From: Polyangiaceae bacterium
GTDB taxonomy: Bacteria; Myxococcota_A; Polyangia; Polyangiales; Polyangiaceae
Direction: 5' to 3'
Assembly (NCBI GenBank): GCA_947475525.1
Contig: CANJMI010000003.1
Span: 1-64,000 of the forward strand
DNA length: 64,000 nt
This document shows positions 1 through 64,000 of the stretch, in pieces. Position numbers and translations under genes: made by a program. Every line of letters begins with the position of its first letter. The first letter of the stretch is position 1. Under the pieces are notes generated by a model that did not search any database, had not been told where the DNA came from, and worked only from the letters and a program-made list of their open reading frames with translations.

Positions 1-177
1 TCTGCCGATAGCGTCATCGCGCTCATCGCCCTCGGGCCCATCATCCGTTCGACCATCCGCTTCCGAAACGCCGCGCTGTATTCCATCGTCCTCAATCCTG
101 TGCCCCCAGGGCCGTCATCCGGTCGGTGCGGCAACTATCCTGACGCAGGCGGGTGCGCCCGGAGGAACTCGGTGACA

Positions 178-463
178 GCAGCACGAAGCCGCTCAGCTTG
201 TCGACGCCCGGCGCGGCCAGCATGCGCGCCAGCACTTCGGGATTGCGCACACGCACGAAGCGCTCGGCACTGGCCTCGGGCTTCATGTTGGCCGGCACCA
301 CCGACAGGTTGAACAAGGCCCAGCTCAGGTCGGCGTCGGCGACCGCATCCTCGGTTCAGAAAATGAGGGAACGGGCATGTCCGTTCCGCTCGCCGTCGGC
401 GACCGACATCAGGTGTTTGTGGCTCGCGGGGATACACAGCGAAGCGCCCATAGACTTAGCCAT
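178..463 (-). pseudogene. HpcH/HpaI aldolase-like lyase, broken N-terminal fragment
   Basis: Read from the ATG at 463, this frame gives an N-terminus typical of the HpcH/HpaI lyases found in tellurium-resistance (Ter) biosynthetic clusters, including VVPANMKPEASAERFVRVRN. Codon 36 is TGA (356-358), where I would expect the Cys of an FCTEDAV-type motif. Homology stops abruptly after GVDKLSGFVL near position 178, so most of the enzyme is missing. The start overlaps the end of the StiP gene by 8 bp, which suggests it was once translationally coupled to it. Either a true pseudogene or an error at a contig edge; positions 1-177 hold nothing I recognise. Confidence 0.55.
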
Positions 464-1541
464 CGACCGCATTCCTGATCAGCGATACGGCGTGGTAGGG
501 CAGGCCGGGATCGACCTGCACGAGGATATTTTTTTCCTCGGCCAGCAGGACCAGGTGCACCACTTCGGGCGCGCCGGCATCGCGCAGGATGAGCAGGCGC
601 GGGGTGCGCCGCAGAAGTACCCGGGTCGCCTCGCCGATGCCTGGCTTGATCATGTTGATGTCCTTGACGCCATGCTGCGCCAGCGCTGCGCGCATGTAGT
701 CGCGAGAGACGGTGGCGGCCTGCTCTTTGTCCATCGGCGCCAGAGCGCACGGCAGCGGCGCCATCGCCAGCGCCTGCGCGACCAGTTCGTCGGCAAAGCG
801 CTGCGACTGGTCGTGCAGTTCGAACTGCTGGTAGTACACGCAGCCGTGGAAGTCGCCGGGGCCGATCGCCTCGTTCAGGATCGACCGGCTGATCAGTCCC
901 GAGACGGTGGCGTTCAGGATGCTCGACGGGATCAGGTAGTCGTCGCACGAGGCGGCGCAGGCCGCGGTGCCGGCCAGGTCGGACAGCACGTACAGGCCGC
1001 CGTCGATGCAGGTGCCGCGGCGCACGTTGAATTCGGCGATCGCCGCTTCCAGTTCGCGCGAGATCACGCCCTTGCCGGTCCAGCCGTCGACGAACACGAT
1101 CGACTCCGGCGCATGGCCGGCTGCTAGGATGTATTCGAGCGCGACCTGGTCGATGCCGCGGTCGCGGAGGATCGAGACCGAATAGTGGGTAACGTCTCGC
1201 TGCAGCACGACGCCGATCAGGTGCTTGAGCACCACGCCGACCGGGGTGCCTGCGCGCGCCAGCGACACCAATGTGATCGCGCCGCTGCGGCGTTGTCCGA
1301 TTAGCGTGGCGAGTGCCAGGCAGTCGCCCGCCATGCGCTCGAGGTTGGCCGTGCAGGCCTGGCGAAACTGCGTGAGGTAGCGCTCCGACGGCAGCGATTC
1401 GGGCGACAGCATTTCGCTGTAGTGGCGTTGGCCGGACTGGATCAGGTATTCCTTTTCCGGTACGTCCACGAAGTCATGCAGCGCAAGCGGCTTGAGGAGA
1501 AAATGCACGTCGCCGGCGCGGTAGCTGCCTGAGAAATTCAT
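456..1541 (-). CDS. StiP-family (PRTase-like / cysteine protease StiP) protein of Ter-type clusters
   Basis: 361-aa protein, about full length for the StiP family. I recognise the family from the N-terminus (SGSYRAGDVHFLLKPL), the PRTase-like core around VSLARAGTPVGVVLKH and DGWTGKGVISRELE, and the C-terminal DINMIKPGIGEATRVLLRR. These proteins sit in tellurium/stress Ter gene clusters with HAD and HpcH/HpaI partners, and that order (HAD, StiP, HpcH) is seen here. The start is the ATG at 1541, which overlaps the upstream stop as ATGA. The substrate is not established. The gene looks intact although both neighbours are damaged, and its closest relatives are, by my impression, betaproteobacterial. 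Confidence 0.75.
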   Translation of the reverse strand: MNFSGSYRAGDVHFLLKPLALHDFVDVPEKEYLIQSGQRHYSEMLSPESLPSERYLTQFRQACTANLERMAGDCLALATLIGQRRSGAITLVSLARAGTPVGVVLKHLIGVVLQRDVTHYSVSILRDRGIDQVALEYILAAGHAPESIVFVDGWTGKGVISRELEAAIAEFNVRRGTCIDGGLYVLSDLAGTAACAASCDDYLIPSSILNATVSGLISRSILNEAIGPGDFHGCVYYQQFELHDQSQRFADELVAQALAMAPLPCALAPMDKEQAATVSRDYMRAALAQHGVKDINMIKPGIGEATRVLLRRTPRLLILRDAGAPEVVHLVLLAEEKNILVQVDPGLPYHAVSLIRNAVDG

Positions 1542-2059
1542 AGCGCATCCAGTGCCAGGCCGGCCAGCTGGGTGCCGCGCGGCACGATGGCGTCGTCGCA
1601 GGCGGCCATGAAGCGCGCGTCGGAGCGGCTGTCGCCCATGCCGAAGGTGAGGATGTCGCCATGCTCGGCGCGCAGGCGGGCCGTCACGTGGGCGACCGCG
1701 TGCGCCTTGTTCAGCGCATTCGGTAAAATCGCCAGGTTGTTGCCCTTGCGTTGGATGAAGCAATCGCGCCGGCCTTCGGCGATCCATGGCGCGACGACCT
1801 CGCGTTCGATCGGTTCGAGCCGTTCGGCGACCTTGTCCGGATCCTTGTGAATGCACACACACGCGGCGTGAAGGACGCCGAGTGTGCCGAGGGAGAGTGA
1901 CAGGATCGTCTTTGCGTGGAGGTCGTCCTCAATGAATTGCTTGAGAAAACGCTCGATGCTTGCTCGGTTAAGGCCGACCCTCGCCATTTGCCGGCGCGCT
2001 CGCGCCGCACTGAGTTGCTCGGGATTCACGGTGTCTTGTGATGGGAAGCTTTCGCTCAT
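1538..2059 (-). pseudogene. Chimeric ORF: IS4-like transposase N-terminus joined to HAD hydrolase C-terminus
   Basis: The 173-aa reading frame is a splice of two unrelated pieces. Residues 1 to about 70 (MARVGLNRASIERFLKQFI, SLSLGTLGVLHAACVCIH) match the N-terminus of an IS4-family transposase. From about DPDKVAERLEPIER onward it is the C-terminal half of the HAD hydrolase of Ter clusters, with the acidic motif FGMGDSRSDARFMAACD. The N-terminal catalytic DxD half is absent, so hydrolase activity is not expected. The joint lies near 1845-1850. A deletion between an inserted IS and the host gene explains this best; assembly chimerism is possible. Confidence 0.65.
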
Positions 2060-2140
2060 GGACCTTTGACGGAGAAGGCGAGCATGGATTCAAACTTTCG
2101 CGATTTCCAAGTAATATAAGGGGATCTGTCAGCTAAACGG
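1850..2140 (-). mobile_element. 5' remnant of an IS4-like insertion sequence
   Basis: This spans the transposase N-terminal codons plus the upstream stretch around 2118-2140 (ATCTGTCAGCTAAACGGGG), which looks like an IS terminal inverted repeat but cannot be paired inside the window because the other end is missing. The rest of the transposase is absent. Element boundaries are inferred. Confidence 0.4.
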
Positions 2141-2244
2141 GGGGAAGCTCAAAGCTCACGAGCGCCGAGTGGTCATCTTATGTTTTTAAACACGCCGTAG
2201 CCGAAAGAAACAAGATCGGCAAAGACCGCGCGAGGCAACGAACA

Positions 2245-2877
2245 TCATGGGCTCCGCGCGGCGCGAAAAAAGAGCAAAGCTGCAGCGGGCAACAATGGTG
2301 AAACATAAGCAAACGCCCCTAGAACGATGCCCTCCCACAAAAACCACCACAAGAGTCGCTTGACAATGAATTCAGCGATCGTCGCTGGCATTGTCATAAG
2401 AAATTTAATTGCTTGGTAAATGAAAACTAATTTATTAGTTTCGTCGGAGCAATACATTCGCTTCGTAAGCGAGTTGTCGATAGCCGCAATAATTTTCCAG
2501 TGACTATAAACTGGCGAATCGAACGCTGCGCGCTCCGCTTCCACAGGGTAGCTACCTCGGGGCGCAACGAACGGCGTCATCTCGTCGCGTTCCCCTTTGG
2601 ATGCCCCCAGGCAGGAATGGTCCCGCCATGGTGCACTATGAATGTAATTGACTGGTAAGTCTTTGTAATAAAGCCCACCGATTACAAGAAGAACAACTCC
2701 GGCTGTCCCTAAAAGGATTTTGCGCCTCGGCCCCTGAACGTAACGTGATGCAATCGCCGCCACAATAGTCGGAAATAGAAGCACGCCGAGCGCGGCCAAC
2801 ATCCCTAACACCGAAAGAACGAGCAGGATAATGTCGTCTGCGTATTCCCAAAAAATCGCCGAAAAAAGTTCATCCAT
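2245..2877 (-). CDS. Hypothetical membrane protein, AT-richer than the surroundings
   Basis: 210-aa protein of no family I recognise. Hydrophobic stretches at about residues 14-42, 54-70, 155-180 and 183-207 predict three or four membrane segments, with a soluble loop of ~80 residues (about 75-150) rich in charged residues and three Cys. Codon use is visibly less GC-biased than in genes downstream of 3.5 kb, which suggests transfer. It stands alone between the IS remnant and the gmd remnant. Start ATG at 2877; 2878-3144 holds only short shadow frames. Confidence 0.5.
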   Translation of the reverse strand: MDELFSAIFWEYADDIILLVLSVLGMLAALGVLLFPTIVAAIASRYVQGPRRKILLGTAGVVLLVIGGLYYKDLPVNYIHSAPWRDHSCLGASKGERDEMTPFVAPRGSYPVEAERAAFDSPVYSHWKIIAAIDNSLTKRMYCSDETNKLVFIYQAIKFLMTMPATIAEFIVKRLLWWFLWEGIVLGAFAYVSPLLPAAALLFFRAARSP

Positions 2878-3144
2878 ATGTTTTTCTCAGTGGCCAGACG
2901 AAACAAATCGTATCGCTTGGCTTGTCCCCGCGCAAGGAATTGCTGTGGTCGCTCCGAAAGACTTGAAGTTCCAGTTGCATAACGGAGGAGTAGCGGTCTG
3001 AAGCTCACCCAGGGCCATCGCATCAAATTACGTCACGATATGACGCCCAGAACGCGCAGAAGAGTTCCGTCAAGCCAGCCCGCGAGTAAGCGCTTGTTCT
3101 TCACGCCGAGCTTCTTCCCGTTGAGTCCGGTGACGCCCTTGAGA

Positions 3145-3315
3145 AGGTTCACGGCGCGAATCGACGCACTCCACGACCCCGAACATCCCGATCCTCGCTT
3201 CGTTCTCCATCACGGGGATCTGTGCAACGCCCGGTCTTTGCGCGACATCCTCGACCAGACGCAGCCGGACGAGCTTTACAATCTCAGCGCTCAGAGCTGT
3301 CACAAAGGTCCTTCG
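3145..3315 (+). pseudogene. gmd: Remnant of GDP-mannose 4,6-dehydratase (gmd)
   Basis: In one frame the translation includes RIDALHDPEHPDPRFVLHHG then DLCNARSLRDILDQTQPDEL and YNLSAQS, which aligns well to the RIDHLYxDPH...HYGDLTD...PDEIYNLAAQS segment of Gmd. The Rossmann-fold N-terminus, the YxxxK active site and everything after AQS are gone. Gmd makes the substrate for GDP-L-fucose synthase, whose intact gene lies 770 bp away on the other strand, so a gmd-fcl pair probably existed here. Confidence 0.6.
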
Positions 3316-3483
3316 GGCGCATCCGCCGAGAGCTTGAGATGAAGTCAACTCTTCGCGGCGTGGAACAGGGTGTTTGTAGCGGCTGGCTTCCCACACTACC
3401 ACCTGACTCATTCACCGCGCGGGCAGTCGCTCACAAGCTCCCCTACAGGAGGCGACAGCCTCATCCTCTCTCACAGTTCCGCC

Positions 3484-4047
3484 TCACGGAATCGCGTGCT
3501 GCGCGAGCGTGGCGCGAGACACGAACCGGAGCGCCTCCGCCTCGGTCGCCGCGAGGTCCACCGGCGGCGCGACTCCGCCCGCCTCTGCTTCGGCCCACCG
3601 CGCGGCGCATAGGCACCACTTGTCACCCGGGCGCAAACCAGGGAACCCGCCACGCGCCGTCACGAGGTCGTTGCCTCGGTCACGCGTGTAGGTGAGAAAC
3701 TCCGCGGTGATTCGCGCACAAACGACGTGGACGCCGACATCGTCCGGCCCTGTCGTGCACCGCCCATCGCGGTAGGCGCCGGTCATCGGCGAGGTGCTGC
3801 ACGTCTCGAGTTCGTGGCCTTCGACGTTGCGCGCGGTGCGGCGCTCAAGCTCTGGCGATGCGGGTGGAGGGAGCGCGCACGCGGTCGACGAGCCGGCGGT
3901 GCCGCGGACGGGCAGGGCATTCGATTCGCCCGATGGGTGTTCTTGCGGCCCTCGCCCAGTCGCACACGCGAGCGAGGGCAAGAGCAACGTTAGGAGGAAA
4001 GGACGCTGCACCCGGCTGAAGCGTAGGCGCGCGCCGAACATCGGCAA
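3484..4047 (-). CDS. DUF2237 protein with predicted export signal
   Basis: 187 aa. Residues ~70-185 are a DUF2237 domain: ETCSTSPMTGAYRDGRCTTG, GPDDVGVHVVCARITAEFL, RGNDLVTA, FPGLRPGDKWCLCAARW and GVAPPVDLAATEAEAL are all family signatures, including the conserved Cys residues. Most family members I know are short proteins of ~120 aa without a leader. Here a basic hydrophobic leader ending near SLACATG (an imperfect lipobox) and a low-complexity Ser/Pro linker precede the domain, so an exported or lipid-anchored protein is likely. Function of the domain is unknown. Followed downstream by ~170 bp with no gene. Confidence 0.75.
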   Translation of the reverse strand: MPMFGARLRFSRVQRPFLLTLLLPSLACATGRGPQEHPSGESNALPVRGTAGSSTACALPPPASPELERRTARNVEGHELETCSTSPMTGAYRDGRCTTGPDDVGVHVVCARITAEFLTYTRDRGNDLVTARGGFPGLRPGDKWCLCAARWAEAEAGGVAPPVDLAATEAEALRFVSRATLAQHAIP

Positions 4048-4083
4048 GGAGTTTCGGACGGCTCATTCAAACGGTGGTGCATC

Positions 4084-5052
4084 TCAGCCGCGGGTCGCTT
4101 CGCGGGCGAGGACCTCGTGTCTGTGCTCGCGCCACCAGTGAATCGTCTCGCGTAGGCCGTCCTCGAACGTCGTGGTCGCGACGAACCCGAAGCGCTCCTT
4201 CGCGCGGGAGACGTCGAGCATGCGGCGGGGCTGCCCGTTCGGCCGCGAGGTGTCCCAGCGGAGTGTGCCTTCGTGCCCGACGAGGCGCTGAATCGTCATC
4301 GCGAGGTCCTTCATGGCGATCTCGAAGCCGGCGCCGAGGTTGACCGGATCGGGGTCGTCGTACGTTTCGAGCGCGTCGACGAGCCCTCGTGCCGCGTCGG
4401 TGACGTAGAGGAACTCGCGCGTTGGCGAGCCGTCACCCCACAAGGTGACTTCGGCGTTGCCCTCGATGCGCGCCTCCTCGAACTTGCGAATCATCGCCGG
4501 GATGACGTGCGAATCTTCGAGATCGAAGTTGTCCCAAGGACCGTAGAGGTTGACCGGAAAGACGACGACGAAGTTCGAATCGAACTCCTGGCGGTACGAT
4601 TGCGCCATCACGAGGAGGGCCTTCTTCGCGATGCCGTAAGGCGCGTTCGTCTCCTCGGGGTACCCATTCCAGAGGTCGTCCTCGCGAAACGGGATCGGCG
4701 CGAATTTTGGGTACGCGCAAATCGTCCCCGCAACGACGACCTTTCGCAGCGCATGCCGGCGCGCCGCTTCGAGTACGTGCAGCCCCATCGCCATGTTGTC
4801 CCGAAAGAACGAGCCGGGGTGCTTGCGGTTCGCGCCGATGCCGCCGACTTTCGCCGCGAGGTGCATCACCACTGTGGGCTTGGCCTCATCGAAGAGTCGC
4901 AGGACGGCATCTTCGTGCGTGAGGTCGTAGTCCCGCGAGCGAGCCACGATGACGTCCGCGATGCCGCGGCGTTTGAGTTCGCTCACGACGTGGCGTCCGA
5001 GAAATCCCGCGCCACCGGTGACGAGTACCCGCTCATGTGCGTAGCTCTGCAT
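4084..5052 (-). CDS. fcl: GDP-L-fucose synthase / NAD-dependent epimerase-reductase
   Basis: 322-aa extended short-chain dehydrogenase, full length for WcaG/Fcl. It has the NAD(P)-binding GGAGFLG near residue 14, HLAAKVGGIGAN, the TICAYPKF segment, the catalytic YGIAK, and NLYGPWDNFDLEDSHVIPAMI with the downstream substrate loop typical of Fcl. The reaction is epimerisation and reduction of GDP-4-keto-6-deoxymannose to GDP-L-fucose for surface glycans. Its usual partner gmd is only a remnant at 3145-3315, so the substrate must come from elsewhere. Divergent from the PHP lipoprotein gene with 74 bp between starts. Confidence 0.88.
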   Translation of the reverse strand: MQSYAHERVLVTGGAGFLGRHVVSELKRRGIADVIVARSRDYDLTHEDAVLRLFDEAKPTVVMHLAAKVGGIGANRKHPGSFFRDNMAMGLHVLEAARRHALRKVVVAGTICAYPKFAPIPFREDDLWNGYPEETNAPYGIAKKALLVMAQSYRQEFDSNFVVVFPVNLYGPWDNFDLEDSHVIPAMIRKFEEARIEGNAEVTLWGDGSPTREFLYVTDAARGLVDALETYDDPDPVNLGAGFEIAMKDLAMTIQRLVGHEGTLRWDTSRPNGQPRRMLDVSRAKERFGFVATTTFEDGLRETIHWWREHRHEVLAREATRG

Positions 5053-5126
5053 GGGCGAACGTCACCACGCTACGAGCGGGGGAGCAAGGAGCGCACTTTC
5101 GCCTCCGATTCGCGTAATGTTGACGC

Positions 5127-7742
5127 ATGCGCTTTGGCTTCGCTGCATCGTTTGCGTTTACGACGTTTGCCTTTTTCGCCGCCGCCTCGCTGAGTTCGTG
5201 TGGTGTCACGCCGGACGGTGAGACGACGCCCATCGACGAGGTGTGTCCGGGGCTCGAGAAAACGTTCGAACCGGGGGACGCGAACGGACATGCGGAGCCG
5301 TACGGTGCGAAGGCAGCGAACCAGGCGCGCGCGGGTCGGATTGCGAAGGAGGCCGATATTGCGGTGCCGGCTCACGGGCGTGAGCAGGTGCGCGTCGGTG
5401 ACTACGTGCTCGCGAACGATCGTCTGGCGGTCACGATCGAAGGGGCCCGCGCGAGTGGAGGTTATGCCCGCTTCGGCGGAGGCATCCTCGGCATCGATAA
5501 GGTGGGGCCAGACGGCCGCCCGATGGGGGTGTCGCGTTATGGCGAGACGTTGATGGGCGTGTCGCTCGAGGTCGTCTCGCCGACGAGCGTCACGGTCTTG
5601 GCCGACGGCTCCGATGGCAAGGCCGCGGTGGTTCGCGCGACGGGCAAGCTCGCGCGGATCCCCTTCCTCGACGAAGGTGCGCTCGGCGCGCTTTTTCAGC
5701 GCCGCTATGGGTTTAGCGCGACGTACGACTATGTGCTCGAGCCTGGATCCGACAAACTCACGATCCGACTCGGCATCATCAACGACACCGTCGATCCCAT
5801 CGACTTCGGTCTCGAGCGCAAGGACTCCGACGAGCTGTTCGGATTCTTCCACGGGTCCAATTCGCAGCTCGTCACCCCGGGCGTGGGCTACGGCAAAGCG
5901 AAGGTGGCGACGGCGTGGGCGGGCTTTGACAGCGGACCTTTCAACTTTGCGTGGCGCAACGTCGATGCCGATCTCGAGTTCGCTGTCGAACAGAGCGGAT
6001 TCTCCCTCTTTTGGGGACCGGGCTATGCGGCGGACGCGTGCTCGCGCGTGCTGCTCGATCGCGTGGAGGTCATCGCGGGCGGCCCCAATTACGACGGGCT
6101 GCGAGAAGCGGTGCGCCGCGTCGACGGCGATGCCCCGTGGCGGGCGGTCGCGGGAAAATTGACCGACGGCGCAGGTTCTCCCGTGGCGGACGCGTGGGTC
6201 CATCTGCTCGATGCCGAGGGCGCATACCTGAGCCGCACACGCACCGATGTCGAAGGCGCCTATGTCGTGCATGCGCCGCCGGGCGTGCCCGCAAAAGTGC
6301 TCCCGCAAAAGCGCGGCTATCCGACCCATGCGGGCTTCGTCGTGGGGGCCGACGTGGCCAAGGCCGACCTCGCGTTCGCCCCGCACGGTGTCGTCCACGT
6401 CACCGCCAAGCGTGACGGCGATGGTGTGGCTTTGCCCGTTCGCGTGCAGCTCATTCCAACGGTGCCGGAGCCCGCGACCCCGCCTGAGTTCGGGGTGCAA
6501 GACGAGGTGGAGGGGAGGCTCCACCAGGAGTTCGCGATCAATGGCGAGGTGACGCTCGTTGTGCCGCCCGGTGAACATCGCGTCGTCGTCACGCGCGGGT
6601 TCGAATACGAGCCCTTCGACTCGACCGTGACCGTCGCGGCCGGGCAGACCGTGGACCTCGATGCGAAGCTCGCCGAGAGCGTCGATACGACCGGCGTGAT
6701 GTGCGCGGATTTTCACATTCACTCGCAATTGTCCGCAGATTCGAACGATCCGATTCGGCTCAAGGTGATGTCCGCGGTCGCCGATGGCCTCGACATTCCG
6801 GTCTCGAGCGAGCACGAGTGGGTCGCCGATTTTGGGCCGGTCGTGAAGGAACTTGGCTTGCAGAATTGGGCCTTCGGCATGGCCTCCGAAGAGCTGACGA
6901 CGTTCGCATGGGGCCACTTCGGCGTGATTCCGCTCACGCCCCGTCCCGACCAGTTGAACAATGGCGCCGTGGAATGGATCGGCATGAAGCCGACCGAGGT
7001 GTTCGCCACCGTGCATGCGTTGCCGGAGGACCCCTTCCTCGTCGTCAACCATCCGAGCGGCAGCGGCTTTCAGGCGTATTTCAGCGTGGCCCGCTACGAC
7101 CGAGTCACGGGCAAAGGCTCGGATGACTTGTGGAGCGACAACTTCGACGGCGTCGAGGTGTTCAACGATTCGGATTTCGAGACGAACCGCACCGCCTCCG
7201 TAGCCGATTGGTTTTCGCTCTTGAACCTCGGCAAGAAGGTGTGGGCAGTCGGTAGCTCGGACAGCCATCACGTGCGCACCGCGCCTGTCGGGTATCCGCG
7301 AACGTGTTTCACGTTCGGTCACGACGATCCGAAAAAGCTGACCCCCGAGAGCGTGCGTGACGCTGCGCGTTCGGGCGCGTCGACGATAAGCGGCGGCCTC
7401 TTCATGACCGTCGTCGGGCCGGGCGGGAAAGGCCCAGGTTCGACGGTCGCCACCGCTGGTGGCAAGGCGACCTTCACCGTCACCGTGCAGGGCGCAAGCT
7501 TCATCAAAGGCGACACGCTCGAGACGATCGTCAACGGAGTGACCGTCGCGACGGAGCCGCTGCTGCCGCTCGGCGCGGGGCCCGTCAATCGCTACGTCAA
7601 CCAGGTCACGGTGACCCTCGATCCCGCGGCGCCACGCAATTGGGTCGTCTTCCACGCGAAAGGTGAAGGCGATCTTGCGCCACTGCATCCCGGGCGGCAG
7701 CCGTTCGCGGTTTCGAACCCGGTGATGCTCTCGACTCCGTGA
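5127..7742 (+). CDS. PHP-domain (CehA/McbA-type) metallohydrolase lipoprotein
   Basis: 871 aa. The N-terminal leader ends in SLSSCG, a good lipobox, so the protein is probably lipid-anchored in the cell envelope. Residues ~30-330 are a beta-rich region of unknown fold, ~340-410 resemble a carboxypeptidase-regulatory-like domain (GKLTDGAGSPVADAWVHLLD, DVEGAYVVHAPPG), and from ~525 a PHP domain follows with metal ligands in CADFHIHSQLSADS, HEW, VVNHPS and GSSDSHH. PHP/CehA proteins hydrolyse phosphoester or related bonds; the substrate is unknown. It sits upstream of a Ser/Thr kinase gene on the same strand, 100 bp away. Confidence 0.8.
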   Translation: MRFGFAASFAFTTFAFFAAASLSSCGVTPDGETTPIDEVCPGLEKTFEPGDANGHAEPYGAKAANQARAGRIAKEADIAVPAHGREQVRVGDYVLANDRLAVTIEGARASGGYARFGGGILGIDKVGPDGRPMGVSRYGETLMGVSLEVVSPTSVTVLADGSDGKAAVVRATGKLARIPFLDEGALGALFQRRYGFSATYDYVLEPGSDKLTIRLGIINDTVDPIDFGLERKDSDELFGFFHGSNSQLVTPGVGYGKAKVATAWAGFDSGPFNFAWRNVDADLEFAVEQSGFSLFWGPGYAADACSRVLLDRVEVIAGGPNYDGLREAVRRVDGDAPWRAVAGKLTDGAGSPVADAWVHLLDAEGAYLSRTRTDVEGAYVVHAPPGVPAKVLPQKRGYPTHAGFVVGADVAKADLAFAPHGVVHVTAKRDGDGVALPVRVQLIPTVPEPATPPEFGVQDEVEGRLHQEFAINGEVTLVVPPGEHRVVVTRGFEYEPFDSTVTVAAGQTVDLDAKLAESVDTTGVMCADFHIHSQLSADSNDPIRLKVMSAVADGLDIPVSSEHEWVADFGPVVKELGLQNWAFGMASEELTTFAWGHFGVIPLTPRPDQLNNGAVEWIGMKPTEVFATVHALPEDPFLVVNHPSGSGFQAYFSVARYDRVTGKGSDDLWSDNFDGVEVFNDSDFETNRTASVADWFSLLNLGKKVWAVGSSDSHHVRTAPVGYPRTCFTFGHDDPKKLTPESVRDAARSGASTISGGLFMTVVGPGGKGPGSTVATAGGKATFTVTVQGASFIKGDTLETIVNGVTVATEPLLPLGAGPVNRYVNQVTVTLDPAAPRNWVVFHAKGEGDLAPLHPGRQPFAVSNPVMLSTP

Positions 7743-7842
7743 CTCCGTTCGCGGTCAACGCCGCTCTTGCGTCGCGCCGCGTGATCGCGCGGCGATTTAC
7801 CTTGTTTGCCCTGCAATTTTCCTGTGGTACCGCAGCCGCGCG

Positions 7843-8802
7843 ATGAACAACGGACAGCTCGTGGGCGGACGTTTCGAAGCCCAGTCGCTGGCCGGACGAG
7901 GCGGCATGGGCGAGGTGTGGCAGGCGCTCGATCGCGCGACGGGGAAGGTCGTTGCACTGAAGGCGATGCGTCAAGCGAACGCCGAGTACACGGTGCGCTT
8001 CCATCAAGAAGTCGAGCTCATGCGAACGCTCGCGCATGAGAGCATCGTCGGCTACGTCGCGAGTGGGAGCACGCCCGACGGCGACCCGTGGTTCGCGATG
8101 GAATGGCTCGAGGGGTGCGATCTCGCAGCGCATCTGAAGAAAGGCGTCTTGAGCATCGAGGAGGCGATCGTGCTCGGGACTCAGGTGGCGAGCGCACTTG
8201 GGTATGCCCACGAACAGGGCGTTGTCCATCGCGACATCAAGCCCCACAATTTGTTCCTCGTCGGTGGCGACGTCGCCCGCGTGAAGGTGCTCGACTTCGG
8301 CGTCGCGAAGCTCGTCTGGTCGAGCACCGTGCATACCGCCCAAGACAGCACCTCGCTGCTCGGCTCGCCGCGTTACATGGCGCCGGAGCAGGCGCGGGGT
8401 GACTCTGCGATCGACGCGCGCGCCGACGTCTTCTCACTCGGCTGCGTGCTCTTCGAGTGCGTGACGGGCCGCCGATGTTTCGAGGGCCGAGGCCTCGAGG
8501 TGGTGTTGGCGAAGGTGCTCTTCGACGAGGTCCCTCTAGCATCGAGTGTTGCCGATATTCCGGACGTTCTCGACGACCTGATTCGCCGGATGGTCGCAAA
8601 GATTCCCGCGAGCCGCCCGCCGAACGGGTTCGTGGTCGTGGGTGAACTCGAAGGGGCGCGCGACAACCTGGACACCTGCGTGACGAGCGTCCGCGCGGAC
8701 CCGGCGTTGTCTTCACGAACCGAGCAGGCGCCGAGCGTTCTTCCCACCGAGGAGGGGCTGCCACCCTTGGTGGAGACGGTGACCTACGTGAGACCCGACT
8801 GA
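7843..8802 (+). CDS. Ser/Thr protein kinase, cytosolic
   Basis: 319 aa, a Hanks-type kinase domain at ~10-275: the glycine loop GRGGMGEVW, VALK lysine, HRDIKPHN catalytic loop, DFGVAK and GSPRYMAPEQ with the activation loop. The ~45-residue C-terminal tail is acidic and shows no membrane segment or sensor domain, so it is probably soluble. Kinases of this type are abundant in myxobacteria; the substrate is not evident from the neighbours. Start ATG chosen because the domain begins within 10 residues. Confidence 0.9.
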   Translation: MNNGQLVGGRFEAQSLAGRGGMGEVWQALDRATGKVVALKAMRQANAEYTVRFHQEVELMRTLAHESIVGYVASGSTPDGDPWFAMEWLEGCDLAAHLKKGVLSIEEAIVLGTQVASALGYAHEQGVVHRDIKPHNLFLVGGDVARVKVLDFGVAKLVWSSTVHTAQDSTSLLGSPRYMAPEQARGDSAIDARADVFSLGCVLFECVTGRRCFEGRGLEVVLAKVLFDEVPLASSVADIPDVLDDLIRRMVAKIPASRPPNGFVVVGELEGARDNLDTCVTSVRADPALSSRTEQAPSVLPTEEGLPPLVETVTYVRPD

Positions 8803-8906
8803 AGCCTGAGTTCCCGGCAGCGCGTTCGGCTCGAGGCGATAGCCCCCGCCTACGGAGCGACGCTCGCGCTGCGCCCTACGCGCTACACTGTGCCGCGGTT
8901 CGAACG

Positions 8907-10064
8907 ATGGTCCCACCCTCGCAGTCAGAATTTCCGGCCGTCTGGGCCGAGGTTCGCGTTGGAGAGAACCTCGTCAAGCTGCTAAAGGACGGCGACCAGG
9001 CTTACCCTGCGATGCTCGCCGCGATCGCTGCGGCGACCGAGACTATCTGCCTCGAGACGTACATTCTTCGTGATGACGCGACGGGCAATCGCTTCCTCGA
9101 TGCCTTGTGTTCACGGGCACGCGCTGGGGTGGTCGTGCTGTTGATGTTCGACGCGTGGGGAAGTGACGTCTCCGGTGCCGCGCTCAATTCCCTTCGTGAA
9201 GCTGGCGTGCACGTGAGTGCGTTCCGACCGTGGCGTCTTAGCGGCTCTATCGCGCGGGTGCTCGCGCGGCATCGTCGTCGAAATCACCGTAAATCGCTGG
9301 TCGTGGACGGATCGGTCGGCTTCACCGGTGGGATGAACGTCAGCGATGATTATGCGTCCGTCGCGGACGGCGGAGCGGGCTGGCGTGACACGCACTTGGG
9401 CATCGTGGGCCCCGGAGCGCGTGCTCTCGAGACTTTGTTCTTGGAGACGTGGCGTCGCAACCGCGGGCCCGCGTTCGACAGGTCGCGCTTTCGCAGGCCA
9501 GCGGTCGTGGAGTCGTCGTCGCTCCGCATTGTCGGCAATGGCCTCGTTCGTGGGCGCAAGCTTGTCCGGCGCGCATACGAAGAGGCGTTCTCACTCGCGA
9601 AAGACCGCATCTTCGTCACGAACGCGTATTTTCTGCCGCCTCCACAGCTGGTGCGCACGCTGATCGGCGCGGCCTCACGCGGCGTGCGTGTGGCGGTGGT
9701 TCTCGCTGGCACCACCGACGTAAAGCTCGTGCTCTACGCGGCGCGAGGGCTGTACCCGGCGCTGCTTGGCGCGGGCATTGAACTCTACGAGTGGTCCGGA
9801 GAGCATGTGCTTCACGCGAAGACCGCCGTTGTCGACGGGCGCTGGACGACCGTTGGCTCGACGAACCTCGACCCTCTCTCCTTGACGATGAACCTCGAAG
9901 TCAACGCGATCGTCGTCGACCGCGAATTCGGCGCGGCCGCCGAGCGACTCTTCATCGCCGATCTTGTGCACTGCCGACGAATCTCGTTCGACTCGCTGGA
10001 ACGTTACGGACTGTTCGAACGAGTGCTCTCGTGGCTCGCGTGGCGCGTGCGGCTCTGGCTCTGA
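8907..10064 (+). CDS. Phospholipase D-family protein, cardiolipin synthase-like
   Basis: 385 aa with two PLD motifs: HRKSLVVDGSVGFTGGMN in the middle and HAKTAVVDGRWTTVGSTN near the C-terminus, each with the HxKxxxxD core followed by G(S/G). The pair makes one active site for phosphatidyl transfer. The absence of N-terminal membrane helices resembles the ClsB branch rather than ClsA. It probably condenses phospholipids to cardiolipin at the inner membrane, though other PLD reactions are possible. It converges with ppk2, leaving 34 bp between stops. Confidence 0.85.
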   Translation: MVPPSQSEFPAVWAEVRVGENLVKLLKDGDQAYPAMLAAIAAATETICLETYILRDDATGNRFLDALCSRARAGVVVLLMFDAWGSDVSGAALNSLREAGVHVSAFRPWRLSGSIARVLARHRRRNHRKSLVVDGSVGFTGGMNVSDDYASVADGGAGWRDTHLGIVGPGARALETLFLETWRRNRGPAFDRSRFRRPAVVESSSLRIVGNGLVRGRKLVRRAYEEAFSLAKDRIFVTNAYFLPPPQLVRTLIGAASRGVRVAVVLAGTTDVKLVLYAARGLYPALLGAGIELYEWSGEHVLHAKTAVVDGRWTTVGSTNLDPLSLTMNLEVNAIVVDREFGAAAERLFIADLVHCRRISFDSLERYGLFERVLSWLAWRVRLWL

Positions 10065-10098
10065 CGCGCTCGCCGAGTCGGAACCCGATGACGGGCGC

Positions 10099-11178
10099 TC
10101 AGTAGCGCTCGGGGACGAAGCGCTGCTTCTCACGCGGTGGTCGCTTGTAGCCTTTGTCTTTTTGCCGCGGGGGAAACGTCAGCCGATCGCGCGGGAGCAC
10201 GTCTTCGTAGGAAACCTGCGAGAGAAGGTGCTGAATGCAGTTTAGACGCGCGCGCCGCTTGTCGTCAGCCTCGACGACCCACCAGGGAGCGTCGCTCTTG
10301 TCGGTGCGATCGAACATCGCGTCTTTCGCGCGGGAAAAATCCACCCAGCGTGCGCGTGCTTCGAGGTCCATCGGGCTGATTTTCCAGCGCTTGCTCGGCG
10401 TAGTCGCCCGATCCCGAAAGCGGCTCTCTTGGTGCTCGTCGCTCACGCTAAACCAGTACTTCACGAGCACGATGCCCGCGCGTACCAGCATCCGTTCGAA
10501 CTCCGGGCAGGACTCGAGAAACTCCTCGTACTCGGGCTTCGTGCAGAACCCCATCACGTGCTCGACCCCAGCGCGGTTGTACCAGCTGCGATCAAAAAGA
10601 ACGATCTCACCTGCCGCCGGCAAGTGCGTCACGTAGCGCTGGAAGTACCATTGGGACTTCTCGCGTTCGGTCGGCGTTCCGAGTGCGACGACGCGGCACC
10701 CGCGCGGGTTCAGCGGTGCCGAAATCGTCTTGATGGCGCCACCTTTGCCGGCGGCGTCTCGCCCTTCGAAGATCACGAGCACGCGAAGGCCGCGGTGCTT
10801 TACCCAGGTCTGGAGTTTCACGAGCTCGGTTTGGAGCTTCTCGAGTTGCTTCTCGTAGAATGATTTCTCGATGCGGCCCTTCTTGTCGACCGGTGTGCCA
10901 ACTTCGTTCGTGGCGGCCTTCGGCTTCGCGTCGGTCTTCGACTTCGCGTCGGCCTTCGACTTCGCGTCGGCCTTCGGCTTCGCGTCGGCCTTCGGCTTCG
11001 CGTCGGCCTTCGACTTCGCGTCGGTCTTCGGCTTCGTGTCGGCCTTCGGCTTCGCGTCGGCCTTCGACTTCGCGCGCGTCTTCGACTTCGCGTCGGTCTT
11101 CGGCTTCGCGCGCGTCTTCAGAGTGTCGGTTGCTGCTTTCGAATTGGGGCTCTTTGATGTCGAGGCTTGCGCTGCCAT
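10099..11178 (-). CDS. ppk2: Polyphosphate kinase 2 with Lys-rich repeat extension
   Basis: 359 aa. Residues ~100-350 are a PPK2 domain: Walker A GRDAAGKGGAIK, FDRSWYNRAGVEHVMGFC, the lid-like SRFRDRATTPSKRWKISPMD and WWVVEADDKRRARLNCI. It transfers phosphate between polyphosphate and nucleoside diphosphates. Residues ~15-90 are a low-complexity tract of KADAKPKADAKSK-type units, strongly basic, not part of the catalytic core. That tail could bind polyphosphate or nucleic acid (inference). The start ATG at 11178 is the only one before the repeat. 174 bp separate it from the divergent tRNA-Pro. Confidence 0.9.
   Translation of the reverse strand: MAAQASTSKSPNSKAATDTLKTRAKPKTDAKSKTRAKSKADAKPKADTKPKTDAKSKADAKPKADAKPKADAKSKADAKSKTDAKPKAATNEVGTPVDKKGRIEKSFYEKQLEKLQTELVKLQTWVKHRGLRVLVIFEGRDAAGKGGAIKTISAPLNPRGCRVVALGTPTEREKSQWYFQRYVTHLPAAGEIVLFDRSWYNRAGVEHVMGFCTKPEYEEFLESCPEFERMLVRAGIVLVKYWFSVSDEHQESRFRDRATTPSKRWKISPMDLEARARWVDFSRAKDAMFDRTDKSDAPWWVVEADDKRRARLNCIQHLLSQVSYEDVLPRDRLTFPPRQKDKGYKRPPREKQRFVPERY
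10916..11119 (-). repeat. In-frame 18-bp tandem repeats inside ppk2
   Basis: About eleven imperfect copies of an 18-bp unit (plus-strand form TTCGCGTCGGCCTTCGAC, with C/T and A/G variants) code for the DAKxKA units of the PPK2 N-terminal tail. A unit length of a whole number of codons keeps the frame, so copy number can change by slippage without killing the gene. Confidence 0.85.
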
Positions 11179-11352
11179 AGTCGTTCGTTCTCCGCTGCGG
11201 TGACGTGGGCTCCACCGAACATCGAAGGGTACGCCTTCGGCCTAAGTCGCGGCAAGCACGCTCCGCGATATCGCGCTTCCAAAGGTGCGAGGCTTGGGCT
11301 AGGGTCCCCCGACTCGCGCCGACGTCCCTTCGGGGGCCCGGCCGTGGGGGTA

Positions 11353-11427
<75 letters not shown>

Positions 11428-11460
11428 CCGTTCTTGTGGCGTGTACCACCGAGGAAAAGG

Positions 11461-11482
11461 CTACCCAATCGGGTGGTCTTTT
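11461..11482 (+). terminator. Probable rho-independent terminator after tRNA-Pro
   Basis: CTACCC, loop AATC, GGGTGG (6 bp stem with one wobble) followed by TCTTTT. It lies 34 bp past the tRNA and in its orientation. Confidence 0.5.
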
Positions 11483-11511
11483 CGCGTTTGTGGGCGCGGC
11501 GTGTTCGAAGC

Positions 11512-12054
11512 TCACGCGAACGTGGCCGAAGTTAACGTGGTCTCGAAGGTCGCGTCCGAAGCGGTCACGTAGAGCTGGTTTTCGGTGCGGACCATGTCGA
11601 GCTCGAGGTTGCGTTTCAGCTTCGACGCGAGCTGGTCGAGGAAATTGGGATCGAGGAGCGTGAGCTCGATCGTCTCGAGTTTGTGAATCGCCCGCGTGGC
11701 GGCTTCACGCTGCAACAGCGCAAGGTCGGTCGAGCTCCACACGGCAACGCGCCGCGCCGCCTTTGAGGCTTTGTGGAGGCGCTCGGCTGAAGGCGCGCCG
11801 ACGTCGATCCACGCGAGCAAGATGCCAGTCGGATCGTGCACCGCGATCGGTGGGTCTTCGGCTGAGGACAGCCCGCCTTTGCTGAACGCGATGCCCTCTT
11901 CGTACGACAAGCAGTACGCCAAGGTTCGCGTCAGCAAGTAGCGAAGGGACTCCGAAGGGTGCTGCGCGAGCCGCAGATCGAGCGTCTCGTACACGCCGCG
12001 GTCGACGTCCGAGAGGCCAACCACGACGTGGTACATGGTAGCGGAGAGCGCCAT
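11512..12054 (-). CDS. yaeQ: YaeQ family protein
   Basis: 180 aa, typical length for YaeQ. Family features are the N-terminal MALSATMYHVVVGLSDVDRG with VYETLDLRLAQHPSESLRYL, LAYCLSYEEGIAFSKGGL, and LLAWIDVGAPSAERLHKASK. YaeQ has a PD-(D/E)xK-nuclease-like fold; the biochemical role is not settled (linked in enterobacteria to RfaH-like phenotypes). It lies 97 bp downstream of the glutathione peroxidase gene on the same strand. Confident in family, not in function. Confidence 0.88.
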   Translation of the reverse strand: MALSATMYHVVVGLSDVDRGVYETLDLRLAQHPSESLRYLLTRTLAYCLSYEEGIAFSKGGLSSAEDPPIAVHDPTGILLAWIDVGAPSAERLHKASKAARRVAVWSSTDLALLQREAATRAIHKLETIELTLLDPNFLDQLASKLKRNLELDMVRTENQLYVTASDATFETTLTSATFA

Positions 12055-12151
12055 AGCGACCGCATGCTACTCGGTCCCGTTCGGCTCAGCTCGGCGCATT
12101 GCGCGTACGGCTTGTCGAGGCGGTTGGCCCCCCAGTGTGTCCGCTCTACTC

Positions 12152-12706
12152 TCAGAGCGCGGCTTCGATTGCGGTGAGCACTTCGGGCGCGCCGGGCACC
12201 ACCCTCGGAGCGAAGCGCGCTCGCACGGCGCCGTCTCGTCCAACGAGGAATTTCTCGAAGTTCCAGCTGATGTCACTGCCGCCACCGACCGCGCTGCCGA
12301 TGAGCCACTGGTAGAGCGGGCTGCGCTCAGCGCCGTTCACGTCTTGCTTCTCGAGGATGGGAAAGTCGACGCCGTACGTCGCCTTGCAGAACGTCGCGAT
12401 CTCTTCCGGGGTGCCGGGTTCCTGTCCGAGGAACTGGTTGCACGGGGCACCGACGACGAGAAATCCGCGCTCTTTGTAGCTCGTTGCGAGCTTCTCGAGC
12501 TCGGCGTACTGAGGAGTGAGTCCGCAACGGCTCGCTACGTTTACGAACAGCACGACTTTGCCCTCGAGCTCGGCGCTCGGAAGTGCGCTTCCGTCGAGGC
12601 GCCGAAGCGCGATGTTCGCGAGTGCCGAAGGTCCACCTTCGGGCGGAGCGCCGTAGGCGGCGCGGTTGACGGTGGAAACGACGGCGTCTTTGAGTTTATC
12701 GAACAT
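12152..12706 (-). CDS. Glutathione peroxidase-family thiol peroxidase (Cys type)
   Basis: 184 aa. The peroxidatic segment NVASRCGLTPQY carries Cys rather than selenocysteine, GAPCNQFLGQEPG holds the Gln-containing motif, and WNFEKFLV holds the catalytic Trp/Asn. These enzymes reduce hydroperoxides, usually with thioredoxin when Cys-based. The Cys form is notable because the genome encodes a selenocysteine system nearby. A ~30-residue N-terminal extension without a clear signal peptide precedes the domain; an internal start is possible. Confidence 0.88.
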   Translation of the reverse strand: MFDKLKDAVVSTVNRAAYGAPPEGGPSALANIALRRLDGSALPSAELEGKVVLFVNVASRCGLTPQYAELEKLATSYKERGFLVVGAPCNQFLGQEPGTPEEIATFCKATYGVDFPILEKQDVNGAERSPLYQWLIGSAVGGGSDISWNFEKFLVGRDGAVRARFAPRVVPGAPEVLTAIEAAL

Positions 12707-12817
12707 CTGGAGTTCCTTCGTAGCGAGCGCAGCTCCGGGCCGAAGAGGCCCTTTTTGTTGCGCGAGAATGGGAAGCCATTAGCACGCCGCCGCCGCCGAT
12801 GCCGCGCCCCGCGCGCG

Positions 12818-15013
<2,196 letters not shown>

Positions 15014-15324
15014 CGTCGCGAGCCGGCGGAGGGTGTTTTGGTACAAGGTATTGATCAGCTCATGCGGGTGAGAAAGGCGGCGCAATGCGGAGAAGGATTG
15101 TGCGTCCGGCGACCGCGGTTGTGACCAATCGAGTTTGGACGCATTGCCAAGCACGTTGGCGGCATGTTCGATGGAGGAGTTACCGGGCATCGTGGCGAGC
15201 ATATCCCCCGCTTGCAGGCGTGTGGGGTGCGTATCGCCGAGGAAGCTCGGTGTGAGCACCGGCTGCGCGTCCGCCGGCCTCGGCGCAAGCTTCTCCAAAG
15301 GACCGCCTTCGCGTACCCTTCTCT
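15014..15324. promoter_or_regulatory. Divergent intergenic region between the protease and FG-GAP genes
   Basis: 311 bp between the chosen protease start and the FG-GAP lipoprotein start. It probably carries both promoters. I see no clear hairpin, no sigma54-type GG-N10-GC core I would defend, and no recognisable protein in either direction apart from the open upstream frame of the protease. Confidence 0.3.
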
Positions 15325-17604
15325 GTGATGATTTCCTTTTTCGCGCGCCGAGCGCCGCTGGTTTCGCTTCCCGCGGCCGTGCTCGTCATCGGGGCGATTG
15401 CGTGGTCTTCGTGCACATCATCAGAGACGGTACCGTTCAGTCTCTGCGCGAATCCGCCATGCGACGCTGGCGGGACGGGCGGCATGGCGTCGTCGAGTTC
15501 TGGTTTCGGATTTGGCGGCAACGACTGCCCCACGGCGCAGACGTGCCAGGCGACATGTTGCGCGGAGGGCCAATTCTGCGCGCTCGGGACCCTGTGCGCC
15601 GTCGATCAGGGGACGTGCTCCGGGGCCGATGATTGCGGGTTCGATAGCTACTGCGAAGGCGGAGCATGCATCCCTTACGGTCTGCCTCCTGAACACGATC
15701 GCGATGAAAAGTGCGTGCTCGCGGCGAGCGTCGACGCGATTCTTCCGAGCGTGCAATGCCGCTGGACTGGGCCGCCGATGGGCGACACCGCGCCCGGTCA
15801 CTTTCAGGTGATGAGCACACCGGTCGTCGTCGATTTCAACTTCGACGGCGATCCGAAGACCCTCTCGCCTTCGATCGTCTTCACGTCGTTCCCGACGGCC
15901 AACAGCTACCATTCGCCGGGCGTGCTCCGAGTGATAAGCGGCGAGGACTGCTCCCAGCAGTTCACCATGAACGCGGCCGGCGATGCGACCATGTCGCCTT
16001 CGGGAGTCGCGCTGGGTGATCTCGACGGTGACGGGCGCGCGGAGATCGTGGCTCCTGCTCACGCCGGCGGTCTGCTCGCGTTCGCCTACGATTCCGTCAG
16101 CAAAACGTTCGCTCGCAGGTGGCATTCGGGCACGTGCGTGAACGGCATCGTGACGACCCCCGACACCACGGGCTCGACCGACCAGTGGAGCGGCCCATCG
16201 ATTCACGATCTCGACGACGACGGTAAGCCCGAGATCATCTACGGCGGCACGGTCTACGGCCACGACGGGTGCATCCGCTCCGCCAAGCTCGGCTTCCCCG
16301 CCTACAGCAAGGGCGTCGTTCCGGTGATCGCCGATGTCGACGAGGATGGCGTGGTCGAGCTTGTTTTGGGTAACGCGATCCACGAGTGGAAAAACGGCGA
16401 TTGGGTTGCGGAGTCGTACTTCAAAGCGGGCTCGCTGACTCAAGGACAGGTGGCCGTCGCCGAGCTCGGGAACTACCCGCTCGCCTCGTTCGGGAATCAG
16501 GATCGCCCTGAAATCGTTGTGATTGCGAGTGGATTGGCGCGCGTTCAGACCTTGGAGGGGACCGTCGTCTTCGGCCCGTTCGCCGTGCCGGGTGGCGGCA
16601 CCGCGGGGCCCCCGACCGTTGCCGATTTTGACGGTGACGGGCGGCGCGAGTTCGCCACTGCCGGAGGCTCGAAGTACGCCGTGTTCGACCTCGATTGCGT
16701 GCTCGGTGGCGACCCGAAAAATTGCGGCGGCATGGCGAAGACCTCCGGCATTCTCTGGTCGCAGACCTCGCAGGATCAGACCTCGAACGTCACCGGCTCG
16801 AGCGTCTTCGACTTCGACGCCGACGGCGCGGCCGAGGCGGTGTACGCGGATGAGTGCTTCCTCCGTATCTACGAAGGGGCCACTGGCAAGGTGCTCTACA
16901 GCGCGGCCCGGTCGAGCGGCACGACCTACGAGAACCCGGTGGTCGTCGACGTCGATGGCGACTACCGCACCGAGATCGTTTCGTCCGTGAATGACTATGC
17001 CGGCACGCTCAACTGCCCCGCCACCGATCCGCTCTTCCCGGCCGCAAAGTTCGAGAAAAACCACGGCATCGTGGTGCTCCGCGACGAGAATGACCACTGG
17101 GCCGCGTCACGTCCGGTGTGGAACCAGCACGCTTATGCCGTGACCCACGTCGGAGACGCGGGCGCCATCCCGAAAACCAACGCGGTCAAGCTGAACTGGA
17201 AAGACCAAACGCTCAACAATTTCCGCCAAAACGTGCAAGGTGGCCTCGTCGCCCTGGGCGTCCCTGATCTGACGGCCGGCGGGGACGTCGGCATCGTCAA
17301 TTGCAACGGCGGCGAGGCGTACATCGAAGCCCGCGTCTGCAACCGAGGCACCCTGCCGATGGTCTCCGGAACCGAGGTCGCCTTTTACGAAGGCATGCCC
17401 GATGGGCCCGAGCTCTGCCGCGCGCAGATCCCGGTGGCCCTTCAGCCTGCGGAGTGCATGATCGTCGGCTGCAATGCGCTGCTCGGCGACAAGGTTGTCG
17501 ATGTCCATGTCCTCGTGGATCCGGACTCCCTCACCGAGGAGTGCCACGAGAAAAACAACACGGCGCTCTACCACGAGGTCGGCTGCGGAAGGGTTCCCGG
17601 CTGA
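15325..17604 (+). CDS. FG-GAP/VCBS-repeat lipoprotein with a CARDB-like C-terminus
   Basis: 759 aa. A hydrophobic leader ends at AWSSC, so a lipoprotein is likely. A Cys-rich segment (residues ~60-120) precedes a region of at least five FG-GAP/VCBS-type units recognisable as DxDxDGxxE: VVVDFNFDGD, LGDLDGDGRAEIV, IHDLDDDGKPEIIYGG, IADVDEDGVVEL, VADFDGDGRREF. These fold as Ca-binding beta-propeller blades. The last ~110 residues resemble a CARDB adhesion module (VCNRGTLPMVSGTEVAFYEG). A surface binding or adhesion role is inferred. The start may be the GTG at 15325 or the ATG directly after it. Confidence 0.8.
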   Translation: MMISFFARRAPLVSLPAAVLVIGAIAWSSCTSSETVPFSLCANPPCDAGGTGGMASSSSGFGFGGNDCPTAQTCQATCCAEGQFCALGTLCAVDQGTCSGADDCGFDSYCEGGACIPYGLPPEHDRDEKCVLAASVDAILPSVQCRWTGPPMGDTAPGHFQVMSTPVVVDFNFDGDPKTLSPSIVFTSFPTANSYHSPGVLRVISGEDCSQQFTMNAAGDATMSPSGVALGDLDGDGRAEIVAPAHAGGLLAFAYDSVSKTFARRWHSGTCVNGIVTTPDTTGSTDQWSGPSIHDLDDDGKPEIIYGGTVYGHDGCIRSAKLGFPAYSKGVVPVIADVDEDGVVELVLGNAIHEWKNGDWVAESYFKAGSLTQGQVAVAELGNYPLASFGNQDRPEIVVIASGLARVQTLEGTVVFGPFAVPGGGTAGPPTVADFDGDGRREFATAGGSKYAVFDLDCVLGGDPKNCGGMAKTSGILWSQTSQDQTSNVTGSSVFDFDADGAAEAVYADECFLRIYEGATGKVLYSAARSSGTTYENPVVVDVDGDYRTEIVSSVNDYAGTLNCPATDPLFPAAKFEKNHGIVVLRDENDHWAASRPVWNQHAYAVTHVGDAGAIPKTNAVKLNWKDQTLNNFRQNVQGGLVALGVPDLTAGGDVGIVNCNGGEAYIEARVCNRGTLPMVSGTEVAFYEGMPDGPELCRAQIPVALQPAECMIVGCNALLGDKVVDVHVLVDPDSLTEECHEKNNTALYHEVGCGRVPG

Positions 17605-17625
17605 GGCGTGCCGGCCCACAAAACA

Positions 17626-17659
17626 CAACCGCCCGAGGTCCGAAGACTTCAGGCGGTTG
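17626..17659. terminator. Inverted repeat between convergent genes
   Basis: CAACCGCC and GGCGGTTG are perfect 8-bp arms around an 18-nt loop, placed between the FG-GAP gene stop and the stop of the small lipoprotein gene. There is no clean T-run on either side, so the terminator role is inferred from position. Confidence 0.35.
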
Positions 17660-17704
17660 CGCGTTCCAATTGAAACTGTCCGTCAGCGAACGCTGACAGT
17701 CAGC

Positions 17705-17908
17705 TCAATGATGGGGGGCTTCGGCAGCCGGGGCGGCCGAGTCGGCAGGCTTGGCATCGGCCGCAGGCGCGTCGGCCTTGGGGGCCTCAACTGCCGCAGC
17801 CGTGTCGGCCGGCTTGGCATCGGCCGCGGGGGCCTCAGCAGCCGGGGTGGCCGGACCGCAAGCAACTGCACTGAACATTGCGAACATCGTAACGAATAGG
17901 GTCTTCAT
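17705..17908 (-). CDS. Small Ala/Pro-rich lipoprotein
   Basis: 67 aa: MKTLFVTMFAMFSAVACG is a short leader with a Cys at the expected cleavage point, and the remaining ~50 residues are only Ala, Pro, Asp, Lys, Glu, Thr, Ser and Val in PAADAKPAD-type repeats, ending in HH. Such low-complexity envelope lipoproteins are common in myxobacteria and have no assigned function. It looks real because the leader is well formed and the frame is isolated; no partner gene is evident. Confidence 0.6.
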   Translation of the reverse strand: MKTLFVTMFAMFSAVACGPATPAAEAPAADAKPADTAAAVEAPKADAPAADAKPADSAAPAAEAPHH

Positions 17909-18038
17909 AATTCTTTCGAGCTCCTTGAGCTATAGAGACGCGCGACCTTAGAAGGACGGCTCACCTGAATCCAGATTTCTTCAAAAATCGCGATCGTGGG
18001 GGCCTGCGTGGCGCGGTCCAGCCAGGCCTGCTTGCCGT

Positions 18039-19964
18039 TCAGGTGTCGATGGCGAATCCAGTTTCGCGGTAGAGCCGGTCGAAGGCGGCGGCGTACGCGG
18101 TTTCGATCACCTTCCGTTTGAGCTTCAAGGTCGGGGTGAGTTCACCGCGTTCTTGGCTGAAATCCCGATCCAGAATGAGGAATCGCCTTACGTGCTCGAC
18201 CGAGGCGAGGTTTCGGTTGCCCGCGTGGACGGCGTCTCGCATTCGGGCGACCAGCTCAGGCCGCAAGACCACCCGTGCGAGGGCCTGCTCGAGCGCGACG
18301 GTTCTGCCGGCGGGGTTGTCGAGGAGCTCGCGCTCGCGTTCCTTGAACTCGGCGGGAGTGACGATGCCGAGCTTGACGCCAAACTCGAGGGTTTCGACTG
18401 GGCTCGGCGCGATCAGGGCCGAGACGTAAGGCCTCCGGTCGCCGTGGGCATGCACCTGGCTTATGAGCGGACTCTGGTTCTTGATCGCGTTTTCGATGTT
18501 CGCGGGAGACAGGTTTTTACCGCCTGCCGTGATGATCAGGTGCTTTTTGCGGTCCGTGATCCGCAGGTAGCCGTCCGCATCGATGGTGCCGACGTCGCCG
18601 GTATGAAGCCAGCCATCCACCACGGTCTCGCGGGTCGCTTGCTCGTTGCCGAGGTAGCCTTTGAAGACGAATGGCCCCCGCACGAGGACCTCGCCGTCGG
18701 CGGCGATGCGGCAATCGAGGCAACTCGCGGCGCGGCCTACGGTTCCGAGCTTGGTGCGCCCCGGCAAGTTCATGTGCGTGACGACGGTCGATTCGGTCAT
18801 CCCGTAGGCCTCGAAAATCGGCAGGCCCGCCATCCAAAAGAGCTCGAGGATCTCGGGGGCAATCGGTGCCGCGCCGGTCACGAACCAGCGCACCCGTCCA
18901 CCGAACGCCTCGCGGATCCTTCGGAAAACGACGCGGTGCGCGGCCGCGTATGGGAGCCGCAGGTGGACCGGAAGCGGCCTGTTCGCGAGCAGGTGGGGTA
19001 GCGCAAGTTTGCCGATCGCGACCGCCGCCGCAAACGCGCGACGCACGGCGAGCGGCTTTTTTTCAAGCTCGGCCTGGAGCTTCGCGTACGCCTTTTCGAA
19101 CACCCGCGGCACGGATCCAAACAGCGTGGGTTGGACCTCGAGGAGTTCGTTTAGGACGGCCCCCATTCTCGACGCATACGCGGTCGTCACGCCGCTGGAG
19201 ATCCGCGCGTAAAACCCGAAGACGCGCTCGGCCGCGTGGGCCATCGGTAGAAAATTCAGTGAAAGATCGTCTTCGAAGAGCTGAAGATCGTCGGATTGCG
19301 CACTTAGCACCGCCAGAACGTTCGCGTGCGCGACCATCGCGCCCTTCGGCGGACCGGTCGTTCCCGAGGTGTAGATCAAGATGGCCGTATCGGACGGGAG
19401 GAGCGCATCTTGTGCTGCGGCGACCTGCTCGTGGCTCCACGGTTCGCCCGCGAATTCGGCTGGGGAGGTGACGCGGGCGTCGCGATGTTTGCTGGTGTCG
19501 TAGAGCGCCTGAGTCCACGGCACGATGCGCTCGAGGCGTTCGAGTCCCGCGGCCGCAAGGAGTACGCGACGGAGCTCGTCTTCGCCGTCGACGAAAATCA
19601 CCTTCACCTCGGCGTGTTCGAGGATGTAGCGGATCGCGTCAGGCGGCTGATTGGGATAGATGCCGAGGCTCACGGCCCCGAAGAGCTGCGCGCCCATGTC
19701 TTGGGTGGCCCACGGCGCACTCGTGCGACCCAGGATTGCGATGCGATCCCCTCGCTCGATGCCGGCCCGGGCGAGCCCACCCGCGACCGAGCGCGCGTGG
19801 TCGTAGAAGGCGCCCCAACTCGTGGCGAGCCAGCGTCCGTTCTGCTTTTCGTAGATAGCGGGCTTGTGCCGCGACAGCTCGGCACGGCGGCGAAAGAGCT
19901 CACCCACCGTGCGCGAGCCGCTCGCGAGCCGACGAACCGGGATGTGCGGTCCCGTCGGCAGCAT
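18039..19964 (-). CDS. fadD: Long-chain acyl-CoA synthetase (AMP-forming)
   Basis: 641 aa, full length for the long-chain FadD15/ACSL type. The P-loop motif YTSGTTGPPKG is at residues 198-208, FEAYGMTES is the A5 motif, GWLHTGDVG carries the adenine-binding Asp, and DRKKHLIITAGGKNLSP the hinge and A8 region. It activates fatty acids to acyl-CoA via an acyl-adenylate at the inner face of the membrane. Its start is 2 bp from the stop of the cyclophilin gene, so the two are co-transcribed. Confidence 0.9.
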   Translation of the reverse strand: MLPTGPHIPVRRLASGSRTVGELFRRRAELSRHKPAIYEKQNGRWLATSWGAFYDHARSVAGGLARAGIERGDRIAILGRTSAPWATQDMGAQLFGAVSLGIYPNQPPDAIRYILEHAEVKVIFVDGEDELRRVLLAAAGLERLERIVPWTQALYDTSKHRDARVTSPAEFAGEPWSHEQVAAAQDALLPSDTAILIYTSGTTGPPKGAMVAHANVLAVLSAQSDDLQLFEDDLSLNFLPMAHAAERVFGFYARISSGVTTAYASRMGAVLNELLEVQPTLFGSVPRVFEKAYAKLQAELEKKPLAVRRAFAAAVAIGKLALPHLLANRPLPVHLRLPYAAAHRVVFRRIREAFGGRVRWFVTGAAPIAPEILELFWMAGLPIFEAYGMTESTVVTHMNLPGRTKLGTVGRAASCLDCRIAADGEVLVRGPFVFKGYLGNEQATRETVVDGWLHTGDVGTIDADGYLRITDRKKHLIITAGGKNLSPANIENAIKNQSPLISQVHAHGDRRPYVSALIAPSPVETLEFGVKLGIVTPAEFKERERELLDNPAGRTVALEQALARVVLRPELVARMRDAVHAGNRNLASVEHVRRFLILDRDFSQERGELTPTLKLKRKVIETAYAAAFDRLYRETGFAIDT

Positions 19965-19966
19965 GC

Positions 19967-20503
19967 TCAGGCGCCTTCGATGACGATGCTGTTCACGCGG
20001 ATCGGAGTGGCTGGGCGATCGCCCGAGGCGGTCGGGCAGGTCTCGATTTTCTGCACGATGTCCATGCCTTCGATGATCTTGCCGAACACGGGGTGCTTCG
20101 AGCGGCCGGCCGAGAAGAAGTCGAGGTAGGCGTTGTGGACGGTGTTGATGAAAAATTGCGCGCCGCCCGAGTTCGTACCACCCGAGTTCGCCATCGACAG
20201 CGTGCCGGGTTCGTTCGAGAGCTGGTGCGCAGCGGGGTGTTCATCCTGCACGTTACCGAACGGCGACTTTCCGGTGCCCGCGCGCGAGCTCGACGGATCG
20301 ATGCTGTACTCGCAGCCGAACTGGATCATAAAGCTGCGGATGACGCGGTGGAAGTGGAGCCCGTCGTAAAACTTCCGGCCGTCTTTGTCGGCGTGCCGCG
20401 CGATGCGGATGAAGTTGTCCACCGTGATGGGCATCTTGTCGAGGTAGAGCTCCGCCTTGAAGGTGCCGAGCGTGGTGTCGAAGATCGCAACCGGATTGGC
20501 CAT
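19967..20503 (-). CDS. Cyclophilin-type peptidyl-prolyl cis-trans isomerase
   Basis: 178 aa without signal peptide, so cytosolic (PpiB-like). The fold is recognisable from the N-terminal ATFDTTLGTFKAELY-like strand, FYDGLHFHRVIRSFMIQFG with the catalytic Arg, GTLSMANSGGTNSGGAQFFI and HPVFGKIIEGMDIV. Catalyses proline isomerisation during folding. First gene of a two-gene minus-strand unit with the acyl-CoA synthetase. Divergent from the diguanylate cyclase gene with 166 bp between starts. Confidence 0.92.
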   Translation of the reverse strand: MANPVAIFDTTLGTFKAELYLDKMPITVDNFIRIARHADKDGRKFYDGLHFHRVIRSFMIQFGCEYSIDPSSSRAGTGKSPFGNVQDEHPAAHQLSNEPGTLSMANSGGTNSGGAQFFINTVHNAYLDFFSAGRSKHPVFGKIIEGMDIVQKIETCPTASGDRPATPIRVNSIVIEGA

Positions 20504-20669
20504 GCGGGCGTCGTAATGGGCAAGCGGCCGAGCCGCAAGTCGGTCCGAGCGTTCAAGGACAGTTCGGGCTGGCCGTTCGTTTCAGTTGTGCCCCGCAATC
20601 GCCCTCTACCCGGCGCTGGTACGGCCATTGCAGTTGTCCGAGTTGACGCTATCCAACCCGAGCATAGCC

Positions 20670-21380
20670 ATGACCCAATCGACCCGAAATGAACGCGCCA
20701 TCGCCCTCCCGCGCCCAATGATTCCGGCAATTTCGCTCGAATTGCGCGCATCCTTGCCCGACGCCGTCAGGGCCCACATCGAGGCGCTCGAAGCCTCAGC
20801 CTGCGACCTGCGTCACGAAGTTGACCGCTTGTCAATTTTTCGTCAGCTCGCCTACCGCGATGATCTCACGAGCCTCTACAACCGCCGCCATTTCGATGAG
20901 CGCCTGGCTCAGGAGTGGAGCCGCTCGAATCGTTTCGATGAGCCGCTGACCTTGCTGCTGCTCGATCTCGACGACTTCAAGATGGTCAACGACCTCGCGG
21001 GCCATGCCGTGGGCGATGAGGCGTTGCGGTTTGTCGCGCACCACTTGGTCGCGGAGTGTCGACGCTTCGACGTCGCCTGTCGGCTCGGCGGGGACGAGTT
21101 TGCCGTCATCCTGCCGGGCACGAATGCGGAGGGCGCGCGGGCGCTTGTCGAGCGGCTCTCGGTGGTCCTCTTGACGTCACCGGACGGACCGGTCTTGCCG
21201 GCCCCGCTCGCTATCCGCCTAAGCTCCGGCATCGCCGAGCGTCATGAGGCCTCGTCGCCTCAGGACTTCTTCGAGAAGGCGGACGCCGCAATGTATGCGA
21301 TCAAGCGGCAGCACAAGTCCGACGCCGCACCGCCGAGCAGCTCCGTCTCGCTCCTCCCGGGCGGCGTCTGCGCCGCGTAA
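20670..21380 (+). CDS. GGDEF diguanylate cyclase, soluble
   Basis: 236 aa from the ATG at 20670 (an upstream TTG at 20586 is also in frame). A short coiled-coil-like N-terminus (IEALEASACDLRHEVDRLS) leads into a GGDEF domain: YRDDLTSLYNRRHFDERL, DLDDFKMVNDLAGHAVGD, and RLGGDEFAVILPG with an intact active-site GGDEF. There is no RxxD I-site five residues upstream (sequence RRFDVACRLGGDEF; RRFD is close but reads as part of the normal strand). It makes cyclic di-GMP; no sensor domain is attached. Confidence 0.9.
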   Translation: MTQSTRNERAIALPRPMIPAISLELRASLPDAVRAHIEALEASACDLRHEVDRLSIFRQLAYRDDLTSLYNRRHFDERLAQEWSRSNRFDEPLTLLLLDLDDFKMVNDLAGHAVGDEALRFVAHHLVAECRRFDVACRLGGDEFAVILPGTNAEGARALVERLSVVLLTSPDGPVLPAPLAIRLSSGIAERHEASSPQDFFEKADAAMYAIKRQHKSDAAPPSSSVSLLPGGVCAA

Positions 21381-21438
21381 ATTTAGAGATGCGCCGAGGC
21401 GCCCCGGCTTCGTGTTGGAGCAAGAGCCCGCTTACCGC

Positions 21439-22236
21439 TCAGATCCACACGGTGACGATCCGGCTGCCGATGCGTTGCCACGCGGTTGCATCGGGGAGAC
21501 TGCGCGCCCGGCCTTCGGCGTAGCGATTCGCCGTCCACGCGGCCCCCGCGGCATCGAGCACGTCGTCGAGCGAGACGCGACCTATCGCGAGCTTTTTTGG
21601 CAGCGAAATCCCTGCGTCTTCGAGCAACTGCATGCGTCGCATCAAACCGTCATAGGTCTTCTTGTTCGAGCCGAGTGGCGCCCCTGCGAGCTCGCGGAAC
21701 GAGGCCTCGGGGTGCACCTCGATCACGCGTCCGGCGGGCAACAGCGACGCGCCGAGGTGCTCGCCTGATGGCGGCACGACCCGCGCGTGGCGTCGCAACG
21801 CGGTTGAATCCTCCGCGCCCTGAGCGTGGTGTACGAAACGCCCCTGCCGCGCCGGTGCCGTCGCTCTCAACGCTTGCTCGACGTCGAGGATCTTCGACTT
21901 GAGGTTCCAAAGTTGTCGGCTCATCCCGAAACCCGCAAGCTTGCGGCACTCCGCCGTTGCCTCTTCGAAGGTCGCTTTCTGCAGGGCCATGCGGGGCGGA
22001 GCGACGAAAACGCTCGAGCGACGCTGTCCGATGAACTCACCGACCAGCCGGTCGCACGTGCGCTCACCTTGCTCGATGAGGGTTATCGGGACGTCCACCG
22101 CGATGGCATCGGCAGCTTCGCTCGCGGCGAGCACCTCGTCGAAGCTTGCCACCTGGGATGCTCCCGCGAACGCGCCATTTTCCAATGCGACGAGGACCCA
22201 GCCGTCGCGACAACCATCGACTCCAACAACGAACAT
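21439..22236 (-). CDS. DUF429 family protein
   Basis: 265 aa. The N-terminal GVDGCRDGWVLVALENG, the AIAVDVPI strand and CDRLVGEFIGQRRSSVFVAP, and VIEVHPEASFRELAG with KKTYDGLMRRM are hallmarks of DUF429, an RNase H-like fold family of predicted nucleases. The catalytic acidic residues of the fold appear kept (D in GVDGC, D in AVDVP, E in EVHPEA). It is the last gene of the minus-strand run starting at 25263 and converges with the cyclase gene. Confidence 0.8.
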   Translation of the reverse strand: MFVVGVDGCRDGWVLVALENGAFAGASQVASFDEVLAASEAADAIAVDVPITLIEQGERTCDRLVGEFIGQRRSSVFVAPPRMALQKATFEEATAECRKLAGFGMSRQLWNLKSKILDVEQALRATAPARQGRFVHHAQGAEDSTALRRHARVVPPSGEHLGASLLPAGRVIEVHPEASFRELAGAPLGSNKKTYDGLMRRMQLLEDAGISLPKKLAIGRVSLDDVLDAAGAAWTANRYAEGRARSLPDATAWQRIGSRIVTVWI

Positions 22237-22301
22237 GAGGAAAATGACGCGTAGCGTGACGTGCCCGTGGTGCCAACCTCTCGCGCACCGGGAGGCGCCC
22301 C

Positions 22302-24209
22302 TCAGGCTTGCGGACCGCGCAGGCGATCGGAGCCGTTCGTGGAGCGAATCGTCAGGCGGACTTTGTCGAAGTGCTCGAGCAGTGGGATCGTCTGCTTGCG
22401 CGTAAGCTCGCTCAGCGTCTTAAAGTCCGCGATCGTGAGCGTGTCCGTCGTCCGCAAATGCTCGCGGATCCGTGCGGCGAGTGCGCTGACCGAGGGCGCA
22501 TCGAACCACAGTTTTCCGGCGTGGACGACTGCGCCACTCCGTTCGAGCGAGGCGAGGGCCGCGCGCGCGAGCTTTGGATCGAGCTTCTCTACGGCGAGGT
22601 CGTTCTCGGCGATGCCCTCGAGTCCGGCACGCGTCACGACCTCGGCTACGCGTGCGAGGGTCGCGGCCGCAGCGCTTCCGGACGCGGCGCCTGAGTAGCC
22701 CGTCACGCGGACGACCGGGCCCGTGGCGGTGAGCTTCGGGCTCGTGCCACTCGTAAGCTCACCAAGTGTCGCGGACGCGACGAGGTCATCGGCGCGCCGA
22801 GTGAGCTCCGCGCGCAAGGTCTGTAGCTCCATCCCCGGCTGCAGCGGGTACGCTTCGTGATGCTCTCTTACCAGCAAAATAGCTCGTGATTTGAGTTCAT
22901 CGAACGATGCCCGCTCGACCCATGCGCCCTCGCCGACGTTCTTGAGTTCAGTCTTCGCAAGTCTCGAGGCGGCCTCGGCCATCGCTGCGGTGTCGATGCT
23001 AAACCGTGACGCGAACTCGGATTTTCGCATCGCCTCGGGCGCGCGTTCCAAGGCGAGAGCCAGGACCGCCGCGGTCGCATCCCCGTCGTGCAACGCGCCG
23101 AGCAGCGCCTCGCGTTTGTGGGCGCGCACCGTTCGCGGGGGATGCACATCGAGTACGACGCCCCCGCCGCACACGGCTCCGGCAGGGCCATCGACGTTGG
23201 GCCCGCGCAGCACGAAGCGATCGCCGCCGAGCGCGACGAGCGGCTCGGTCAAGCGAAGCCGCGCAAGTCCGCCGCTGAGGAGAGCGTCACCATCGACCGG
23301 TTGAATGCGCGCCGTGCTGCGGTCCGTGCCGATGAAAATCGACGCATCGGAACCGCGAGCAATTGGCTCGATGGGCTCGAGCCACACATCGAGCACGCGC
23401 GTCGGTACGGCGGCGGCATCGTCGGTCACGACCATGCCGCGCGTGACGTCTTGCAACGCGACGCCTCCGAGGTTGATGGCGAGTCGCGTAGGGGCTTCCG
23501 CTCGCTCGCAGGCGTCGCCATGGACGTGCAGCCCGCGCACGGTCGCGGCGAGCTCGCGTTCGGCTCCGAGTACGCGGACAGGCGAGCCTACCGAGAGGGT
23601 GCCCTCGACCAGCGTACCGGTGACGACCGTGCCTGCGCCATGCACGGTGAACACGCGATCGATGCTGAGTCGCGCGCGGCGTCGTTCGCGGCGAGTGCGG
23701 CTCTGCCTGACGGCCGCGATGACGGCGTGCCGGAGCTCGTCGGTGCCTTCACCCGTCTTTGCGGAACAGCAGACGACCTCGGCGGCGATCCCGCGTTCGA
23801 TCAGCAATTCTCGGGCTTCTTCGCCGGCGAGCTGCGCGAGTTCGGGGCCGGCTCGGTCGAGTTTTGTCACGGCGACGACCGCGCGCTCGACGCCGAGCAG
23901 CTTGCACGCCGCCACGTGTTCACGCGTCTGCGGCATCACTCCCTCATCGGCTGCGACGACCAAAAGGACCACGTCGATCCCGCTCGCGCCCGCGATCATG
24001 TTGTGCACGAGCCGACGGTGACCCGGGGCGTCGATGATGCTGATCAGCAGGTCGTCGTCGATGCGCCACGGCGCGAACCCGAGCTCGATCGTGATGCCAC
24101 GTCGCTGCTCTTCGGGAAGCCGGTCGGTGGCGACGCCCGTCAGCGCGAAGACGAGCGTGGTCTTCCCGTGATCGACGTGCCCTGCCGTGCCGATGACCGC
24201 ATGCTTCAC
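22302..24209 (-). CDS. selB: Selenocysteine-specific elongation factor SelB
   Basis: 635 aa, full length. G-domain motifs: GHVDHGKT (G1, residues 11-18), the switch region with RRGITIELGFAPW, DAPGH (G3), TKLD (G4) and CSAKTGEG (G5). EF-Tu-like domains II and III follow, then winged-helix domains from ~430 to the C-terminus that bind the SECIS hairpin. It brings Sec-tRNA to UGA codons. A tRNA-Sec gene lies 1.2 kb upstream. selA and selD are not in the window. 65 bp separate it from DUF429 downstream. Confidence 0.93.
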   Translation of the reverse strand: MKHAVIGTAGHVDHGKTTLVFALTGVATDRLPEEQRRGITIELGFAPWRIDDDLLISIIDAPGHRRLVHNMIAGASGIDVVLLVVAADEGVMPQTREHVAACKLLGVERAVVAVTKLDRAGPELAQLAGEEARELLIERGIAAEVVCCSAKTGEGTDELRHAVIAAVRQSRTRRERRRARLSIDRVFTVHGAGTVVTGTLVEGTLSVGSPVRVLGAERELAATVRGLHVHGDACERAEAPTRLAINLGGVALQDVTRGMVVTDDAAAVPTRVLDVWLEPIEPIARGSDASIFIGTDRSTARIQPVDGDALLSGGLARLRLTEPLVALGGDRFVLRGPNVDGPAGAVCGGGVVLDVHPPRTVRAHKREALLGALHDGDATAAVLALALERAPEAMRKSEFASRFSIDTAAMAEAASRLAKTELKNVGEGAWVERASFDELKSRAILLVREHHEAYPLQPGMELQTLRAELTRRADDLVASATLGELTSGTSPKLTATGPVVRVTGYSGAASGSAAAATLARVAEVVTRAGLEGIAENDLAVEKLDPKLARAALASLERSGAVVHAGKLWFDAPSVSALAARIREHLRTTDTLTIADFKTLSELTRKQTIPLLEHFDKVRLTIRSTNGSDRLRGPQA

Positions 24210-24242
24210 CTCGGTGAGCGTAGGTCTTCACGCACGTTGCGG

Positions 24243-24998
24243 CTACCAGATCCCGGGGATGAGCGCGCGTCGCTCGGGCGGGTAGTCGGGGAACTTCGCG
24301 CGGTACCAAGCGTGGTGTGTGAGTGCCCGCGGCGCGAGGTTCGCCAACGTGTAGACCGCGAAGGAGAGCCCGGCGAAAGACCAGGTCGCGAGCGCCCAGC
24401 CGCACCACTCGAGGATCTCGGCGGCGTAATTCGGGCACGAGATCCAGCGAAAATACGGCCCGCGCGGGATCTGGTAGCCGCGACCTTCGTTGCGTAAAGC
24501 GATCAGTGCCTCGTCGGCGCGCACGTTGAGATGGCGCCCTGTGAGGAAGAGCGCCGTGCCTCCAAGGAAGGGCGGGGAGACGAGCCATGCCGTGCCGTAA
24601 TGCCCAAGCTCGCTCACCTGCCGAGCGTTGACGTAGGCGTTGACGATGTTGAACGCGATTGCGAGCCCCGCGATCAGCACCGGCATGCGTTTGCCATCGG
24701 GCTTCATGCGCGTCGGCAGGAGGAACGCGCGGTTCACGTAGTGCAGCTGCCAGAGTGCGCACAGGATGAGCGGCGCGGGCTCGAGTGCGTGCGTACCGAG
24801 CGCGAAGATGGCGAGCCACACGAGGCTTGCCGGGCTCTCCATCAGCACCCAGCCGAGGCGCGCTGGAAGCGATGGCCCAAAGCCTCCGCGTACGTGCCGG
24901 CCATACGGAGCGCTGACGTAGCGGAGCGCAAGCCAGGTGGGCACGGCGCTCGCGATGACGCCCAAGGTCACCGCGTGATGCAGCTCGCTCTCGGTCAT
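24243..24998 (-). CDS. 3-oxo-5-alpha-steroid 4-dehydrogenase (steroid 5-alpha-reductase)-like membrane protein
   Basis: 251 aa with about six hydrophobic segments. The C-terminal part is the recognisable steroid 5-alpha-reductase domain: GYQIPRGPYFRWISCPNYAA, EILEWCGWALATWS, and HHAWYRAKFPDYPPERRALIPGIW, with the NADPH-binding and terminal FPxYPxxR motif. The family reduces enone double bonds of sterols or related lipids in the membrane. Some myxobacteria make sterols, so a lipid role is plausible, but the substrate is not shown. It lies between DUF1244 and selB with 19 and 33 bp gaps, suggesting a shared transcript. Confidence 0.82.
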   Translation of the reverse strand: MTESELHHAVTLGVIASAVPTWLALRYVSAPYGRHVRGGFGPSLPARLGWVLMESPASLVWLAIFALGTHALEPAPLILCALWQLHYVNRAFLLPTRMKPDGKRMPVLIAGLAIAFNIVNAYVNARQVSELGHYGTAWLVSPPFLGGTALFLTGRHLNVRADEALIALRNEGRGYQIPRGPYFRWISCPNYAAEILEWCGWALATWSFAGLSFAVYTLANLAPRALTHHAWYRAKFPDYPPERRALIPGIW

Positions 24999-25017
24999 CG
25001 GCCGGCGTCAGCGTCGC

Positions 25018-25263
25018 TCACTTCTGGTGCTGCGCTTTCCATTCTTCGTAAGGCATACCGTAAACGTGCGCGCGTGCTTCGGGATCCGTGACGGCCACGT
25101 CTCGTTCTTCGGCGGCGGCGCGGTACCACTTCGAGAGGCAGTTGCGACAGAAGCCCGCAAGCTCCATAAGCTCGATGTTTTGCACGTCGGTGCGCTCTTG
25201 CAGGTGCGCGATAAGGCGGCGGAACGTGGCAGCCTCGAGCTCGGTTTGGGTCGCTTGGTCCAT
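25018..25263 (-). CDS. DUF1244 family protein
   Basis: 81 aa from the ATG at 25263. Nearly the whole length is the DUF1244 domain: FRRLIAHLQERTDVQNIELM, LAGFCRNCLSKWYRAAAEER, YGMPYEEWKAQHQ, including the FCRNC Cys pair. Small helical protein of unknown function. A longer frame to 25350 adds a basic, low-complexity stretch with no family match, so the inner start is preferred. First gene of the minus-strand run DUF1244 / reductase / selB / DUF429. Confidence 0.85.
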   Translation of the reverse strand: MDQATQTELEAATFRRLIAHLQERTDVQNIELMELAGFCRNCLSKWYRAAAEERDVAVTDPEARAHVYGMPYEEWKAQHQK

Positions 25264-25394
25264 GGCGGCGAATGGTAGTCGCTCGCGGCTCGAGCGATGA
25301 GCGTTTGCGGTCGAGCGGGCGCGATCGCTCTCGCGTGACGCGGCCCGCAAACGACGCGGTAATTCGGCGGTCAGTGGTGCTAACGTTCGCGATT

Positions 25395-25489
25395 GGAGGC
25401 GCTTGGCTGGCTGGTGCCGCCTGCGGTTTTCAAAACCGTTGTGGGGCAGTTAGGCTGTCTCGGGCAGGTTCGATTCCTGTGCGCCTCCG
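25395..25489 (+). tRNA. selC: tRNA-Sec (selenocysteine, UCA anticodon)
   Basis: 95 nt. An 8-bp acceptor stem (GGAGGCGC with GCGCCTCC), an anticodon arm GCGGT-TTTCAAA-ACCGT with anticodon TCA, a long variable arm (GTGGGGCAGTTAGGCTGTCTC) and a T-arm GCAGGTTCGATTCCTGTG that matches the bacterial SelC consensus closely. Discriminator G; CCA not encoded (CCG follows). Orientation is opposite to selB. Confidence 0.95.
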
Positions 25490-25532
25490 CCGTCGATACT
25501 TCAAGAGGGGCTCCTTTGAAGAGGGGCTCCTA

Positions 25533-25736
25533 ATGAAACGTGTTCTAGCTCGTGTGTTGCTAGGATCGACGGTGGCGCTGTCGCTCGTCGTGAGCGCGCC
25601 AAGGTGCGGCCGAGGCGCAGCGCGCTCAGGGTTGTGGGAGCGGATGCCCGTCCGGGTAGGATGGCGGGACGGTGGCTCTGCCGTCCTTCAGGTAGCTCTG
25701 AAAAAAGCCGCGGTACTGGGCGATCGCCAGCGGTGA
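25533..25736 (+). other. Orphan signal-peptide ORF after tRNA-Sec, probably truncated
   Basis: From ATG 25533 the frame gives MKRVLARVLLGSTVALSLVV then SAPRCG, a convincing signal peptide, but the sequence then runs into the antisense of the hydrolase gene and codes for nothing recognisable to 25736. A 12-bp direct repeat AGAGGGGCTCCT occurs twice just upstream (25503-25531). It is probably the stump of a gene cut by rearrangement beside the tRNA; a genuine small secreted peptide cannot be excluded. Confidence 0.25.
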
Positions 25737-27608
25737 AAAGATAAGCGCGCCATGCTCCGCCGTTTTGCCGCCTTCGACAAAATCGAACTGGCTTATCGCG
25801 CCAGTGGCTCCGCTGCTGAGGTTCCCGCTTAGTGGTGCGGGCGCACTGACAAGGCCGCTTATCGGACGAACGGGGTCTACGAGCGTAAGATGTGCGGCGC
25901 GCGCGAGCGCCTCACTTGTGGAGTTCGGCACGATGCGATCATCGATTACCTCTTGCACGAGCACGTCGCGTGGCTTCCAGTCTTTGATCCCGGGTAGCGC
26001 CTCGAGCGTGCCATAGCGCGCGTAATTGATGGGATCGCCCGGATCGACAATCGCCTGAATCAGCGCGAAAAAACGCGCAACCTCGCCGTCGGAGATGCCG
26101 GCTGGTCGCAGGCTGTTGACCAGAATTGCAAAGGTGTTCGAGTCTCGCAAAAGTGTCGTCAGCACGTCGCCGCCGACATTCCACACCGCCGCGCCAACCT
26201 CGGGAGCCGTCGCGAAGAGGGTCGCACCCTGCACGGAGCCGAATGAGTGACCAATGTAGAGGATGTGCGATGTATCGAAGTCCGGCTCGCCGTCGGGCGC
26301 GCCGAGGGGCAGCAGGTCGGTATCCTTCAGCGAGTTGATAAGCCTCACCAGGCCGAGTTGATCGGCGCTCATCTGGCGAAAATTGTCGCGCGCGCGACCG
26401 ATGACGAAGCTCTGCGTGTCGGCGTCGATGCCAAAGAACGAGAACGTGGCGGCAAGTGGGCTGGCCATCGCCCCGGCGCGTGAGCCGTGATGCGGCGAAT
26501 CGATCGAGAACACCGCGGCGTTCAGCTCGGCGAGCCGCTCCGCCGTGCCCCATTCGCCCTCCTTGTCGCCACCGAGACCATGCTGGAAGATCACGACCGG
26601 CCGGCGTTTTTTTGCGCTGCCATCGCTGACCGTAAGAAACACCTCGAGGCCGATCCGCCCCTGTTCAATCGGCACACCCTTGTCATCGAGTTTCCAGCGC
26701 AAATCACCCGCAACGCGATACTCAGGCGTATCGAAGACCGCGCGCATGCGCACCCGTTTGTCGGGCGCGGTCATCGCGGTCTTTACGGTCCAGGGCTCGA
26801 GCAACGTCGGGGCTGAACCCGCGCGAATTTTCTCCACCACGGCCAGCATAGGTTCGTGCACGGTCATGGTCGTGAACGCGCTTGCCAGCGTCACGCGCTC
26901 ACGGCTTACCCCGAACGATTCGAGCACGGCCAGACCCGCCGCGACCTCGCTTTCATACGTCCCCGCGCCTCCGCCCGTCAGCAGGGTTTGCGTCAGCGGC
27001 GAACGGTGCACCGCGCCGCCATCGGCCGCACGCAAGACATCGGTCAGCGCGAACAGATAGCGCGTACGTGGGCGAAGTGGCTCGGCCGGCTGCGCGACGA
27101 GAGAGTAGTCGTCGTGGATGTAGAAGTCGTCCGCCGCCTGCTGCCAATAACGCAGCACCAAGCCGCGCGCCTTGCCAAATTCAGGAGAGTTCGCATCGAC
27201 GTCGATAAGCACGAGTGGCGAGTCGACGCTGGCGTAGCTTTTGGCGTCGCGCAGCGGCTGTGGCGGCTCACGGCCGTCCGGCGGGGGCGCAAGGCCGGTG
27301 ACGTCGATCGGTCCCGAGAAGTTGAGAATGAGCCCACCCGTGGTGGAAAAGCCGTCGTGCTGATTGAGCTCCTCGACCGTAGCCTCGAGCGTCGGCTCGA
27401 CGACCAAATCGATGCTCTCACCTGGGGCGAGCTTGACGCGAAGGCCGGTCGCGGTACTCGGGTCCGGCACCGTGTAGCGATTCGACGGATAGGGCGTGAG
27501 CACGGTGAGCGCCGCTTCGCCGTAGGTGGCTTCGACGCCGGCCGGCTCGGGAGCGATGTTGCCGCAGCCAAGGAGCGCAAACGCGAGAAAGATCGATGGG
27601 TACTTCAA
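25626..27608 (-). CDS. Alpha/beta-hydrolase lipoprotein
   Basis: 660 aa. Leader with lipobox ALLGCG, so envelope-anchored. An N-terminal beta-rich part (to ~290) of a type seen in large myxobacterial lipoproteins precedes an alpha/beta-hydrolase domain: VVIFQHGLGGDKEGEW (oxyanion region), the nucleophile elbow YIGHSFGSVQG, an Asp in VIDDRIVP and the late His in KTAEHGAL. A lipase or esterase-like activity is inferred. The upstream region carries an interspersed repeat. Confidence 0.75.
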   Translation of the reverse strand: MKYPSIFLAFALLGCGNIAPEPAGVEATYGEAALTVLTPYPSNRYTVPDPSTATGLRVKLAPGESIDLVVEPTLEATVEELNQHDGFSTTGGLILNFSGPIDVTGLAPPPDGREPPQPLRDAKSYASVDSPLVLIDVDANSPEFGKARGLVLRYWQQAADDFYIHDDYSLVAQPAEPLRPRTRYLFALTDVLRAADGGAVHRSPLTQTLLTGGGAGTYESEVAAGLAVLESFGVSRERVTLASAFTTMTVHEPMLAVVEKIRAGSAPTLLEPWTVKTAMTAPDKRVRMRAVFDTPEYRVAGDLRWKLDDKGVPIEQGRIGLEVFLTVSDGSAKKRRPVVIFQHGLGGDKEGEWGTAERLAELNAAVFSIDSPHHGSRAGAMASPLAATFSFFGIDADTQSFVIGRARDNFRQMSADQLGLVRLINSLKDTDLLPLGAPDGEPDFDTSHILYIGHSFGSVQGATLFATAPEVGAAVWNVGGDVLTTLLRDSNTFAILVNSLRPAGISDGEVARFFALIQAIVDPGDPINYARYGTLEALPGIKDWKPRDVLVQEVIDDRIVPNSTSEALARAAHLTLVDPVRPISGLVSAPAPLSGNLSSGATGAISQFDFVEGGKTAEHGALIFSPLAIAQYRGFFQSYLKDGRATVPPSYPDGHPLPQP

Positions 27609-27622
27609 AGCGACGCAACGTT

Positions 27623-27713
27623 AGCCCGCGGCGTCGAAGTGAGGAACCAGGAACGACAGACCGGCGAGGCGTCAGGATGGCTTGCGCGTGCGCCAGGCCG
27701 TCTATCCTGACGC
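27623..27713. repeat. Interspersed repeat, copy 1, ending in a 10-bp inverted repeat
   Basis: AGCCCGCGGCGTCGAAGTGAGG to GTCAGGATGGCTTGCGCGTGCGCC is shared with 30248-30314 (copy 2). In this copy GCGTCAGGAT (27669-27678) pairs with ATCCTGACGC (27704-27713), and AAAAAAA follows. No coding potential. 27714-27874 shows nothing further. Confidence 0.65.
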
Positions 27714-27874
27714 AAAAAAAGCGTAACCGGCATTCAGCCCGCTGACATCGCCTATCCATGTGCTCGCCCTTTACGGTTCTACGCCGACGAACTTGTCAGA
27801 GGAGCCGTATTGGGTAACGGCTAAACGTAAGCCAACTCCGCCGGCCAGCAGTCTGAGAGTCACGGGTCGATCGC

Positions 27875-28219
27875 TCAACCCCAGAATATGCAGGTGGGGT
27901 CTGCGTTGACCTCCGCAAGTAAGGGGACGAGAGTTTTGCTAGGAACGGCCCCGACGTACGGATGCCATTTGGTATCGCGATCGCGCCAAAAAAGGCGCCA
28001 CGCGTGAAAGGTGGGACTGTAGCGGAATTGCGCGATCGGGTTCTGCATGGTTCGGTGATTCTCGCGGAAGTGGGGACGCTCCTCGATCAGTGTAATGATG
28101 TTTCCGCGCACCTCATGGGTGAGTCGAATCGCGTGCCGCACCGCCGGTGGGACTCGCGCTTCGCAGAAGGCAGAGAGCTTCATCTCTGCGTGTTGTCGTA
28201 CGAGCGGTGGAAGGGGCAT
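27875..28219 (-). CDS. DUF3024 family protein
   Basis: 114 aa, DUF3024 throughout: an N-terminal helical part (LVRQHAEMKLSAFCEARVPP), ITLIEERPHFREN, IAQFRYSPTFHAWRLFWRDR, DTKWHPYVGAVPSKTLVPLL and the terminal CIFWG are typical. Small cytosolic protein of unknown function. It lies just downstream of the VapBC pair on the same strand, 48 bp after vapC, so co-transcription is possible. Confidence 0.8.
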   Translation of the reverse strand: MPLPPLVRQHAEMKLSAFCEARVPPAVRHAIRLTHEVRGNIITLIEERPHFRENHRTMQNPIAQFRYSPTFHAWRLFWRDRDTKWHPYVGAVPSKTLVPLLAEVNADPTCIFWG

Positions 28220-28267
28220 GGGGGCGAGCAGGGTGATCGTTGGTTGATTCGAGGACGCCGTGGACGC

Positions 28268-28648
28268 TCAAAGACGTTCGGTACCGTCCATCTTCGCGAG
28301 TGTGCGATCGAACGTGCCCAGTGGCAGATGCCCTGCCTTGCGGGCGACCTCGAGGATGAGGCAGTCAGAGAACCCGAGCGATGGTCTTTCTCGGAATCGA
28401 GCGAGTGCCTCGGTAACGACGTCGGTATCTTGGAGGCTCAGGGTCACGTGAGCGGAGAGCATCTCGACCGCGACTGCGATCTGCGCCGAGCTGCGGTCGT
28501 ACACCGATTCAAGTACCCACATGGCCTCCATCAACACAAGGAGCGATACCCAGGCGCCCGAACTGGCGAAGGTCTCTGCCGCGGCCGCTTGCTTCGGATC
28601 ATCCCGGGCGAGAAGCCGTACGAGGACGTCCGTGTCAACCGCGTGCAT
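28268..28648 (-). CDS. vapC: VapC-type PIN-domain toxin
   Basis: 126 aa PIN domain: VDTDVLVRLLARDD at the N-terminus with the first catalytic Asp, MEAMWVL with the conserved Glu, and FSDCLILEVARKAG and GTFDRTLAK with the C-terminal Asp residues. All four acidic positions of a Mg-dependent RNase are present. It overlaps the upstream antitoxin gene by 14 bp, the usual arrangement for coupled translation of a toxin-antitoxin pair. Confidence 0.88.
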   Translation of the reverse strand: MHAVDTDVLVRLLARDDPKQAAAAETFASSGAWVSLLVLMEAMWVLESVYDRSSAQIAVAVEMLSAHVTLSLQDTDVVTEALARFRERPSLGFSDCLILEVARKAGHLPLGTFDRTLAKMDGTERL

Positions 28649-28898
28649 AGCGCCGCTTCATGCGTTCTTTGATGCCGGCCTTGAGCTCATCGAGAGTGTG
28701 CACCTCTGGCGGCCCATCGGGAAAAAGCGCGGTATGCAGGTCCTCCGACGAGTAACGATGTGCTCGCCGAACCACGATTGCGTCACCTTCAGCATCCCAT
28801 ATGAGCATCGAGCCCGGAGCGAGACCGAGCCTTCGACGAACCTCGGATGGCACCGACACCTGACCCTGCGAGGTGATGCGCGATTCGGCGAGCTTCAT
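28635..28898 (-). CDS. vapB: AbrB/SpoVT-family antitoxin (VapB-type)
   Basis: 87 aa. Residues ~4-45 form a swapped-hairpin AbrB domain (SRITSQGQVSVPSEVRRRLG, APGSMLIWDAEGDAIVVRR); the C-terminal half (DELKAGIKERMKRRYARG) is the flexible toxin-neutralising part. It binds the VapC toxin and represses its own promoter. A perfect palindrome sits immediately upstream of its start. Confidence 0.87.
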   Translation of the reverse strand: MKLAESRITSQGQVSVPSEVRRRLGLAPGSMLIWDAEGDAIVVRRAHRYSSEDLHTALFPDGPPEVHTLDELKAGIKERMKRRYARG

Positions 28899-28906
28899 GG
28901 GTAGTG

Positions 28907-28920
28907 ATTACCACGGTAAT
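28907..28920. promoter_or_regulatory. Palindromic operator of the vapBC operon
   Basis: ATTACC-AC-GGTAAT, a perfect 6+2+6 palindrome starting 9 bp upstream of the antitoxin ATG. AbrB-type antitoxins autoregulate through such sites, so this is the probable binding site of the VapBC complex. Further upstream, 28921-29095 has no gene I recognise. Confidence 0.6.
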
Positions 28921-29095
28921 GTAGCGCGTGCAAGATCCGCCGGCCTGGCTCCTGCGGGGTCAGCGGAGGCCGGTAGGAATTAGACGACATACGCGACGTA
29001 AACATCCTCGATGTCCCCGAGGGGCTGAGAAGCGTGGTGCACGCGCCGGCTTATCCGGTGGGAGCGCCCAACTTATGATTCGTTGGGGATGGCGG

Positions 29096-29117
29096 CACGC
29101 CGAGCTCGTGTCACTCA
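29096..29117. repeat. 22-bp repeat, identical to the start of the 30.2-kb repeat
   Basis: CACGCCGAGCTCGTGTCACT plus CA occurs identically here and at 30226-30247. Here it overlaps the 3' end of the nucleotidyltransferase remnant, so it lies at or past the point of decay. Confidence 0.65.
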
Positions 29118-29500
29118 CGGTTGTTTCTTCGTCTGTTGCTTCTTGGCAATGCGCTTTGGTTTCGGCAATCCGCTCGCCCCGCCCGAGCTCGCCACGATCC
29201 GTTCGAGCGCGATGTCGTTACCGCTTTCGTGCAACACGCTGGCGGCATCTTCGAGATCTTTGGGGCGGCCGGCGAGGATCTTCGTGACGATGAGATCGGC
29301 CGCCGCAATCACCGGCACCAGCAAGCCACCAACGTCGAGCAGTCGCGACGGCGAACGTCCACGGTAACATCGACATCGGCCGTCATTCGCGGCCTGCCGT
29401 GCACGTTCACCGCTTGGGCATCGAACAGGTACCAGCGACGTTTCCCCAGCGCCTTTGCGAGGGCGGCGAGCAGCTCAACGGCCGAAGGTTGCGCCGGCAT
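29115..29500 (-). pseudogene. DUF6036/AbiEii-like nucleotidyltransferase, internal deletion and frameshift
   Basis: The N-terminal part (from 29500) reads ELLAALAKALGKRRWYLFDA, VNVHGRPRMTADVDVTVDV: the start of a small nucleotidyltransferase whose TADVDV carries the metal-binding Asp pair. In another frame 29115-29324 gives LVPVIAAADLIVTKILAGRP and KDLEDAASVL, the C-terminal part of the same kind of protein. About 100 residues in between are missing and the frame changes near 29330-29350. The two ends therefore flank a deletion. Intact relatives pair with a small upstream gene, as here. Confidence 0.65.
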
Positions 29501-29729
29501 CTCTCATCCGTTGCGACAATTGCGCGTGCGCTTCGAGATCGGCGGCGCGTTCGGCTGCGTCGGGCCAGCCGGGCTTTAAGGCCAGCGCCTGTCGTCGCAG
29601 CTCATCGGAGATCCGAACTCCCTCACTCGGCCCCAGCTGTCGCTTTCGCTCGGCCCAGTAGCGAGCTTTGGCCTCGGCGATCCTTGACCAATCGCGCGCC
29701 ATGAAGCTGCGGACGTCGCGAGGATCCAT
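29475..29729 (-). CDS. Small partner of the nucleotidyltransferase (antitoxin-like), intact
   Basis: 84 aa, charged and helical (DWSRIAEAKARYWAERKRQL, ELRRQALALKPGWPDAAERA, DLEAHAQLSQRMRDAG). I recognise it as the short gene commonly placed ahead of DUF6036-type nucleotidyltransferases; a type IV toxin-antitoxin relation has been proposed for such pairs. It overlaps the following gene by 26 bp. With the partner broken it is probably orphaned. Confidence 0.5.
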   Translation of the reverse strand: MDPRDVRSFMARDWSRIAEAKARYWAERKRQLGPSEGVRISDELRRQALALKPGWPDAAERAADLEAHAQLSQRMRDAGATFGR

Positions 29730-29831
29730 GCCTCGTTATCATGCCACAGCAAAACGTTCGGCGCGCAACAACAACACCGCCGTTTTGACCGGTTTTGCGG
29801 AGTCGCCCTCCCGACTCCCGTCCTGGGCAGA

Positions 29832-30057
29832 GCTTCTGCGCCGCGAACGCGTCGTCGCCGCCAGTGTCGATGTGACCTTCGATGCGGAGTTTGGTGATCC
29901 TCGGCGGCCTCAGATGCTTGTAAACCAACTCGAGAACGGCGTCGCTCTCCGGCTTCAGGGTCGCCTGGTCTTCGTTGAACACCACGGGTCCCGGCAGTTC
30001 GAGACTGTCGAATTTGACGTCTTGAACTTCAGTTTTTGTAACTGTGAGTTTAACGCC
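29832..30057 (-). pseudogene. OmpA-family C-terminal domain fragment
   Basis: One frame contains LPGPVVFNEDQATLKPESDA, VLELVYKHLRPP, ITKLRIEGHIDTGGDDAFAA and QKL, the first half of an OmpA peptidoglycan-binding domain (normally EGHTDxxG...N..LSxxRA). Sequence before and after is not OmpA-like, and there is no signal peptide or beta-barrel. A remnant only. Confidence 0.6.
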
Positions 30058-30225
30058 GCCGGCACAAAGGCCTGTTGCTCCTTTTGGCCCGCTGTCGGGA
30101 GGGTCTCCGGCTCGACCGAAAGCATAGGCACCGCGGTCGAAGGCGTCGACGCCGGCCGGGCTGCGGGAGCGCCGCAGCCCAAAACTCGTAAACACAAAAA
30201 ATGGCTGTTCGCTACTAGAAGGCAA

Positions 30226-30314
30226 CACGCCGAGCTCGTGTCACTCAGCCCGCAGCGTCGAAGTGAGGCACCCGCAACGGCAGGCCCGCCGTCAGGATGG
30301 CTTGCGCGTGCGCC
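30226..30314. repeat. Interspersed repeat, copy 2 (long form)
   Basis: CACGCCGAGCTCGTGTCACT starts this copy (shared with 29096), followed without a gap by the segment shared with 27623-27694 (GCGTCGAAGTGAGG to GTCAGGATGGCTTGCGCGTG). The long form shows that the two short matches elsewhere are parts of one ~90-bp element. It lies 65 bp upstream of the DUF2169 gene start. Confidence 0.65.
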
Positions 30315-30378
30315 GGCTCGAAGGCCCTTTCAGCGATGCGGCGGGTGTGCGAAGGCTGAAGCCCTCGCGCATCGCTTT

Positions 30379-33012
30379 ATGACCATTCGCCTCAAGTCCG
30401 ACACTGGCCTGCTCTTTGGTTACAAGGCCGCGCTCCGTCAGCCGCGCAGCCCCGAGATGGCCTTCGTCGTGCGGGGGCGCTACCGCCTCGAGCATGGGCG
30501 GCCGCTCGCACTGGTTCGCAGCGAGGAGATCCCCGCGGCGCTGATCGAGAAGACCCGCAAAACCAGCGAAGATGCGGCGCGTCAGCTCGACGAGGCGAGC
30601 CTCCAGCTGGGTCAGGGCACCGTTTGCGGGGAACGCTACGAAGAAGGCGACGACAATCAGGCGGGTGCCGTCCTCTATCCCGGTGACTTCGCCGACTTCA
30701 AACCCAAAGCCGAGGTGATGCTGCGCGGCACCTGTCATCCACCTCATCGAAGCGACGTCAGGTGCGACGTTTCGTTTCGGGTCGGCGACTGGAAGAAGAC
30801 CTTGCAGGTCGTCGGGCACCGCGTCTGGGTCGATCACACGGCCGGCGGAAAACACACCGAACCGACGGTGATTGGCTCGATCCCCGTCGATTACGCGCAC
30901 GCCTACGGTGGCCCCGGCTTCTTGAACAACCCGGTCGGCAAGGGCCACGTCGAGAAGCTCGTCGGCGAAGGTGATGACCTCTACCAGCCGCCGCGCTCGG
31001 AGCGCTCCGCGGTGATGGCAAGCGCGCAGCTCGCGAACATCCTCTATGCGGACGGCGCGGAGCACAAACATGGCCTGCCAGCCGGCTTCGGCCCACTCAG
31101 CCCCGGCTGGAAGCTGCGCAGCCAGAAGCTCGGCAAGAAGTACGACCAGGAATGGCTCGATACGCGCGCCCCCTGTTTCGCTTCGGACATGGACTGGACC
31201 TACTTCAATTCGGCGCCGCCCGATCAGCAGCTCGAAGGCTACTTGCGTGGCGATGAGGAGGTGACCTTCGTGAACCTGCATCCGAAGCGCAGCCTCTTTT
31301 CGGTGCGACTGCCGGAGCTCCGCGTGAGGGTGTTTGTCCGTGATGTCGCGGGGACCCATCGCGAGATCGTGATGCGGCTCGACACCCTGTTCGCCGACTT
31401 GAGCGACGACTCGCTCTACCTGACGTGGCGTGGCATCACCCCCGTCAAAGAGGAAGACCTCACGGACGTCGCGTTTGGCCTGATCGTCACCGAGCCGCTC
31501 GCGGAGGCGCCTCGGCCCGCAGACGCGTACCTGGCTCAGCTCGAAGCGTTCGCAGCCGATCCCATCGGCCTGAAAGATGCGTTTCCGGCGGGCTTCATGG
31601 AGTTTGCGGAGAGCTCCAAGAAGCTCGAGAATGCGACCGATGCGGAGCTCGAGGCGATGCTCGAAAACGCCGACGGCAATAGCCCCCCCGTGGCCGTGGC
31701 GAAGAACATCTTCGGGAAACTCATGCGCCCCGAGATAAACCAGCTGGACGGGACCTGGGCAAAAGCGGCGGCGAGCGAAGGGGCCGATCCCGCGATGATG
31801 AAGGCGAAGGTCCTCCAGAGCCTGAAGGAGTCGGCGCGTGGTGGTGGCGGCCGCGGCGGCATAGGCATGCGTCTCCCCGTGCGCGACGGCGAGAAGCTCG
31901 TCTTCCCGATTGGCAATCTCGTTCGCGAGCAGGAGAAAAAGCTGCTCGAAGTGAAGAAAGCGCTCCCCGAAGAGGGTCGGGACGCGGCGTCCGCGAAGCT
32001 CGACGGGGCGCTCGTCAAGTTGAGGACGGACCCCATCCTCCTCGCGACCGACGCCCACTATAAACCCTACAGTGAAGACGACCCGCCGCCCGATGAGCCA
32101 GGCCCCGGAGCGGATCTGCAAGGGCGCGATCTCAGCGACCGCGATCTCCGAGGCGTCGATCTGTCGGGCGCCGATCTTCAGTGCGCGATCCTCGCCGAGA
32201 CGAACCTCGAAGGGGTGAATCTCAAAGGTGCGAAGCTCGGCGGAGCGCGGCTCTGCCGAACGAACCTCAATGGCGCCGATCTCACCGACGTCGATCTCAC
32301 GTCGGCTACGTTCGACCGCGTCTCGGCGATCGGCACTCGCTTCGACGGCGTGCGTCTCGACATGTTCCGCGCGACGGCAAGTGACTTTACCGATGCCTTG
32401 TTCGCGCGTGCCGAAGGCCTGCTCGCATCGTTTGGTGAATCGACGTTCACGGGAGCGAACTTCGCGGGCGCTCATCTCAACATGTGCAGCTTCGATACGT
32501 GCAAAGTCGATGGGGCACGCTTTGGTGCGAAGCTCGAACGGGTGCGCTTCGGTGAATGCGAAGGGCGCGGCATCGATCTGCGCGGTGCGGAGCTGCTTGC
32601 GACGAGCTTCAACGCGTGTCGGTTGCCCGAGGCGGACGTCTCCGGGGCGAGAGGCGAGGGCTCCATCTGGTTCGGCTCCGGACTCCAGAAGGCGCGCTTT
32701 TACAAGGCGGACCTCGTGGCCGCGCACTTTTACAACGTCGATGCGGCTGGCGCCGATTTTAGCTGGGCGAACCTGCCCGGTGCGCGTTTTGATCGTGCGA
32801 TCCTGAAGGAAGCGAGCTTCGAGCGCGCGAACCTGCGGAGCGCGGACCTTCGCAAGGCCGTGCTGACGAAGACGTGTTTTCGGTCCGCCGTGCTGCACGA
32901 CGCGAAGCTCACCGAGACCGCCGGCGTGGATGTTGACTTCACGTCCGCGGACATGGTCGGCGTGAACCTGCAACGCGCCTCCCTCACCGTCGTCGGAGGG
33001 CGCCCGCGATGA
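30379..33012 (+). CDS. DUF2169-pentapeptide repeat protein (T6SS adaptor-like)
   Basis: 877 aa from ATG 30379; the frame is open far upstream, but that part is repeat and OmpA antisense. Residues ~1-310 are DUF2169 (KSDTGLLFGYKAALRQPRSP, VVRGRYRLEHG, HPPHRSDVRCDVSFRVGDWKK-type core split by VVGHRVW, and DYAHAYGGPGFLNNPVGKG). Residues ~576-875 are pentapeptide repeats of A(D/N)LxG type, forming a right-handed quadrilateral helix. DUF2169 proteins are adaptors loading effectors onto type VI secretion spikes. Ends in an ATGA overlap with the next gene. Confidence 0.85.
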   Translation: MTIRLKSDTGLLFGYKAALRQPRSPEMAFVVRGRYRLEHGRPLALVRSEEIPAALIEKTRKTSEDAARQLDEASLQLGQGTVCGERYEEGDDNQAGAVLYPGDFADFKPKAEVMLRGTCHPPHRSDVRCDVSFRVGDWKKTLQVVGHRVWVDHTAGGKHTEPTVIGSIPVDYAHAYGGPGFLNNPVGKGHVEKLVGEGDDLYQPPRSERSAVMASAQLANILYADGAEHKHGLPAGFGPLSPGWKLRSQKLGKKYDQEWLDTRAPCFASDMDWTYFNSAPPDQQLEGYLRGDEEVTFVNLHPKRSLFSVRLPELRVRVFVRDVAGTHREIVMRLDTLFADLSDDSLYLTWRGITPVKEEDLTDVAFGLIVTEPLAEAPRPADAYLAQLEAFAADPIGLKDAFPAGFMEFAESSKKLENATDAELEAMLENADGNSPPVAVAKNIFGKLMRPEINQLDGTWAKAAASEGADPAMMKAKVLQSLKESARGGGGRGGIGMRLPVRDGEKLVFPIGNLVREQEKKLLEVKKALPEEGRDAASAKLDGALVKLRTDPILLATDAHYKPYSEDDPPPDEPGPGADLQGRDLSDRDLRGVDLSGADLQCAILAETNLEGVNLKGAKLGGARLCRTNLNGADLTDVDLTSATFDRVSAIGTRFDGVRLDMFRATASDFTDALFARAEGLLASFGESTFTGANFAGAHLNMCSFDTCKVDGARFGAKLERVRFGECEGRGIDLRGAELLATSFNACRLPEADVSGARGEGSIWFGSGLQKARFYKADLVAAHFYNVDAAGADFSWANLPGARFDRAILKEASFERANLRSADLRKAVLTKTCFRSAVLHDAKLTETAGVDVDFTSADMVGVNLQRASLTVVGGRPR

Positions 33013-34745
33013 CCCCCGCCGACAACGTGGTCGCTCGCATTCGAGCCGGTGAGTCCCTCGAAGGCGTGCAGCTCAACGGGCTCGATCTACGCAATCGTGA
33101 TCTATCGGGAGCCAAGCTCGCCGGCGCAAGCTTGATTCACCTGCGCCTCGAGGGCGCGGATCTCAGCTCTGCGGATCTCAGTGAAACCGAGATCGTCGAA
33201 TGTTCCTTCGACGAGACGCTCGTCGATGGCGCCGATTTGCGTGACGCGAAGGTGGCGATGTCCACCTTTTTGCGTGCGGACTTTCGCCAATGCATGTTGG
33301 ACCGAGCGAAGTTCCTGCAGTGCCGCGTGACCGAAGGGCGCTTCGATGGCCTCCGCCTGGTCGATACGGTGATGATCAAGAGCGAGCTCATCGGGGCGAG
33401 CTTCAAGGGCGCGACCTTCGAGAAGGTTCACTTGGACGCGTCGGTGCTTTCCAAGGCGAACTTTGAAGGTGTCGTGGCCACCGAGTCCACCTTCAGCCGG
33501 ACGCAACTCGAAGACGCGACGTTTGCGGGGGGTACCTTCGCGAAGTGCGCCTTTGCCGGGGCGAATCTGACGCACGCTTCGTTCGCGGAGGCGCGGCTCG
33601 ACGAGGTGATCTTCGCCGCCGCGAACCTCACCGGGCTCCAGCTCGGGAAGTCCATGGTGGGCTGCATCTTCGTGCAGGCCTTCACGCTTCCGCCCGGGAC
33701 CGAGCCCGTAGCCGAGCTTGACCCAAGTGAGCAGGTGCTCGATTTCTCCGGCGTCGATCTTCGCGGCGTCACGCTCGAGGGCTGCATGTTCTCGGGTGCG
33801 ATCCTGCGCGGCGCGGACTTTCGTGAGGCGAGCCTCGAGGGCGCGATGCTCGACAAGTGCGATCTCACGGGCGCGCGCTTCGAAGGAGCGAACCTGTTTC
33901 GCAGCATCTTCACCGAGGCCAAGTTGGCGGGTGCGGACTTGCGCGGTCAGCGGTTGCGCCTCGGTGTGTGGCGCGGCGCGGACCTGAGCGGCGCGGATCT
34001 CAGCGGTGCGCACATCGATCTTTCGATGTTTCAGGAAGTGAACCTCCAAGGCGCGAAACTTTCGCGGGCCGTGCTCGAGGGCGTCAGCCTCGACAAGGCG
34101 AATCTGGAGGGGATCGTCGTCGACAAAACGCGTTTCAAGGGAGTCGGCTTCGAGAAGCTCGACATGCGCAAGTTCCCTTTCGATGGGCTGACGATGCACG
34201 CCTGCGATTTTACCAAGTGCAACCTGTCGGGCATGCGAATCAGCGATTGTGATTTCTCGAAGAGCAACTTCACCGAAGCGGATCTGAGCCAAACGTCATT
34301 TGAGCATTGCTCGCTGAAGATGGTGACCGCAAAAAAAGTGGACCTCGAGCGAGCGAGCTTGCGAGGGGTTCTCGGCAAAGGCGCGTTCTTCGGTGAAGCC
34401 TCGCTGAAGGGTGCAAGCTTCATTGACGCGAAGCTTCGCTATGCCTCGTTTACGGGCGCGAACCTCAGCGGGGCGATCTTCCTCGAAGCCGACCTTCGCG
34501 ACGCGATGCTCGACAAGATCACCGCGCACAAGACCTCGTTCCAGTCGGCGCGTCTCGTGTACGCCGACCTCTCCCACGCGGACGCGACCGGCGCCGATTT
34601 TGGCATGGCCAATATGCGCGGCGCGAAGGTCCACAATTTGAAAGACGACAAGGCGTCGTACAGTGGCGCCATCACCTTGCTCCAGCGAAAGACCGACGTG
34701 CCGCTGCTCGAAGCCGAATCCTACAACCCCGCGTTGGGCAAGTGA
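33009..34745 (+). CDS. Pentapeptide repeat protein
   Basis: 578 aa almost entirely of pentapeptide repeats (units such as GADLS, GARFE, GANLF, RADFR), with a brief interruption at ~225-240 (TLPPGTEPVAELDPSEQ). It is cytosolic by sequence. It shares the repeat type with the C-terminal half of the preceding DUF2169 protein and begins 4 bp inside it (ATGA), so the two are translated together and may act as one complex. Next gene overlaps its stop by 4 bp. Confidence 0.85.
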   Translation: MTPADNVVARIRAGESLEGVQLNGLDLRNRDLSGAKLAGASLIHLRLEGADLSSADLSETEIVECSFDETLVDGADLRDAKVAMSTFLRADFRQCMLDRAKFLQCRVTEGRFDGLRLVDTVMIKSELIGASFKGATFEKVHLDASVLSKANFEGVVATESTFSRTQLEDATFAGGTFAKCAFAGANLTHASFAEARLDEVIFAAANLTGLQLGKSMVGCIFVQAFTLPPGTEPVAELDPSEQVLDFSGVDLRGVTLEGCMFSGAILRGADFREASLEGAMLDKCDLTGARFEGANLFRSIFTEAKLAGADLRGQRLRLGVWRGADLSGADLSGAHIDLSMFQEVNLQGAKLSRAVLEGVSLDKANLEGIVVDKTRFKGVGFEKLDMRKFPFDGLTMHACDFTKCNLSGMRISDCDFSKSNFTEADLSQTSFEHCSLKMVTAKKVDLERASLRGVLGKGAFFGEASLKGASFIDAKLRYASFTGANLSGAIFLEADLRDAMLDKITAHKTSFQSARLVYADLSHADATGADFGMANMRGAKVHNLKDDKASYSGAITLLQRKTDVPLLEAESYNPALGK

Positions 34746-35335
34746 CTGGGCCCACCATGACGATGGCGACGGGCTCTCCGTTCGCCGCGCCCTCTGCAGA
34801 TGAGGGAGCAGGCCTCGACTCGTACCTCGGGGCTGCGCGGGTCGTTCGGGTCGCCCACCGCTCGTTGCACGTTGCGCTCGAGGAGGCGACCGTGGGAGAA
34901 ACCACGCTGGTCTACGCCACGCTTGCCCTCGCGTTCCCCTACGAGCCTATCGTCGGCGATCAGGTTCTCGTCGTCAGCGATGCCCATGAATTCTACGTGA
35001 TCGGCGTCCTTTGTGGCCGTGGCCCGAGCGCCCTTTCGAGCCCGCTCGGCGTCTCGCTGCGCGCCGAAAGTGGCCGGTTGCAGCTCGTGGGTGAGCGTGG
35101 GGTGAGGCTTCGCGGAAATCGCATTCGGCTCGAGGCTCAGCGGCTGAGGCGCCTCGCCGTGACCGCGGTCGAGACCTTCGGAGAGCGCGTGACGCGGGTG
35201 CGCGAGAGCCGCAACGTCGAGGCGGGTGGGCTTGATGAGCTGAGCCAGGGTCGCTGGCTTTTGCAGGCTCGGACCGTCGTGTTAAAGGCCCTGAACGGGG
35301 TGCGCATCAAAAGCGCCGCCGTGCGGGTGGGTTAA
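34742..35335 (+). CDS. DUF3540 family protein (copy A)
   Basis: 197 aa. DUF3540 features: an N-terminal OB-like part (AARVVRVAHRSLHVALEEAT, LALAFPYEPIVGDQVLVVSD, FYVIGVLCGRG) and a beta-helical C-terminus (LRAESGRLQLVGERGVRLRG, RVRESRNVEAGGLDELSQGR). The fold resembles the base and needle of VgrG-like spikes. Family members occur beside DUF2169 and DUF4150 genes in T6SS-linked cargo loci. It overlaps the pentapeptide gene by 4 bp and ends 14 bp before the DUF4150 fusion. Copy B is at 38055. Confidence 0.82.
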   Translation: MTGPTMTMATGSPFAAPSADEGAGLDSYLGAARVVRVAHRSLHVALEEATVGETTLVYATLALAFPYEPIVGDQVLVVSDAHEFYVIGVLCGRGPSALSSPLGVSLRAESGRLQLVGERGVRLRGNRIRLEAQRLRRLAVTAVETFGERVTRVRESRNVEAGGLDELSQGRWLLQARTVVLKALNGVRIKSAAVRVG

Positions 35336-35349
35336 GGATCGAAGGCGAA

Positions 35350-36474
35350 ATGCTACCGGCAAGCAATCGAGGCGCGGGCTCTTCACTGAATTTCCCTGAC
35401 GTCTGCAAGACGCCGGCTCCGCCGTTGCCGTTCATGCCTGTCCCTTATCCGGACATGGGGTTGAACATGCAGGCCGCGCCGTTCTCGCCCAACGTGATGA
35501 TCGGCTTCATGCCCGCGACCAACATGGGCACGATGAAGGTGATGACGAACGGCGACGAAGCCGGAGCGATGGGGGGCCTCCTTACCGGCGCCATCAAAGG
35601 GCCGGGGCGGACCACGATGGGCAACCCGATCGTGTTCATCTCGGGCCTCCCGGCCGAGTCCCTGCTCACTCCGACGAGCGGCAACAACATGAATGCTCCG
35701 CTCGGTGCTCAGCTCGTTCCGAGCGTGGTCAACGTGTTCTACACGTACCGCGATGGACCCGCCTCGAGCGGATTCGCCGAGCCTACGTGCGCCCTGCCTC
35801 CTTCGCTCGACTGCGCCGAGTTGCGCGCGTTGGGTGACGTCGCGAGGGGCGAAGGTGAAAGTGCTGCGGCAAGTCGGATGGTGGCCACCTGGCTCTCGCC
35901 CGGGCTCCTGCTCGTGCGGCTCGGGCTCTTCAGCGCGCATGCGGATCGCGAGCTATTCAACACGCTTTCGCGTTTCGCTAGCGAAGGCCTTCGGGCATGC
36001 GTGCTCGATCTTCGCGGCAATCCCGGCGGAGATGGCGCCGCCGCGTTCCGGCTCGTCGAGGCTTGGTTGCCCGAGGGCGCGGTGATGCTTCTCGAGCGCG
36101 ATGGCGAGGGCGATGACGAGCCCATCCTCGCGCGAGGAGCCCCCTGCCACGAGTGGCCTCTGTGCGTGCTCGTTGACGAGGGCAGCGCATCGGCGGCCGA
36201 GCTCGTGGCAGCCACCCTCCAGTTTCACGGGCGCGCAACGGTGGTCGGACGAACTACCTACGGCAAGGGCACCGCGCAAGAGGTGGTGCGCATGCCCGAT
36301 GGCGCGATGCGCTACGTCACGGCGTGCGAGTACCGTTTGCCGAATGGTGCCGCCATCGACGGCTGCGGGGTCGTTCCCGATGTCGTGGTCGCGCGCACCT
36401 CGGAGGAGCCGCATCATGGCCACCTCGAGGATCCCGACGTTGAGGCGGCGCGGGCGGTACTCGAGCGCGCGTGA
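35350..36474 (+). CDS. PAAR-like (DUF4150) domain fused to an S41-family serine protease
   Basis: 374 aa. Residues ~10-128 are a DUF4150 PAAR-like spike tip (NFPDVCKTPAPPLPFMPVPYP, PFSPNVMIGFMPATNMGTMK, SGNNMNAPLGAQLVPS). Residues ~165-350 are an S41/C-terminal-processing-peptidase catalytic domain without a PDZ domain: VLDLRGNPGGDGAA, DEGSASAAELVAA, GRTTYGKGTAQEV and ITxCEYRLPNGAAIDGCGVVPD-like end. Ser281 and Lys306 are 25 residues apart, the spacing of the known Ser/Lys dyad. This looks like a secreted protease effector carried on the tip. A 43-bp gap leads to the COMMD-like gene. Confidence 0.82.
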   Translation: MLPASNRGAGSSLNFPDVCKTPAPPLPFMPVPYPDMGLNMQAAPFSPNVMIGFMPATNMGTMKVMTNGDEAGAMGGLLTGAIKGPGRTTMGNPIVFISGLPAESLLTPTSGNNMNAPLGAQLVPSVVNVFYTYRDGPASSGFAEPTCALPPSLDCAELRALGDVARGEGESAAASRMVATWLSPGLLLVRLGLFSAHADRELFNTLSRFASEGLRACVLDLRGNPGGDGAAAFRLVEAWLPEGAVMLLERDGEGDDEPILARGAPCHEWPLCVLVDEGSASAAELVAATLQFHGRATVVGRTTYGKGTAQEVVRMPDGAMRYVTACEYRLPNGAAIDGCGVVPDVVVARTSEEPHHGHLEDPDVEAARAVLERA

Positions 36475-36517
36475 AGCTCCGCCTTGTAAGCTCGGCGCTC
36501 ACGTGCGACGACGACCC

Positions 36518-37120
36518 ATGGCGATCGCGCTCCGCTGCTTGATGGGAATGGCCGCGCCCGCGGATCTCGGAGCGCACCTCGCGAGTGTGCTCGACCTCCC
36601 GGACGCCGTGCAAGGGACCTTCGCCGAGGTGCTCGACGCGTACCTCGTTCCGGTGCTCGATGACCGCGTGCAGACGTTCGTAAAGCGTTACTGCCGCCGT
36701 TATGAACTCGAGCCCGCGGTGCTGATCCCTTCGGCGATGGCGGCGCGCTATTTGTTCACGAGCGCCGCGAAGGCCGGCGTCGATGGCACGGCGTTCATGA
36801 CCGATGTGCGAGCGTTGGTCCCCGAGCCGCGCGCGAGTCTTGTCCTCGAACGGCTGTTGCCTCTTTTTGAGCTGGCGCTGCCGAAATTGCGCCAAGCCGC
36901 CGTCATGCGAAGCGTCGCCGAGCACGGCCGCGTCGTGCGCGCGGTGCGTTGGCGGATGGACGTGATCCGCGCCTCCGACCACGCCATCGCTCTCGACGTT
37001 CCGGTCGCGACGCTCACCTTCCAATACCAAGAAGGCGCGAACGCCTCTCAGGCGAGCTACCAGTTTTTGCCCGAGCAAGCCGCCGAGCTCAAGCGTGCGC
37101 TCGGTTTCATCGTCGACTGA
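36518..37120 (+). CDS. COMM-domain-like (COMMD-like) protein 1
   Basis: 200 aa from ATG 36518. Residues ~15-135 are predicted helical, with ARYLFTSAAKAGVDGTAFMT closely resembling the helical-domain end of eukaryotic COMMD proteins (LSFILxSAAKHxVDGxxLxxxLQxLGL). Residues ~138-198 match a COMM domain: VRWRMDVIRASDHAIALDVP, VATLTF, a Gly turn, then a final helix (PEQAAELKRALGFIVD). The WR(V/M)D at 145-148 and PV/VxxLxF strand are the family hallmarks. COMMD proteins are best known from the eukaryotic Commander complex. Function here unknown; a partner of the upstream effector is possible. Confidence 0.65.
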   Translation: MAIALRCLMGMAAPADLGAHLASVLDLPDAVQGTFAEVLDAYLVPVLDDRVQTFVKRYCRRYELEPAVLIPSAMAARYLFTSAAKAGVDGTAFMTDVRALVPEPRASLVLERLLPLFELALPKLRQAAVMRSVAEHGRVVRAVRWRMDVIRASDHAIALDVPVATLTFQYQEGANASQASYQFLPEQAAELKRALGFIVD

Positions 37121-37130
37121 GGCGCACGCT

Positions 37131-37185
37131 AGCTCGACCCTCGCCCAAAAGCGGCGCGCAGCGGCTTTTCGGCGAGGGTCTAGCT
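37131..37185. terminator. Strong bidirectional hairpin between the two COMMD-like genes
   Basis: GACCCTCGCC (37136-37145) pairs perfectly with GGCGAGGGTC (37171-37180), and inside it AAAAGC pairs with GCTTTT, giving a 16-bp interrupted stem; AGCT flanks both sides. It lies between convergent genes and overlaps the stop codon of the second. Confidence 0.6.
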
Positions 37186-37869
37186 CAGCGCTTGCTCGCA
37201 GGCGTGGAGAAGCTTCTTCAGCTCATCCGGCAGGATCTGCACCGTCATCTGCCCGCTCTGCTCGCCTTCGCGGTAACGGAGCGTGAGCAGCGTGACCGGT
37301 AGGTTGATCGACTCGCCGGTGTTGGCGTGGCTCACGTTATCGACGCGCCATTTCACGTCCGTGATCACGCGCCCGTGATCCGTCAGCGCTTCGTAGATCG
37401 CCTTCATTCGAAGCTTTCGAGCCGCGCGTTCGTAACAAGGAAGGACGGACGCGCACACCGCTTCAATCGCGCTCTCGTCAGGGTTCTCGCCCGCGAGAAG
37501 CTGCCGCAGGTCCTCCTCGACGAGGGCGACAGAGGTGTTGCGTTCGGCGCCGCGCTGAAAAAGGAAGCGGCACGCGCCGATCACCGGAGTCAGCCTACGC
37601 GGATCGAGTCCGTGCTTCTCGCAGAAGGCCTCGACCGCCAAGGCCGTGTGTGGCGTGTTGACAGCGCCCATGTTCGCTTCGAGGACCCCCCAAAGATCGG
37701 CGCGAACGGGCTCTGGAAGATCGAGCACGTGCGACAGATCGCCCGCGAGGGTCGGCGGGCAAGGTTGCTTGCCGAGGCAGTTAAGCACCGTGGTGCCCGT
37801 GAGCTCCGAGAGCGCGGCAGCGGTGAGCTTGTCGACGTCGGCCGACAGGGCGGGCACGTTTTTAGCCAT
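37180..37869 (-). CDS. COMM-domain-like (COMMD-like) protein 2
   Basis: 229 aa from ATG 37869; the frame extends to 37974 but without family sequence. Clearly a divergent paralogue of protein 1 with the same layout: helical region ~40-165 (LSHVLDLPEPVRADLWGVLE, FCEKHGLDPRRLTPVIGACR, FLFQRGAERNTSVALVEEDL) and COMM-like domain ~168-229 (ITDVKWRVDNVSHANTGESI, NLPVTLLTLRYREG, LPDELKKLLHACEQALS), WRVD at 174-177. An N-terminal extension of ~35 residues is rich in Ala/Thr. COMMD proteins form heterodimers, so the pair may form one too. Divergent from DUF3540 copy B with 185 bp between starts. Confidence 0.65.
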   Translation of the reverse strand: MAKNVPALSADVDKLTAAALSELTGTTVLNCLGKQPCPPTLAGDLSHVLDLPEPVRADLWGVLEANMGAVNTPHTALAVEAFCEKHGLDPRRLTPVIGACRFLFQRGAERNTSVALVEEDLRQLLAGENPDESAIEAVCASVLPCYERAARKLRMKAIYEALTDHGRVITDVKWRVDNVSHANTGESINLPVTLLTLRYREGEQSGQMTVQILPDELKKLLHACEQALS

Positions 37870-38054
37870 CGCATCTTCGGGTATGCCCGAGAAGGGATTG
37901 CGTAAAGCTGCAATGGCTTCGCCCCCGCGAAATGTGCCCCGCCGAAACTCACTTGGCCGGCCGAACGAGTTCAACTTGCGCCGCCGTTGCCGACACGCGA
38001 CTCTACGTCCGAGACTGCGCTCCCGTTTTTCCGGGCGCGCACCGATCGGAGCCG

Positions 38055-38612
38055 ATGATGACTGCTTTACGTTCGTTTACGGGCCACGAGGTGCCGGCGT
38101 CGCCCGGTGCCCGTTCGCTGCTGCCTGCCACGGTCACGCGGGTCTCGGTAGCCGGGCTCGAGGTGCGCTTGCCTACGGGTGAGACGGTGAGCCCCAAACT
38201 CGCGCTCGCATTTCCGTTCACGCCCGCGGTCGGGGACACGTTGCTCGTCATCGGGCAAGGAGAGCGGCATTACGTGATCGGCGTGATCGAGAGCACCGGC
38301 CGGACGGAGCTTCGGTTCCGCGGCGACGTCGAGCTCCGCGCAGTGGACGGGACGCTCGAGCTCCACGGCGAGAACGGCGTGACGCTCACCGGGCCGCAAC
38401 TCGACATCAAGACCAAACACCTTACGGTGCTCGCCGAGCGGGTCACGGAGGCGTTCGGCAGCCTCTTCACGCGCGTCAAATCGCTGATGAGCGTGCATGC
38501 AGGGGCGAGTGACACCGTGGTGCGCGGCGAGTGGAGTGCGCGCGCCGAGCGGACGGCGCTCACCAGCGAAGACGTGATTTCAATCAACGGCAAGGAAGTG
38601 CACCTGGGCTGA
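38055..38612 (+). CDS. DUF3540 family protein (copy B)
   Basis: 185 aa from ATG 38055 (a second ATG follows directly; the upstream open frame has no family sequence). Same organisation as copy A: ATVTRVSVAGLEVRLPTG, KLALAFPFTPAVGDTLLVIG, HYVIGVIESTG, then a beta-rich repeat part (ELRAVDGTLELHGENGVTLT, VHAGASDTVVRGEWSARAER). The two copies differ along their length, so duplication is not recent. It heads a plus-strand run with the unknown 491-aa gene (31 bp gap). Confidence 0.82.
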   Translation: MMTALRSFTGHEVPASPGARSLLPATVTRVSVAGLEVRLPTGETVSPKLALAFPFTPAVGDTLLVIGQGERHYVIGVIESTGRTELRFRGDVELRAVDGTLELHGENGVTLTGPQLDIKTKHLTVLAERVTEAFGSLFTRVKSLMSVHAGASDTVVRGEWSARAERTALTSEDVISINGKEVHLG

Positions 38613-38643
38613 GGCCGCGGCTGCAATCAAGGAAGCGAAGATT

Positions 38644-40119
38644 ATGAGCGACGACGCAACCGACTACATCGGTCAGGGCACGACCGACAAACACCTCCTG
38701 CTGCTCGTTCCCGATTACGAAGACGTTAGTGACAGTGCGGGCCGCTATCAGCCCACAAAAAATACCTACCTGAACCTCGGCCACGGGAGCGGCGACCCGA
38801 ATCACGCGGAGCCCACCTGGTACCCGGCCGCTTGGGACGCGAGCGGTCTCAACCCCAACGCAGTTGAGGTTCCTTCCACCACCGGCGATGACTTGTTGTC
38901 GTTCTTCGGCGGTTTCGTCGACGATACGCGAGCGCGCGGCACGGGCACGACTGCGGGCGGGACGTTTGAGCAACCCGGCGCTACGCCCCCAAGCGAGGCG
39001 CTTGTCCGAGACGGTGCCGCAGCGAATACGGCGGCTCGCAACGCGGCGGTCACCGCAGCCATCCCCGACTACCTCGGCTGGCGTGACCACACCGACGGTC
39101 ACCGCATCACGACGACGCGGGGCGACAAAATCGAGATCATCGGCGGCAATTACAAACTCGTCAGTCTTGGGCGGGGCACCGGCGTCGCCACGTTCGAGAT
39201 GTCGGGCGGGCTCAACGTTGGGGGTGACGAGGCACCGGGTGCCGTCACCAGTGTGAGCTGGGTGGCATGCCCGACGGGTGTCGCGGACGAAAAGGGATGG
39301 CGGGTCACGGAGCAGACCGTCAAAGGCAACACGGTCGAGCGCTTCCACGGCACGAAGCGGGAGGAGGCTTACGGAAACGAATTCATCTCCGTCACGGGCG
39401 CGCCCGCTACCGTTCCGCGTGGCACTGTGGTGCCCGTTTGCAACCCGAGCGGCGCGTGCGACAGCATCACGAACCTCTCCTTCGACGTGCATTCGAGCTT
39501 TCCAGAGGGCGGTGCGTTTCCGACGCAGTGGGACCAACAGGACCCTGCCCCAAGTCTTGCCAGGCCGACCATCAGCGAATCAACGTGGGCGCACAAATTC
39601 GTGTCCTTCACGGACATAGAGAAGACAGTTAAAGAAACTACCGTTTATGGCGGCCGCAAGGAGGTTAAAGAAGAATTCTTGACCGAAGGGTACCTGGCCG
39701 AAGTCACGTTAAAGGCGTATGGGAAGCGATACTCAGAGTGGTGGTATCTGCAGGGAAGCCAGGGGTTTTATGAGTACTTCCAAGGGGCGAAGACCGAGTT
39801 CTTTTTCGGAGCCAGCACCACCATCGGGTTTGCCAATCGCTTCGAAATGTTTATCGGTACGGAGGAGCAAATCAACGTAGGTCTCTCGCTGGGGGTGGCT
39901 ATTGCTGGAGCCATTGACGTCTCGCTAGGGGTGAAAGTCGAAGCTCACTTTGGTAAATCATTGGAATGTGCAAGCGAGACAGACAAATTTTGGGGGGGGG
40001 AATTCGTGGCTTCCGGGCAAACGTCGAAAGCTACCATGTCCAATATTGGATCCGGTCTATCTGACGCGGGAACTTTCTTGTCACAAAAGTGGACTGCTAT
40101 GATTAGCTCTTTTGGCTAG
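38644..40119 (+). CDS. Unknown 491-aa protein with a compositionally distinct C-terminal region
   Basis: No family recognised. Residues 1-~325 are GC-rich-coded, Gly/Thr-rich and without signal peptide (TTDKHLLLLVPDYEDVSD, TTTRGDKIEIIGGNYKLVSL resembles spike-associated beta structure). Residues ~325-491 are coded by visibly AT-richer DNA (from ~39600) and contain aromatic and Gly-rich amphipathic stretches (YGKRYSEWWYLQGSQGFYEY, INVGLSLGVAIAGAIDVSLG). A swapped C-terminal module on a conserved N-terminus is typical of polymorphic cargo proteins. A run of nine G (39992-40000) near the end could cause frameshifting. Position after DUF3540 supports a spike- or cargo-related role (inference). 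Confidence 0.6.
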   Translation: MSDDATDYIGQGTTDKHLLLLVPDYEDVSDSAGRYQPTKNTYLNLGHGSGDPNHAEPTWYPAAWDASGLNPNAVEVPSTTGDDLLSFFGGFVDDTRARGTGTTAGGTFEQPGATPPSEALVRDGAAANTAARNAAVTAAIPDYLGWRDHTDGHRITTTRGDKIEIIGGNYKLVSLGRGTGVATFEMSGGLNVGGDEAPGAVTSVSWVACPTGVADEKGWRVTEQTVKGNTVERFHGTKREEAYGNEFISVTGAPATVPRGTVVPVCNPSGACDSITNLSFDVHSSFPEGGAFPTQWDQQDPAPSLARPTISESTWAHKFVSFTDIEKTVKETTVYGGRKEVKEEFLTEGYLAEVTLKAYGKRYSEWWYLQGSQGFYEYFQGAKTEFFFGASTTIGFANRFEMFIGTEEQINVGLSLGVAIAGAIDVSLGVKVEAHFGKSLECASETDKFWGGEFVASGQTSKATMSNIGSGLSDAGTFLSQKWTAMISSFG

Positions 40120-40176
40120 TCCGTGAGGTTTTTCCTCATTGCACTTCGCTTGCCAGGCTCCGTTCCCGCACCCTGA

Positions 40177-40192
40177 CAAAGCCCCGGCTTTG
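40177..40192. promoter_or_regulatory. Palindrome upstream of the FHA gene
   Basis: CAAAGCC-CC-GGCTTTG, perfect 7+2+7, ending 10 bp before the ATG of the FHA gene and 58 bp after the preceding stop. It could be an operator or fold back over the ribosome site; no T-run follows. Confidence 0.3.
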
Positions 40193-40202
40193 ATCCCCCT
40201 CC

Positions 40203-41069
40203 ATGCCCGCGTTCGTCATCCGCACCCTCGGCGCGCCGCCACGCAAAGTCGTCGTTGACGAGCCGCCCGTGCGCGTGGGTCGTGATCCCTCGAATGAGAT
40301 CGTCCTCCCCGGGGATACGGTATCGCGGGAGCACGCGGTCTTCATCGCCGAGGGCAACGGTCGGTGGGTCGTCTGCTGCGTGTCGGACACGAACCCCATC
40401 GTCGTCAACGGGGCCTTCGTCACCACGAGCGCGGCGGTGGGTGAAGGCTCGCAGGTCGTGATCGGTGCGGAGGCGATGATCGTCGTTTCGGAGAATGCCT
40501 TTACCGCGAGCGCCTACATGGGCGGTCAGCGCGTGTTCGAGAAGATCCGCTGCCCGAGCTGCAGCTGGACGGGGCTCGTCAGCACGGCTCGCGCGAAGAT
40601 GGCGTGCCCTCGCTGCACGCACGCGATCGCCTCGGCGTTGGCCTATGCCCCCGACAACGAGAAGGGCTTCCTCGTCGACAACGCCGCTGTGCAGGACGAG
40701 ACGAACATCGTGGATTCCGCCCGGGTGACGGCGCTGATGGAACGGCTCAACGTCTCGCGCAATAGCCGCCTCGACCGGGCTGACGGGCGGGATGATTCGC
40801 GCACGACCGCGCCCCTCAACGTGGAAAAGACCGTAACCCTCGCGAAAACGCTCGACGCAAGCCTCACGCTCTATGGGTTGCTCGTGTTTGGCTCGGTCAG
40901 CGTCGTGTGGGAAAAAGAGCGTTACGTCGCCATCAGCGCGATGTCGTTTCCGTCGATGAAGGTGAACGGGGCCTCCCTCCAGCGCGCGTACCTGGCGCAC
41001 GGTGACGTCATCGAGATCGGGTCGAACCGGTTCCGTTACGTCGTCACGGCAGACACGCGCGCACCCTGA
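40203..41069 (+). CDS. FHA - zinc ribbon - FHA-like protein
   Basis: 288 aa. Residues ~5-95 are a clear FHA phosphothreonine-binding domain (RVGRDPSNEIVLPGDTVSRE HAV region, ending INPIVVNGAFV-like strand). Residues ~115-145 form a zinc ribbon with CPSC and CPRC pairs. Residues ~215-285 look like a second, degenerate FHA-type beta domain (VSVVWEKERYVAISAMSFPS, MKVNGASLQ, HGDVIEIGSNRFRYVV). No membrane segment. FHA proteins are regular parts of type VI secretion loci, where a Ser/Thr kinase controls assembly. It closes the cargo locus. Confidence 0.82.
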   Translation: MPAFVIRTLGAPPRKVVVDEPPVRVGRDPSNEIVLPGDTVSREHAVFIAEGNGRWVVCCVSDTNPIVVNGAFVTTSAAVGEGSQVVIGAEAMIVVSENAFTASAYMGGQRVFEKIRCPSCSWTGLVSTARAKMACPRCTHAIASALAYAPDNEKGFLVDNAAVQDETNIVDSARVTALMERLNVSRNSRLDRADGRDDSRTTAPLNVEKTVTLAKTLDASLTLYGLLVFGSVSVVWEKERYVAISAMSFPSMKVNGASLQRAYLAHGDVIEIGSNRFRYVVTADTRAP

Positions 41070-41178
41070 CGCTTAAGGCGCGACAGGTTGCCTTAGGGAG
41101 CTTGCTCCGAGAATCGAGACGGGGCACCCTTCGCTCTTCGTCAAGCGCGGCGCCGAGGCCGCTCGGAGAACTCCCACC

Positions 41179-41973
41179 ATGCCCGTTACGTTGCCGCGCC
41201 CCATCTACAAGCCCACCCAATCGCTCGTTCCGGGGATTTGCCACACGCCGCCGGCTGGGCAAGCCGCCTGGTACCCGCCGGTGATGGCAGGTGCGGACAC
41301 GTTGGGGGCGAAAGTCGCGCGTGCCGAGACGATCCTTCAGGCGCTTGTCTTGATGCAGCGGCTGACCCCCGACGCATACACGACGTACCTGAAAGACTTC
41401 TACAGCCATGGCTTGGAGAAGTTCGAAGCGCACTGGCGCTACGCGGACATCGTCACCGTGCTGCTGTGCCTGTCGGAGGCCCTGCAGCCCCGCAATTACC
41501 TCGAAGTCGGTGTTCGACGCGGACGCAGTGCCGCGGCGGTGGCCGTCAAGGCGCCGCGCTGCACGATGGCGCTTTTCGACATGTGGCAGACCAACTACGC
41601 GGGCATGGAAAACCCCGGTGCCGAGTTCGTAAAATCGGAGCTCCGGAGCATCGGTTACCAGGGGCAAGCGGCGTTCATCGATGGCAACTCGCACGAGACG
41701 CTACCGGCATTTTTTGCGCAAAATCCCGACATGATGTTCGACATCATCACCGTGGACGGTGACCACTCCGAGCTCGGTGCAGCGCAGGACATCTGTGACG
41801 TGTTGCCGCGACTCGCGATTGGCGGCGCGCTCGTGTTCGATGACATCGCGCACCCGTTTCACCCCGAGCTTAACGGCGTTTGGAAAACGCTCGTCGAGAG
41901 TGACGATCGCTTCTCCACGTTCAGCTACCGCGAGGCGGGCTACGGCGTTGGCTTCGCGATTCGCAAGCACTGA
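41179..41973 (+). CDS. Class I SAM-dependent methyltransferase (Methyltransf_24 type)
   Basis: 264 aa. Rossmann methyltransferase motif I YLEVGVRRGRSAAAVAVKA, followed by ALFDMWQTNYAG, the acidic DIITVDGDHSELGAAQDICD motif and GGALVFDDIAHP. The family often methylates sugars or tailors glycans. It stands at the left edge of the surface-glycan locus, so methylation of a glycan or its precursor is a reasonable inference. Start ATG follows a 110-bp gap after the FHA gene. Confidence 0.8.
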   Translation: MPVTLPRPIYKPTQSLVPGICHTPPAGQAAWYPPVMAGADTLGAKVARAETILQALVLMQRLTPDAYTTYLKDFYSHGLEKFEAHWRYADIVTVLLCLSEALQPRNYLEVGVRRGRSAAAVAVKAPRCTMALFDMWQTNYAGMENPGAEFVKSELRSIGYQGQAAFIDGNSHETLPAFFAQNPDMMFDIITVDGDHSELGAAQDICDVLPRLAIGGALVFDDIAHPFHPELNGVWKTLVESDDRFSTFSYREAGYGVGFAIRKH

Positions 41974-42032
41974 GGAGGAGGTCGCGACCGCTTTCCTTTC
42001 CGAACCTGCCGGTTCGAAGGTACCGTTGCACC

Positions 42033-43250
42033 ATGTTGCGCGCTGCGTTCAGCTCTCCTGGTTCTATCCCCCTCGTCATTGTCTCGTCCGCACTGGGCTG
42101 CCATGCGGTCTCCGGCGTGGATGAACTCCAGGTGTCGATGTCGAGCGCCTCGGTGTCTGCGTCGACTTCCGCGACGGGGTCGAGCGCTTCGTCGGGACAG
42201 GGTGGCACCGGAGGTGCAAGTATCGCGTCGTCTGGGGCCGGTGGCACGGCCGCATCGGGCGGGGGAAGCGCGGTAACGACGACGACCTCGGCGTCCACTT
42301 CCACGACGTCTGGCACCGGCGGAGGAGGCGGAGCGGGTGGAGGGGCTGCCCTACCGCAACCGAGTTGCGACGGTTTGGCTTCAACCTGTGGCAGCGCCAA
42401 CGTGGACTGCTGCACGAGCGACCTTGTCGTCGGCGGCTCGTTCGTGCGGGACAACGATTCGAAACTGCCTGCCACCGTCTCGAGCTTTCGCCTCGATCGC
42501 TTCGAAGTCACCGTGGGGCGCTACCGCAAGTTCGTCGATGCAGTCGTCAACGGCGGCTGGAAGCCGCAGGTCGGCGCGGGCATGCACCTGCACGTTGGCA
42601 ATGGGAAGGGCTTGGACGGTGAGTTCGGGTGGGTCGATGCGTGGAACGCGATGCTCCTTTCGACGAGTGCCGATTGGAATTCGACACTCGCATGCCCAAC
42701 GGAGTCCGCGTCGGATTACCAGACCTGGACGAGCAACGTGGGCGGCAACGAAAACAAGCCGATCAACTGCGTATCCTGGTTCCAGGCTTACGCATTTTGC
42801 ATATGGGATGGCGGCTTCCTTCCGACCGAGAACGAGCTGAACTTCGCGTCCGCCTCGACGGCAAACAACCTCTACCCGTGGGGCGCGGCTGCGCCGACGC
42901 AGGCGTACGCGACGTACCTCTGTGGCGGCGACGCGTGCTCGAAGACGTCCTCCGAAATCTTCGAGGTCGGCAAGAAGGCCATGGGCGACGGTTTTTTCAA
43001 AACGACCGACTTGGCTGGCAACGTCGCCGAGTGGGCGCTCGACGTTTGGCAGCTCAAGTCGAGTCTTCCGCTTTTGTGCAAGGATTGCGTGAACGTCCCC
43101 ACGGGGAGCACGAGCGAGTCCGGTGTGCAGCGAGGAGGCAGCTTCGGCTCCCCGACCGCCGCGCAGCTGGGCAATGCGTCCAATCGCTACGACTACACGC
43201 AGAAGAATCCTGCGTCGGCGATTGGCGTCCGCTGCGCCTACACGCCGTGA
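42033..43250 (+). CDS. SUMF1/FGE-domain lipoprotein
   Basis: 405 aa. Leader with lipobox SSALGC, then ~80 residues of Ser/Ala/Gly/Thr-only linker (42,130-42,340), a Cys-rich knot (CDGLASTCGSANVDCC) and a formylglycine-generating-enzyme-like domain: FEVTVGRYRKFVDAVVNGGW, WFQAYAFCIWDGGFLPTENE, LYPWG, DLAGNVAEWALDVW, RGGSFGSPTAAQLGN and GVRCAY. The catalytic Cys pair of aerobic FGE is not evident, so this is probably a non-sulfatase-maturing member, perhaps a binding protein. Envelope-anchored by inference. Confidence 0.8.
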   Translation: MLRAAFSSPGSIPLVIVSSALGCHAVSGVDELQVSMSSASVSASTSATGSSASSGQGGTGGASIASSGAGGTAASGGGSAVTTTTSASTSTTSGTGGGGGAGGGAALPQPSCDGLASTCGSANVDCCTSDLVVGGSFVRDNDSKLPATVSSFRLDRFEVTVGRYRKFVDAVVNGGWKPQVGAGMHLHVGNGKGLDGEFGWVDAWNAMLLSTSADWNSTLACPTESASDYQTWTSNVGGNENKPINCVSWFQAYAFCIWDGGFLPTENELNFASASTANNLYPWGAAAPTQAYATYLCGGDACSKTSSEIFEVGKKAMGDGFFKTTDLAGNVAEWALDVWQLKSSLPLLCKDCVNVPTGSTSESGVQRGGSFGSPTAAQLGNASNRYDYTQKNPASAIGVRCAYTP

Positions 43251-43299
43251 CGGTCGGTGTCCTGAGCCCCCGCACGGCACCTCACGAGCGAGTTCGGGC

Positions 43300-43959
43300 T
43301 CAGGAGCCCATCGTGACGAAGCCGTCGCGCAGCTTGCGGGCCGGAACGCCGACGTACACGGCCGCAGCAACGCAGTCGCGCGTGACAACGGCGCCCGCGC
43401 CGATTGTGGCATCCTCACCGATGCGCAGCTTCCGGTCCGTCTTTCCTTGGATAACCGTCGCTCCGGTTCCTATCCACGCACGCCGTGCGAGGTGCACGTT
43501 GCCGGAGATCGATGCTCCAGGGGAAACGTTCACGAACGCTTCGATGGTGCAGTCGTGTCCGACCGTCGCGTTGAGGTTGAAGATCGAGAAGTCTCCGACT
43601 TCGATGCCGTTCGTGAAGCGAACACCCGAGCAAACGATGATCCCCCGTTGCGCATCGATTGCCTCTCGCTGACGCACACCGAAGGTGGCCGAGGGGTGAA
43701 TCAAATTGCAAAAGTGAAATTCGTTTGCGTAGCGAGTCGCGATTCGCTCACGAACGCGGTTATCGCCGACTCCAATGGTAAATTCCGTGGAATCAAGCGA
43801 TTGGAGCTCACTTTCTAGGACGACGTCATCCGGCCAAGACCATCGCTCGAGCTCGATGCGATCACGCACGACGAAGAGTGGCTTGTGACCCAGTGCGGTC
43901 ACGATGTCGGCCACCTCGCGGGCAAATCCTGACGAGCCAAAAATGCCGATTCTTCGCAT
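43300..43959 (-). CDS. neuD: NeuD-family sugar O-/N-acyltransferase
   Basis: 219 aa. The N-terminal PglD/NeuD-type Rossmann part begins RRIGIFGSSGFAREVADIVT. From ~100 on, hexapeptide repeats make a left-handed beta helix (IIVCSGVRFTNGIEVGDFSI, ATVGHDCTIEAFVNVSPGAS, ATVIQGKTDRKLRIGEDATI, GAGAVVTRDC). The family acetylates sialic-acid-type sugars or their precursors with acetyl-CoA. It lies 50 bp downstream of neuB in the same orientation, so the two are one unit of the nonulosonic acid pathway. Confidence 0.85.
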   Translation of the reverse strand: MRRIGIFGSSGFAREVADIVTALGHKPLFVVRDRIELERWSWPDDVVLESELQSLDSTEFTIGVGDNRVRERIATRYANEFHFCNLIHPSATFGVRQREAIDAQRGIIVCSGVRFTNGIEVGDFSIFNLNATVGHDCTIEAFVNVSPGASISGNVHLARRAWIGTGATVIQGKTDRKLRIGEDATIGAGAVVTRDCVAAAVYVGVPARKLRDGFVTMGS

Positions 43960-44009
43960 GCGTAAACTCAGCCATCTTCCTCGCCCCCGGAGTCTTGTAA
44001 CTGGGAAAT

Positions 44010-45101
44010 CTAGTCTCTCTCGGCTCGCAACGCATTGACCCCCATCGTGTCCAAGAGTTCGTCCGCTTCGAAATCGCGCCAGGCCGGGGTGCCGAGAATC
44101 GCATCGAACAGCAAGGGCGACAGGCCGTGACCGGGCCGTTTTGCGGACACGTTCTCTTCCGAGAAGAGTTCTCCCATGGCGATCGCCTTCGATGCGACCA
44201 GGCTCCGGCGCGCAATAAGCAGATTTTTCGCTTCGCTCGGACTCGGGACTTTTCGCGTGTGGCCGAGGGAGGCCGAAACCTGCCGAACGCCTTCGACGAG
44301 AGCGACGAGTTCTTGGGGGTCGAGCGAAGCACGGTGATCCGGACCCGGAAGCGACTTGTCGAGGGTGAAGTGCTTCTCGATGACCTCCGCTCCGAGCGCG
44401 ACGGCCGCGAGCGATGCGGCGATGCCCGTTGTGTGATCCGAAAATCCGACGGGCAGTCCGAATGCTTGGGAAAGCGTCGTCATGGCGCGGAGGTTCACGT
44501 CTTCGAACGGAGCAGGGTACTCCGTCGTGCAGTGAAGCAGCGTCACTCGCTCACGCAGCAGTCGCTGGCCTTGGGTGGAGGCGAATGCTTTGTCGAGCGC
44601 TCGTGGCGTTCCTAGCCAACTGGCGGCGAGTACGGAGAGTGCTTTTTCGACGTCGCCGAGCGTGGCCATTCCTGTCGACATGATGACGGGAAGGTTCGTG
44701 GCTGCGACGCGTCGCAGGAGCAGCGGATTCGTGATCTCACCGGACGGGACCTTGAGGCGGTCGACGCCGAGCTCCACGAGGCTACCGACGCTCGGTTCGT
44801 CGAATGGGGTCGAAAGGAAGCAAACGCCCTGGCGCTCGGCGTGGTGTTTGAGGGCGCCGAACTGGGCGTCGGAGAGCTCGAGCTTCCGAATCATGTCGAG
44901 CTGGGATTCGCCGCCTCCCGTCGCTAGTTCCTGATACTCCGCCTTCTTGGCCGAGCGGCTGACGACGAGCTCTGAGCGAAACGTCTGGAATTTGACGGCG
45001 TCGGCCCCACTTTTCGCGGCGACATCGATGAGCTTGATGGCACGCTCGAACGAGCCGTCGTGGTTGACTCCTGCCTCGGCGATGATGAAGACCCGACTCA
45101 A
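44010..45101 (-). CDS. neuB: N-acetylneuraminate/legionaminate-type synthase NeuB
   Basis: 363 aa from a TTG at 45101, which has AAGGGAG at correct spacing; the longer frame lacks a site. The NeuB TIM barrel starts SRVFIIAEAGVNHDGSFERA, continues LSTPFDEPSVGSL, LKVPSGEITNPLLL, VIMSTGMATLGDVEKAL, LLHCTTEYPAP and GFSDHTTGI, with metal- and PEP-binding residues kept (IEKHFTLDKSLPGPDH). A SAF domain (~300-363) ends it. It condenses PEP with a 6-carbon amino sugar into a nonulosonic acid. 30 bp separate it from divergent neuC. Confidence 0.92.
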   Translation of the reverse strand: MSRVFIIAEAGVNHDGSFERAIKLIDVAAKSGADAVKFQTFRSELVVSRSAKKAEYQELATGGGESQLDMIRKLELSDAQFGALKHHAERQGVCFLSTPFDEPSVGSLVELGVDRLKVPSGEITNPLLLRRVAATNLPVIMSTGMATLGDVEKALSVLAASWLGTPRALDKAFASTQGQRLLRERVTLLHCTTEYPAPFEDVNLRAMTTLSQAFGLPVGFSDHTTGIAASLAAVALGAEVIEKHFTLDKSLPGPDHRASLDPQELVALVEGVRQVSASLGHTRKVPSPSEAKNLLIARRSLVASKAIAMGELFSEENVSAKRPGHGLSPLLFDAILGTPAWRDFEADELLDTMGVNALRAERD

Positions 45102-45131
45102 GTTGTATCTCCCTTGTCGGTCCAGGCTACG

Positions 45132-46325
45132 TTGTCGTCGTTGAAGCCGCCAATCCATCTTCTGTTCGTGACGAGTTGTCGCTCCGACTACGGACCGGTC
45201 GCCTTGTTGCTGCGTGATTTGTTCGAGGAAACACGACTCCGGATTTCGGTTGTGGTCGGTGGGGCCCACCTCTCGGAGGTTCACGGCAGGACTGTCACGG
45301 AGGTCGAGCGAGACGGCATACCAATCGCCCATCGGCTGCACTGGCTTGCCGATGCGCGCGATTCGGCCTTCGGTAACGCGTCGGCTCGTGCCCTCGCGAT
45401 GTTCAACGACCTCTTGCGCGAGACGAAGCCGGATGCGGTCGTTCTTTACGGTGACCGTCACGAACTTCTGCCGCTCGCGACGGCGTGCGTGCTCGAGCGC
45501 ACTCCGATCGTCCACCTTTGTGGTGGCGATGTCACCGAAGGCGCGCTCGACGACCAAGTGCGGCACGCGGTCACGAAACTTTCCCATGTCCACCTCGCGA
45601 GCAGCGAGCGCTCCGCGAAGCGCATCCGTCAAATGGGCGAGGAGCCGTGGCGCGTCCACGCGGTCGGCGATCCGCTGATCGACGCGTTCGTCCGCGGGGA
45701 GCGGGCCAGTGCCGACGAGCTCGAAGCGGTTTTAGGTTTCCGCCCCGACCGCTCGACACTGCTCGTTACGCTTCACCCCACGACTCTCGAGCCGCACCTT
45801 CAGGAGCCTGAAGTCGAGGCATGCGCCGCGGCGCTCGAGAGTTACGCGGGAAGCATCATTCTCACCGCGCCCGCGCCAGACCCAGGCTTCGAGTCCATCG
45901 CCGAGCGATGGGCTCGCCTGGTTGCGACCCATCCGAAGGCGGCCTACATCGACAGCCTCGGAAGTCGGCGATACCGCGGAGCGCTTTTTGCGGTTGGCGC
46001 CATGGTGGGCAATTCTTCAAGCGGGCTCACCGAGGCTCCTTGCGTCGGGCTACCCGCCATCAATGTTGGCCGCCGACAGTCCGGCCGCGATCGTGCGGAG
46101 AACGTGATCGACGTGCCTTCGGGCGACCAGGCGGCTCTCGCTGCCGCGATACGGTTCGCGTTGGAGCCCGTGCACCAAGACCGACTTCGGAATGGCTCGC
46201 GCACAAGCCCCTATGGGGACGGACGCTCGAATCAACGGGTCATTGAGGCGCTGCTTGCGCTGCCCTCGCGTCCGCGGCTACTCGATAAGCGATTCATCGA
46301 CTATGTCGCAGCGACGAATCGGTAA
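45132..46325 (+). CDS. neuC: Hydrolysing UDP-GlcNAc-type 2-epimerase (NeuC/LegG-like)
   Basis: 397 aa from TTG 45132 (a second in-frame TTG is at 45141). GT-B-fold epimerase: FVTSCRSDYGPVALLLRDL, VLYGDRHELLPLATACVLER, HLCGGDVTEGALDDQVRHAV (NeuC signature GGDxTxGAxDxxxRHxxTK), MVGNSSSGLTEAPCVGLPAI and NVGRRQSGR. It releases the amino sugar that NeuB condenses with PEP. Which nucleotide sugar it uses (UDP-GlcNAc or a 4-amino derivative) cannot be told from sequence. The stop shares a base with the start of the next gene (TAATG). Confidence 0.88.
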   Translation: MSSLKPPIHLLFVTSCRSDYGPVALLLRDLFEETRLRISVVVGGAHLSEVHGRTVTEVERDGIPIAHRLHWLADARDSAFGNASARALAMFNDLLRETKPDAVVLYGDRHELLPLATACVLERTPIVHLCGGDVTEGALDDQVRHAVTKLSHVHLASSERSAKRIRQMGEEPWRVHAVGDPLIDAFVRGERASADELEAVLGFRPDRSTLLVTLHPTTLEPHLQEPEVEACAAALESYAGSIILTAPAPDPGFESIAERWARLVATHPKAAYIDSLGSRRYRGALFAVGAMVGNSSSGLTEAPCVGLPAINVGRRQSGRDRAENVIDVPSGDQAALAAAIRFALEPVHQDRLRNGSRTSPYGDGRSNQRVIEALLALPSRPRLLDKRFIDYVAATNR

Positions 46326-47365
46326 TGCGCGCTAGGATCCTCGAGTGTCCGTCACCCGAGTGGGATGATGCTCTTGTCGATGTGAGCCGGAGTTCGCCGC
46401 ATCACCCCGATGTCTACTTTGGGTCGGCCTACCACGCTTGGCACGCGGAGCAGGGCCACGCGCTCGCTGTCGTGGTTGAAGACGACCGCGGCGTGGCGCT
46501 GTTCTTTGCTGGACTCCTGCTGCCCATCGACGGTCGAGCCGGCGCGTTCGATCTGCAGACGCCGAACGGCTACGGTGGACCTCTGGCTCGCCCAGGGTTG
46601 TCGGCCGACAACCTAGGCTTGGCATGGCACTACGCATGTGAAGTCCTGTCAGAACGCGGCGTCGTTGCGATGCTCTTTCGGTTGCACCCTCTGTTCGACC
46701 AGCGGCCGTTCTTGCCTCCGTCGGCGCGGGTCATCGACGACCGCGTGACGGTTTACGTGCCCATCGATGAAGGCGCTGCGGTGGCGCTCGCCGCGTCGGA
46801 TTCGCGGCATCGCAACATGGTGAGCCGTGGGCAGCGTGACGCTGCTACCACTGCTTGGGTCGACGTGGACTCCCCCGAGTGGGCCGAGTTCGAGAGCCTG
46901 TACGGTGACGCGATGGCGCGTCTCGATGCGCGCAGCGAGCTAAGGTTCGGCCCCCGCTACTTTCAAGCCATGCGCGGTTCTGCGCTCGCGGAACTGGCTG
47001 TCCTTCGAGACGTTCGCGGGCTCGTGGCGGGCTCGCTGTTCCTTTGGGGGGCGGAGTTTGGTCATTACCATCTTTCGGCGCGCCGTGCGGATACACCCAA
47101 TTACGCAATGAATACGCTGGTGCATGCGGGTGTCGAGCGTGCTTGCCAACGAAGGCTCCAAGGGTTGCACCTCGGCGGCGGACTGTCCGCCGAGCCGAGC
47201 AATTCTCTCTTCCGCTTCAAGGCCACGATCGGGCGCGGACGACGGACGTTTCGCCTCGCCCGCGTCGTTTCGGACGAAGCCCGCTTCCGCTCTTTGTGCG
47301 CGGAGGCCGACGTTGCACGGGGCCTGTCAAGTGAATGGTTGCTCGGTTATCGCGATCCCGCCTAG
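46325..47365 (+). CDS. FemAB/GNAT-like acyltransferase
   Basis: 346 aa. The C-terminal half has the FemAB-like GNAT layout: MVSRGQRDAATTAWVDVDSP, LARLDARSELRFGPRYFQAM-type helix, LVAGSLFLWGAEFGHYHLSA, PNYAMNTLVHAGVERACQRR and LHLGGGLSAEPSNSLFRFKA TIG, which corresponds to the final motif of this acyltransferase group. In a nonulosonic acid operon the likely task is N-acylation of an amino sugar intermediate (the LegH/PseH step), but aminoacyl transfer is also possible. Translationally coupled to neuC. Confidence 0.65.
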   Translation: MRARILECPSPEWDDALVDVSRSSPHHPDVYFGSAYHAWHAEQGHALAVVVEDDRGVALFFAGLLLPIDGRAGAFDLQTPNGYGGPLARPGLSADNLGLAWHYACEVLSERGVVAMLFRLHPLFDQRPFLPPSARVIDDRVTVYVPIDEGAAVALAASDSRHRNMVSRGQRDAATTAWVDVDSPEWAEFESLYGDAMARLDARSELRFGPRYFQAMRGSALAELAVLRDVRGLVAGSLFLWGAEFGHYHLSARRADTPNYAMNTLVHAGVERACQRRLQGLHLGGGLSAEPSNSLFRFKATIGRGRRTFRLARVVSDEARFRSLCAEADVARGLSSEWLLGYRDPA

Positions 47366-47374
47366 GGTCGATAG

Positions 47375-48037
47375 ATGCAAGGACCCGATCCGATTTGGGA
47401 GTCGATCTTTTCATCCTCCGAGTGGGGCAAGTACCCTCCAGAGCACATCGTGCGCTTCGTCGCGCGGAACTTCTACCGAGCCGCCGCTCGGCGCTCCGTG
47501 AAGCTCTTGGACCTCGGGGCCGGTACCGGTGCTTGCACGTGGTACATGGCGCGCGAGGGCTTTTCGGTGTCTGCGATCGACGGGGCTCCATCGGCCATTC
47601 GACGCCTGCGTGAGCGTCTTGCGAGCGAGGGCCTCGAAGTCGACGCCCGGGTTGGCGATTTTGCGGAATTGCCCTGGTCGGACTGCATGTTCGATGGGGT
47701 TGTTGACAACTGCGCGCTGTACGCGAACTCGGCTGCGCACGCGTTCCGAACGCTTGCGGAGGTGGCACGCGTTCTGGCTCCCGGCGGAAAGTTCCAGAGC
47801 ACCTGGTTCTCGGACCGAACGTGGGGCTATGGCACCGGACCGCGCGCCGAACCGGGGGCGTTTCACCACGTCACCGAGGGCCCTATTGCCCATCGCGGTT
47901 TCGTTCGGTTCGTCGGTCGTCCGGAACTCGATGCGATGTTCACATCGTTCGCGGCTTTTACCGTCGAACGCTCTTCGTACACGCTGCCAGAGGGCCAGGT
48001 CGTCGAGTACTGGCACGTGAGCGCGACGAAGGGCTGA
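47375..48037 (+). CDS. Class I SAM-dependent methyltransferase
   Basis: 220 aa. Motif I LLDLGAGTGACTWYMAREGF, acidic loop SAIDGAPSAIRRLRERL, GDFAELPWSDCMFDGVVDNC (motif IV region) and VLAPGGKFQSTWF (post-motif). Small, soluble, Methyltransf_11/25 type. Third gene of the neuC operon (9-bp gap after the acyltransferase), so an O- or N-methyl group on the sugar is the likely outcome. Confidence 0.82.
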   Translation: MQGPDPIWESIFSSSEWGKYPPEHIVRFVARNFYRAAARRSVKLLDLGAGTGACTWYMAREGFSVSAIDGAPSAIRRLRERLASEGLEVDARVGDFAELPWSDCMFDGVVDNCALYANSAAHAFRTLAEVARVLAPGGKFQSTWFSDRTWGYGTGPRAEPGAFHHVTEGPIAHRGFVRFVGRPELDAMFTSFAAFTVERSSYTLPEGQVVEYWHVSATKG

Positions 48038-48047
48038 TTGGTGCAAC

Positions 48048-49436
48048 TCAGGTTCGAGCGAGGCGCCGCGCGGCTTCACGAACGAGCGCGACCCGCGCGA
48101 TGAAGGCATCGCCGCCTTCGTCCAACCGGCCTTCCCAGAGCGCCACGCCGCAGCCGACGGAAGCAAGTGCGGCAGCAGGGGAAGGGCTTTGGTCGGAAAC
48201 TCCGATGGGCATTCGTAAGGCGTCGCTGATCTCTCTCAAGTCACCCAGGCTCAACGTTTTGTGCGGGTGGTCATCGGGAGCGAGGTTCAGCACGGGTACG
48301 ACGCGATCGTAGCCCAAGCTGCGCAAGCGGCGACACGCATGGTCGAGCGTCGGGAGGTCGAGGTCCTCGCTCGCGAGCAGGGCGGGGAGCCTGTGTCCGC
48401 GCAGAACATCGGCCAAACACTCAATGGGTGCTCGCTTGAGGTCGAGAGCGATTGCGTCTGGCCGCAGCGCATCGACCAATCGCGCGGTGCTGCTGGGGCA
48501 GACATCGAGCACGAGCGTCAGACCAAGCGTTTCTGCGCTCCTCTTGAGTTCGTGAGCCCAAGTGGCCGCGGCGTCGCCGAGCGCGAATCGTAAGCCGTCG
48601 GCGCCGAGTGACGCTGCGCGCTCGACTGAATGCAGGGCCAGCCGCAGCGAAGCGAGGGGGCCCTCGACTCGTGCCAGGATGAAACAGCCGGTGCCATTGC
48701 CGACGTTTTGTGAGCCGATGGCGATGGGAAGAACGGGGAACCCCCGACCCAAGGCTTGGGCGACCGCCATGTCTTCCGGCGTGTCGATGTCGAGAACCGG
48801 ATGATCGGTCGCGAAGACCGGTTCGGTGACGCCGGGTTGAATGAAAGGTTTCCCGTCGCGTACATCCGACGCGGCCATGACGTAGGCCGCGCCAGATACC
48901 TCGTAATAAAATACCAGGTCTTGGCGACGCTCGGCCTCGTGCCCAGGCAACGCGGGTTCGAGCTTGCCCTCGACAACGCGCATGGACCATTCGAGCGGAT
49001 GTCGCCCCTGGTGCAAGCTCACGACAGGAGCGCCCGTCTCATCATGGCGCCGTACGGCATCGACGACGTGTACAGCGGTCGTAAACGGCGACGTCGCCTG
49101 CAGGAGCACGAGAGCGCGCCGGGTGCCCTCGTCGCCGAGCCGCAGCAGAAGGTGCTGGAGTACGGACATCGTTGACGCGCTGTCTCCCGCCAGCTCCGCG
49201 GGGCGCACAAAAGGTGTCTCTGCGCCCCACCGCCGGCCTTCCTCGAGGATCTCTTCCGAGTCTGAATCGACGACGACCCGCCCGCCACCAAGCGAAATCG
49301 CGGCATCGAGCGCGGTTCTCACGGCGCGTCCGACAAGGCTGATGCCCCCCACCTTGGCGAGGTTTTTTCGCGGAATACCTTTCGAGCCACCCCGCGCTGG
49401 AATGACGAAGAGTGGCGATTTGGGGTAACGGGACAT
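48048..49436 (-). CDS. neuA: CMP-nonulosonate synthetase NeuA fused to a degenerate NeuB-like barrel
   Basis: 462 aa from ATG 49436. Residues ~8-230 are a cytidylyltransferase with the hallmark PARGGSKGIPRKNL, VDSDSEEI, LLQATSPFTT and DIDTPEDMAVA; it activates the nonulosonic acid with CTP. Residues ~238-458 follow NeuB step for step but without its catalytic signatures: FILARVEGPLASLRLALHSV for FIIAEAGVNHDG, PVLNLAPDDHPHKTLSLGDL for LHCTTEYPAP, GVSDQSPSPAAALASVGCGV for GFSDHTTGI, and LWEGRLDEGGD for IEKHFTLD. Probably a pseudo-enzyme domain. Follows the LegC gene by 55 bp. Confidence 0.85.
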   Translation of the reverse strand: MSRYPKSPLFVIPARGGSKGIPRKNLAKVGGISLVGRAVRTALDAAISLGGGRVVVDSDSEEILEEGRRWGAETPFVRPAELAGDSASTMSVLQHLLLRLGDEGTRRALVLLQATSPFTTAVHVVDAVRRHDETGAPVVSLHQGRHPLEWSMRVVEGKLEPALPGHEAERRQDLVFYYEVSGAAYVMAASDVRDGKPFIQPGVTEPVFATDHPVLDIDTPEDMAVAQALGRGFPVLPIAIGSQNVGNGTGCFILARVEGPLASLRLALHSVERAASLGADGLRFALGDAAATWAHELKRSAETLGLTLVLDVCPSSTARLVDALRPDAIALDLKRAPIECLADVLRGHRLPALLASEDLDLPTLDHACRRLRSLGYDRVVPVLNLAPDDHPHKTLSLGDLREISDALRMPIGVSDQSPSPAAALASVGCGVALWEGRLDEGGDAFIARVALVREAARRLART

Positions 49437-49491
49437 GGACGTGTTCAACCGAGCCAGTAAGGCACGAGCGTGGGGCGAGTCGCGCCGCGGG

Positions 49492-50628
49492 TCATCGGGA
49501 CGCTCCCGCCAAGACGACATCGATCACGCGCTGTTGCTGCTCTGCGGGGAGTCCGACCGAGGACGGAAGGCTGAGACCGCGCTCCGCGAGCGTCTCCGCG
49601 ACGGCTCCGGTGCCGAGCCGAGGTGCCGTGCGGTACGGCGCCATGAGATGAAGGGGCGTCCAGAGCGGGCGCGCGTCGATGCCATTCTCGAGCAGCGATT
49701 GGAGGACGGCGTCACGTCGTTGCGTCGAGTCGAAGAGGACCGAGTAGAGCCAATAGGTCGCGTGCGACCACAGAACGCGCGGCGGCGGTGTGAGGTTCTC
49801 CACGCTCGCGAATGCGGAGTCGTAGCGCGCCGCGATGCTTTGCTTGGCCTGAAGGAACTCGTCGAGCCGCTCGAGCTGAGCGACGCCGAGGGCCGCGGCG
49901 GTGTTGGTCAGGCGGTAGTTGTAGCCCACCTCGTCGTGCCGGTACGCGAGCCCGGGAAGGCGCGCTTGCGTCGTGAGGTGCTTGGCCCGGCGCGCGAGGG
50001 CATCATCATCGGTGACGATCATGCCGCCACCGCCGCTGGTGATGATCTTGTTTCCATTGAACGAAAAGCAGCCGACGCGCCCGATCGTTCCGACGTGACG
50101 AGCGTTCGTGCCGACGGTCGCGCCGAGTGCTTCCGCTGCATCCTCGAGGAGCGCGATGCCATGTTCCGCACACAGCGGCACGAGTTCGCCCAGATCCGCC
50201 GGCTGCCCGAGCACATGGACGAGCTCAATCACCCTCGGCAGGCGCGCGCCGACGGCGACGCGACGCCGGATTTCCTCGGCCATCAAACCCGGATCGGCGT
50301 TCCACGTCCTCCGCTCGGAGTCGACGAGCACCGGTGTCGCGCCGAGGTAGAGGATAGGGTTTGCCGAGGCGATGAACGTCAGCGTCTGCACCCAGACCTC
50401 GTCGCCCGCTTCGACGCCAAGGACGTGCAACGCGACGTGCAGGGCGGCTGTCCCGCTCGAACACGCGACCGCGTGCTTCGAGCCCACATAGGCCGCAAAT
50501 TCGCGTTCGAACCGCTCGACGAAGGGACCGACGGACGAGACGAAGTTGGTGGCTACGCACTCGTCGAGATAGCGGCGCGCATTGCCGCCAAGGTGCGGTT
50601 CGGAGAGGGGGATGCGGTCTAAAGCCAT
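49492..50628 (-). CDS. LegC-family PLP-dependent aminotransferase
   Basis: 378 aa from ATG 50628. DegT/DnrJ/EryC1 fold: IPLSEPHLGGNARRYLDECV, ACSSGTAALHVALHVLGVEA, GDEVWVQTLTFIASANPILY, LLEDAAEALGA with the PLP-binding Asp, and FSFNGNKIITSGGGGM with the Schiff-base Lys194. Best fit is the LegC group that aminates 4-keto-6-deoxy-GlcNAc nucleotides on the way to legionaminic or related acids. It heads a minus-strand unit with neuA. 147 bp separate it from the divergent glycosyltransferase gene. Confidence 0.85.
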   Translation of the reverse strand: MALDRIPLSEPHLGGNARRYLDECVATNFVSSVGPFVERFEREFAAYVGSKHAVACSSGTAALHVALHVLGVEAGDEVWVQTLTFIASANPILYLGATPVLVDSERRTWNADPGLMAEEIRRRVAVGARLPRVIELVHVLGQPADLGELVPLCAEHGIALLEDAAEALGATVGTNARHVGTIGRVGCFSFNGNKIITSGGGGMIVTDDDALARRAKHLTTQARLPGLAYRHDEVGYNYRLTNTAAALGVAQLERLDEFLQAKQSIAARYDSAFASVENLTPPPRVLWSHATYWLYSVLFDSTQRRDAVLQSLLENGIDARPLWTPLHLMAPYRTAPRLGTGAVAETLAERGLSLPSSVGLPAEQQQRVIDVVLAGASR

Positions 50629-50775
50629 GTTCGATTCGCGACCGAGGGCGGGCCCGTCGCCGCTTTTGCAATCACCGTGCCCGTGCCTGCGGGTTGGCCC
50701 GGGTTCTGCAAGATTCGAAGTATAACTCCGGATTTGCGGGATAATCCTGCGCTTCCATAGCAAAGCGTCAACGGA

Positions 50776-53145
50776 ATGTCGGTCCAAGCGCCATATTCTT
50801 TTCGGGACTCGGCCTCGAGGTTCCTCAATCTCGTCGACTCCATGAACCAGGCGGCCCGCCCGCCCCTCGCTGCGGACGCCCCGCGCGCGGCCGTCATCGT
50901 TTCCCCGTGGGTGGGTTGTCCGCTTCCGTGGTTCGCAATCACCGTCGCGCACTTTCTCCGACGTCGCGGCGTTCGTACGACGCTCTTGTGGAACGACCTC
51001 TGCGACTCGCTCGATCCGAGCGCGTTTGCGGCCGATACCGAGGTTATCGCGAAGGTCATCGAACAACTTCAGGGCTTCGATATCGTACGCCTTAGCGACG
51101 TCCGCCCCTTGGATGCGACCGAAGATGACGCGCGGCTCGTGGTAGCCGCGGCCCGCGCGAACGCCGTGTGGAGCAATCGCGGGTCGCTTCCGGCCGACCG
51201 AGTCGAGCGCCTCGCGGCGGCGATGGAGACGGTCCTTACGCGCTGCCTGCCCTACGTTTGCGGCTTCTTCAAGGGGCACCCGCAGTCGTTTTTTGTGGTT
51301 CCGGGAGGCATGTACGGCAGCTCAGGGCTCTACACGGCCTTGGGGCGCCGCTACGGCGTCCGTGTGTCCACCTACGATTCGGGAGCCGAGCGCCTGCTCC
51401 TTGCGACCACGGGTCCAGCGGCGTGCCAGCTCGACATCGCGCGTTGCGCGAAGGAGGCGGACGCGATCCTCGGCGACAAGGTTGGCGCAGCGCGGGAAAA
51501 GGCCCGGGCGCACCTCGATGCACGACGTTCGGGTAGCGAAAGCTACTTCACAGGGAAAGCGCACGGTGGCACGGCGATCCAGGTCGTTGCGGCCGATGCA
51601 GACGACCATCGGTATGCGAAGTGCGTCGTGCTTCCCCTCAATGTCGAATGGGACACTGCGGCCGTCGGCCTCCATCGTTTTTACCGCGACGACACCGAAT
51701 GGGCGTTGCGGACGATTGCCTTCCTTCTTGAACGCACCGACATCGACGTGGTCGTTCGCCAGCATCCAGCGACGCGCGTGTTCAGGGAGGGTGCAAAGCT
51801 CATGGCGGATGCGCTGACCGAGCGATTTGGTCACCACCCCCGTTTCCGCTTCGTCTCCGCCGACGAGCCCGTGAACAGCTACAAGCTGCTCCAAGCGGCG
51901 GTGTTGGTTTTGCCGCTGAGTTCCACGGTGGGCGTGGAAGCGGTGATGCTCGGCAAGCCGATCGTCATGGAGAGCACCGCCTACTATGCCGAGCTGCCCT
52001 TCGCGCAGGTCGTGGGCGACGAGGAGGCTTATTTTTCGCGCATTCTCGAGTGCCTGCGTTCGCCGGTCGAGTTGTCCTCCGAGCAAGTCGCGCTGGCCGA
52101 GCTTACGTACTTCTTCGCCGCAGTCGTCAATGTGGCGAAGACGAACTTCACGCCGATTCCGGACGACTTCAACCACTGGGCATCGCAATCGCTCGATCGC
52201 CTCGCGACGGAGCCTGCGTTGCAGTTGCTCGTTGAAACCTTCGTTGGCAATCGGCCTGCAGCCGCCATTCGCGCCGCGCAATTCCTTCCGGACGACGTGC
52301 CGTCCCGACGAACCGATGTCCCCTTTAGGGATGTGGTCTCCGCGATGGTCGGACGATTGAATCTTCGAGCGCGCGCCGAGACAGCGCGACCCGCTCCTCC
52401 CGCTGCGCCCGCTGCTCTCCAATTGGAGCCGCCGCCCGCTCCGCCCGCTGCGCCCGCTCCGCCGTCCGCGGAGGTGTCGGACGCGCGCGCCGGATTCAAG
52501 GCCTTCGCGAACGTGACGATGGGCGACGGCGTGCAGATCATCGGTGTCGCGAACGTCGAGATCGGCGCCGGCAGCTGCATCGGTGACTACTCGTGGCTGA
52601 ACGTTTGCGAGCGTGACGCGCGCATTCGCATTCGCATCGGCATCAACGTGCTGATCGGGCGTCAGTCGATGGTCTCGACCGGCGGCTACCTCGAGATCGG
52701 CGACTACTGTTTATTCGGGCCGCGCTGCAGCGTGGTCGATGCGGACCATGGCGTCTCGGACATCATGCGGCCGTACGGGGAGCAGACCCCGACGCTTGGT
52801 CGGAGCATTGTGGTCGAGGAGAATTGCTGGCTCGGCGCAGGCGCGGTGATCGCCGGCCACCTCACGATTGGTCGCGGCTCGGTCATCGGTGCGAACTCGC
52901 TCGTGACGAAAGACGTCGAGCCGTTTTCGATCGTCGTCGGAAGCCCGGCGCGTCTCGTGAAGCTCTACGACCCGGTGACGAAACAGTGGGAGCGGGCCGA
53001 CAACGACGCGGACGTCGCTCGCGTAGAAGCTCACCGCCGTCAGGTGCCGCTGCCCGAGCGCACCGAGTACCGGCAGATCCTTCGTCGCAACTCGCGTACG
53101 CGTGAGATTGTGCCGATCGTCGCCGGTCGCGGCGAGTGGCTCTGA
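50776..53145 (+). CDS. Capsule-type glycosyltransferase fused to a hexapeptide acetyltransferase
   Basis: 789 aa. Residues ~35-530 resemble capsule polysaccharide export/synthesis GT-B proteins (VVRQHPATRVFREGAKLMAD, FRFVSADEPVNSYKLLQAAV, VLPLSSTVGVEAVMLGKPIV). A linker of Pro/Ala repeats spans ~540-575. Residues ~580-735 are a left-handed beta-helix acetyltransferase of the maltose/galactoside type (IGAGSCIGDYSWLN, YCLFGPRCSVVDADHG, NCWLGAGAVIAGHLTIGRGS, ANSLVTKDVEPFSIVVGSPA). One protein probably both transfers and decorates sugar. AT-rich sequence at 50700-50760 upstream may hold its promoter. Confidence 0.8.
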   Translation: MSVQAPYSFRDSASRFLNLVDSMNQAARPPLAADAPRAAVIVSPWVGCPLPWFAITVAHFLRRRGVRTTLLWNDLCDSLDPSAFAADTEVIAKVIEQLQGFDIVRLSDVRPLDATEDDARLVVAAARANAVWSNRGSLPADRVERLAAAMETVLTRCLPYVCGFFKGHPQSFFVVPGGMYGSSGLYTALGRRYGVRVSTYDSGAERLLLATTGPAACQLDIARCAKEADAILGDKVGAAREKARAHLDARRSGSESYFTGKAHGGTAIQVVAADADDHRYAKCVVLPLNVEWDTAAVGLHRFYRDDTEWALRTIAFLLERTDIDVVVRQHPATRVFREGAKLMADALTERFGHHPRFRFVSADEPVNSYKLLQAAVLVLPLSSTVGVEAVMLGKPIVMESTAYYAELPFAQVVGDEEAYFSRILECLRSPVELSSEQVALAELTYFFAAVVNVAKTNFTPIPDDFNHWASQSLDRLATEPALQLLVETFVGNRPAAAIRAAQFLPDDVPSRRTDVPFRDVVSAMVGRLNLRARAETARPAPPAAPAALQLEPPPAPPAAPAPPSAEVSDARAGFKAFANVTMGDGVQIIGVANVEIGAGSCIGDYSWLNVCERDARIRIRIGINVLIGRQSMVSTGGYLEIGDYCLFGPRCSVVDADHGVSDIMRPYGEQTPTLGRSIVVEENCWLGAGAVIAGHLTIGRGSVIGANSLVTKDVEPFSIVVGSPARLVKLYDPVTKQWERADNDADVARVEAHRRQVPLPERTEYRQILRRNSRTREIVPIVAGRGEWL

Positions 53146-53157
53146 GCCACCAGGGCG

Positions 53158-54210
53158 CTATTTCTCGGTGCGCTGGGCGCTCTGGAATTCGCTCGGAAGG
53201 CCGATGTCCTGCCACGACTCCTGCATGCGGTATGCGCCGACGGGCATCTTGCGCGCCATGCAATTGTCGAGGAGCGACGTCATCGTGAACGGGCCGACTT
53301 CGGGCACGAGGTCGAGCGACTCGGGCGAGAGCACGTAGATGCCCGCGTTGATGTCGTAACCAAATTCCGGCTTCTCCTCGAGCGAGACGACCTGCCCGCC
53401 TTCGACCTTGCAAACACCGTACGGGACCTTCATCACGTGACGGCGAAGCGCGACCGTCGCGGCGTTGCCAGCCGCGGCGTGCAGGGCGAAGAGCTTGGTT
53501 AAGTTCACGTTCGTCAGGAGGTCGCCGTTCATCACGAGCAACGGTTGCGTAGGACGCACCGGAAGGAGCTTCAGCGCGCCGGCGGTTCCAAGCGCTTCCC
53601 GTTCGCGGAGGTACTCGATTCGGCAGTGAAAGCCCGTGCCGTTGCCGAAGTGGTCCTCGATCATGCTGGCCATGTGATTGACCGATAGGAAGATCCGACG
53701 AATGCCGTGGCTCACGATAAGATTGACGATACGCTCGAGAATGGGACGGTCTCCGACCGGCAGCATCGGTTTCGGGAGTCCGTGGGTCAGCTCACCTAGG
53801 CGCTCGCCTTTGCCGCCGGCCATCACGACCGCGAAGCTCCCGGTGTCTTGCCCAAGAAGCGCGGCCCACAGGGTATGGAGGCGTACGAGGGTGCCGTCGG
53901 CATCGACCACGGGCACGCAGCGGATCCCACCCATGAGCATCGTCTGCACAGCTTCGCTGCGCTCCGTCTCGGGGCTGAGCTTGGTAAAGCGAGGGTTTGC
54001 CGCCGTCATGATGCAGCTCTCGAGCGACTCTCCGCGCAGGAGGGCTCGGCGAATGTCACCGTCGGTCGTCATCGCGATCAGGCGATTGCGTGAGTCGCAG
54101 ATAAGCGCGACCTCGAGACCCGAGCGGTTGATCGCTACCATCGCATCGCGGATGGTCGCCTCGGGCTTGACAACCAAGGTTTCAAGCGGGGCTTTTTCGA
54201 TCGAGTTCAT
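53158..54210 (-). CDS. ptmE: CBS-domain sugar-phosphate nucleotidyltransferase (PtmE-like)
   Basis: 350 aa from ATG 54210, which overlaps the previous stop as ATGA. A tandem CBS pair at ~8-125 (KPEATIRDAMVAINRSGLEV, ALICDSRNRLIAMTTDGDIR) precedes an NTP-transferase domain (VVMAGGKGERLGELTHGLPK, PMLPVGDRPILERIVNLIVS, EREALGTAGALKLL, VMNGDLLTNVN). This is the architecture of PtmE, which activates glucosamine-1-phosphate for legionaminic acid synthesis. The longer open frame upstream is antisense to the epimerase and has no family sequence. Confidence 0.85.
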   Translation of the reverse strand: MNSIEKAPLETLVVKPEATIRDAMVAINRSGLEVALICDSRNRLIAMTTDGDIRRALLRGESLESCIMTAANPRFTKLSPETERSEAVQTMLMGGIRCVPVVDADGTLVRLHTLWAALLGQDTGSFAVVMAGGKGERLGELTHGLPKPMLPVGDRPILERIVNLIVSHGIRRIFLSVNHMASMIEDHFGNGTGFHCRIEYLREREALGTAGALKLLPVRPTQPLLVMNGDLLTNVNLTKLFALHAAAGNAATVALRRHVMKVPYGVCKVEGGQVVSLEEKPEFGYDINAGIYVLSPESLDLVPEVGPFTMTSLLDNCMARKMPVGAYRMQESWQDIGLPSEFQSAQRTEK

Positions 54211-55145
54211 CCGCGCCGTCCTTTGAGTGCGTCTGCCAGCCAGCGGCAGTAGCGATGCAGTCCGTCCGCAAGCGTGACTCTCTCTCTGTAGCCGAGGGCC
54301 TCGAGCTTGGAGATGTTCGCGCGCCAGTTTGTTGGGTAGCCAGGCAACGTTTCGTCGGTGAACGTGATGTGCTTTCGGCAGTCGAGTTGCCGCGCGAGGA
54401 GCTCTGTCAAGCTGGCGACGCTCGTCTCGACACCGCTTGCGACGTTGAATACCGCAGGCCCAACGAGGGGTGCTTTCGCGACGCATTCCACGGCCTGCGC
54501 CACGTCGCGCGCGTGGACGAAATCTCGGGTCTCATGGCCAGTGCCGAAGACGCGCACGTCGTCGCCCCGCGTGAGCATCTGCGTGCATAGATCGTGGACG
54601 ACTTGGCGCTGTAGACGCTCGCCGTATGCGGAGAAGATGCGGAGGGTCGCCGTGCGCATGCCGAACAGCGTGCGGTACTCCTCGACGACGAGCTCGCAGA
54701 GCCATTTGTGGTAGCCGTACGGCGACATTGGCTGCGGGCCCGTCTCCTCGCGAATGGGCAATTCTGGCGGGTTTCCGTAGACCGCGGCCGACGAAAGCAG
54801 GACGAACGTGGCGCGCGGCGCATGCTGTCGCAGCGTATCGAGCACGTACGCGCAGACATCGACCGATTGCTGGAAATCGAAGTACGGGCGCGTGACCGAT
54901 TCGGCCACCTTCGCGCTCGCGGCGCCGTGCACGACGAGGTCCGGCTTGAAGGTCGTGACTGCGCGAACGAACGCGGGGTCCGGGAGTGTCATCCCGGCGA
55001 GCAACTCCAGCCCGGGGTAGCTCGATGCGAAGGCCACGTCGGTCGCGAAGCGCCCTACCGCGGCCACGGGGTGTCCCGCCTCGCCGAAGTACTGGCAGAT
55101 GTGCGAACCGAGAAAGCCGCCGGCGCCGGTCACCATCACCTTCAT
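54207..55145 (-). CDS. NAD-dependent epimerase/dehydratase
   Basis: 312 aa from ATG 55145. Extended SDR: VMVTGAGGFLGSHICQYFG, VHGAASAKVAESV, LLSSAAVYGNPPELP, catalytic Ser and SPYGYHKWLCE with YxxxK, RIFSAYGERLQRQV and FNVASGVETSVASL. A nucleotide-sugar 4-epimerase, reductase or dehydratase; the exact reaction is open. Coupled to ptmE by the ATGA overlap, so it belongs to the same pathway. Divergent from the dehydratase gene with 79 bp between. Confidence 0.82.
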   Translation of the reverse strand: MKVMVTGAGGFLGSHICQYFGEAGHPVAAVGRFATDVAFASSYPGLELLAGMTLPDPAFVRAVTTFKPDLVVHGAASAKVAESVTRPYFDFQQSVDVCAYVLDTLRQHAPRATFVLLSSAAVYGNPPELPIREETGPQPMSPYGYHKWLCELVVEEYRTLFGMRTATLRIFSAYGERLQRQVVHDLCTQMLTRGDDVRVFGTGHETRDFVHARDVAQAVECVAKAPLVGPAVFNVASGVETSVASLTELLARQLDCRKHITFTDETLPGYPTNWRANISKLEALGYRERVTLADGLHRYCRWLADALKGRRG

Positions 55146-55224
55146 GCGGGTCAACTATAGCTTCTGCGTCTCGAGAACATGGAGTACCAATCGAGCGGGA
55201 GATGCTCGCGAGCCGCGAAAATCC

Positions 55225-56490
55225 ATGAGCCTGTGTCTCACGCCTGCGATCGAGCGCATCAGCTCCGCGGTCACCGGGCGCGAACGCTCGCTCTTCGCGG
55301 ACGATCTCGCGAACCGCCGTGCCGAGCTTGTGGAGGCGGTCCGCGGGTCGCGTGTCCTCATCGCCGGAGGAGCGGGCTCAATCGGCTCGGCGACGCTCCT
55401 CGAGTTCCTCGATCTCGAGCCCGCCGCGGTGTGCGTGATCGACCCGAACGAGAACAATCTTGCGGAGCTTTTGCGCACCGTTCGTTCGCGGGAGGCTGTG
55501 TTTTGTGGGGAATTTTCGGTGGCGCCGCTGGACTACGGTTCGCCCCTCGCGCGGCGGTTTCTCGCCGAGAGTGCCGCTTTCGATTGGGTGCTCTCGTTCG
55601 CCGCGTTGAAGCATGTGCGCTCCGAGCGCGACGCCTTGTCCCTCCTGCGGATGCTCGAAGTAAACTTGCTCGGGGCCGACAACTTCATGGCTGCGCTGCG
55701 TGAGCACGGGCACGGCGCCCGCGGAGTCTTCACGGTGTCGACGGACAAGGCGGCCACCCCCGTCAGCCTGATGGGCGCGTCGAAGCGCGCACTCGAATGG
55801 CTCGTGTGGGCCCATCGAGCGCCAGGCCCCGCGAGCGTACTTCATGGCGGAGCTGCGCCGCCGTTTCAACGCGCAACCACGGCACGCTTTGCCAACGTCG
55901 CTTTCTCCGATGGCAGCCTTCCGTGGGGGTTTCTGCAACGTCTCGCGAAAGACCAGCCCCTCGCATTGCCGGGGGACGTACGCCGCTATCTCGTTTCTCC
56001 ACGGGAGGCCGGGCAACTCTGTCTCGTCGCGACGTTGCTCGCGCCCGATCGAACCGTCCTGATCCCGCGGCTCGATCCCTCGCGCGACCTCACGGGATTT
56101 CGGCGCGTTGCCGAAGCCACGTTGCACGAGTACGGCCTGCGTCCCGTTTTTTACGAGACCGAAGCCGAGGCGCGGGCGCGGGTGCTCGAGGATCGCCGCG
56201 CGGGCAACTACCCGGTGCTCGTCACGCGGTCCGACACGAGCGGCGAAAAGGAGGAGGAGATCTTCGTCGCCAAAGGAGAGCGGGCGGAGGAATGCGGGCT
56301 CGCAGCGGCGCTTGTCGTCCCCGCGCCCTCGACGGTTCCCGATGGGCTCGGCGCCTTACTCGAGGTGATCGAAGATGCGTGCGTGCGCGGACGCCCGGTC
56401 GGCAAGACGGAGCTCGTTGCGGCGCTCGCGAAAGTCGTCCCTGATCTCGCTCACCGCGAGACCGGCAGCAGCCTCGATCAAAAGATGTGA
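55225..56490 (+). CDS. CapD/LegB-like polysaccharide biosynthesis dehydratase
   Basis: 421 aa from ATG 55225. SDR of the long CapD/PglF class: RVLIAGGAGSIGSATLLEFL, VCVIDPNENNLAELLRTVRS, LSFAALKHVRSERDALSLL, FTVSTDKAATPVSLMGASKR (Met in place of the catalytic Tyr, as usual in this class), FANVAFSDGSLPWGFLQRLA and TSGEKEEEIFV near the C-terminus. The subfamily is common in nonulosonic acid loci, where it makes the 4-keto-6-deoxy intermediate for LegC. Followed by a glycosyltransferase gene 52 bp on. Confidence 0.8.
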   Translation: MSLCLTPAIERISSAVTGRERSLFADDLANRRAELVEAVRGSRVLIAGGAGSIGSATLLEFLDLEPAAVCVIDPNENNLAELLRTVRSREAVFCGEFSVAPLDYGSPLARRFLAESAAFDWVLSFAALKHVRSERDALSLLRMLEVNLLGADNFMAALREHGHGARGVFTVSTDKAATPVSLMGASKRALEWLVWAHRAPGPASVLHGGAAPPFQRATTARFANVAFSDGSLPWGFLQRLAKDQPLALPGDVRRYLVSPREAGQLCLVATLLAPDRTVLIPRLDPSRDLTGFRRVAEATLHEYGLRPVFYETEAEARARVLEDRRAGNYPVLVTRSDTSGEKEEEIFVAKGERAEECGLAAALVVPAPSTVPDGLGALLEVIEDACVRGRPVGKTELVAALAKVVPDLAHRETGSSLDQKM

Positions 56491-56542
56491 GTCACCAACG
56501 CGCTCGCACTTCGGTGGACCGAGACGCTAGGATGCGCGCACG

Positions 56543-57838
56543 ATGAGTGGCCTCCCGCGAGCTCGAATCGGTGTCCCCATCATCAGCGATGCCGGCTGGA
56601 TGGGCGGCGTCCAATACGTGATCCACCTCGTGACCGCGCTCGCGCGCTTGCCCGAGGCCGAGCGACCCGACATCGTGCTCGTGCTCCGGCCGGAACTGGC
56701 GAATGCGTTGCAGCTCCACGCCGAGATTTTGCCGTTCGTCAGCGAAATCGTGGTTTGGGGCGTCGGCGACAAGCGCCTCGAGCGGCCGGGCGTTCGCGTG
56801 ATCCCAACGATGGAAGGTCTCTTCGAGCGGATTGACCTCTTGATTCCGGGTCACGTGATGGTCGCATCCGGAATGCCGATCGCTTCCTGGATTCCTGACT
56901 TTCAGCATCATGTTCTGCCCGAACTTTTTACCTCGCAAGATCGCGACGCTCGCGATGCGATATTTCGTCGTATCGGTTCGCAGGCGGAGCTCTTGATGCT
57001 GAGCAGCCACGCCGCGCGCCGCGACTGGGAGCGCTTTTATCCGGGTGCCAAACCGACCGTCCGGGTCGTACCGTTCCGCGGTGCGCTGGAGCCGTCGTGG
57101 CTCGACACGAATCCCGAAGAGGTTGCCGCGAAACATGGCGTGCGCGAGCCCTTCCTCATCTGCTGCAACCAGTTCTGGAGTCACAAGGGGCACGACACCC
57201 TCGTGCGTGCACTCGGCGCGATGCGCCGTGAGGGAGTGACGCCGCGACTCGTCTGCACCGGCGCGACCACGGACTATCGGTCGCATACTTTTTTCGACGA
57301 GCTCCGCGCGTTGATGGCGGCCGAGGGGCTAAGCGATCAGATTCGTCTGCTCGGTCTTGTGCCGCGGGCGGAGCAGATAGCTTTGATTCGTCGCAGTCTT
57401 GCCGTGGTTCAGCCCTCGCGCTTCGAAGGCTGGAGCACGGTCGTCGAAGATGCGCGTCTGCTCGGCAAGACGATCGTGATGAGCGACATCGACGTTCACG
57501 TCGAGCAGGCGCCCCGCCACGGTCATTATTTTCGCGTCGGCGATGCGGCTGATCTCGCGGCGACGTTGTGCGCGTTGCTCCCTTCGTTGACGCCTGGTCC
57601 GCATGTCGATCACGAAGAGGTCGCGCGACACGAAGCCGACGAGTTGCTCCTCGACTACGGTCGTCGCGTCGTCGCGTTGTCGCGTGAAATGCCAAGTATT
57701 CTCGCTGGAAATGCGCAGCGTTCTGCGATGCCCCTCATCGAGAGCGTGAGCGAGCAGCCCCCCGCAGACTCGGCGCGGCCGATGAGCCACGTGCTCGAGG
57801 GACTGCGCAAGCACGTCGCGGCGGGGCGCAAGCCCTAG
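56543..57838 (+). CDS. Glycosyltransferase family 4-type
   Basis: 431 aa, GT-B fold. N-terminal GVPIISDAGWMGGVQYVIHL, SWIPDFQHHVLPELF, ICCNQFWSHKGHDTLVRALG, RLVCTGATTDYRSHTFFDEL, IRLLGLVPRAEQIALIRRSL and the E-x7-E type motif VVQPSRFEGWSTVVEDARLL KT. It transfers a sugar from a nucleotide donor; the acceptor is unknown. Last gene of the glycan locus on this side. Confidence 0.85.
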   Translation: MSGLPRARIGVPIISDAGWMGGVQYVIHLVTALARLPEAERPDIVLVLRPELANALQLHAEILPFVSEIVVWGVGDKRLERPGVRVIPTMEGLFERIDLLIPGHVMVASGMPIASWIPDFQHHVLPELFTSQDRDARDAIFRRIGSQAELLMLSSHAARRDWERFYPGAKPTVRVVPFRGALEPSWLDTNPEEVAAKHGVREPFLICCNQFWSHKGHDTLVRALGAMRREGVTPRLVCTGATTDYRSHTFFDELRALMAAEGLSDQIRLLGLVPRAEQIALIRRSLAVVQPSRFEGWSTVVEDARLLGKTIVMSDIDVHVEQAPRHGHYFRVGDAADLAATLCALLPSLTPGPHVDHEEVARHEADELLLDYGRRVVALSREMPSILAGNAQRSAMPLIESVSEQPPADSARPMSHVLEGLRKHVAAGRKP

Positions 57839-57894
57839 GCCTCGCTCGGCGATTGTACTCGCGGAACGAAGGCAGGGCTGCTAATTGCTCGCCG

Positions 57895-59880
57895 GTGAAC
57901 GACGCCGGCCCGCTGCAGGTTCTCGTGCCGGAGCTCGCCGCCGCGCTCGATGAGAAGGGTTACACAACTCTCACGCCCGTTCAGGAGGCGGTGCTCGCTC
58001 CCGAGCTGGCAGGGCGCGACTTGCGGATCTCGTCGCAGACGGGCTCGGGAAAGACCGTCGCCATCGGCTTCGTCGTGTACGACATTCTCGCGGCCCCCCG
58101 TACTCCCGGTGTGACCAAGCCCGCGCCCCGCGTGCTCGTGATCGTCCCGACCCGCGAGCTCGCGAAGCAAGTCGAAGGCGAACTCGGTTGGCTCTACGCG
58201 CGACTCAAGGTCGGCGTGACGTCGGTCACCGGTGGCGCGAACTACACCCAAGAACACCGCGCTCTCGCACGCGATCCCGGCATCGTCGTCGGCACGCCAG
58301 GGCGTCTCCTCGACCACCTTCAACGCGGCTCGCTCGATGCGAGTCGTCTCGGCGCCGTCGTTCTCGACGAAGCGGACCGCATGTTCGACATGGGCTTTCA
58401 GGAGGACCTCGAGTCGCTCTTCGCGTTCGCGCCAAAGGAGCGCCGGACCTACCTCATGTCGGCCACGTTCCCTCGCGAGGTGCTGCGTCTCGCGGACCGC
58501 GTGCAGGTCAAACCCGTGCACGTCGAGGCGACGCCTCTCGGTGTTGCCAACGCCGACATCGAGCACGTCGCGCACTTCGTCGAGCCCAACCGTCGGCTGG
58601 ATGCGCTCGTGAATTTGCTGCTATCGGTGCCGGACGCGCGAACGATCGTCTTCGCCAAGACGCGCGCCGACGTCGCCGATGTGGCTGATGCGCTTGCGGG
58701 TTCGGGCTTTCAAGTCGGAGCGCTCTCCGGTGAGATGGAGCAGCGCGAGCGCAACCGCTCGATCGAAGGATTCAAGCAAGGGCGTGTCTTGCTGCTCGTC
58801 GCGACCGATGTCGCCGCTCGCGGGCTCGACGTGCAGAACGTCGCGCAGGTCATTCACCTTGAACCGCCGACGGACGCGGACACGTACACCCATCGCAGCG
58901 GACGGACGGGCCGTGCGGGCAACAAGGGTCGCAGCGTGATGCTCGTTACCCCGAGCGACATGTTTCGAGCGCAACGCGTCGCCCGAAACGCACGTGTCTC
59001 GGTGCGCTTCGACCCGTTGCCTTCGGCTGAGGCCCTGCATGCCGCGCAGGCTGACCGCGTCGTCAAGCGCCTCACGGAACGCCTCGAAGTCGAGAACGAA
59101 AATGAGTCCGGTTTGGACGCGCGCACCCAAGCGATAGTCGAGCGTTTGCTCGCTGCGGGGTCGCTTGAGCTCACAATCGCTCGGCTCGTCGCACAGTCCG
59201 GAATCGTGCGCGGCCCCGTCCCGCGTGATGTGTGGACGCTGCCTATGCCCGATGCCCGTGGCGCCCGACCGCGCGCGCTCCGTGGCAACGATGCCGAGCC
59301 GCCGCGAGGACGTACTCCCGCCGGGCCGGCCTTCGCGGGACCTCGCTCGGCTGGACCGGGGGCGCCTCCGCGGCATCACGAGGCTGACACCGGGCGGCCG
59401 CCGCGAACGCTGCCGCCATCAGGGTGGGTTGCCTTCCGTGTGACTTGGGGTGAATCGCATGGCGCGGATGCTCGGCGCTTGCTCGCGATGGTGTGCCGTC
59501 GCGGCGGCATCGCTTCGAGTGAAGTGGGCCGCATTCACGTTGGTCGCTACGCCTCCGACCTCGAAGTATCGAGCGGCGCGGCTGCGGCATTTGAGGCCGC
59601 CGCGAGCCAGCCCGATCCGCGCGATCCGCGGGTGAGCATTGAACGGAACACCGGCGCGAGTGCCTCTGCGCCTCCGCGGATGCCGCGTCCCCCGCGGCCC
59701 CCCGCGCGAGCGGATGACGCGCCGCCGCCGGCACGCCGATCGCGTTCGCGCGCAGCGGACGCTCCGGCCCCCCTGCCCGAGCCCGAGCGTGTCGCACCGC
59801 GCCGTCCGCGTACCGAGGATGCCCCGCCACGAGCTCCCCGCGGTGGCAACGCGCCGCCGAAACCGCGCCGCCAACCCTGA
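57895..59880 (+). CDS. DEAD-box RNA helicase with a DbpA-like RNA-binding domain
   Basis: 661 aa from GTG 57895 (a TTG at 57853 is also in frame). Helicase motifs: TPVQEAVL (Q motif), SQTGSGKT (Walker A), PTRELAKQ, GTPGRLLDHL, VLDEADRMFDMG (DEAD), SAT, ATDVAARGLDVQ and HRSGRTGRAG. A DbpA-type RNA-binding domain lies at ~500-575 (GWVAFRVTWGESHGADARRL, GGIASSEVGRIHVGRY, ASDLEVSS). The last ~85 residues are a Pro/Arg-rich low-complexity tail. A role in 50S subunit assembly is the family norm for DbpA, inferred here. Confidence 0.88.
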   Translation: MNDAGPLQVLVPELAAALDEKGYTTLTPVQEAVLAPELAGRDLRISSQTGSGKTVAIGFVVYDILAAPRTPGVTKPAPRVLVIVPTRELAKQVEGELGWLYARLKVGVTSVTGGANYTQEHRALARDPGIVVGTPGRLLDHLQRGSLDASRLGAVVLDEADRMFDMGFQEDLESLFAFAPKERRTYLMSATFPREVLRLADRVQVKPVHVEATPLGVANADIEHVAHFVEPNRRLDALVNLLLSVPDARTIVFAKTRADVADVADALAGSGFQVGALSGEMEQRERNRSIEGFKQGRVLLLVATDVAARGLDVQNVAQVIHLEPPTDADTYTHRSGRTGRAGNKGRSVMLVTPSDMFRAQRVARNARVSVRFDPLPSAEALHAAQADRVVKRLTERLEVENENESGLDARTQAIVERLLAAGSLELTIARLVAQSGIVRGPVPRDVWTLPMPDARGARPRALRGNDAEPPRGRTPAGPAFAGPRSAGPGAPPRHHEADTGRPPRTLPPSGWVAFRVTWGESHGADARRLLAMVCRRGGIASSEVGRIHVGRYASDLEVSSGAAAAFEAAASQPDPRDPRVSIERNTGASASAPPRMPRPPRPPARADDAPPPARRSRSRAADAPAPLPEPERVAPRRPRTEDAPPRAPRGGNAPPKPRRQP

Positions 59881-59936
59881 CCCGGGTGCGGGAGTCCGCG
59901 CGCTGTGTACGCCTCTCCTCGCCCTCCGCGCTGGAG

Positions 59937-61208
59937 TCAAGGCGGTGGTGAAACGCAGTGAAATCCCGTGTAGAACGTGTCATCGCCGTTGACGTCGCCG
60001 GCGGTTCCGATGGCTACGAGTGGCACGGACGCTTGGCCGAGCGTCGCCGTGACGCAGGTCGATTCGGCCCCGGCGCCGACCTCACAGCTCTCGGTCGATG
60101 TGCGCCCCCAGTTGCTTGGCGCATCCGCGCAGCCTTCGCACGTGTCTCGCCAACCGAAGTAGAGCGAACAGCTCTTGCGCGCGACAGCCGAGATCGCCGG
60201 CGCGAGCGAGGCGCACACAAGGGCACCATCGGCTTCGATTCCAATCAGTGCCTTGCCTGGCGGGCACGAGCCGAGCGCATGGCTTGTCGTTCCTTCGGCG
60301 CTGGCGCAACGGAGGCCGGCGTAGAAGGTGTCATCGCCGTTGACGTCGCCGTCGGTATTCAAGCCGAACGTCGTCACCCAGCGACCATCGAGGAGGGGCG
60401 TCGTGCACGTGCCGTCGTCGCCACTACCGTTCGCGCAGGACAGCATCTCGACGTGTCCCCACTTGGAGGGTGGCTCCGTGCAGGCGTCGCAACCGTCGCG
60501 CCACCCGAGGTACACAGAGCAGCTCTCTTGAACGTAGCGGGCGGCGAGGCGCGCAATCGGGTAGCACGTGTGGAAGCCGGTTTCGTTCCAGCTGACGGCG
60601 ACTTCCCCGGGCTCACAGGGACCAGCGGCCGCGCTCTCTCCGAGGGTCGGGCAATGAAGCCCGACATAGAACTTGTCGTCTCCGTTGACGTTGCCGTCGA
60701 GGTTCACGCCGAGGATTGGGAGCGTGGCTGTCCCGAGCGTCATCTCGGCGCACGTGTTGCCGTCGCCGTTGCCGCTCACGCACTCTACGCCATTTACGCG
60801 GCCCCATTTCGCGGGCGCGTCCATGCAGTTGTTGCACGTGTCTCGCCAACCGAAATGCAACGCGCAGCCACTGTTGATCGCCGCCGCGACGCCGTCTCCG
60901 ATTCCGCCGCAGAGCATCGTGCCTTCGGCGTCGAACCCCGTGGCGAACATCCCTTCAGGGCACGCTTGCGGTTTCACCATCGTGCTGCCGCTCGCGCTGG
61001 ACGACGCGATTGTACTCGCGACCTCGGCTGTGGTCCCGTTGCCGCCGTTGCCCGAGGTCATCGGCACCGCACCTGTGACGACCTCATCCGCGCAGTCGAG
61101 CAGCGCCCCCGCTGCGCCGAAGAGTACGAGGAGGCCGCCTAGGTTGAGCGCATGCAAGCGGCGAGCGCTCTTCGCGAAGCCTAGCCGCAAGAAGGTGTGA
61201 GCCGTCAT
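59937..61208 (-). CDS. Cys-rich triple-repeat lipoprotein of unknown function
   Basis: 423 aa from ATG 61208 (a TTG at 61217 is in frame). Leader ends GALLDC, a plausible lipobox with an unusual Asp before Cys, followed by a Ser/Thr/Gly-rich linker. Then three ~110-residue repeats, each with CxLxFGWRDxCxxCxxxPxxWG, a central Cys pair, and a GxxxDGDVNGDDTFYxGLHC end; examples FGWRDTCNNCMDAPAKWG, YLGWRDGCDACTEPPSKWG, YFGWRDTCEGCADAPSNWG. Eight or more Cys per repeat suggests disulphides outside the inner membrane. I recognise no named family. Starts 5 bp downstream of the sigma54 regulator gene. Confidence 0.7.
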   Translation of the reverse strand: MTAHTFLRLGFAKSARRLHALNLGGLLVLFGAAGALLDCADEVVTGAVPMTSGNGGNGTTAEVASTIASSSASGSTMVKPQACPEGMFATGFDAEGTMLCGGIGDGVAAAINSGCALHFGWRDTCNNCMDAPAKWGRVNGVECVSGNGDGNTCAEMTLGTATLPILGVNLDGNVNGDDKFYVGLHCPTLGESAAAGPCEPGEVAVSWNETGFHTCYPIARLAARYVQESCSVYLGWRDGCDACTEPPSKWGHVEMLSCANGSGDDGTCTTPLLDGRWVTTFGLNTDGDVNGDDTFYAGLRCASAEGTTSHALGSCPPGKALIGIEADGALVCASLAPAISAVARKSCSLYFGWRDTCEGCADAPSNWGRTSTESCEVGAGAESTCVTATLGQASVPLVAIGTAGDVNGDDTFYTGFHCVSPPP

Positions 61209-61213
61209 TGCGT

Positions 61214-62566
61214 TCAACGGAACTGGCGGACGTCGATTTTGTGGCGCTTCAAGTAGGTGCGGACGTGCGCGCGTTCCATTCCGGCGCGCCGCGCCATCTC
61301 CGAGACGTTGCCGCTCGATTCTTCCGCAAGGTGGGTGAAATAATCGCTCGCGAAACGCGCCAATACATCGCGCTTCGCGTCCTGGAAAGGTGAGCCCGCA
61401 AAGGCGGCGGCGAGGTTCACCGGGCCCCCTGCTCCGCTCTCGTGGTGCATGCCACCTTCGGTCAGCGCGCCGAGGTGCGACGCGATGTCGAGCTCGCCGC
61501 CTTCATGCAACGCGTAAGCAACTTGCACCGCGTTGCGGAGTTCCCGCACGTTGCCCGGCCAGTCGTAGCGCATCAGTCGCTCGAGCTGCGTGCTCGTGAC
61601 GGCTTCGTAGGTTCGCTCGCCCCCAAGGTCCTTGAGCATGCTGCGCACGAGAAGCGGGACGTCTTCTACGCGCGTGCGCAACGCTGGTAGCTCGACTTTG
61701 ACTTGTGCGACGCGAAAATAGAGATCGCTTCGGAACGCGCCCTGGTTCACTTGCCTCACGAGATCACGCCGAGTCGCGGCGATGACGCGCACGTCGAAGG
61801 GCTTGTAGGTCGAGCCGCCGACCGATTTTACGCGGCGTTCGGACAGCGCTCGAAGCAGCTTCGGCTGGACGTCGAGTGGCAGCTCGCCGAGCTCGTCGAG
61901 GAAGATCGTTCCACCATCGGCTTCCTGAAACGGCGAGATGTGCCGATCGATCGCGCCCGTGAACGCGCCACGTTCGTGACCGAAGAGGGTTGCTTCCGCG
62001 AGGGTCGGCGGAATCGAGCCACAGTCGACGATGACGAACGGCTTGTCCACGCGCTTCGAGTGGTCGTGCACCGCTCGCGCCGCGAGCTCCTTACCGCAGC
62101 CCGTCTCGCCGCCGATAAGCAGCGTGAGATCAGTCGCTGCGATTTTTCCGAGACGATCGAAGATGTGTCGCATCCCTTCGCTCTGGCCGACCAGGGGGCC
62201 GAACGCGGGAATGTTCGAGACGGAGACTTTCTCGAGGCCAGCGGGCTCAAACTGAATCGAAGTGGTGCCGATCCGCAAAGTTGCCGCGACCGCGAGGACG
62301 ATCTCGCCGATCCGTACGTCCCCTACGTACGTGCCGTTGCGGCTGCCGAGGTCGCGCACCCGCACGCCGTCTTCGGTCGCTAGGAACTCGACGTGCACCG
62401 CGCTCACCTTCGCGTCGTCGACGACGATCTGGCACGCGGGATTGCGTCCGAGGATGACGGGGTCTTGTCCGACCTCGATCCATGGGTCGCCAGTGCTGGT
62501 CCGGATCCGACCTTCGCGCACATGAACGCGATTGCGACTTCCTATCGTTGCGTCGATTCGAGCCAT
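61214..62566 (-). CDS. FHA-domain sigma54-dependent activator
   Basis: 450 aa. FHA domain at ~30-105 (ILGRNPACQIVVDDAKVSAV, GSRNGTYVGDVRI). AAA+ domain ~128-360: GETGCGKELAARAVHD (Walker A), GAFTGA (sigma54 contact, intact), ADGGTIFLDELGELPLDVQP (Walker B), DLYFRVAQVKVELPALR and WPGNVRELRN. A Fis-type helix-turn-helix ends it (GNVSEMARRAGMERAHVRTY). The FHA input means it is probably controlled by phosphothreonine binding, and a Ser/Thr kinase gene is the next gene upstream, 91 bp away on the same strand. Confidence 0.92.
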   Translation of the reverse strand: MARIDATIGSRNRVHVREGRIRTSTGDPWIEVGQDPVILGRNPACQIVVDDAKVSAVHVEFLATEDGVRVRDLGSRNGTYVGDVRIGEIVLAVAATLRIGTTSIQFEPAGLEKVSVSNIPAFGPLVGQSEGMRHIFDRLGKIAATDLTLLIGGETGCGKELAARAVHDHSKRVDKPFVIVDCGSIPPTLAEATLFGHERGAFTGAIDRHISPFQEADGGTIFLDELGELPLDVQPKLLRALSERRVKSVGGSTYKPFDVRVIAATRRDLVRQVNQGAFRSDLYFRVAQVKVELPALRTRVEDVPLLVRSMLKDLGGERTYEAVTSTQLERLMRYDWPGNVRELRNAVQVAYALHEGGELDIASHLGALTEGGMHHESGAGGPVNLAAAFAGSPFQDAKRDVLARFASDYFTHLAEESSGNVSEMARRAGMERAHVRTYLKRHKIDVRQFR

Positions 62567-62657
62567 CGTTCCATTCTCTGCGGTGTTCGTGTTCGGTGCC
62601 GATCGGGGAAGGGCCCCCGCTCGCGTGAAAGCTTCGAGCGCGCTGGATTGCGTTCAC

Positions 62658-63677
62658 TCATTGTCGTGGTCGCCAGCTGTCGCTGCCCTCGGTTGCGGTC
62701 GCCGATGTGGCCCATTCGGCGCTGGCCTCGGTCATCGTTGCCGGTTCGTCATCGCCTGGCCTGTTTCCGAGCGATGGGGCCGCAGCTTGTGCGCGACGGG
62801 TCTGGGCACCGGGGAGGCAGGCGCGCCACTCGACGAGTGCCTCCTCGGCCGAGTCGAATCGCAGATCAGGTTCTCGCTGCAACGCTTTGGCAAGGAACCG
62901 CTCGAGCGCGCCGGGCCAGTGGTCTCGCGTCGCTTCGGAGAGACTCGGCGCCACGCGGTCGAGCTTCAGGGCGATCACCGTTCCGGCGCTCGGGCCTTCA
63001 AACGGTAGTCGGCCAGCAAGGGCTCGATATGCGACCGCGCCCAGCGCATAAATATCGCAGCGCTGATCCACTCGGGCCGCACTCCTGACTTGCTCCGGGG
63101 CCATGTAAGCGAATGAGCCAAGCGTGGCATCGAAATCGGTCAGACTGGGTTCGTCGCGGTGCCCACCGTGTTTGTGTGAGAGCTTCGAGATACCGAAGTC
63201 GAGAATCTTCGCCCGCTCCGGTCGCAGCGGATCGCGCGTCCGTTCGAGAAAAATATTTCCCGGTTTCAGGTCGCGATGAATGACTCCCGCCTGGTGCGCT
63301 GCGGCCAGGCCGAGAAGCGTGTCGTCGATAAGCGGCCCGACCTCGGCGAATGGCAAGTAGAGCTCGCGCTTCAGCCGCTCGGACAGCGACTCGCCCTCCA
63401 GCTTTTCGAAGATGAGAAAATGCGTTCCGTTTGCATCTCGATCGTGTCCGAGAAGCTTGCACACGTACTCGCTGTCGATCGACGCGCACACCAGCGCTTC
63501 ACGCTCGAACCGCGCGACGAGGTCGGGCTTCAACGCGGCCTTGGCGAGCAACACTTTGATCGCCACTTCGTGGCCGGTGCCGGGAGCACGGGCACCCCAA
63601 ACCTCACCCATGCCGCCCCGGCCGAGAAGCTGGGTGACTTGAAATCCCGCGAGGGTGTCGCCTGGGTGGATCGCCAA
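62658..63677 (-). CDS. Ser/Thr protein kinase upstream of the FHA-sigma54 activator
   Basis: About 339 aa if the TTG at 63677 is used (the frame is open to a GTG at 63788, which would overlap the divergent gene). Hanks kinase: LLGRGGMGEVWGAR, VAIKVLL, HRDLKPGNIFLE, ILDFGISKLS and GSFAYMAPEQ, with a C-terminal Ala/Thr/Glu-rich tail and no membrane segment. It is probably the kinase partner of the FHA-sigma54 activator downstream on the same strand (inference from order). Confidence 0.85.
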   Translation of the reverse strand: MAIHPGDTLAGFQVTQLLGRGGMGEVWGARAPGTGHEVAIKVLLAKAALKPDLVARFEREALVCASIDSEYVCKLLGHDRDANGTHFLIFEKLEGESLSERLKRELYLPFAEVGPLIDDTLLGLAAAHQAGVIHRDLKPGNIFLERTRDPLRPERAKILDFGISKLSHKHGGHRDEPSLTDFDATLGSFAYMAPEQVRSAARVDQRCDIYALGAVAYRALAGRLPFEGPSAGTVIALKLDRVAPSLSEATRDHWPGALERFLAKALQREPDLRFDSAEEALVEWRACLPGAQTRRAQAAAPSLGNRPGDDEPATMTEASAEWATSATATEGSDSWRPRQ

Positions 63678-63777
63678 GAAGCCTGGATCGGGACAGTACC
63701 GGACGCGGGGGCTCCGGTGGAAGCGCAATGCACGGCCTGTCGCAACTTCCGCCGTGACTTGGTAGGTTAGCGGCCCA

Positions 63778-64000
63778 ATGGCCCGCACAGTCGATGATGT
63801 TGAGTTGTACTTGAGGAGCCTCGATCGCCAATACGTGCGCGATGGCGAGGCTTTCGTTCTCGCAAGCGGGCTCGAGGAAACCTCGATAGGCCTGCTCGTT
63901 CACGATCCACTCGTGCTGGTGAGAGTCGACATCGGTACGGCCCCGACCGACTCGGTACGGCAGGTCGCTTTGTTCCGTCGCTTGCTTGAGCTGAACGGCG
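63778..64000 (+). CDS. Small chaperone-like (YbjN/CesT-type) protein, cut by the window end
   Basis: 74 codons visible, no stop before 64000. The translation (TVDDVELYLRSLDRQYVRDG, EAFVLASGLEETSIGLLVHD, LVLVRVDIGTAPTDSVRQVA, LFRRLLELNG) has the alternating strands and the LFRxLLELN motif seen in type III secretion chaperone-like / YbjN proteins. Function uncertain. ATG 63778; the divergent gap to the kinase is 100 bp if the kinase starts at 63677. Confidence 0.55.
   Translation, partial: MARTVDDVELYLRSLDRQYVRDGEAFVLASGLEETSIGLLVHDPLVLVRVDIGTAPTDSVRQVALFRRLLELNG

Follow-up and report, generated by a model that had tools for sequence, protein, structure and literature searches.

The window, a 64,000-nucleotide stretch of a Polyangiaceae contig, encodes a protein in which a CMP-nonulosonate synthetase (NeuA) continues into a C-terminal barrel that very probably descends from NeuB and is dead as a synthase. 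An earlier note on this DNA had described a pseudo-synthase fused to the next enzyme of the pathway, a description now backed by profiles, predicted fold, a residue table and orthologues. The fuller explanation, that this is a NeuA with a dead NeuB barrel left from a once bifunctional enzyme and serving as a structural module, seems to us reasonably probable. The gene and its two parts are as follows.

48048..49436, minus strand: fused gene, NeuA domain plus putative pseudo-NeuB barrel, 462 aa (open reading frame and profile searches)
48747..49436, minus strand: NeuA (CMP-nonulosonate synthetase) domain, residues 1-230 (PF02348, match to 1eyr, Foldseek)
48051..48746, minus strand: predicted pseudo-NeuB (beta/alpha)8 barrel, residues 231-462, without SAF domain and with catalytic residues lost (profiles, fold, residue table)

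The extent first assigned to the gene is correct: it opens at an ATG at 49436 and ends at a stop at 48048-48050, although a longer form starting at 49520 is possible. A scan for repeats and for promoters and terminators of the gene returned nothing informative. Its N-terminal half is an intact NeuA domain. The Pfam family CTP_transf_3 (PF02348) matches residues 10-137 above its cut-off (52.1 against 22.6 bits), phmmer aligns residues 6-227 to the CMP-Neu5Ac synthetase of Neisseria meningitidis (1eyr, E 6e-25), and 9ftc and 1eyr are the top Foldseek matches. The motifs RGGSKGIPRKN and DIDTPED are intact, and the nucleotide-binding motif R15-N25, Q113 and the DxD pair D216/D218 align with 1eyr and are invariant in both of our alignments (A1 and A2). 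With the model of the pseudaminic acid cytidylyltransferase PseF (TIGR03584) the protein scored 118.9 bits, below the equivalog cut-off of 205.7. It is the only clear NeuA of its genome, and this half presumably still couples CTP to a nine-carbon sugar to give the CMP-sugar.

The earlier note had proposed a survey of other myxobacteria for the same fusion, and such a survey found the two-domain protein in two further genomes of the same genus, G001 and G003 (46% and 40% identical to the window protein, respectively). The open-frame layout is identical in the three separate genomes, which rules out an artefact of frame or assembly. Residues 231-462 of the window protein, taken alone, match no Pfam model, so the proposed likeness to NeuB had rested on faint resemblance. 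The isolated C-domains of G001 and G003 exceed the Pfam NeuB cut-off (PF03102, 22.1 bits) with 35.0 and 29.1 bits, and a profile of the three C-domains retrieves bona fide NeuBs, e.g. that of G024, down to E 3e-19. These scores also carry a warning for annotation: the dead domains of the sister species score above the Pfam threshold, and a functional synthase might be read into them.

The predicted structures agree with the profiles. A first AlphaFold2 model, given the three same-genus sequences as sole input and no intact NeuB rows, has a low pLDDT of 58, yet eight beta-alpha units are visible and its C-terminal half matches SpsE (1vli) and PseI (8h2c) in Foldseek. The second model, of the C-domain, has a pLDDT of 90.8 and a pTM of 0.89; it was built on 32 rows that include NeuBs and is therefore biased towards their fold by construction. 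With this model Foldseek ranked SpsE and PseI first among the matches listed, and VIA-align gave Z-scores of 25.4 for PseI (rmsd 2.6, 220 aligned), 24.3 for SpsE and 23.8 for the N. meningitidis NeuB, followed by KDO8P synthase at 23.2, so that the NeuB family leads by a small margin. A fold other than a TIM barrel, or closer affinity to another TIM-barrel family, had been named as what would speak against descent from NeuB; the prediction is of a barrel, and the best 50 matches listed per aligner (Foldseek and VIA-align) are all PEP-condensing synthases (NeuB, PseI, SpsE, KDO8PS and DAH7PS). From this ranking, the modelled fold falls among the PEP-condensing synthases, and the NeuB family is nearest by a narrow lead. 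The resemblance to NeuB thus stands on the three-sequence profile, the Pfam scores of the two orthologues, the eight beta-alpha units and the NeuB-family synthases among the top PDB matches.

We compared the three dead-fusion proteins with 29 intact NeuB rows, position by position, in the numbering of the N. meningitidis NeuB. The checked list includes positions of that structure that we take to bind metal and phosphate. Its active-site residues come from a published account (PMC6795526). E25, K53, Q55, K129, S154, Y186, H215 and H236 are identical in 29/29 intact rows and lost in 3/3 dead-fusion proteins, so that the residues for PEP, metal and sugar in this set (E25, K53, K129, H215 and H236) are gone 5/5 from each. 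Among the three proteins, S132 is retained by G001 only, in which E134 has become Asp, and S213, E234 and D247 by the window protein only; D214 is the sole checked position identical in all three. The substitutes at the lost catalytic positions differ among the species. Most of the segment after strand 2 is absent from the dead barrels, and there is no SAF (antifreeze-like) domain, the chain ending right after the barrel. The erosion first noticed in the catalytic signatures therefore extends residue by residue to nearly all checked positions, and it suggests that synthase activity has been lost.

Among about 580 genomes, the dead fusion was seen solely in these three species of the window's genus; the genus is represented by two more genomes, of lower completeness, whose matches include no dead fusion. 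A genome of the same family, G083, carries an intact-looking counterpart.

L061:4568-6526, minus strand: intact-looking NeuA-NeuB-SAF fusion of G083 (655-codon open frame)

Its NeuB half is full (310 bits), keeps the NeuB motifs and is followed by a SAF domain, and both halves apparently are intact. No other PF03102 match was found in the G083 genome. Beside the fusion lie genes of NeuC type, for an acetyltransferase, and of PtmE-like and LegB-like type, the last scoring 412 bits with the LegB model. The search for further full-length fusions in the class and phylum (with A2, E 1e-40) found none with four or five candidates scored per genome, a depth at which weakly similar dead fusions may be missed. 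Two candidates from elsewhere were rejected as fusions. The Sinorhizobium hit H11, which spans 92% of the window protein as a single uninterrupted match, proved to be two genes, a NeuA and a NeuB with SAF; the Azospirillum hit H12 is a NeuA whose neighbour, a gene in its own right, bears the annotation sugar phosphate isomerase/epimerase. In Sinorhizobium meliloti (CP050512.1), the gene at L118:3209-4210 is annotated as the PHA biosynthesis repressor PhaR, likely a misannotation given its 230.9 bits for NeuB and 40.6 for SAF.

An intact NeuB was claimed some 3 kb from the fused gene, and its profile scores bear this out. It and the other neighbours of the fused gene are as follows.

44010..45101, minus strand: stand-alone intact NeuB with SAF, TTG start inferred (PF03102 309.6 bits, SAF 30.6 bits, TIGR03569 456 against a cut-off of 399.65)
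45060..46325, plus strand: NeuC-type hydrolysing UDP-GlcNAc 2-epimerase (TIGR03568 344 bits against a cut-off of 235.9; mechanical ORF start, the true one probably further in)
46325..47365, plus strand: GNAT/FemAB-like acyltransferase, weak match (similar neighbour in G001)
47375..48037, plus strand: SAM methyltransferase (similar neighbour in G001)
49492..50619, minus strand: LegC-like aminotransferase, the next gene upstream of the fused one and co-oriented with it (TIGR04181 418.6 bits against a cut-off of 420)
50776..53145, plus strand: Capsule_synth-type protein with C-terminal hexapeptide acetyltransferase, 789 aa (same arrangement in G001, 818 aa)
53158..54486, minus strand: CBS plus nucleotidyltransferase protein, which we take to be PtmE-like (same architecture in G001 and G083)
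54207..55154, minus strand: NAD-dependent epimerase/dehydratase, weakly LegB-like (TIGR04180 88.6 bits against a cut-off of 475)

The neighbourhood in G001 matches in gene type, order and orientation from the acyltransferase through the methyltransferase, the fused gene, the LegC-like aminotransferase and the capsule/hexapeptide protein to the PtmE-like gene. The LegC-like aminotransferase, NeuC and the PtmE-like gene point to a possible product of legionaminic-acid type, but the dehydratase is no more than weakly LegB-like. With the LegB model the latter scores far below the G083 copy (88.6 against 412 bits), and the window's sugar may differ. The protein at 50776-53145 possibly unites steps of glycosyl and acetyl transfer. 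About 20 additional residues precede the HCTTEYPAP strand in the stand-alone NeuBs of the window, G001, G089, G091 and G517, a segment that none of the other NeuBs compared has.

In the NeuB tree the stand-alone NeuB of the window pairs with that of G001, and that of G003 (L030:15999-17183) is placed elsewhere; a single clade of the three species' stand-alone NeuBs is rejected by the AU test (p = 0.0019). The ancestry of the stand-alone gene thus differs within the genus, so that the synthase gene was seemingly exchanged while the NeuA fusion stayed. This bears on whether the barrel could be a copy of the neighbouring gene. A tree that joins the dead barrels to the stand-alone NeuBs of window/G001 or of G003 is rejected (AU p = 0.02 and 0.03), and one that joins them to NeuBs of the G083/G224/G309 type is not rejected (p = 0.5); with G083 alone, p is 0.107, neither a rejection nor a demonstration, in the presence of long pseudo-barrel branches. 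A p value of about 0.02 is modest and subject to distortion by such branches. The dead barrels retain, at the N-terminus, an IG..IG-like stretch seen in G083-type NeuBs and missing from the stand-alone ones, and the extra segment of the window and G001 stand-alone NeuBs is missing from the dead barrels. Duplication of the neighbouring NeuB is disfavoured by the AU tests, the N-terminal stretch and the extra segment, and the gene at 44010..45101 is probably not the parent of the pseudo-domain. A first tree of all NeuBs had placed the dead barrels by long branches alone and was left out of the inference of origin. Because the pseudo-barrel branches are very long, the exact parent of the barrel is not fixed.

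The NeuA tree places G083 as sister to the three dead-fusion proteins (support 98/92). The earlier note thus missed the likely origin of the protein, a bifunctional NeuA-NeuB fusion of which G083 keeps an intact-looking example. Pairs of adjacent genes are the likely starting point of such a fusion: neuA and neuB overlap by 4 nt on the Sinorhizobium pSymB and abut in G224. The simplest history would start with adjacent neuA and neuB genes that fused into one bifunctional enzyme, whose synthase half was lost after another, separate NeuB gene had taken over that step in the window's genus; we infer this order of events from the sequences compared. From the fused NeuB half the residues for substrate and metal would then have disappeared, along with the SAF domain and the loop that follows strand 2, the barrel shell staying under selection. 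Pseudoenzymes usually arise by gene duplication. This one, it seems, formed within a bifunctional fusion protein after one of its two activities had become available from a second gene. Separate adjacent genes, an intact fusion and a dead fusion are all present in living relatives, which makes the reason for keeping the dead domain directly testable.

Is the barrel kept, or is it decaying? Across the three species the pairwise identity is 27-33% in the barrel and 53-59% in the NeuA half. The excess of identity over chance in the barrel comes to 0.36-0.40 for second codon positions and -0.01 to 0.12 for third ones; GC content by codon position is similar to that of the NeuA half. Second positions conserved beside nearly saturated third positions imply that the amino acids of the barrel are constrained, less than those of NeuA, and the barrel is under selection and does not decay freely. 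Passive decay of a vestige without a role would fit the very fast evolution and the lost motifs, but the frame has stayed open in three species at 40-46% identity to the window protein and the codon positions argue against it, and we regard it as very improbable. With its predicted fold kept, its catalytic residues lost and its retention across species under selection, the C-terminal half has the marks of a pseudoenzyme domain.

The invariant residues of the barrel in the three sequences are mainly Gly, Ala, Pro and Leu, with D415, S417 and S419 on strand 7 and some arginines. Such a set is what one would sooner expect of a folded shell than of a binding pocket, although three sequences give this reading a narrow basis. 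TIM barrels often switch activity, and the invariant R349, R370, S419 and E454 are rare in intact NeuBs, as might be expected of a barrel that has acquired a new catalytic function; among the three sequences, however, no invariant polar set beyond D415/S417/S419 is evident at the barrel mouth, and a new activity is hardly to be expected. The same residues bear on a barrel that would sense a pathway metabolite (the sugar acid, the CMP-sugar or PEP) and tune NeuA allosterically. The invariant D-x-S-x-S (D415, S417, S419) lies at the end of strand 7, at the SDHT site of the active enzyme, and most intact NeuBs have Gly in place of S419. The residues in contact with the PEP phosphate, metal and sugar are nearly all lost, however, with discordant replacements among species, and the remaining invariant residues are mostly small or hydrophobic, which leaves such a sensor improbable.

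The proposal made with the first description was a scaffold that channels the sugar acid from NeuB to NeuA. The dead barrel would bind the stand-alone NeuB in the way one NeuB subunit binds another, and the acid would be handed to the NeuA half. There are precedents for a catalytically dead paralogue activating its partner (PMC5201418), NeuB is a homodimer formed by domain swapping (PMC6795526), and a separate intact NeuB is present in 3/3 species with the dead fusion. On the other side, the barrel has no SAF domain, the part exchanged between subunits in NeuB dimers, and it evolves far faster than NeuA. The stand-alone NeuB of G003 is moreover not orthologous to that of window/G001, so a partner-specific interface would need rebuilding. 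Channelling is weakened because the stand-alone NeuBs do not form one clade while all three species keep the dead barrel, and we consider it unlikely. The change of partner speaks against a partner-specific dock; contact through a conserved NeuB surface is compatible with it. In a broader form of the idea, the pseudo-synthase descends from a bifunctional ancestor with its intact form in a relative, and links whichever NeuB the cell uses to NeuA, by allostery or as a docking module; we hold this to be somewhat unlikely.

We place a structural role first among the possible functions, followed by channelling and then allostery, and give it slightly less than an even chance. The separate NeuB would supply the sugar acid and the NeuA half would turn it into the CMP-sugar, the barrel helping this half to fold or to assemble into an oligomer on which NeuA had come to depend while the two were fused. 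Against this, most NeuAs in the comparison work as single-domain proteins.

Several known systems resemble the fused protein in part. The G083 fusion shares with it the domain order, a sister NeuA domain and PtmE-like and NeuC-type genes nearby, but its NeuB half keeps motifs and SAF and is the genome's only NeuB match. In Nonomuraea gerenzanensis, NeuA and NeuB also share one open frame (L114:1863-4055), with the difference that a HAD-like stretch lies between them, the NeuB part scores 280.8 bits without a SAF match, and the organism belongs to another phylum. This three-domain frame suggests several nonulosonate steps on one chain. Animal CMAS combines NeuA with a HAD domain, and the NeuA of Streptococcus agalactiae carries an esterase domain; both share with the window protein an extra C-terminal domain on NeuA, which in the latter is apparently a dead version of the preceding pathway enzyme. 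With the NeuB/PseI/SpsE synthases (PF03102; 1xuu, 8h2c, 1vli) the barrel shares fold and descent in sequence, but SAF, the loop that follows strand 2 and the residues for catalysis and metal are missing from it. Neither pseudoenzymes (PMC5201418) nor NeuA-NeuB fusions as such are new, and a synthase-phosphatase fusion within these pathways has been described (PMC3438082); in the open-access literature we found no earlier description of a pseudo-NeuB domain or a NeuA-NeuB fusion, nor of a dead NeuB barrel on NeuA. The prozyme of Trypanosoma AdoMetDC is likewise a dead enzyme copy kept by selection, but it sits on a separate chain and activates its own paralogue (PMC5201418), whereas the dead copy in the window is fused to a different enzyme.
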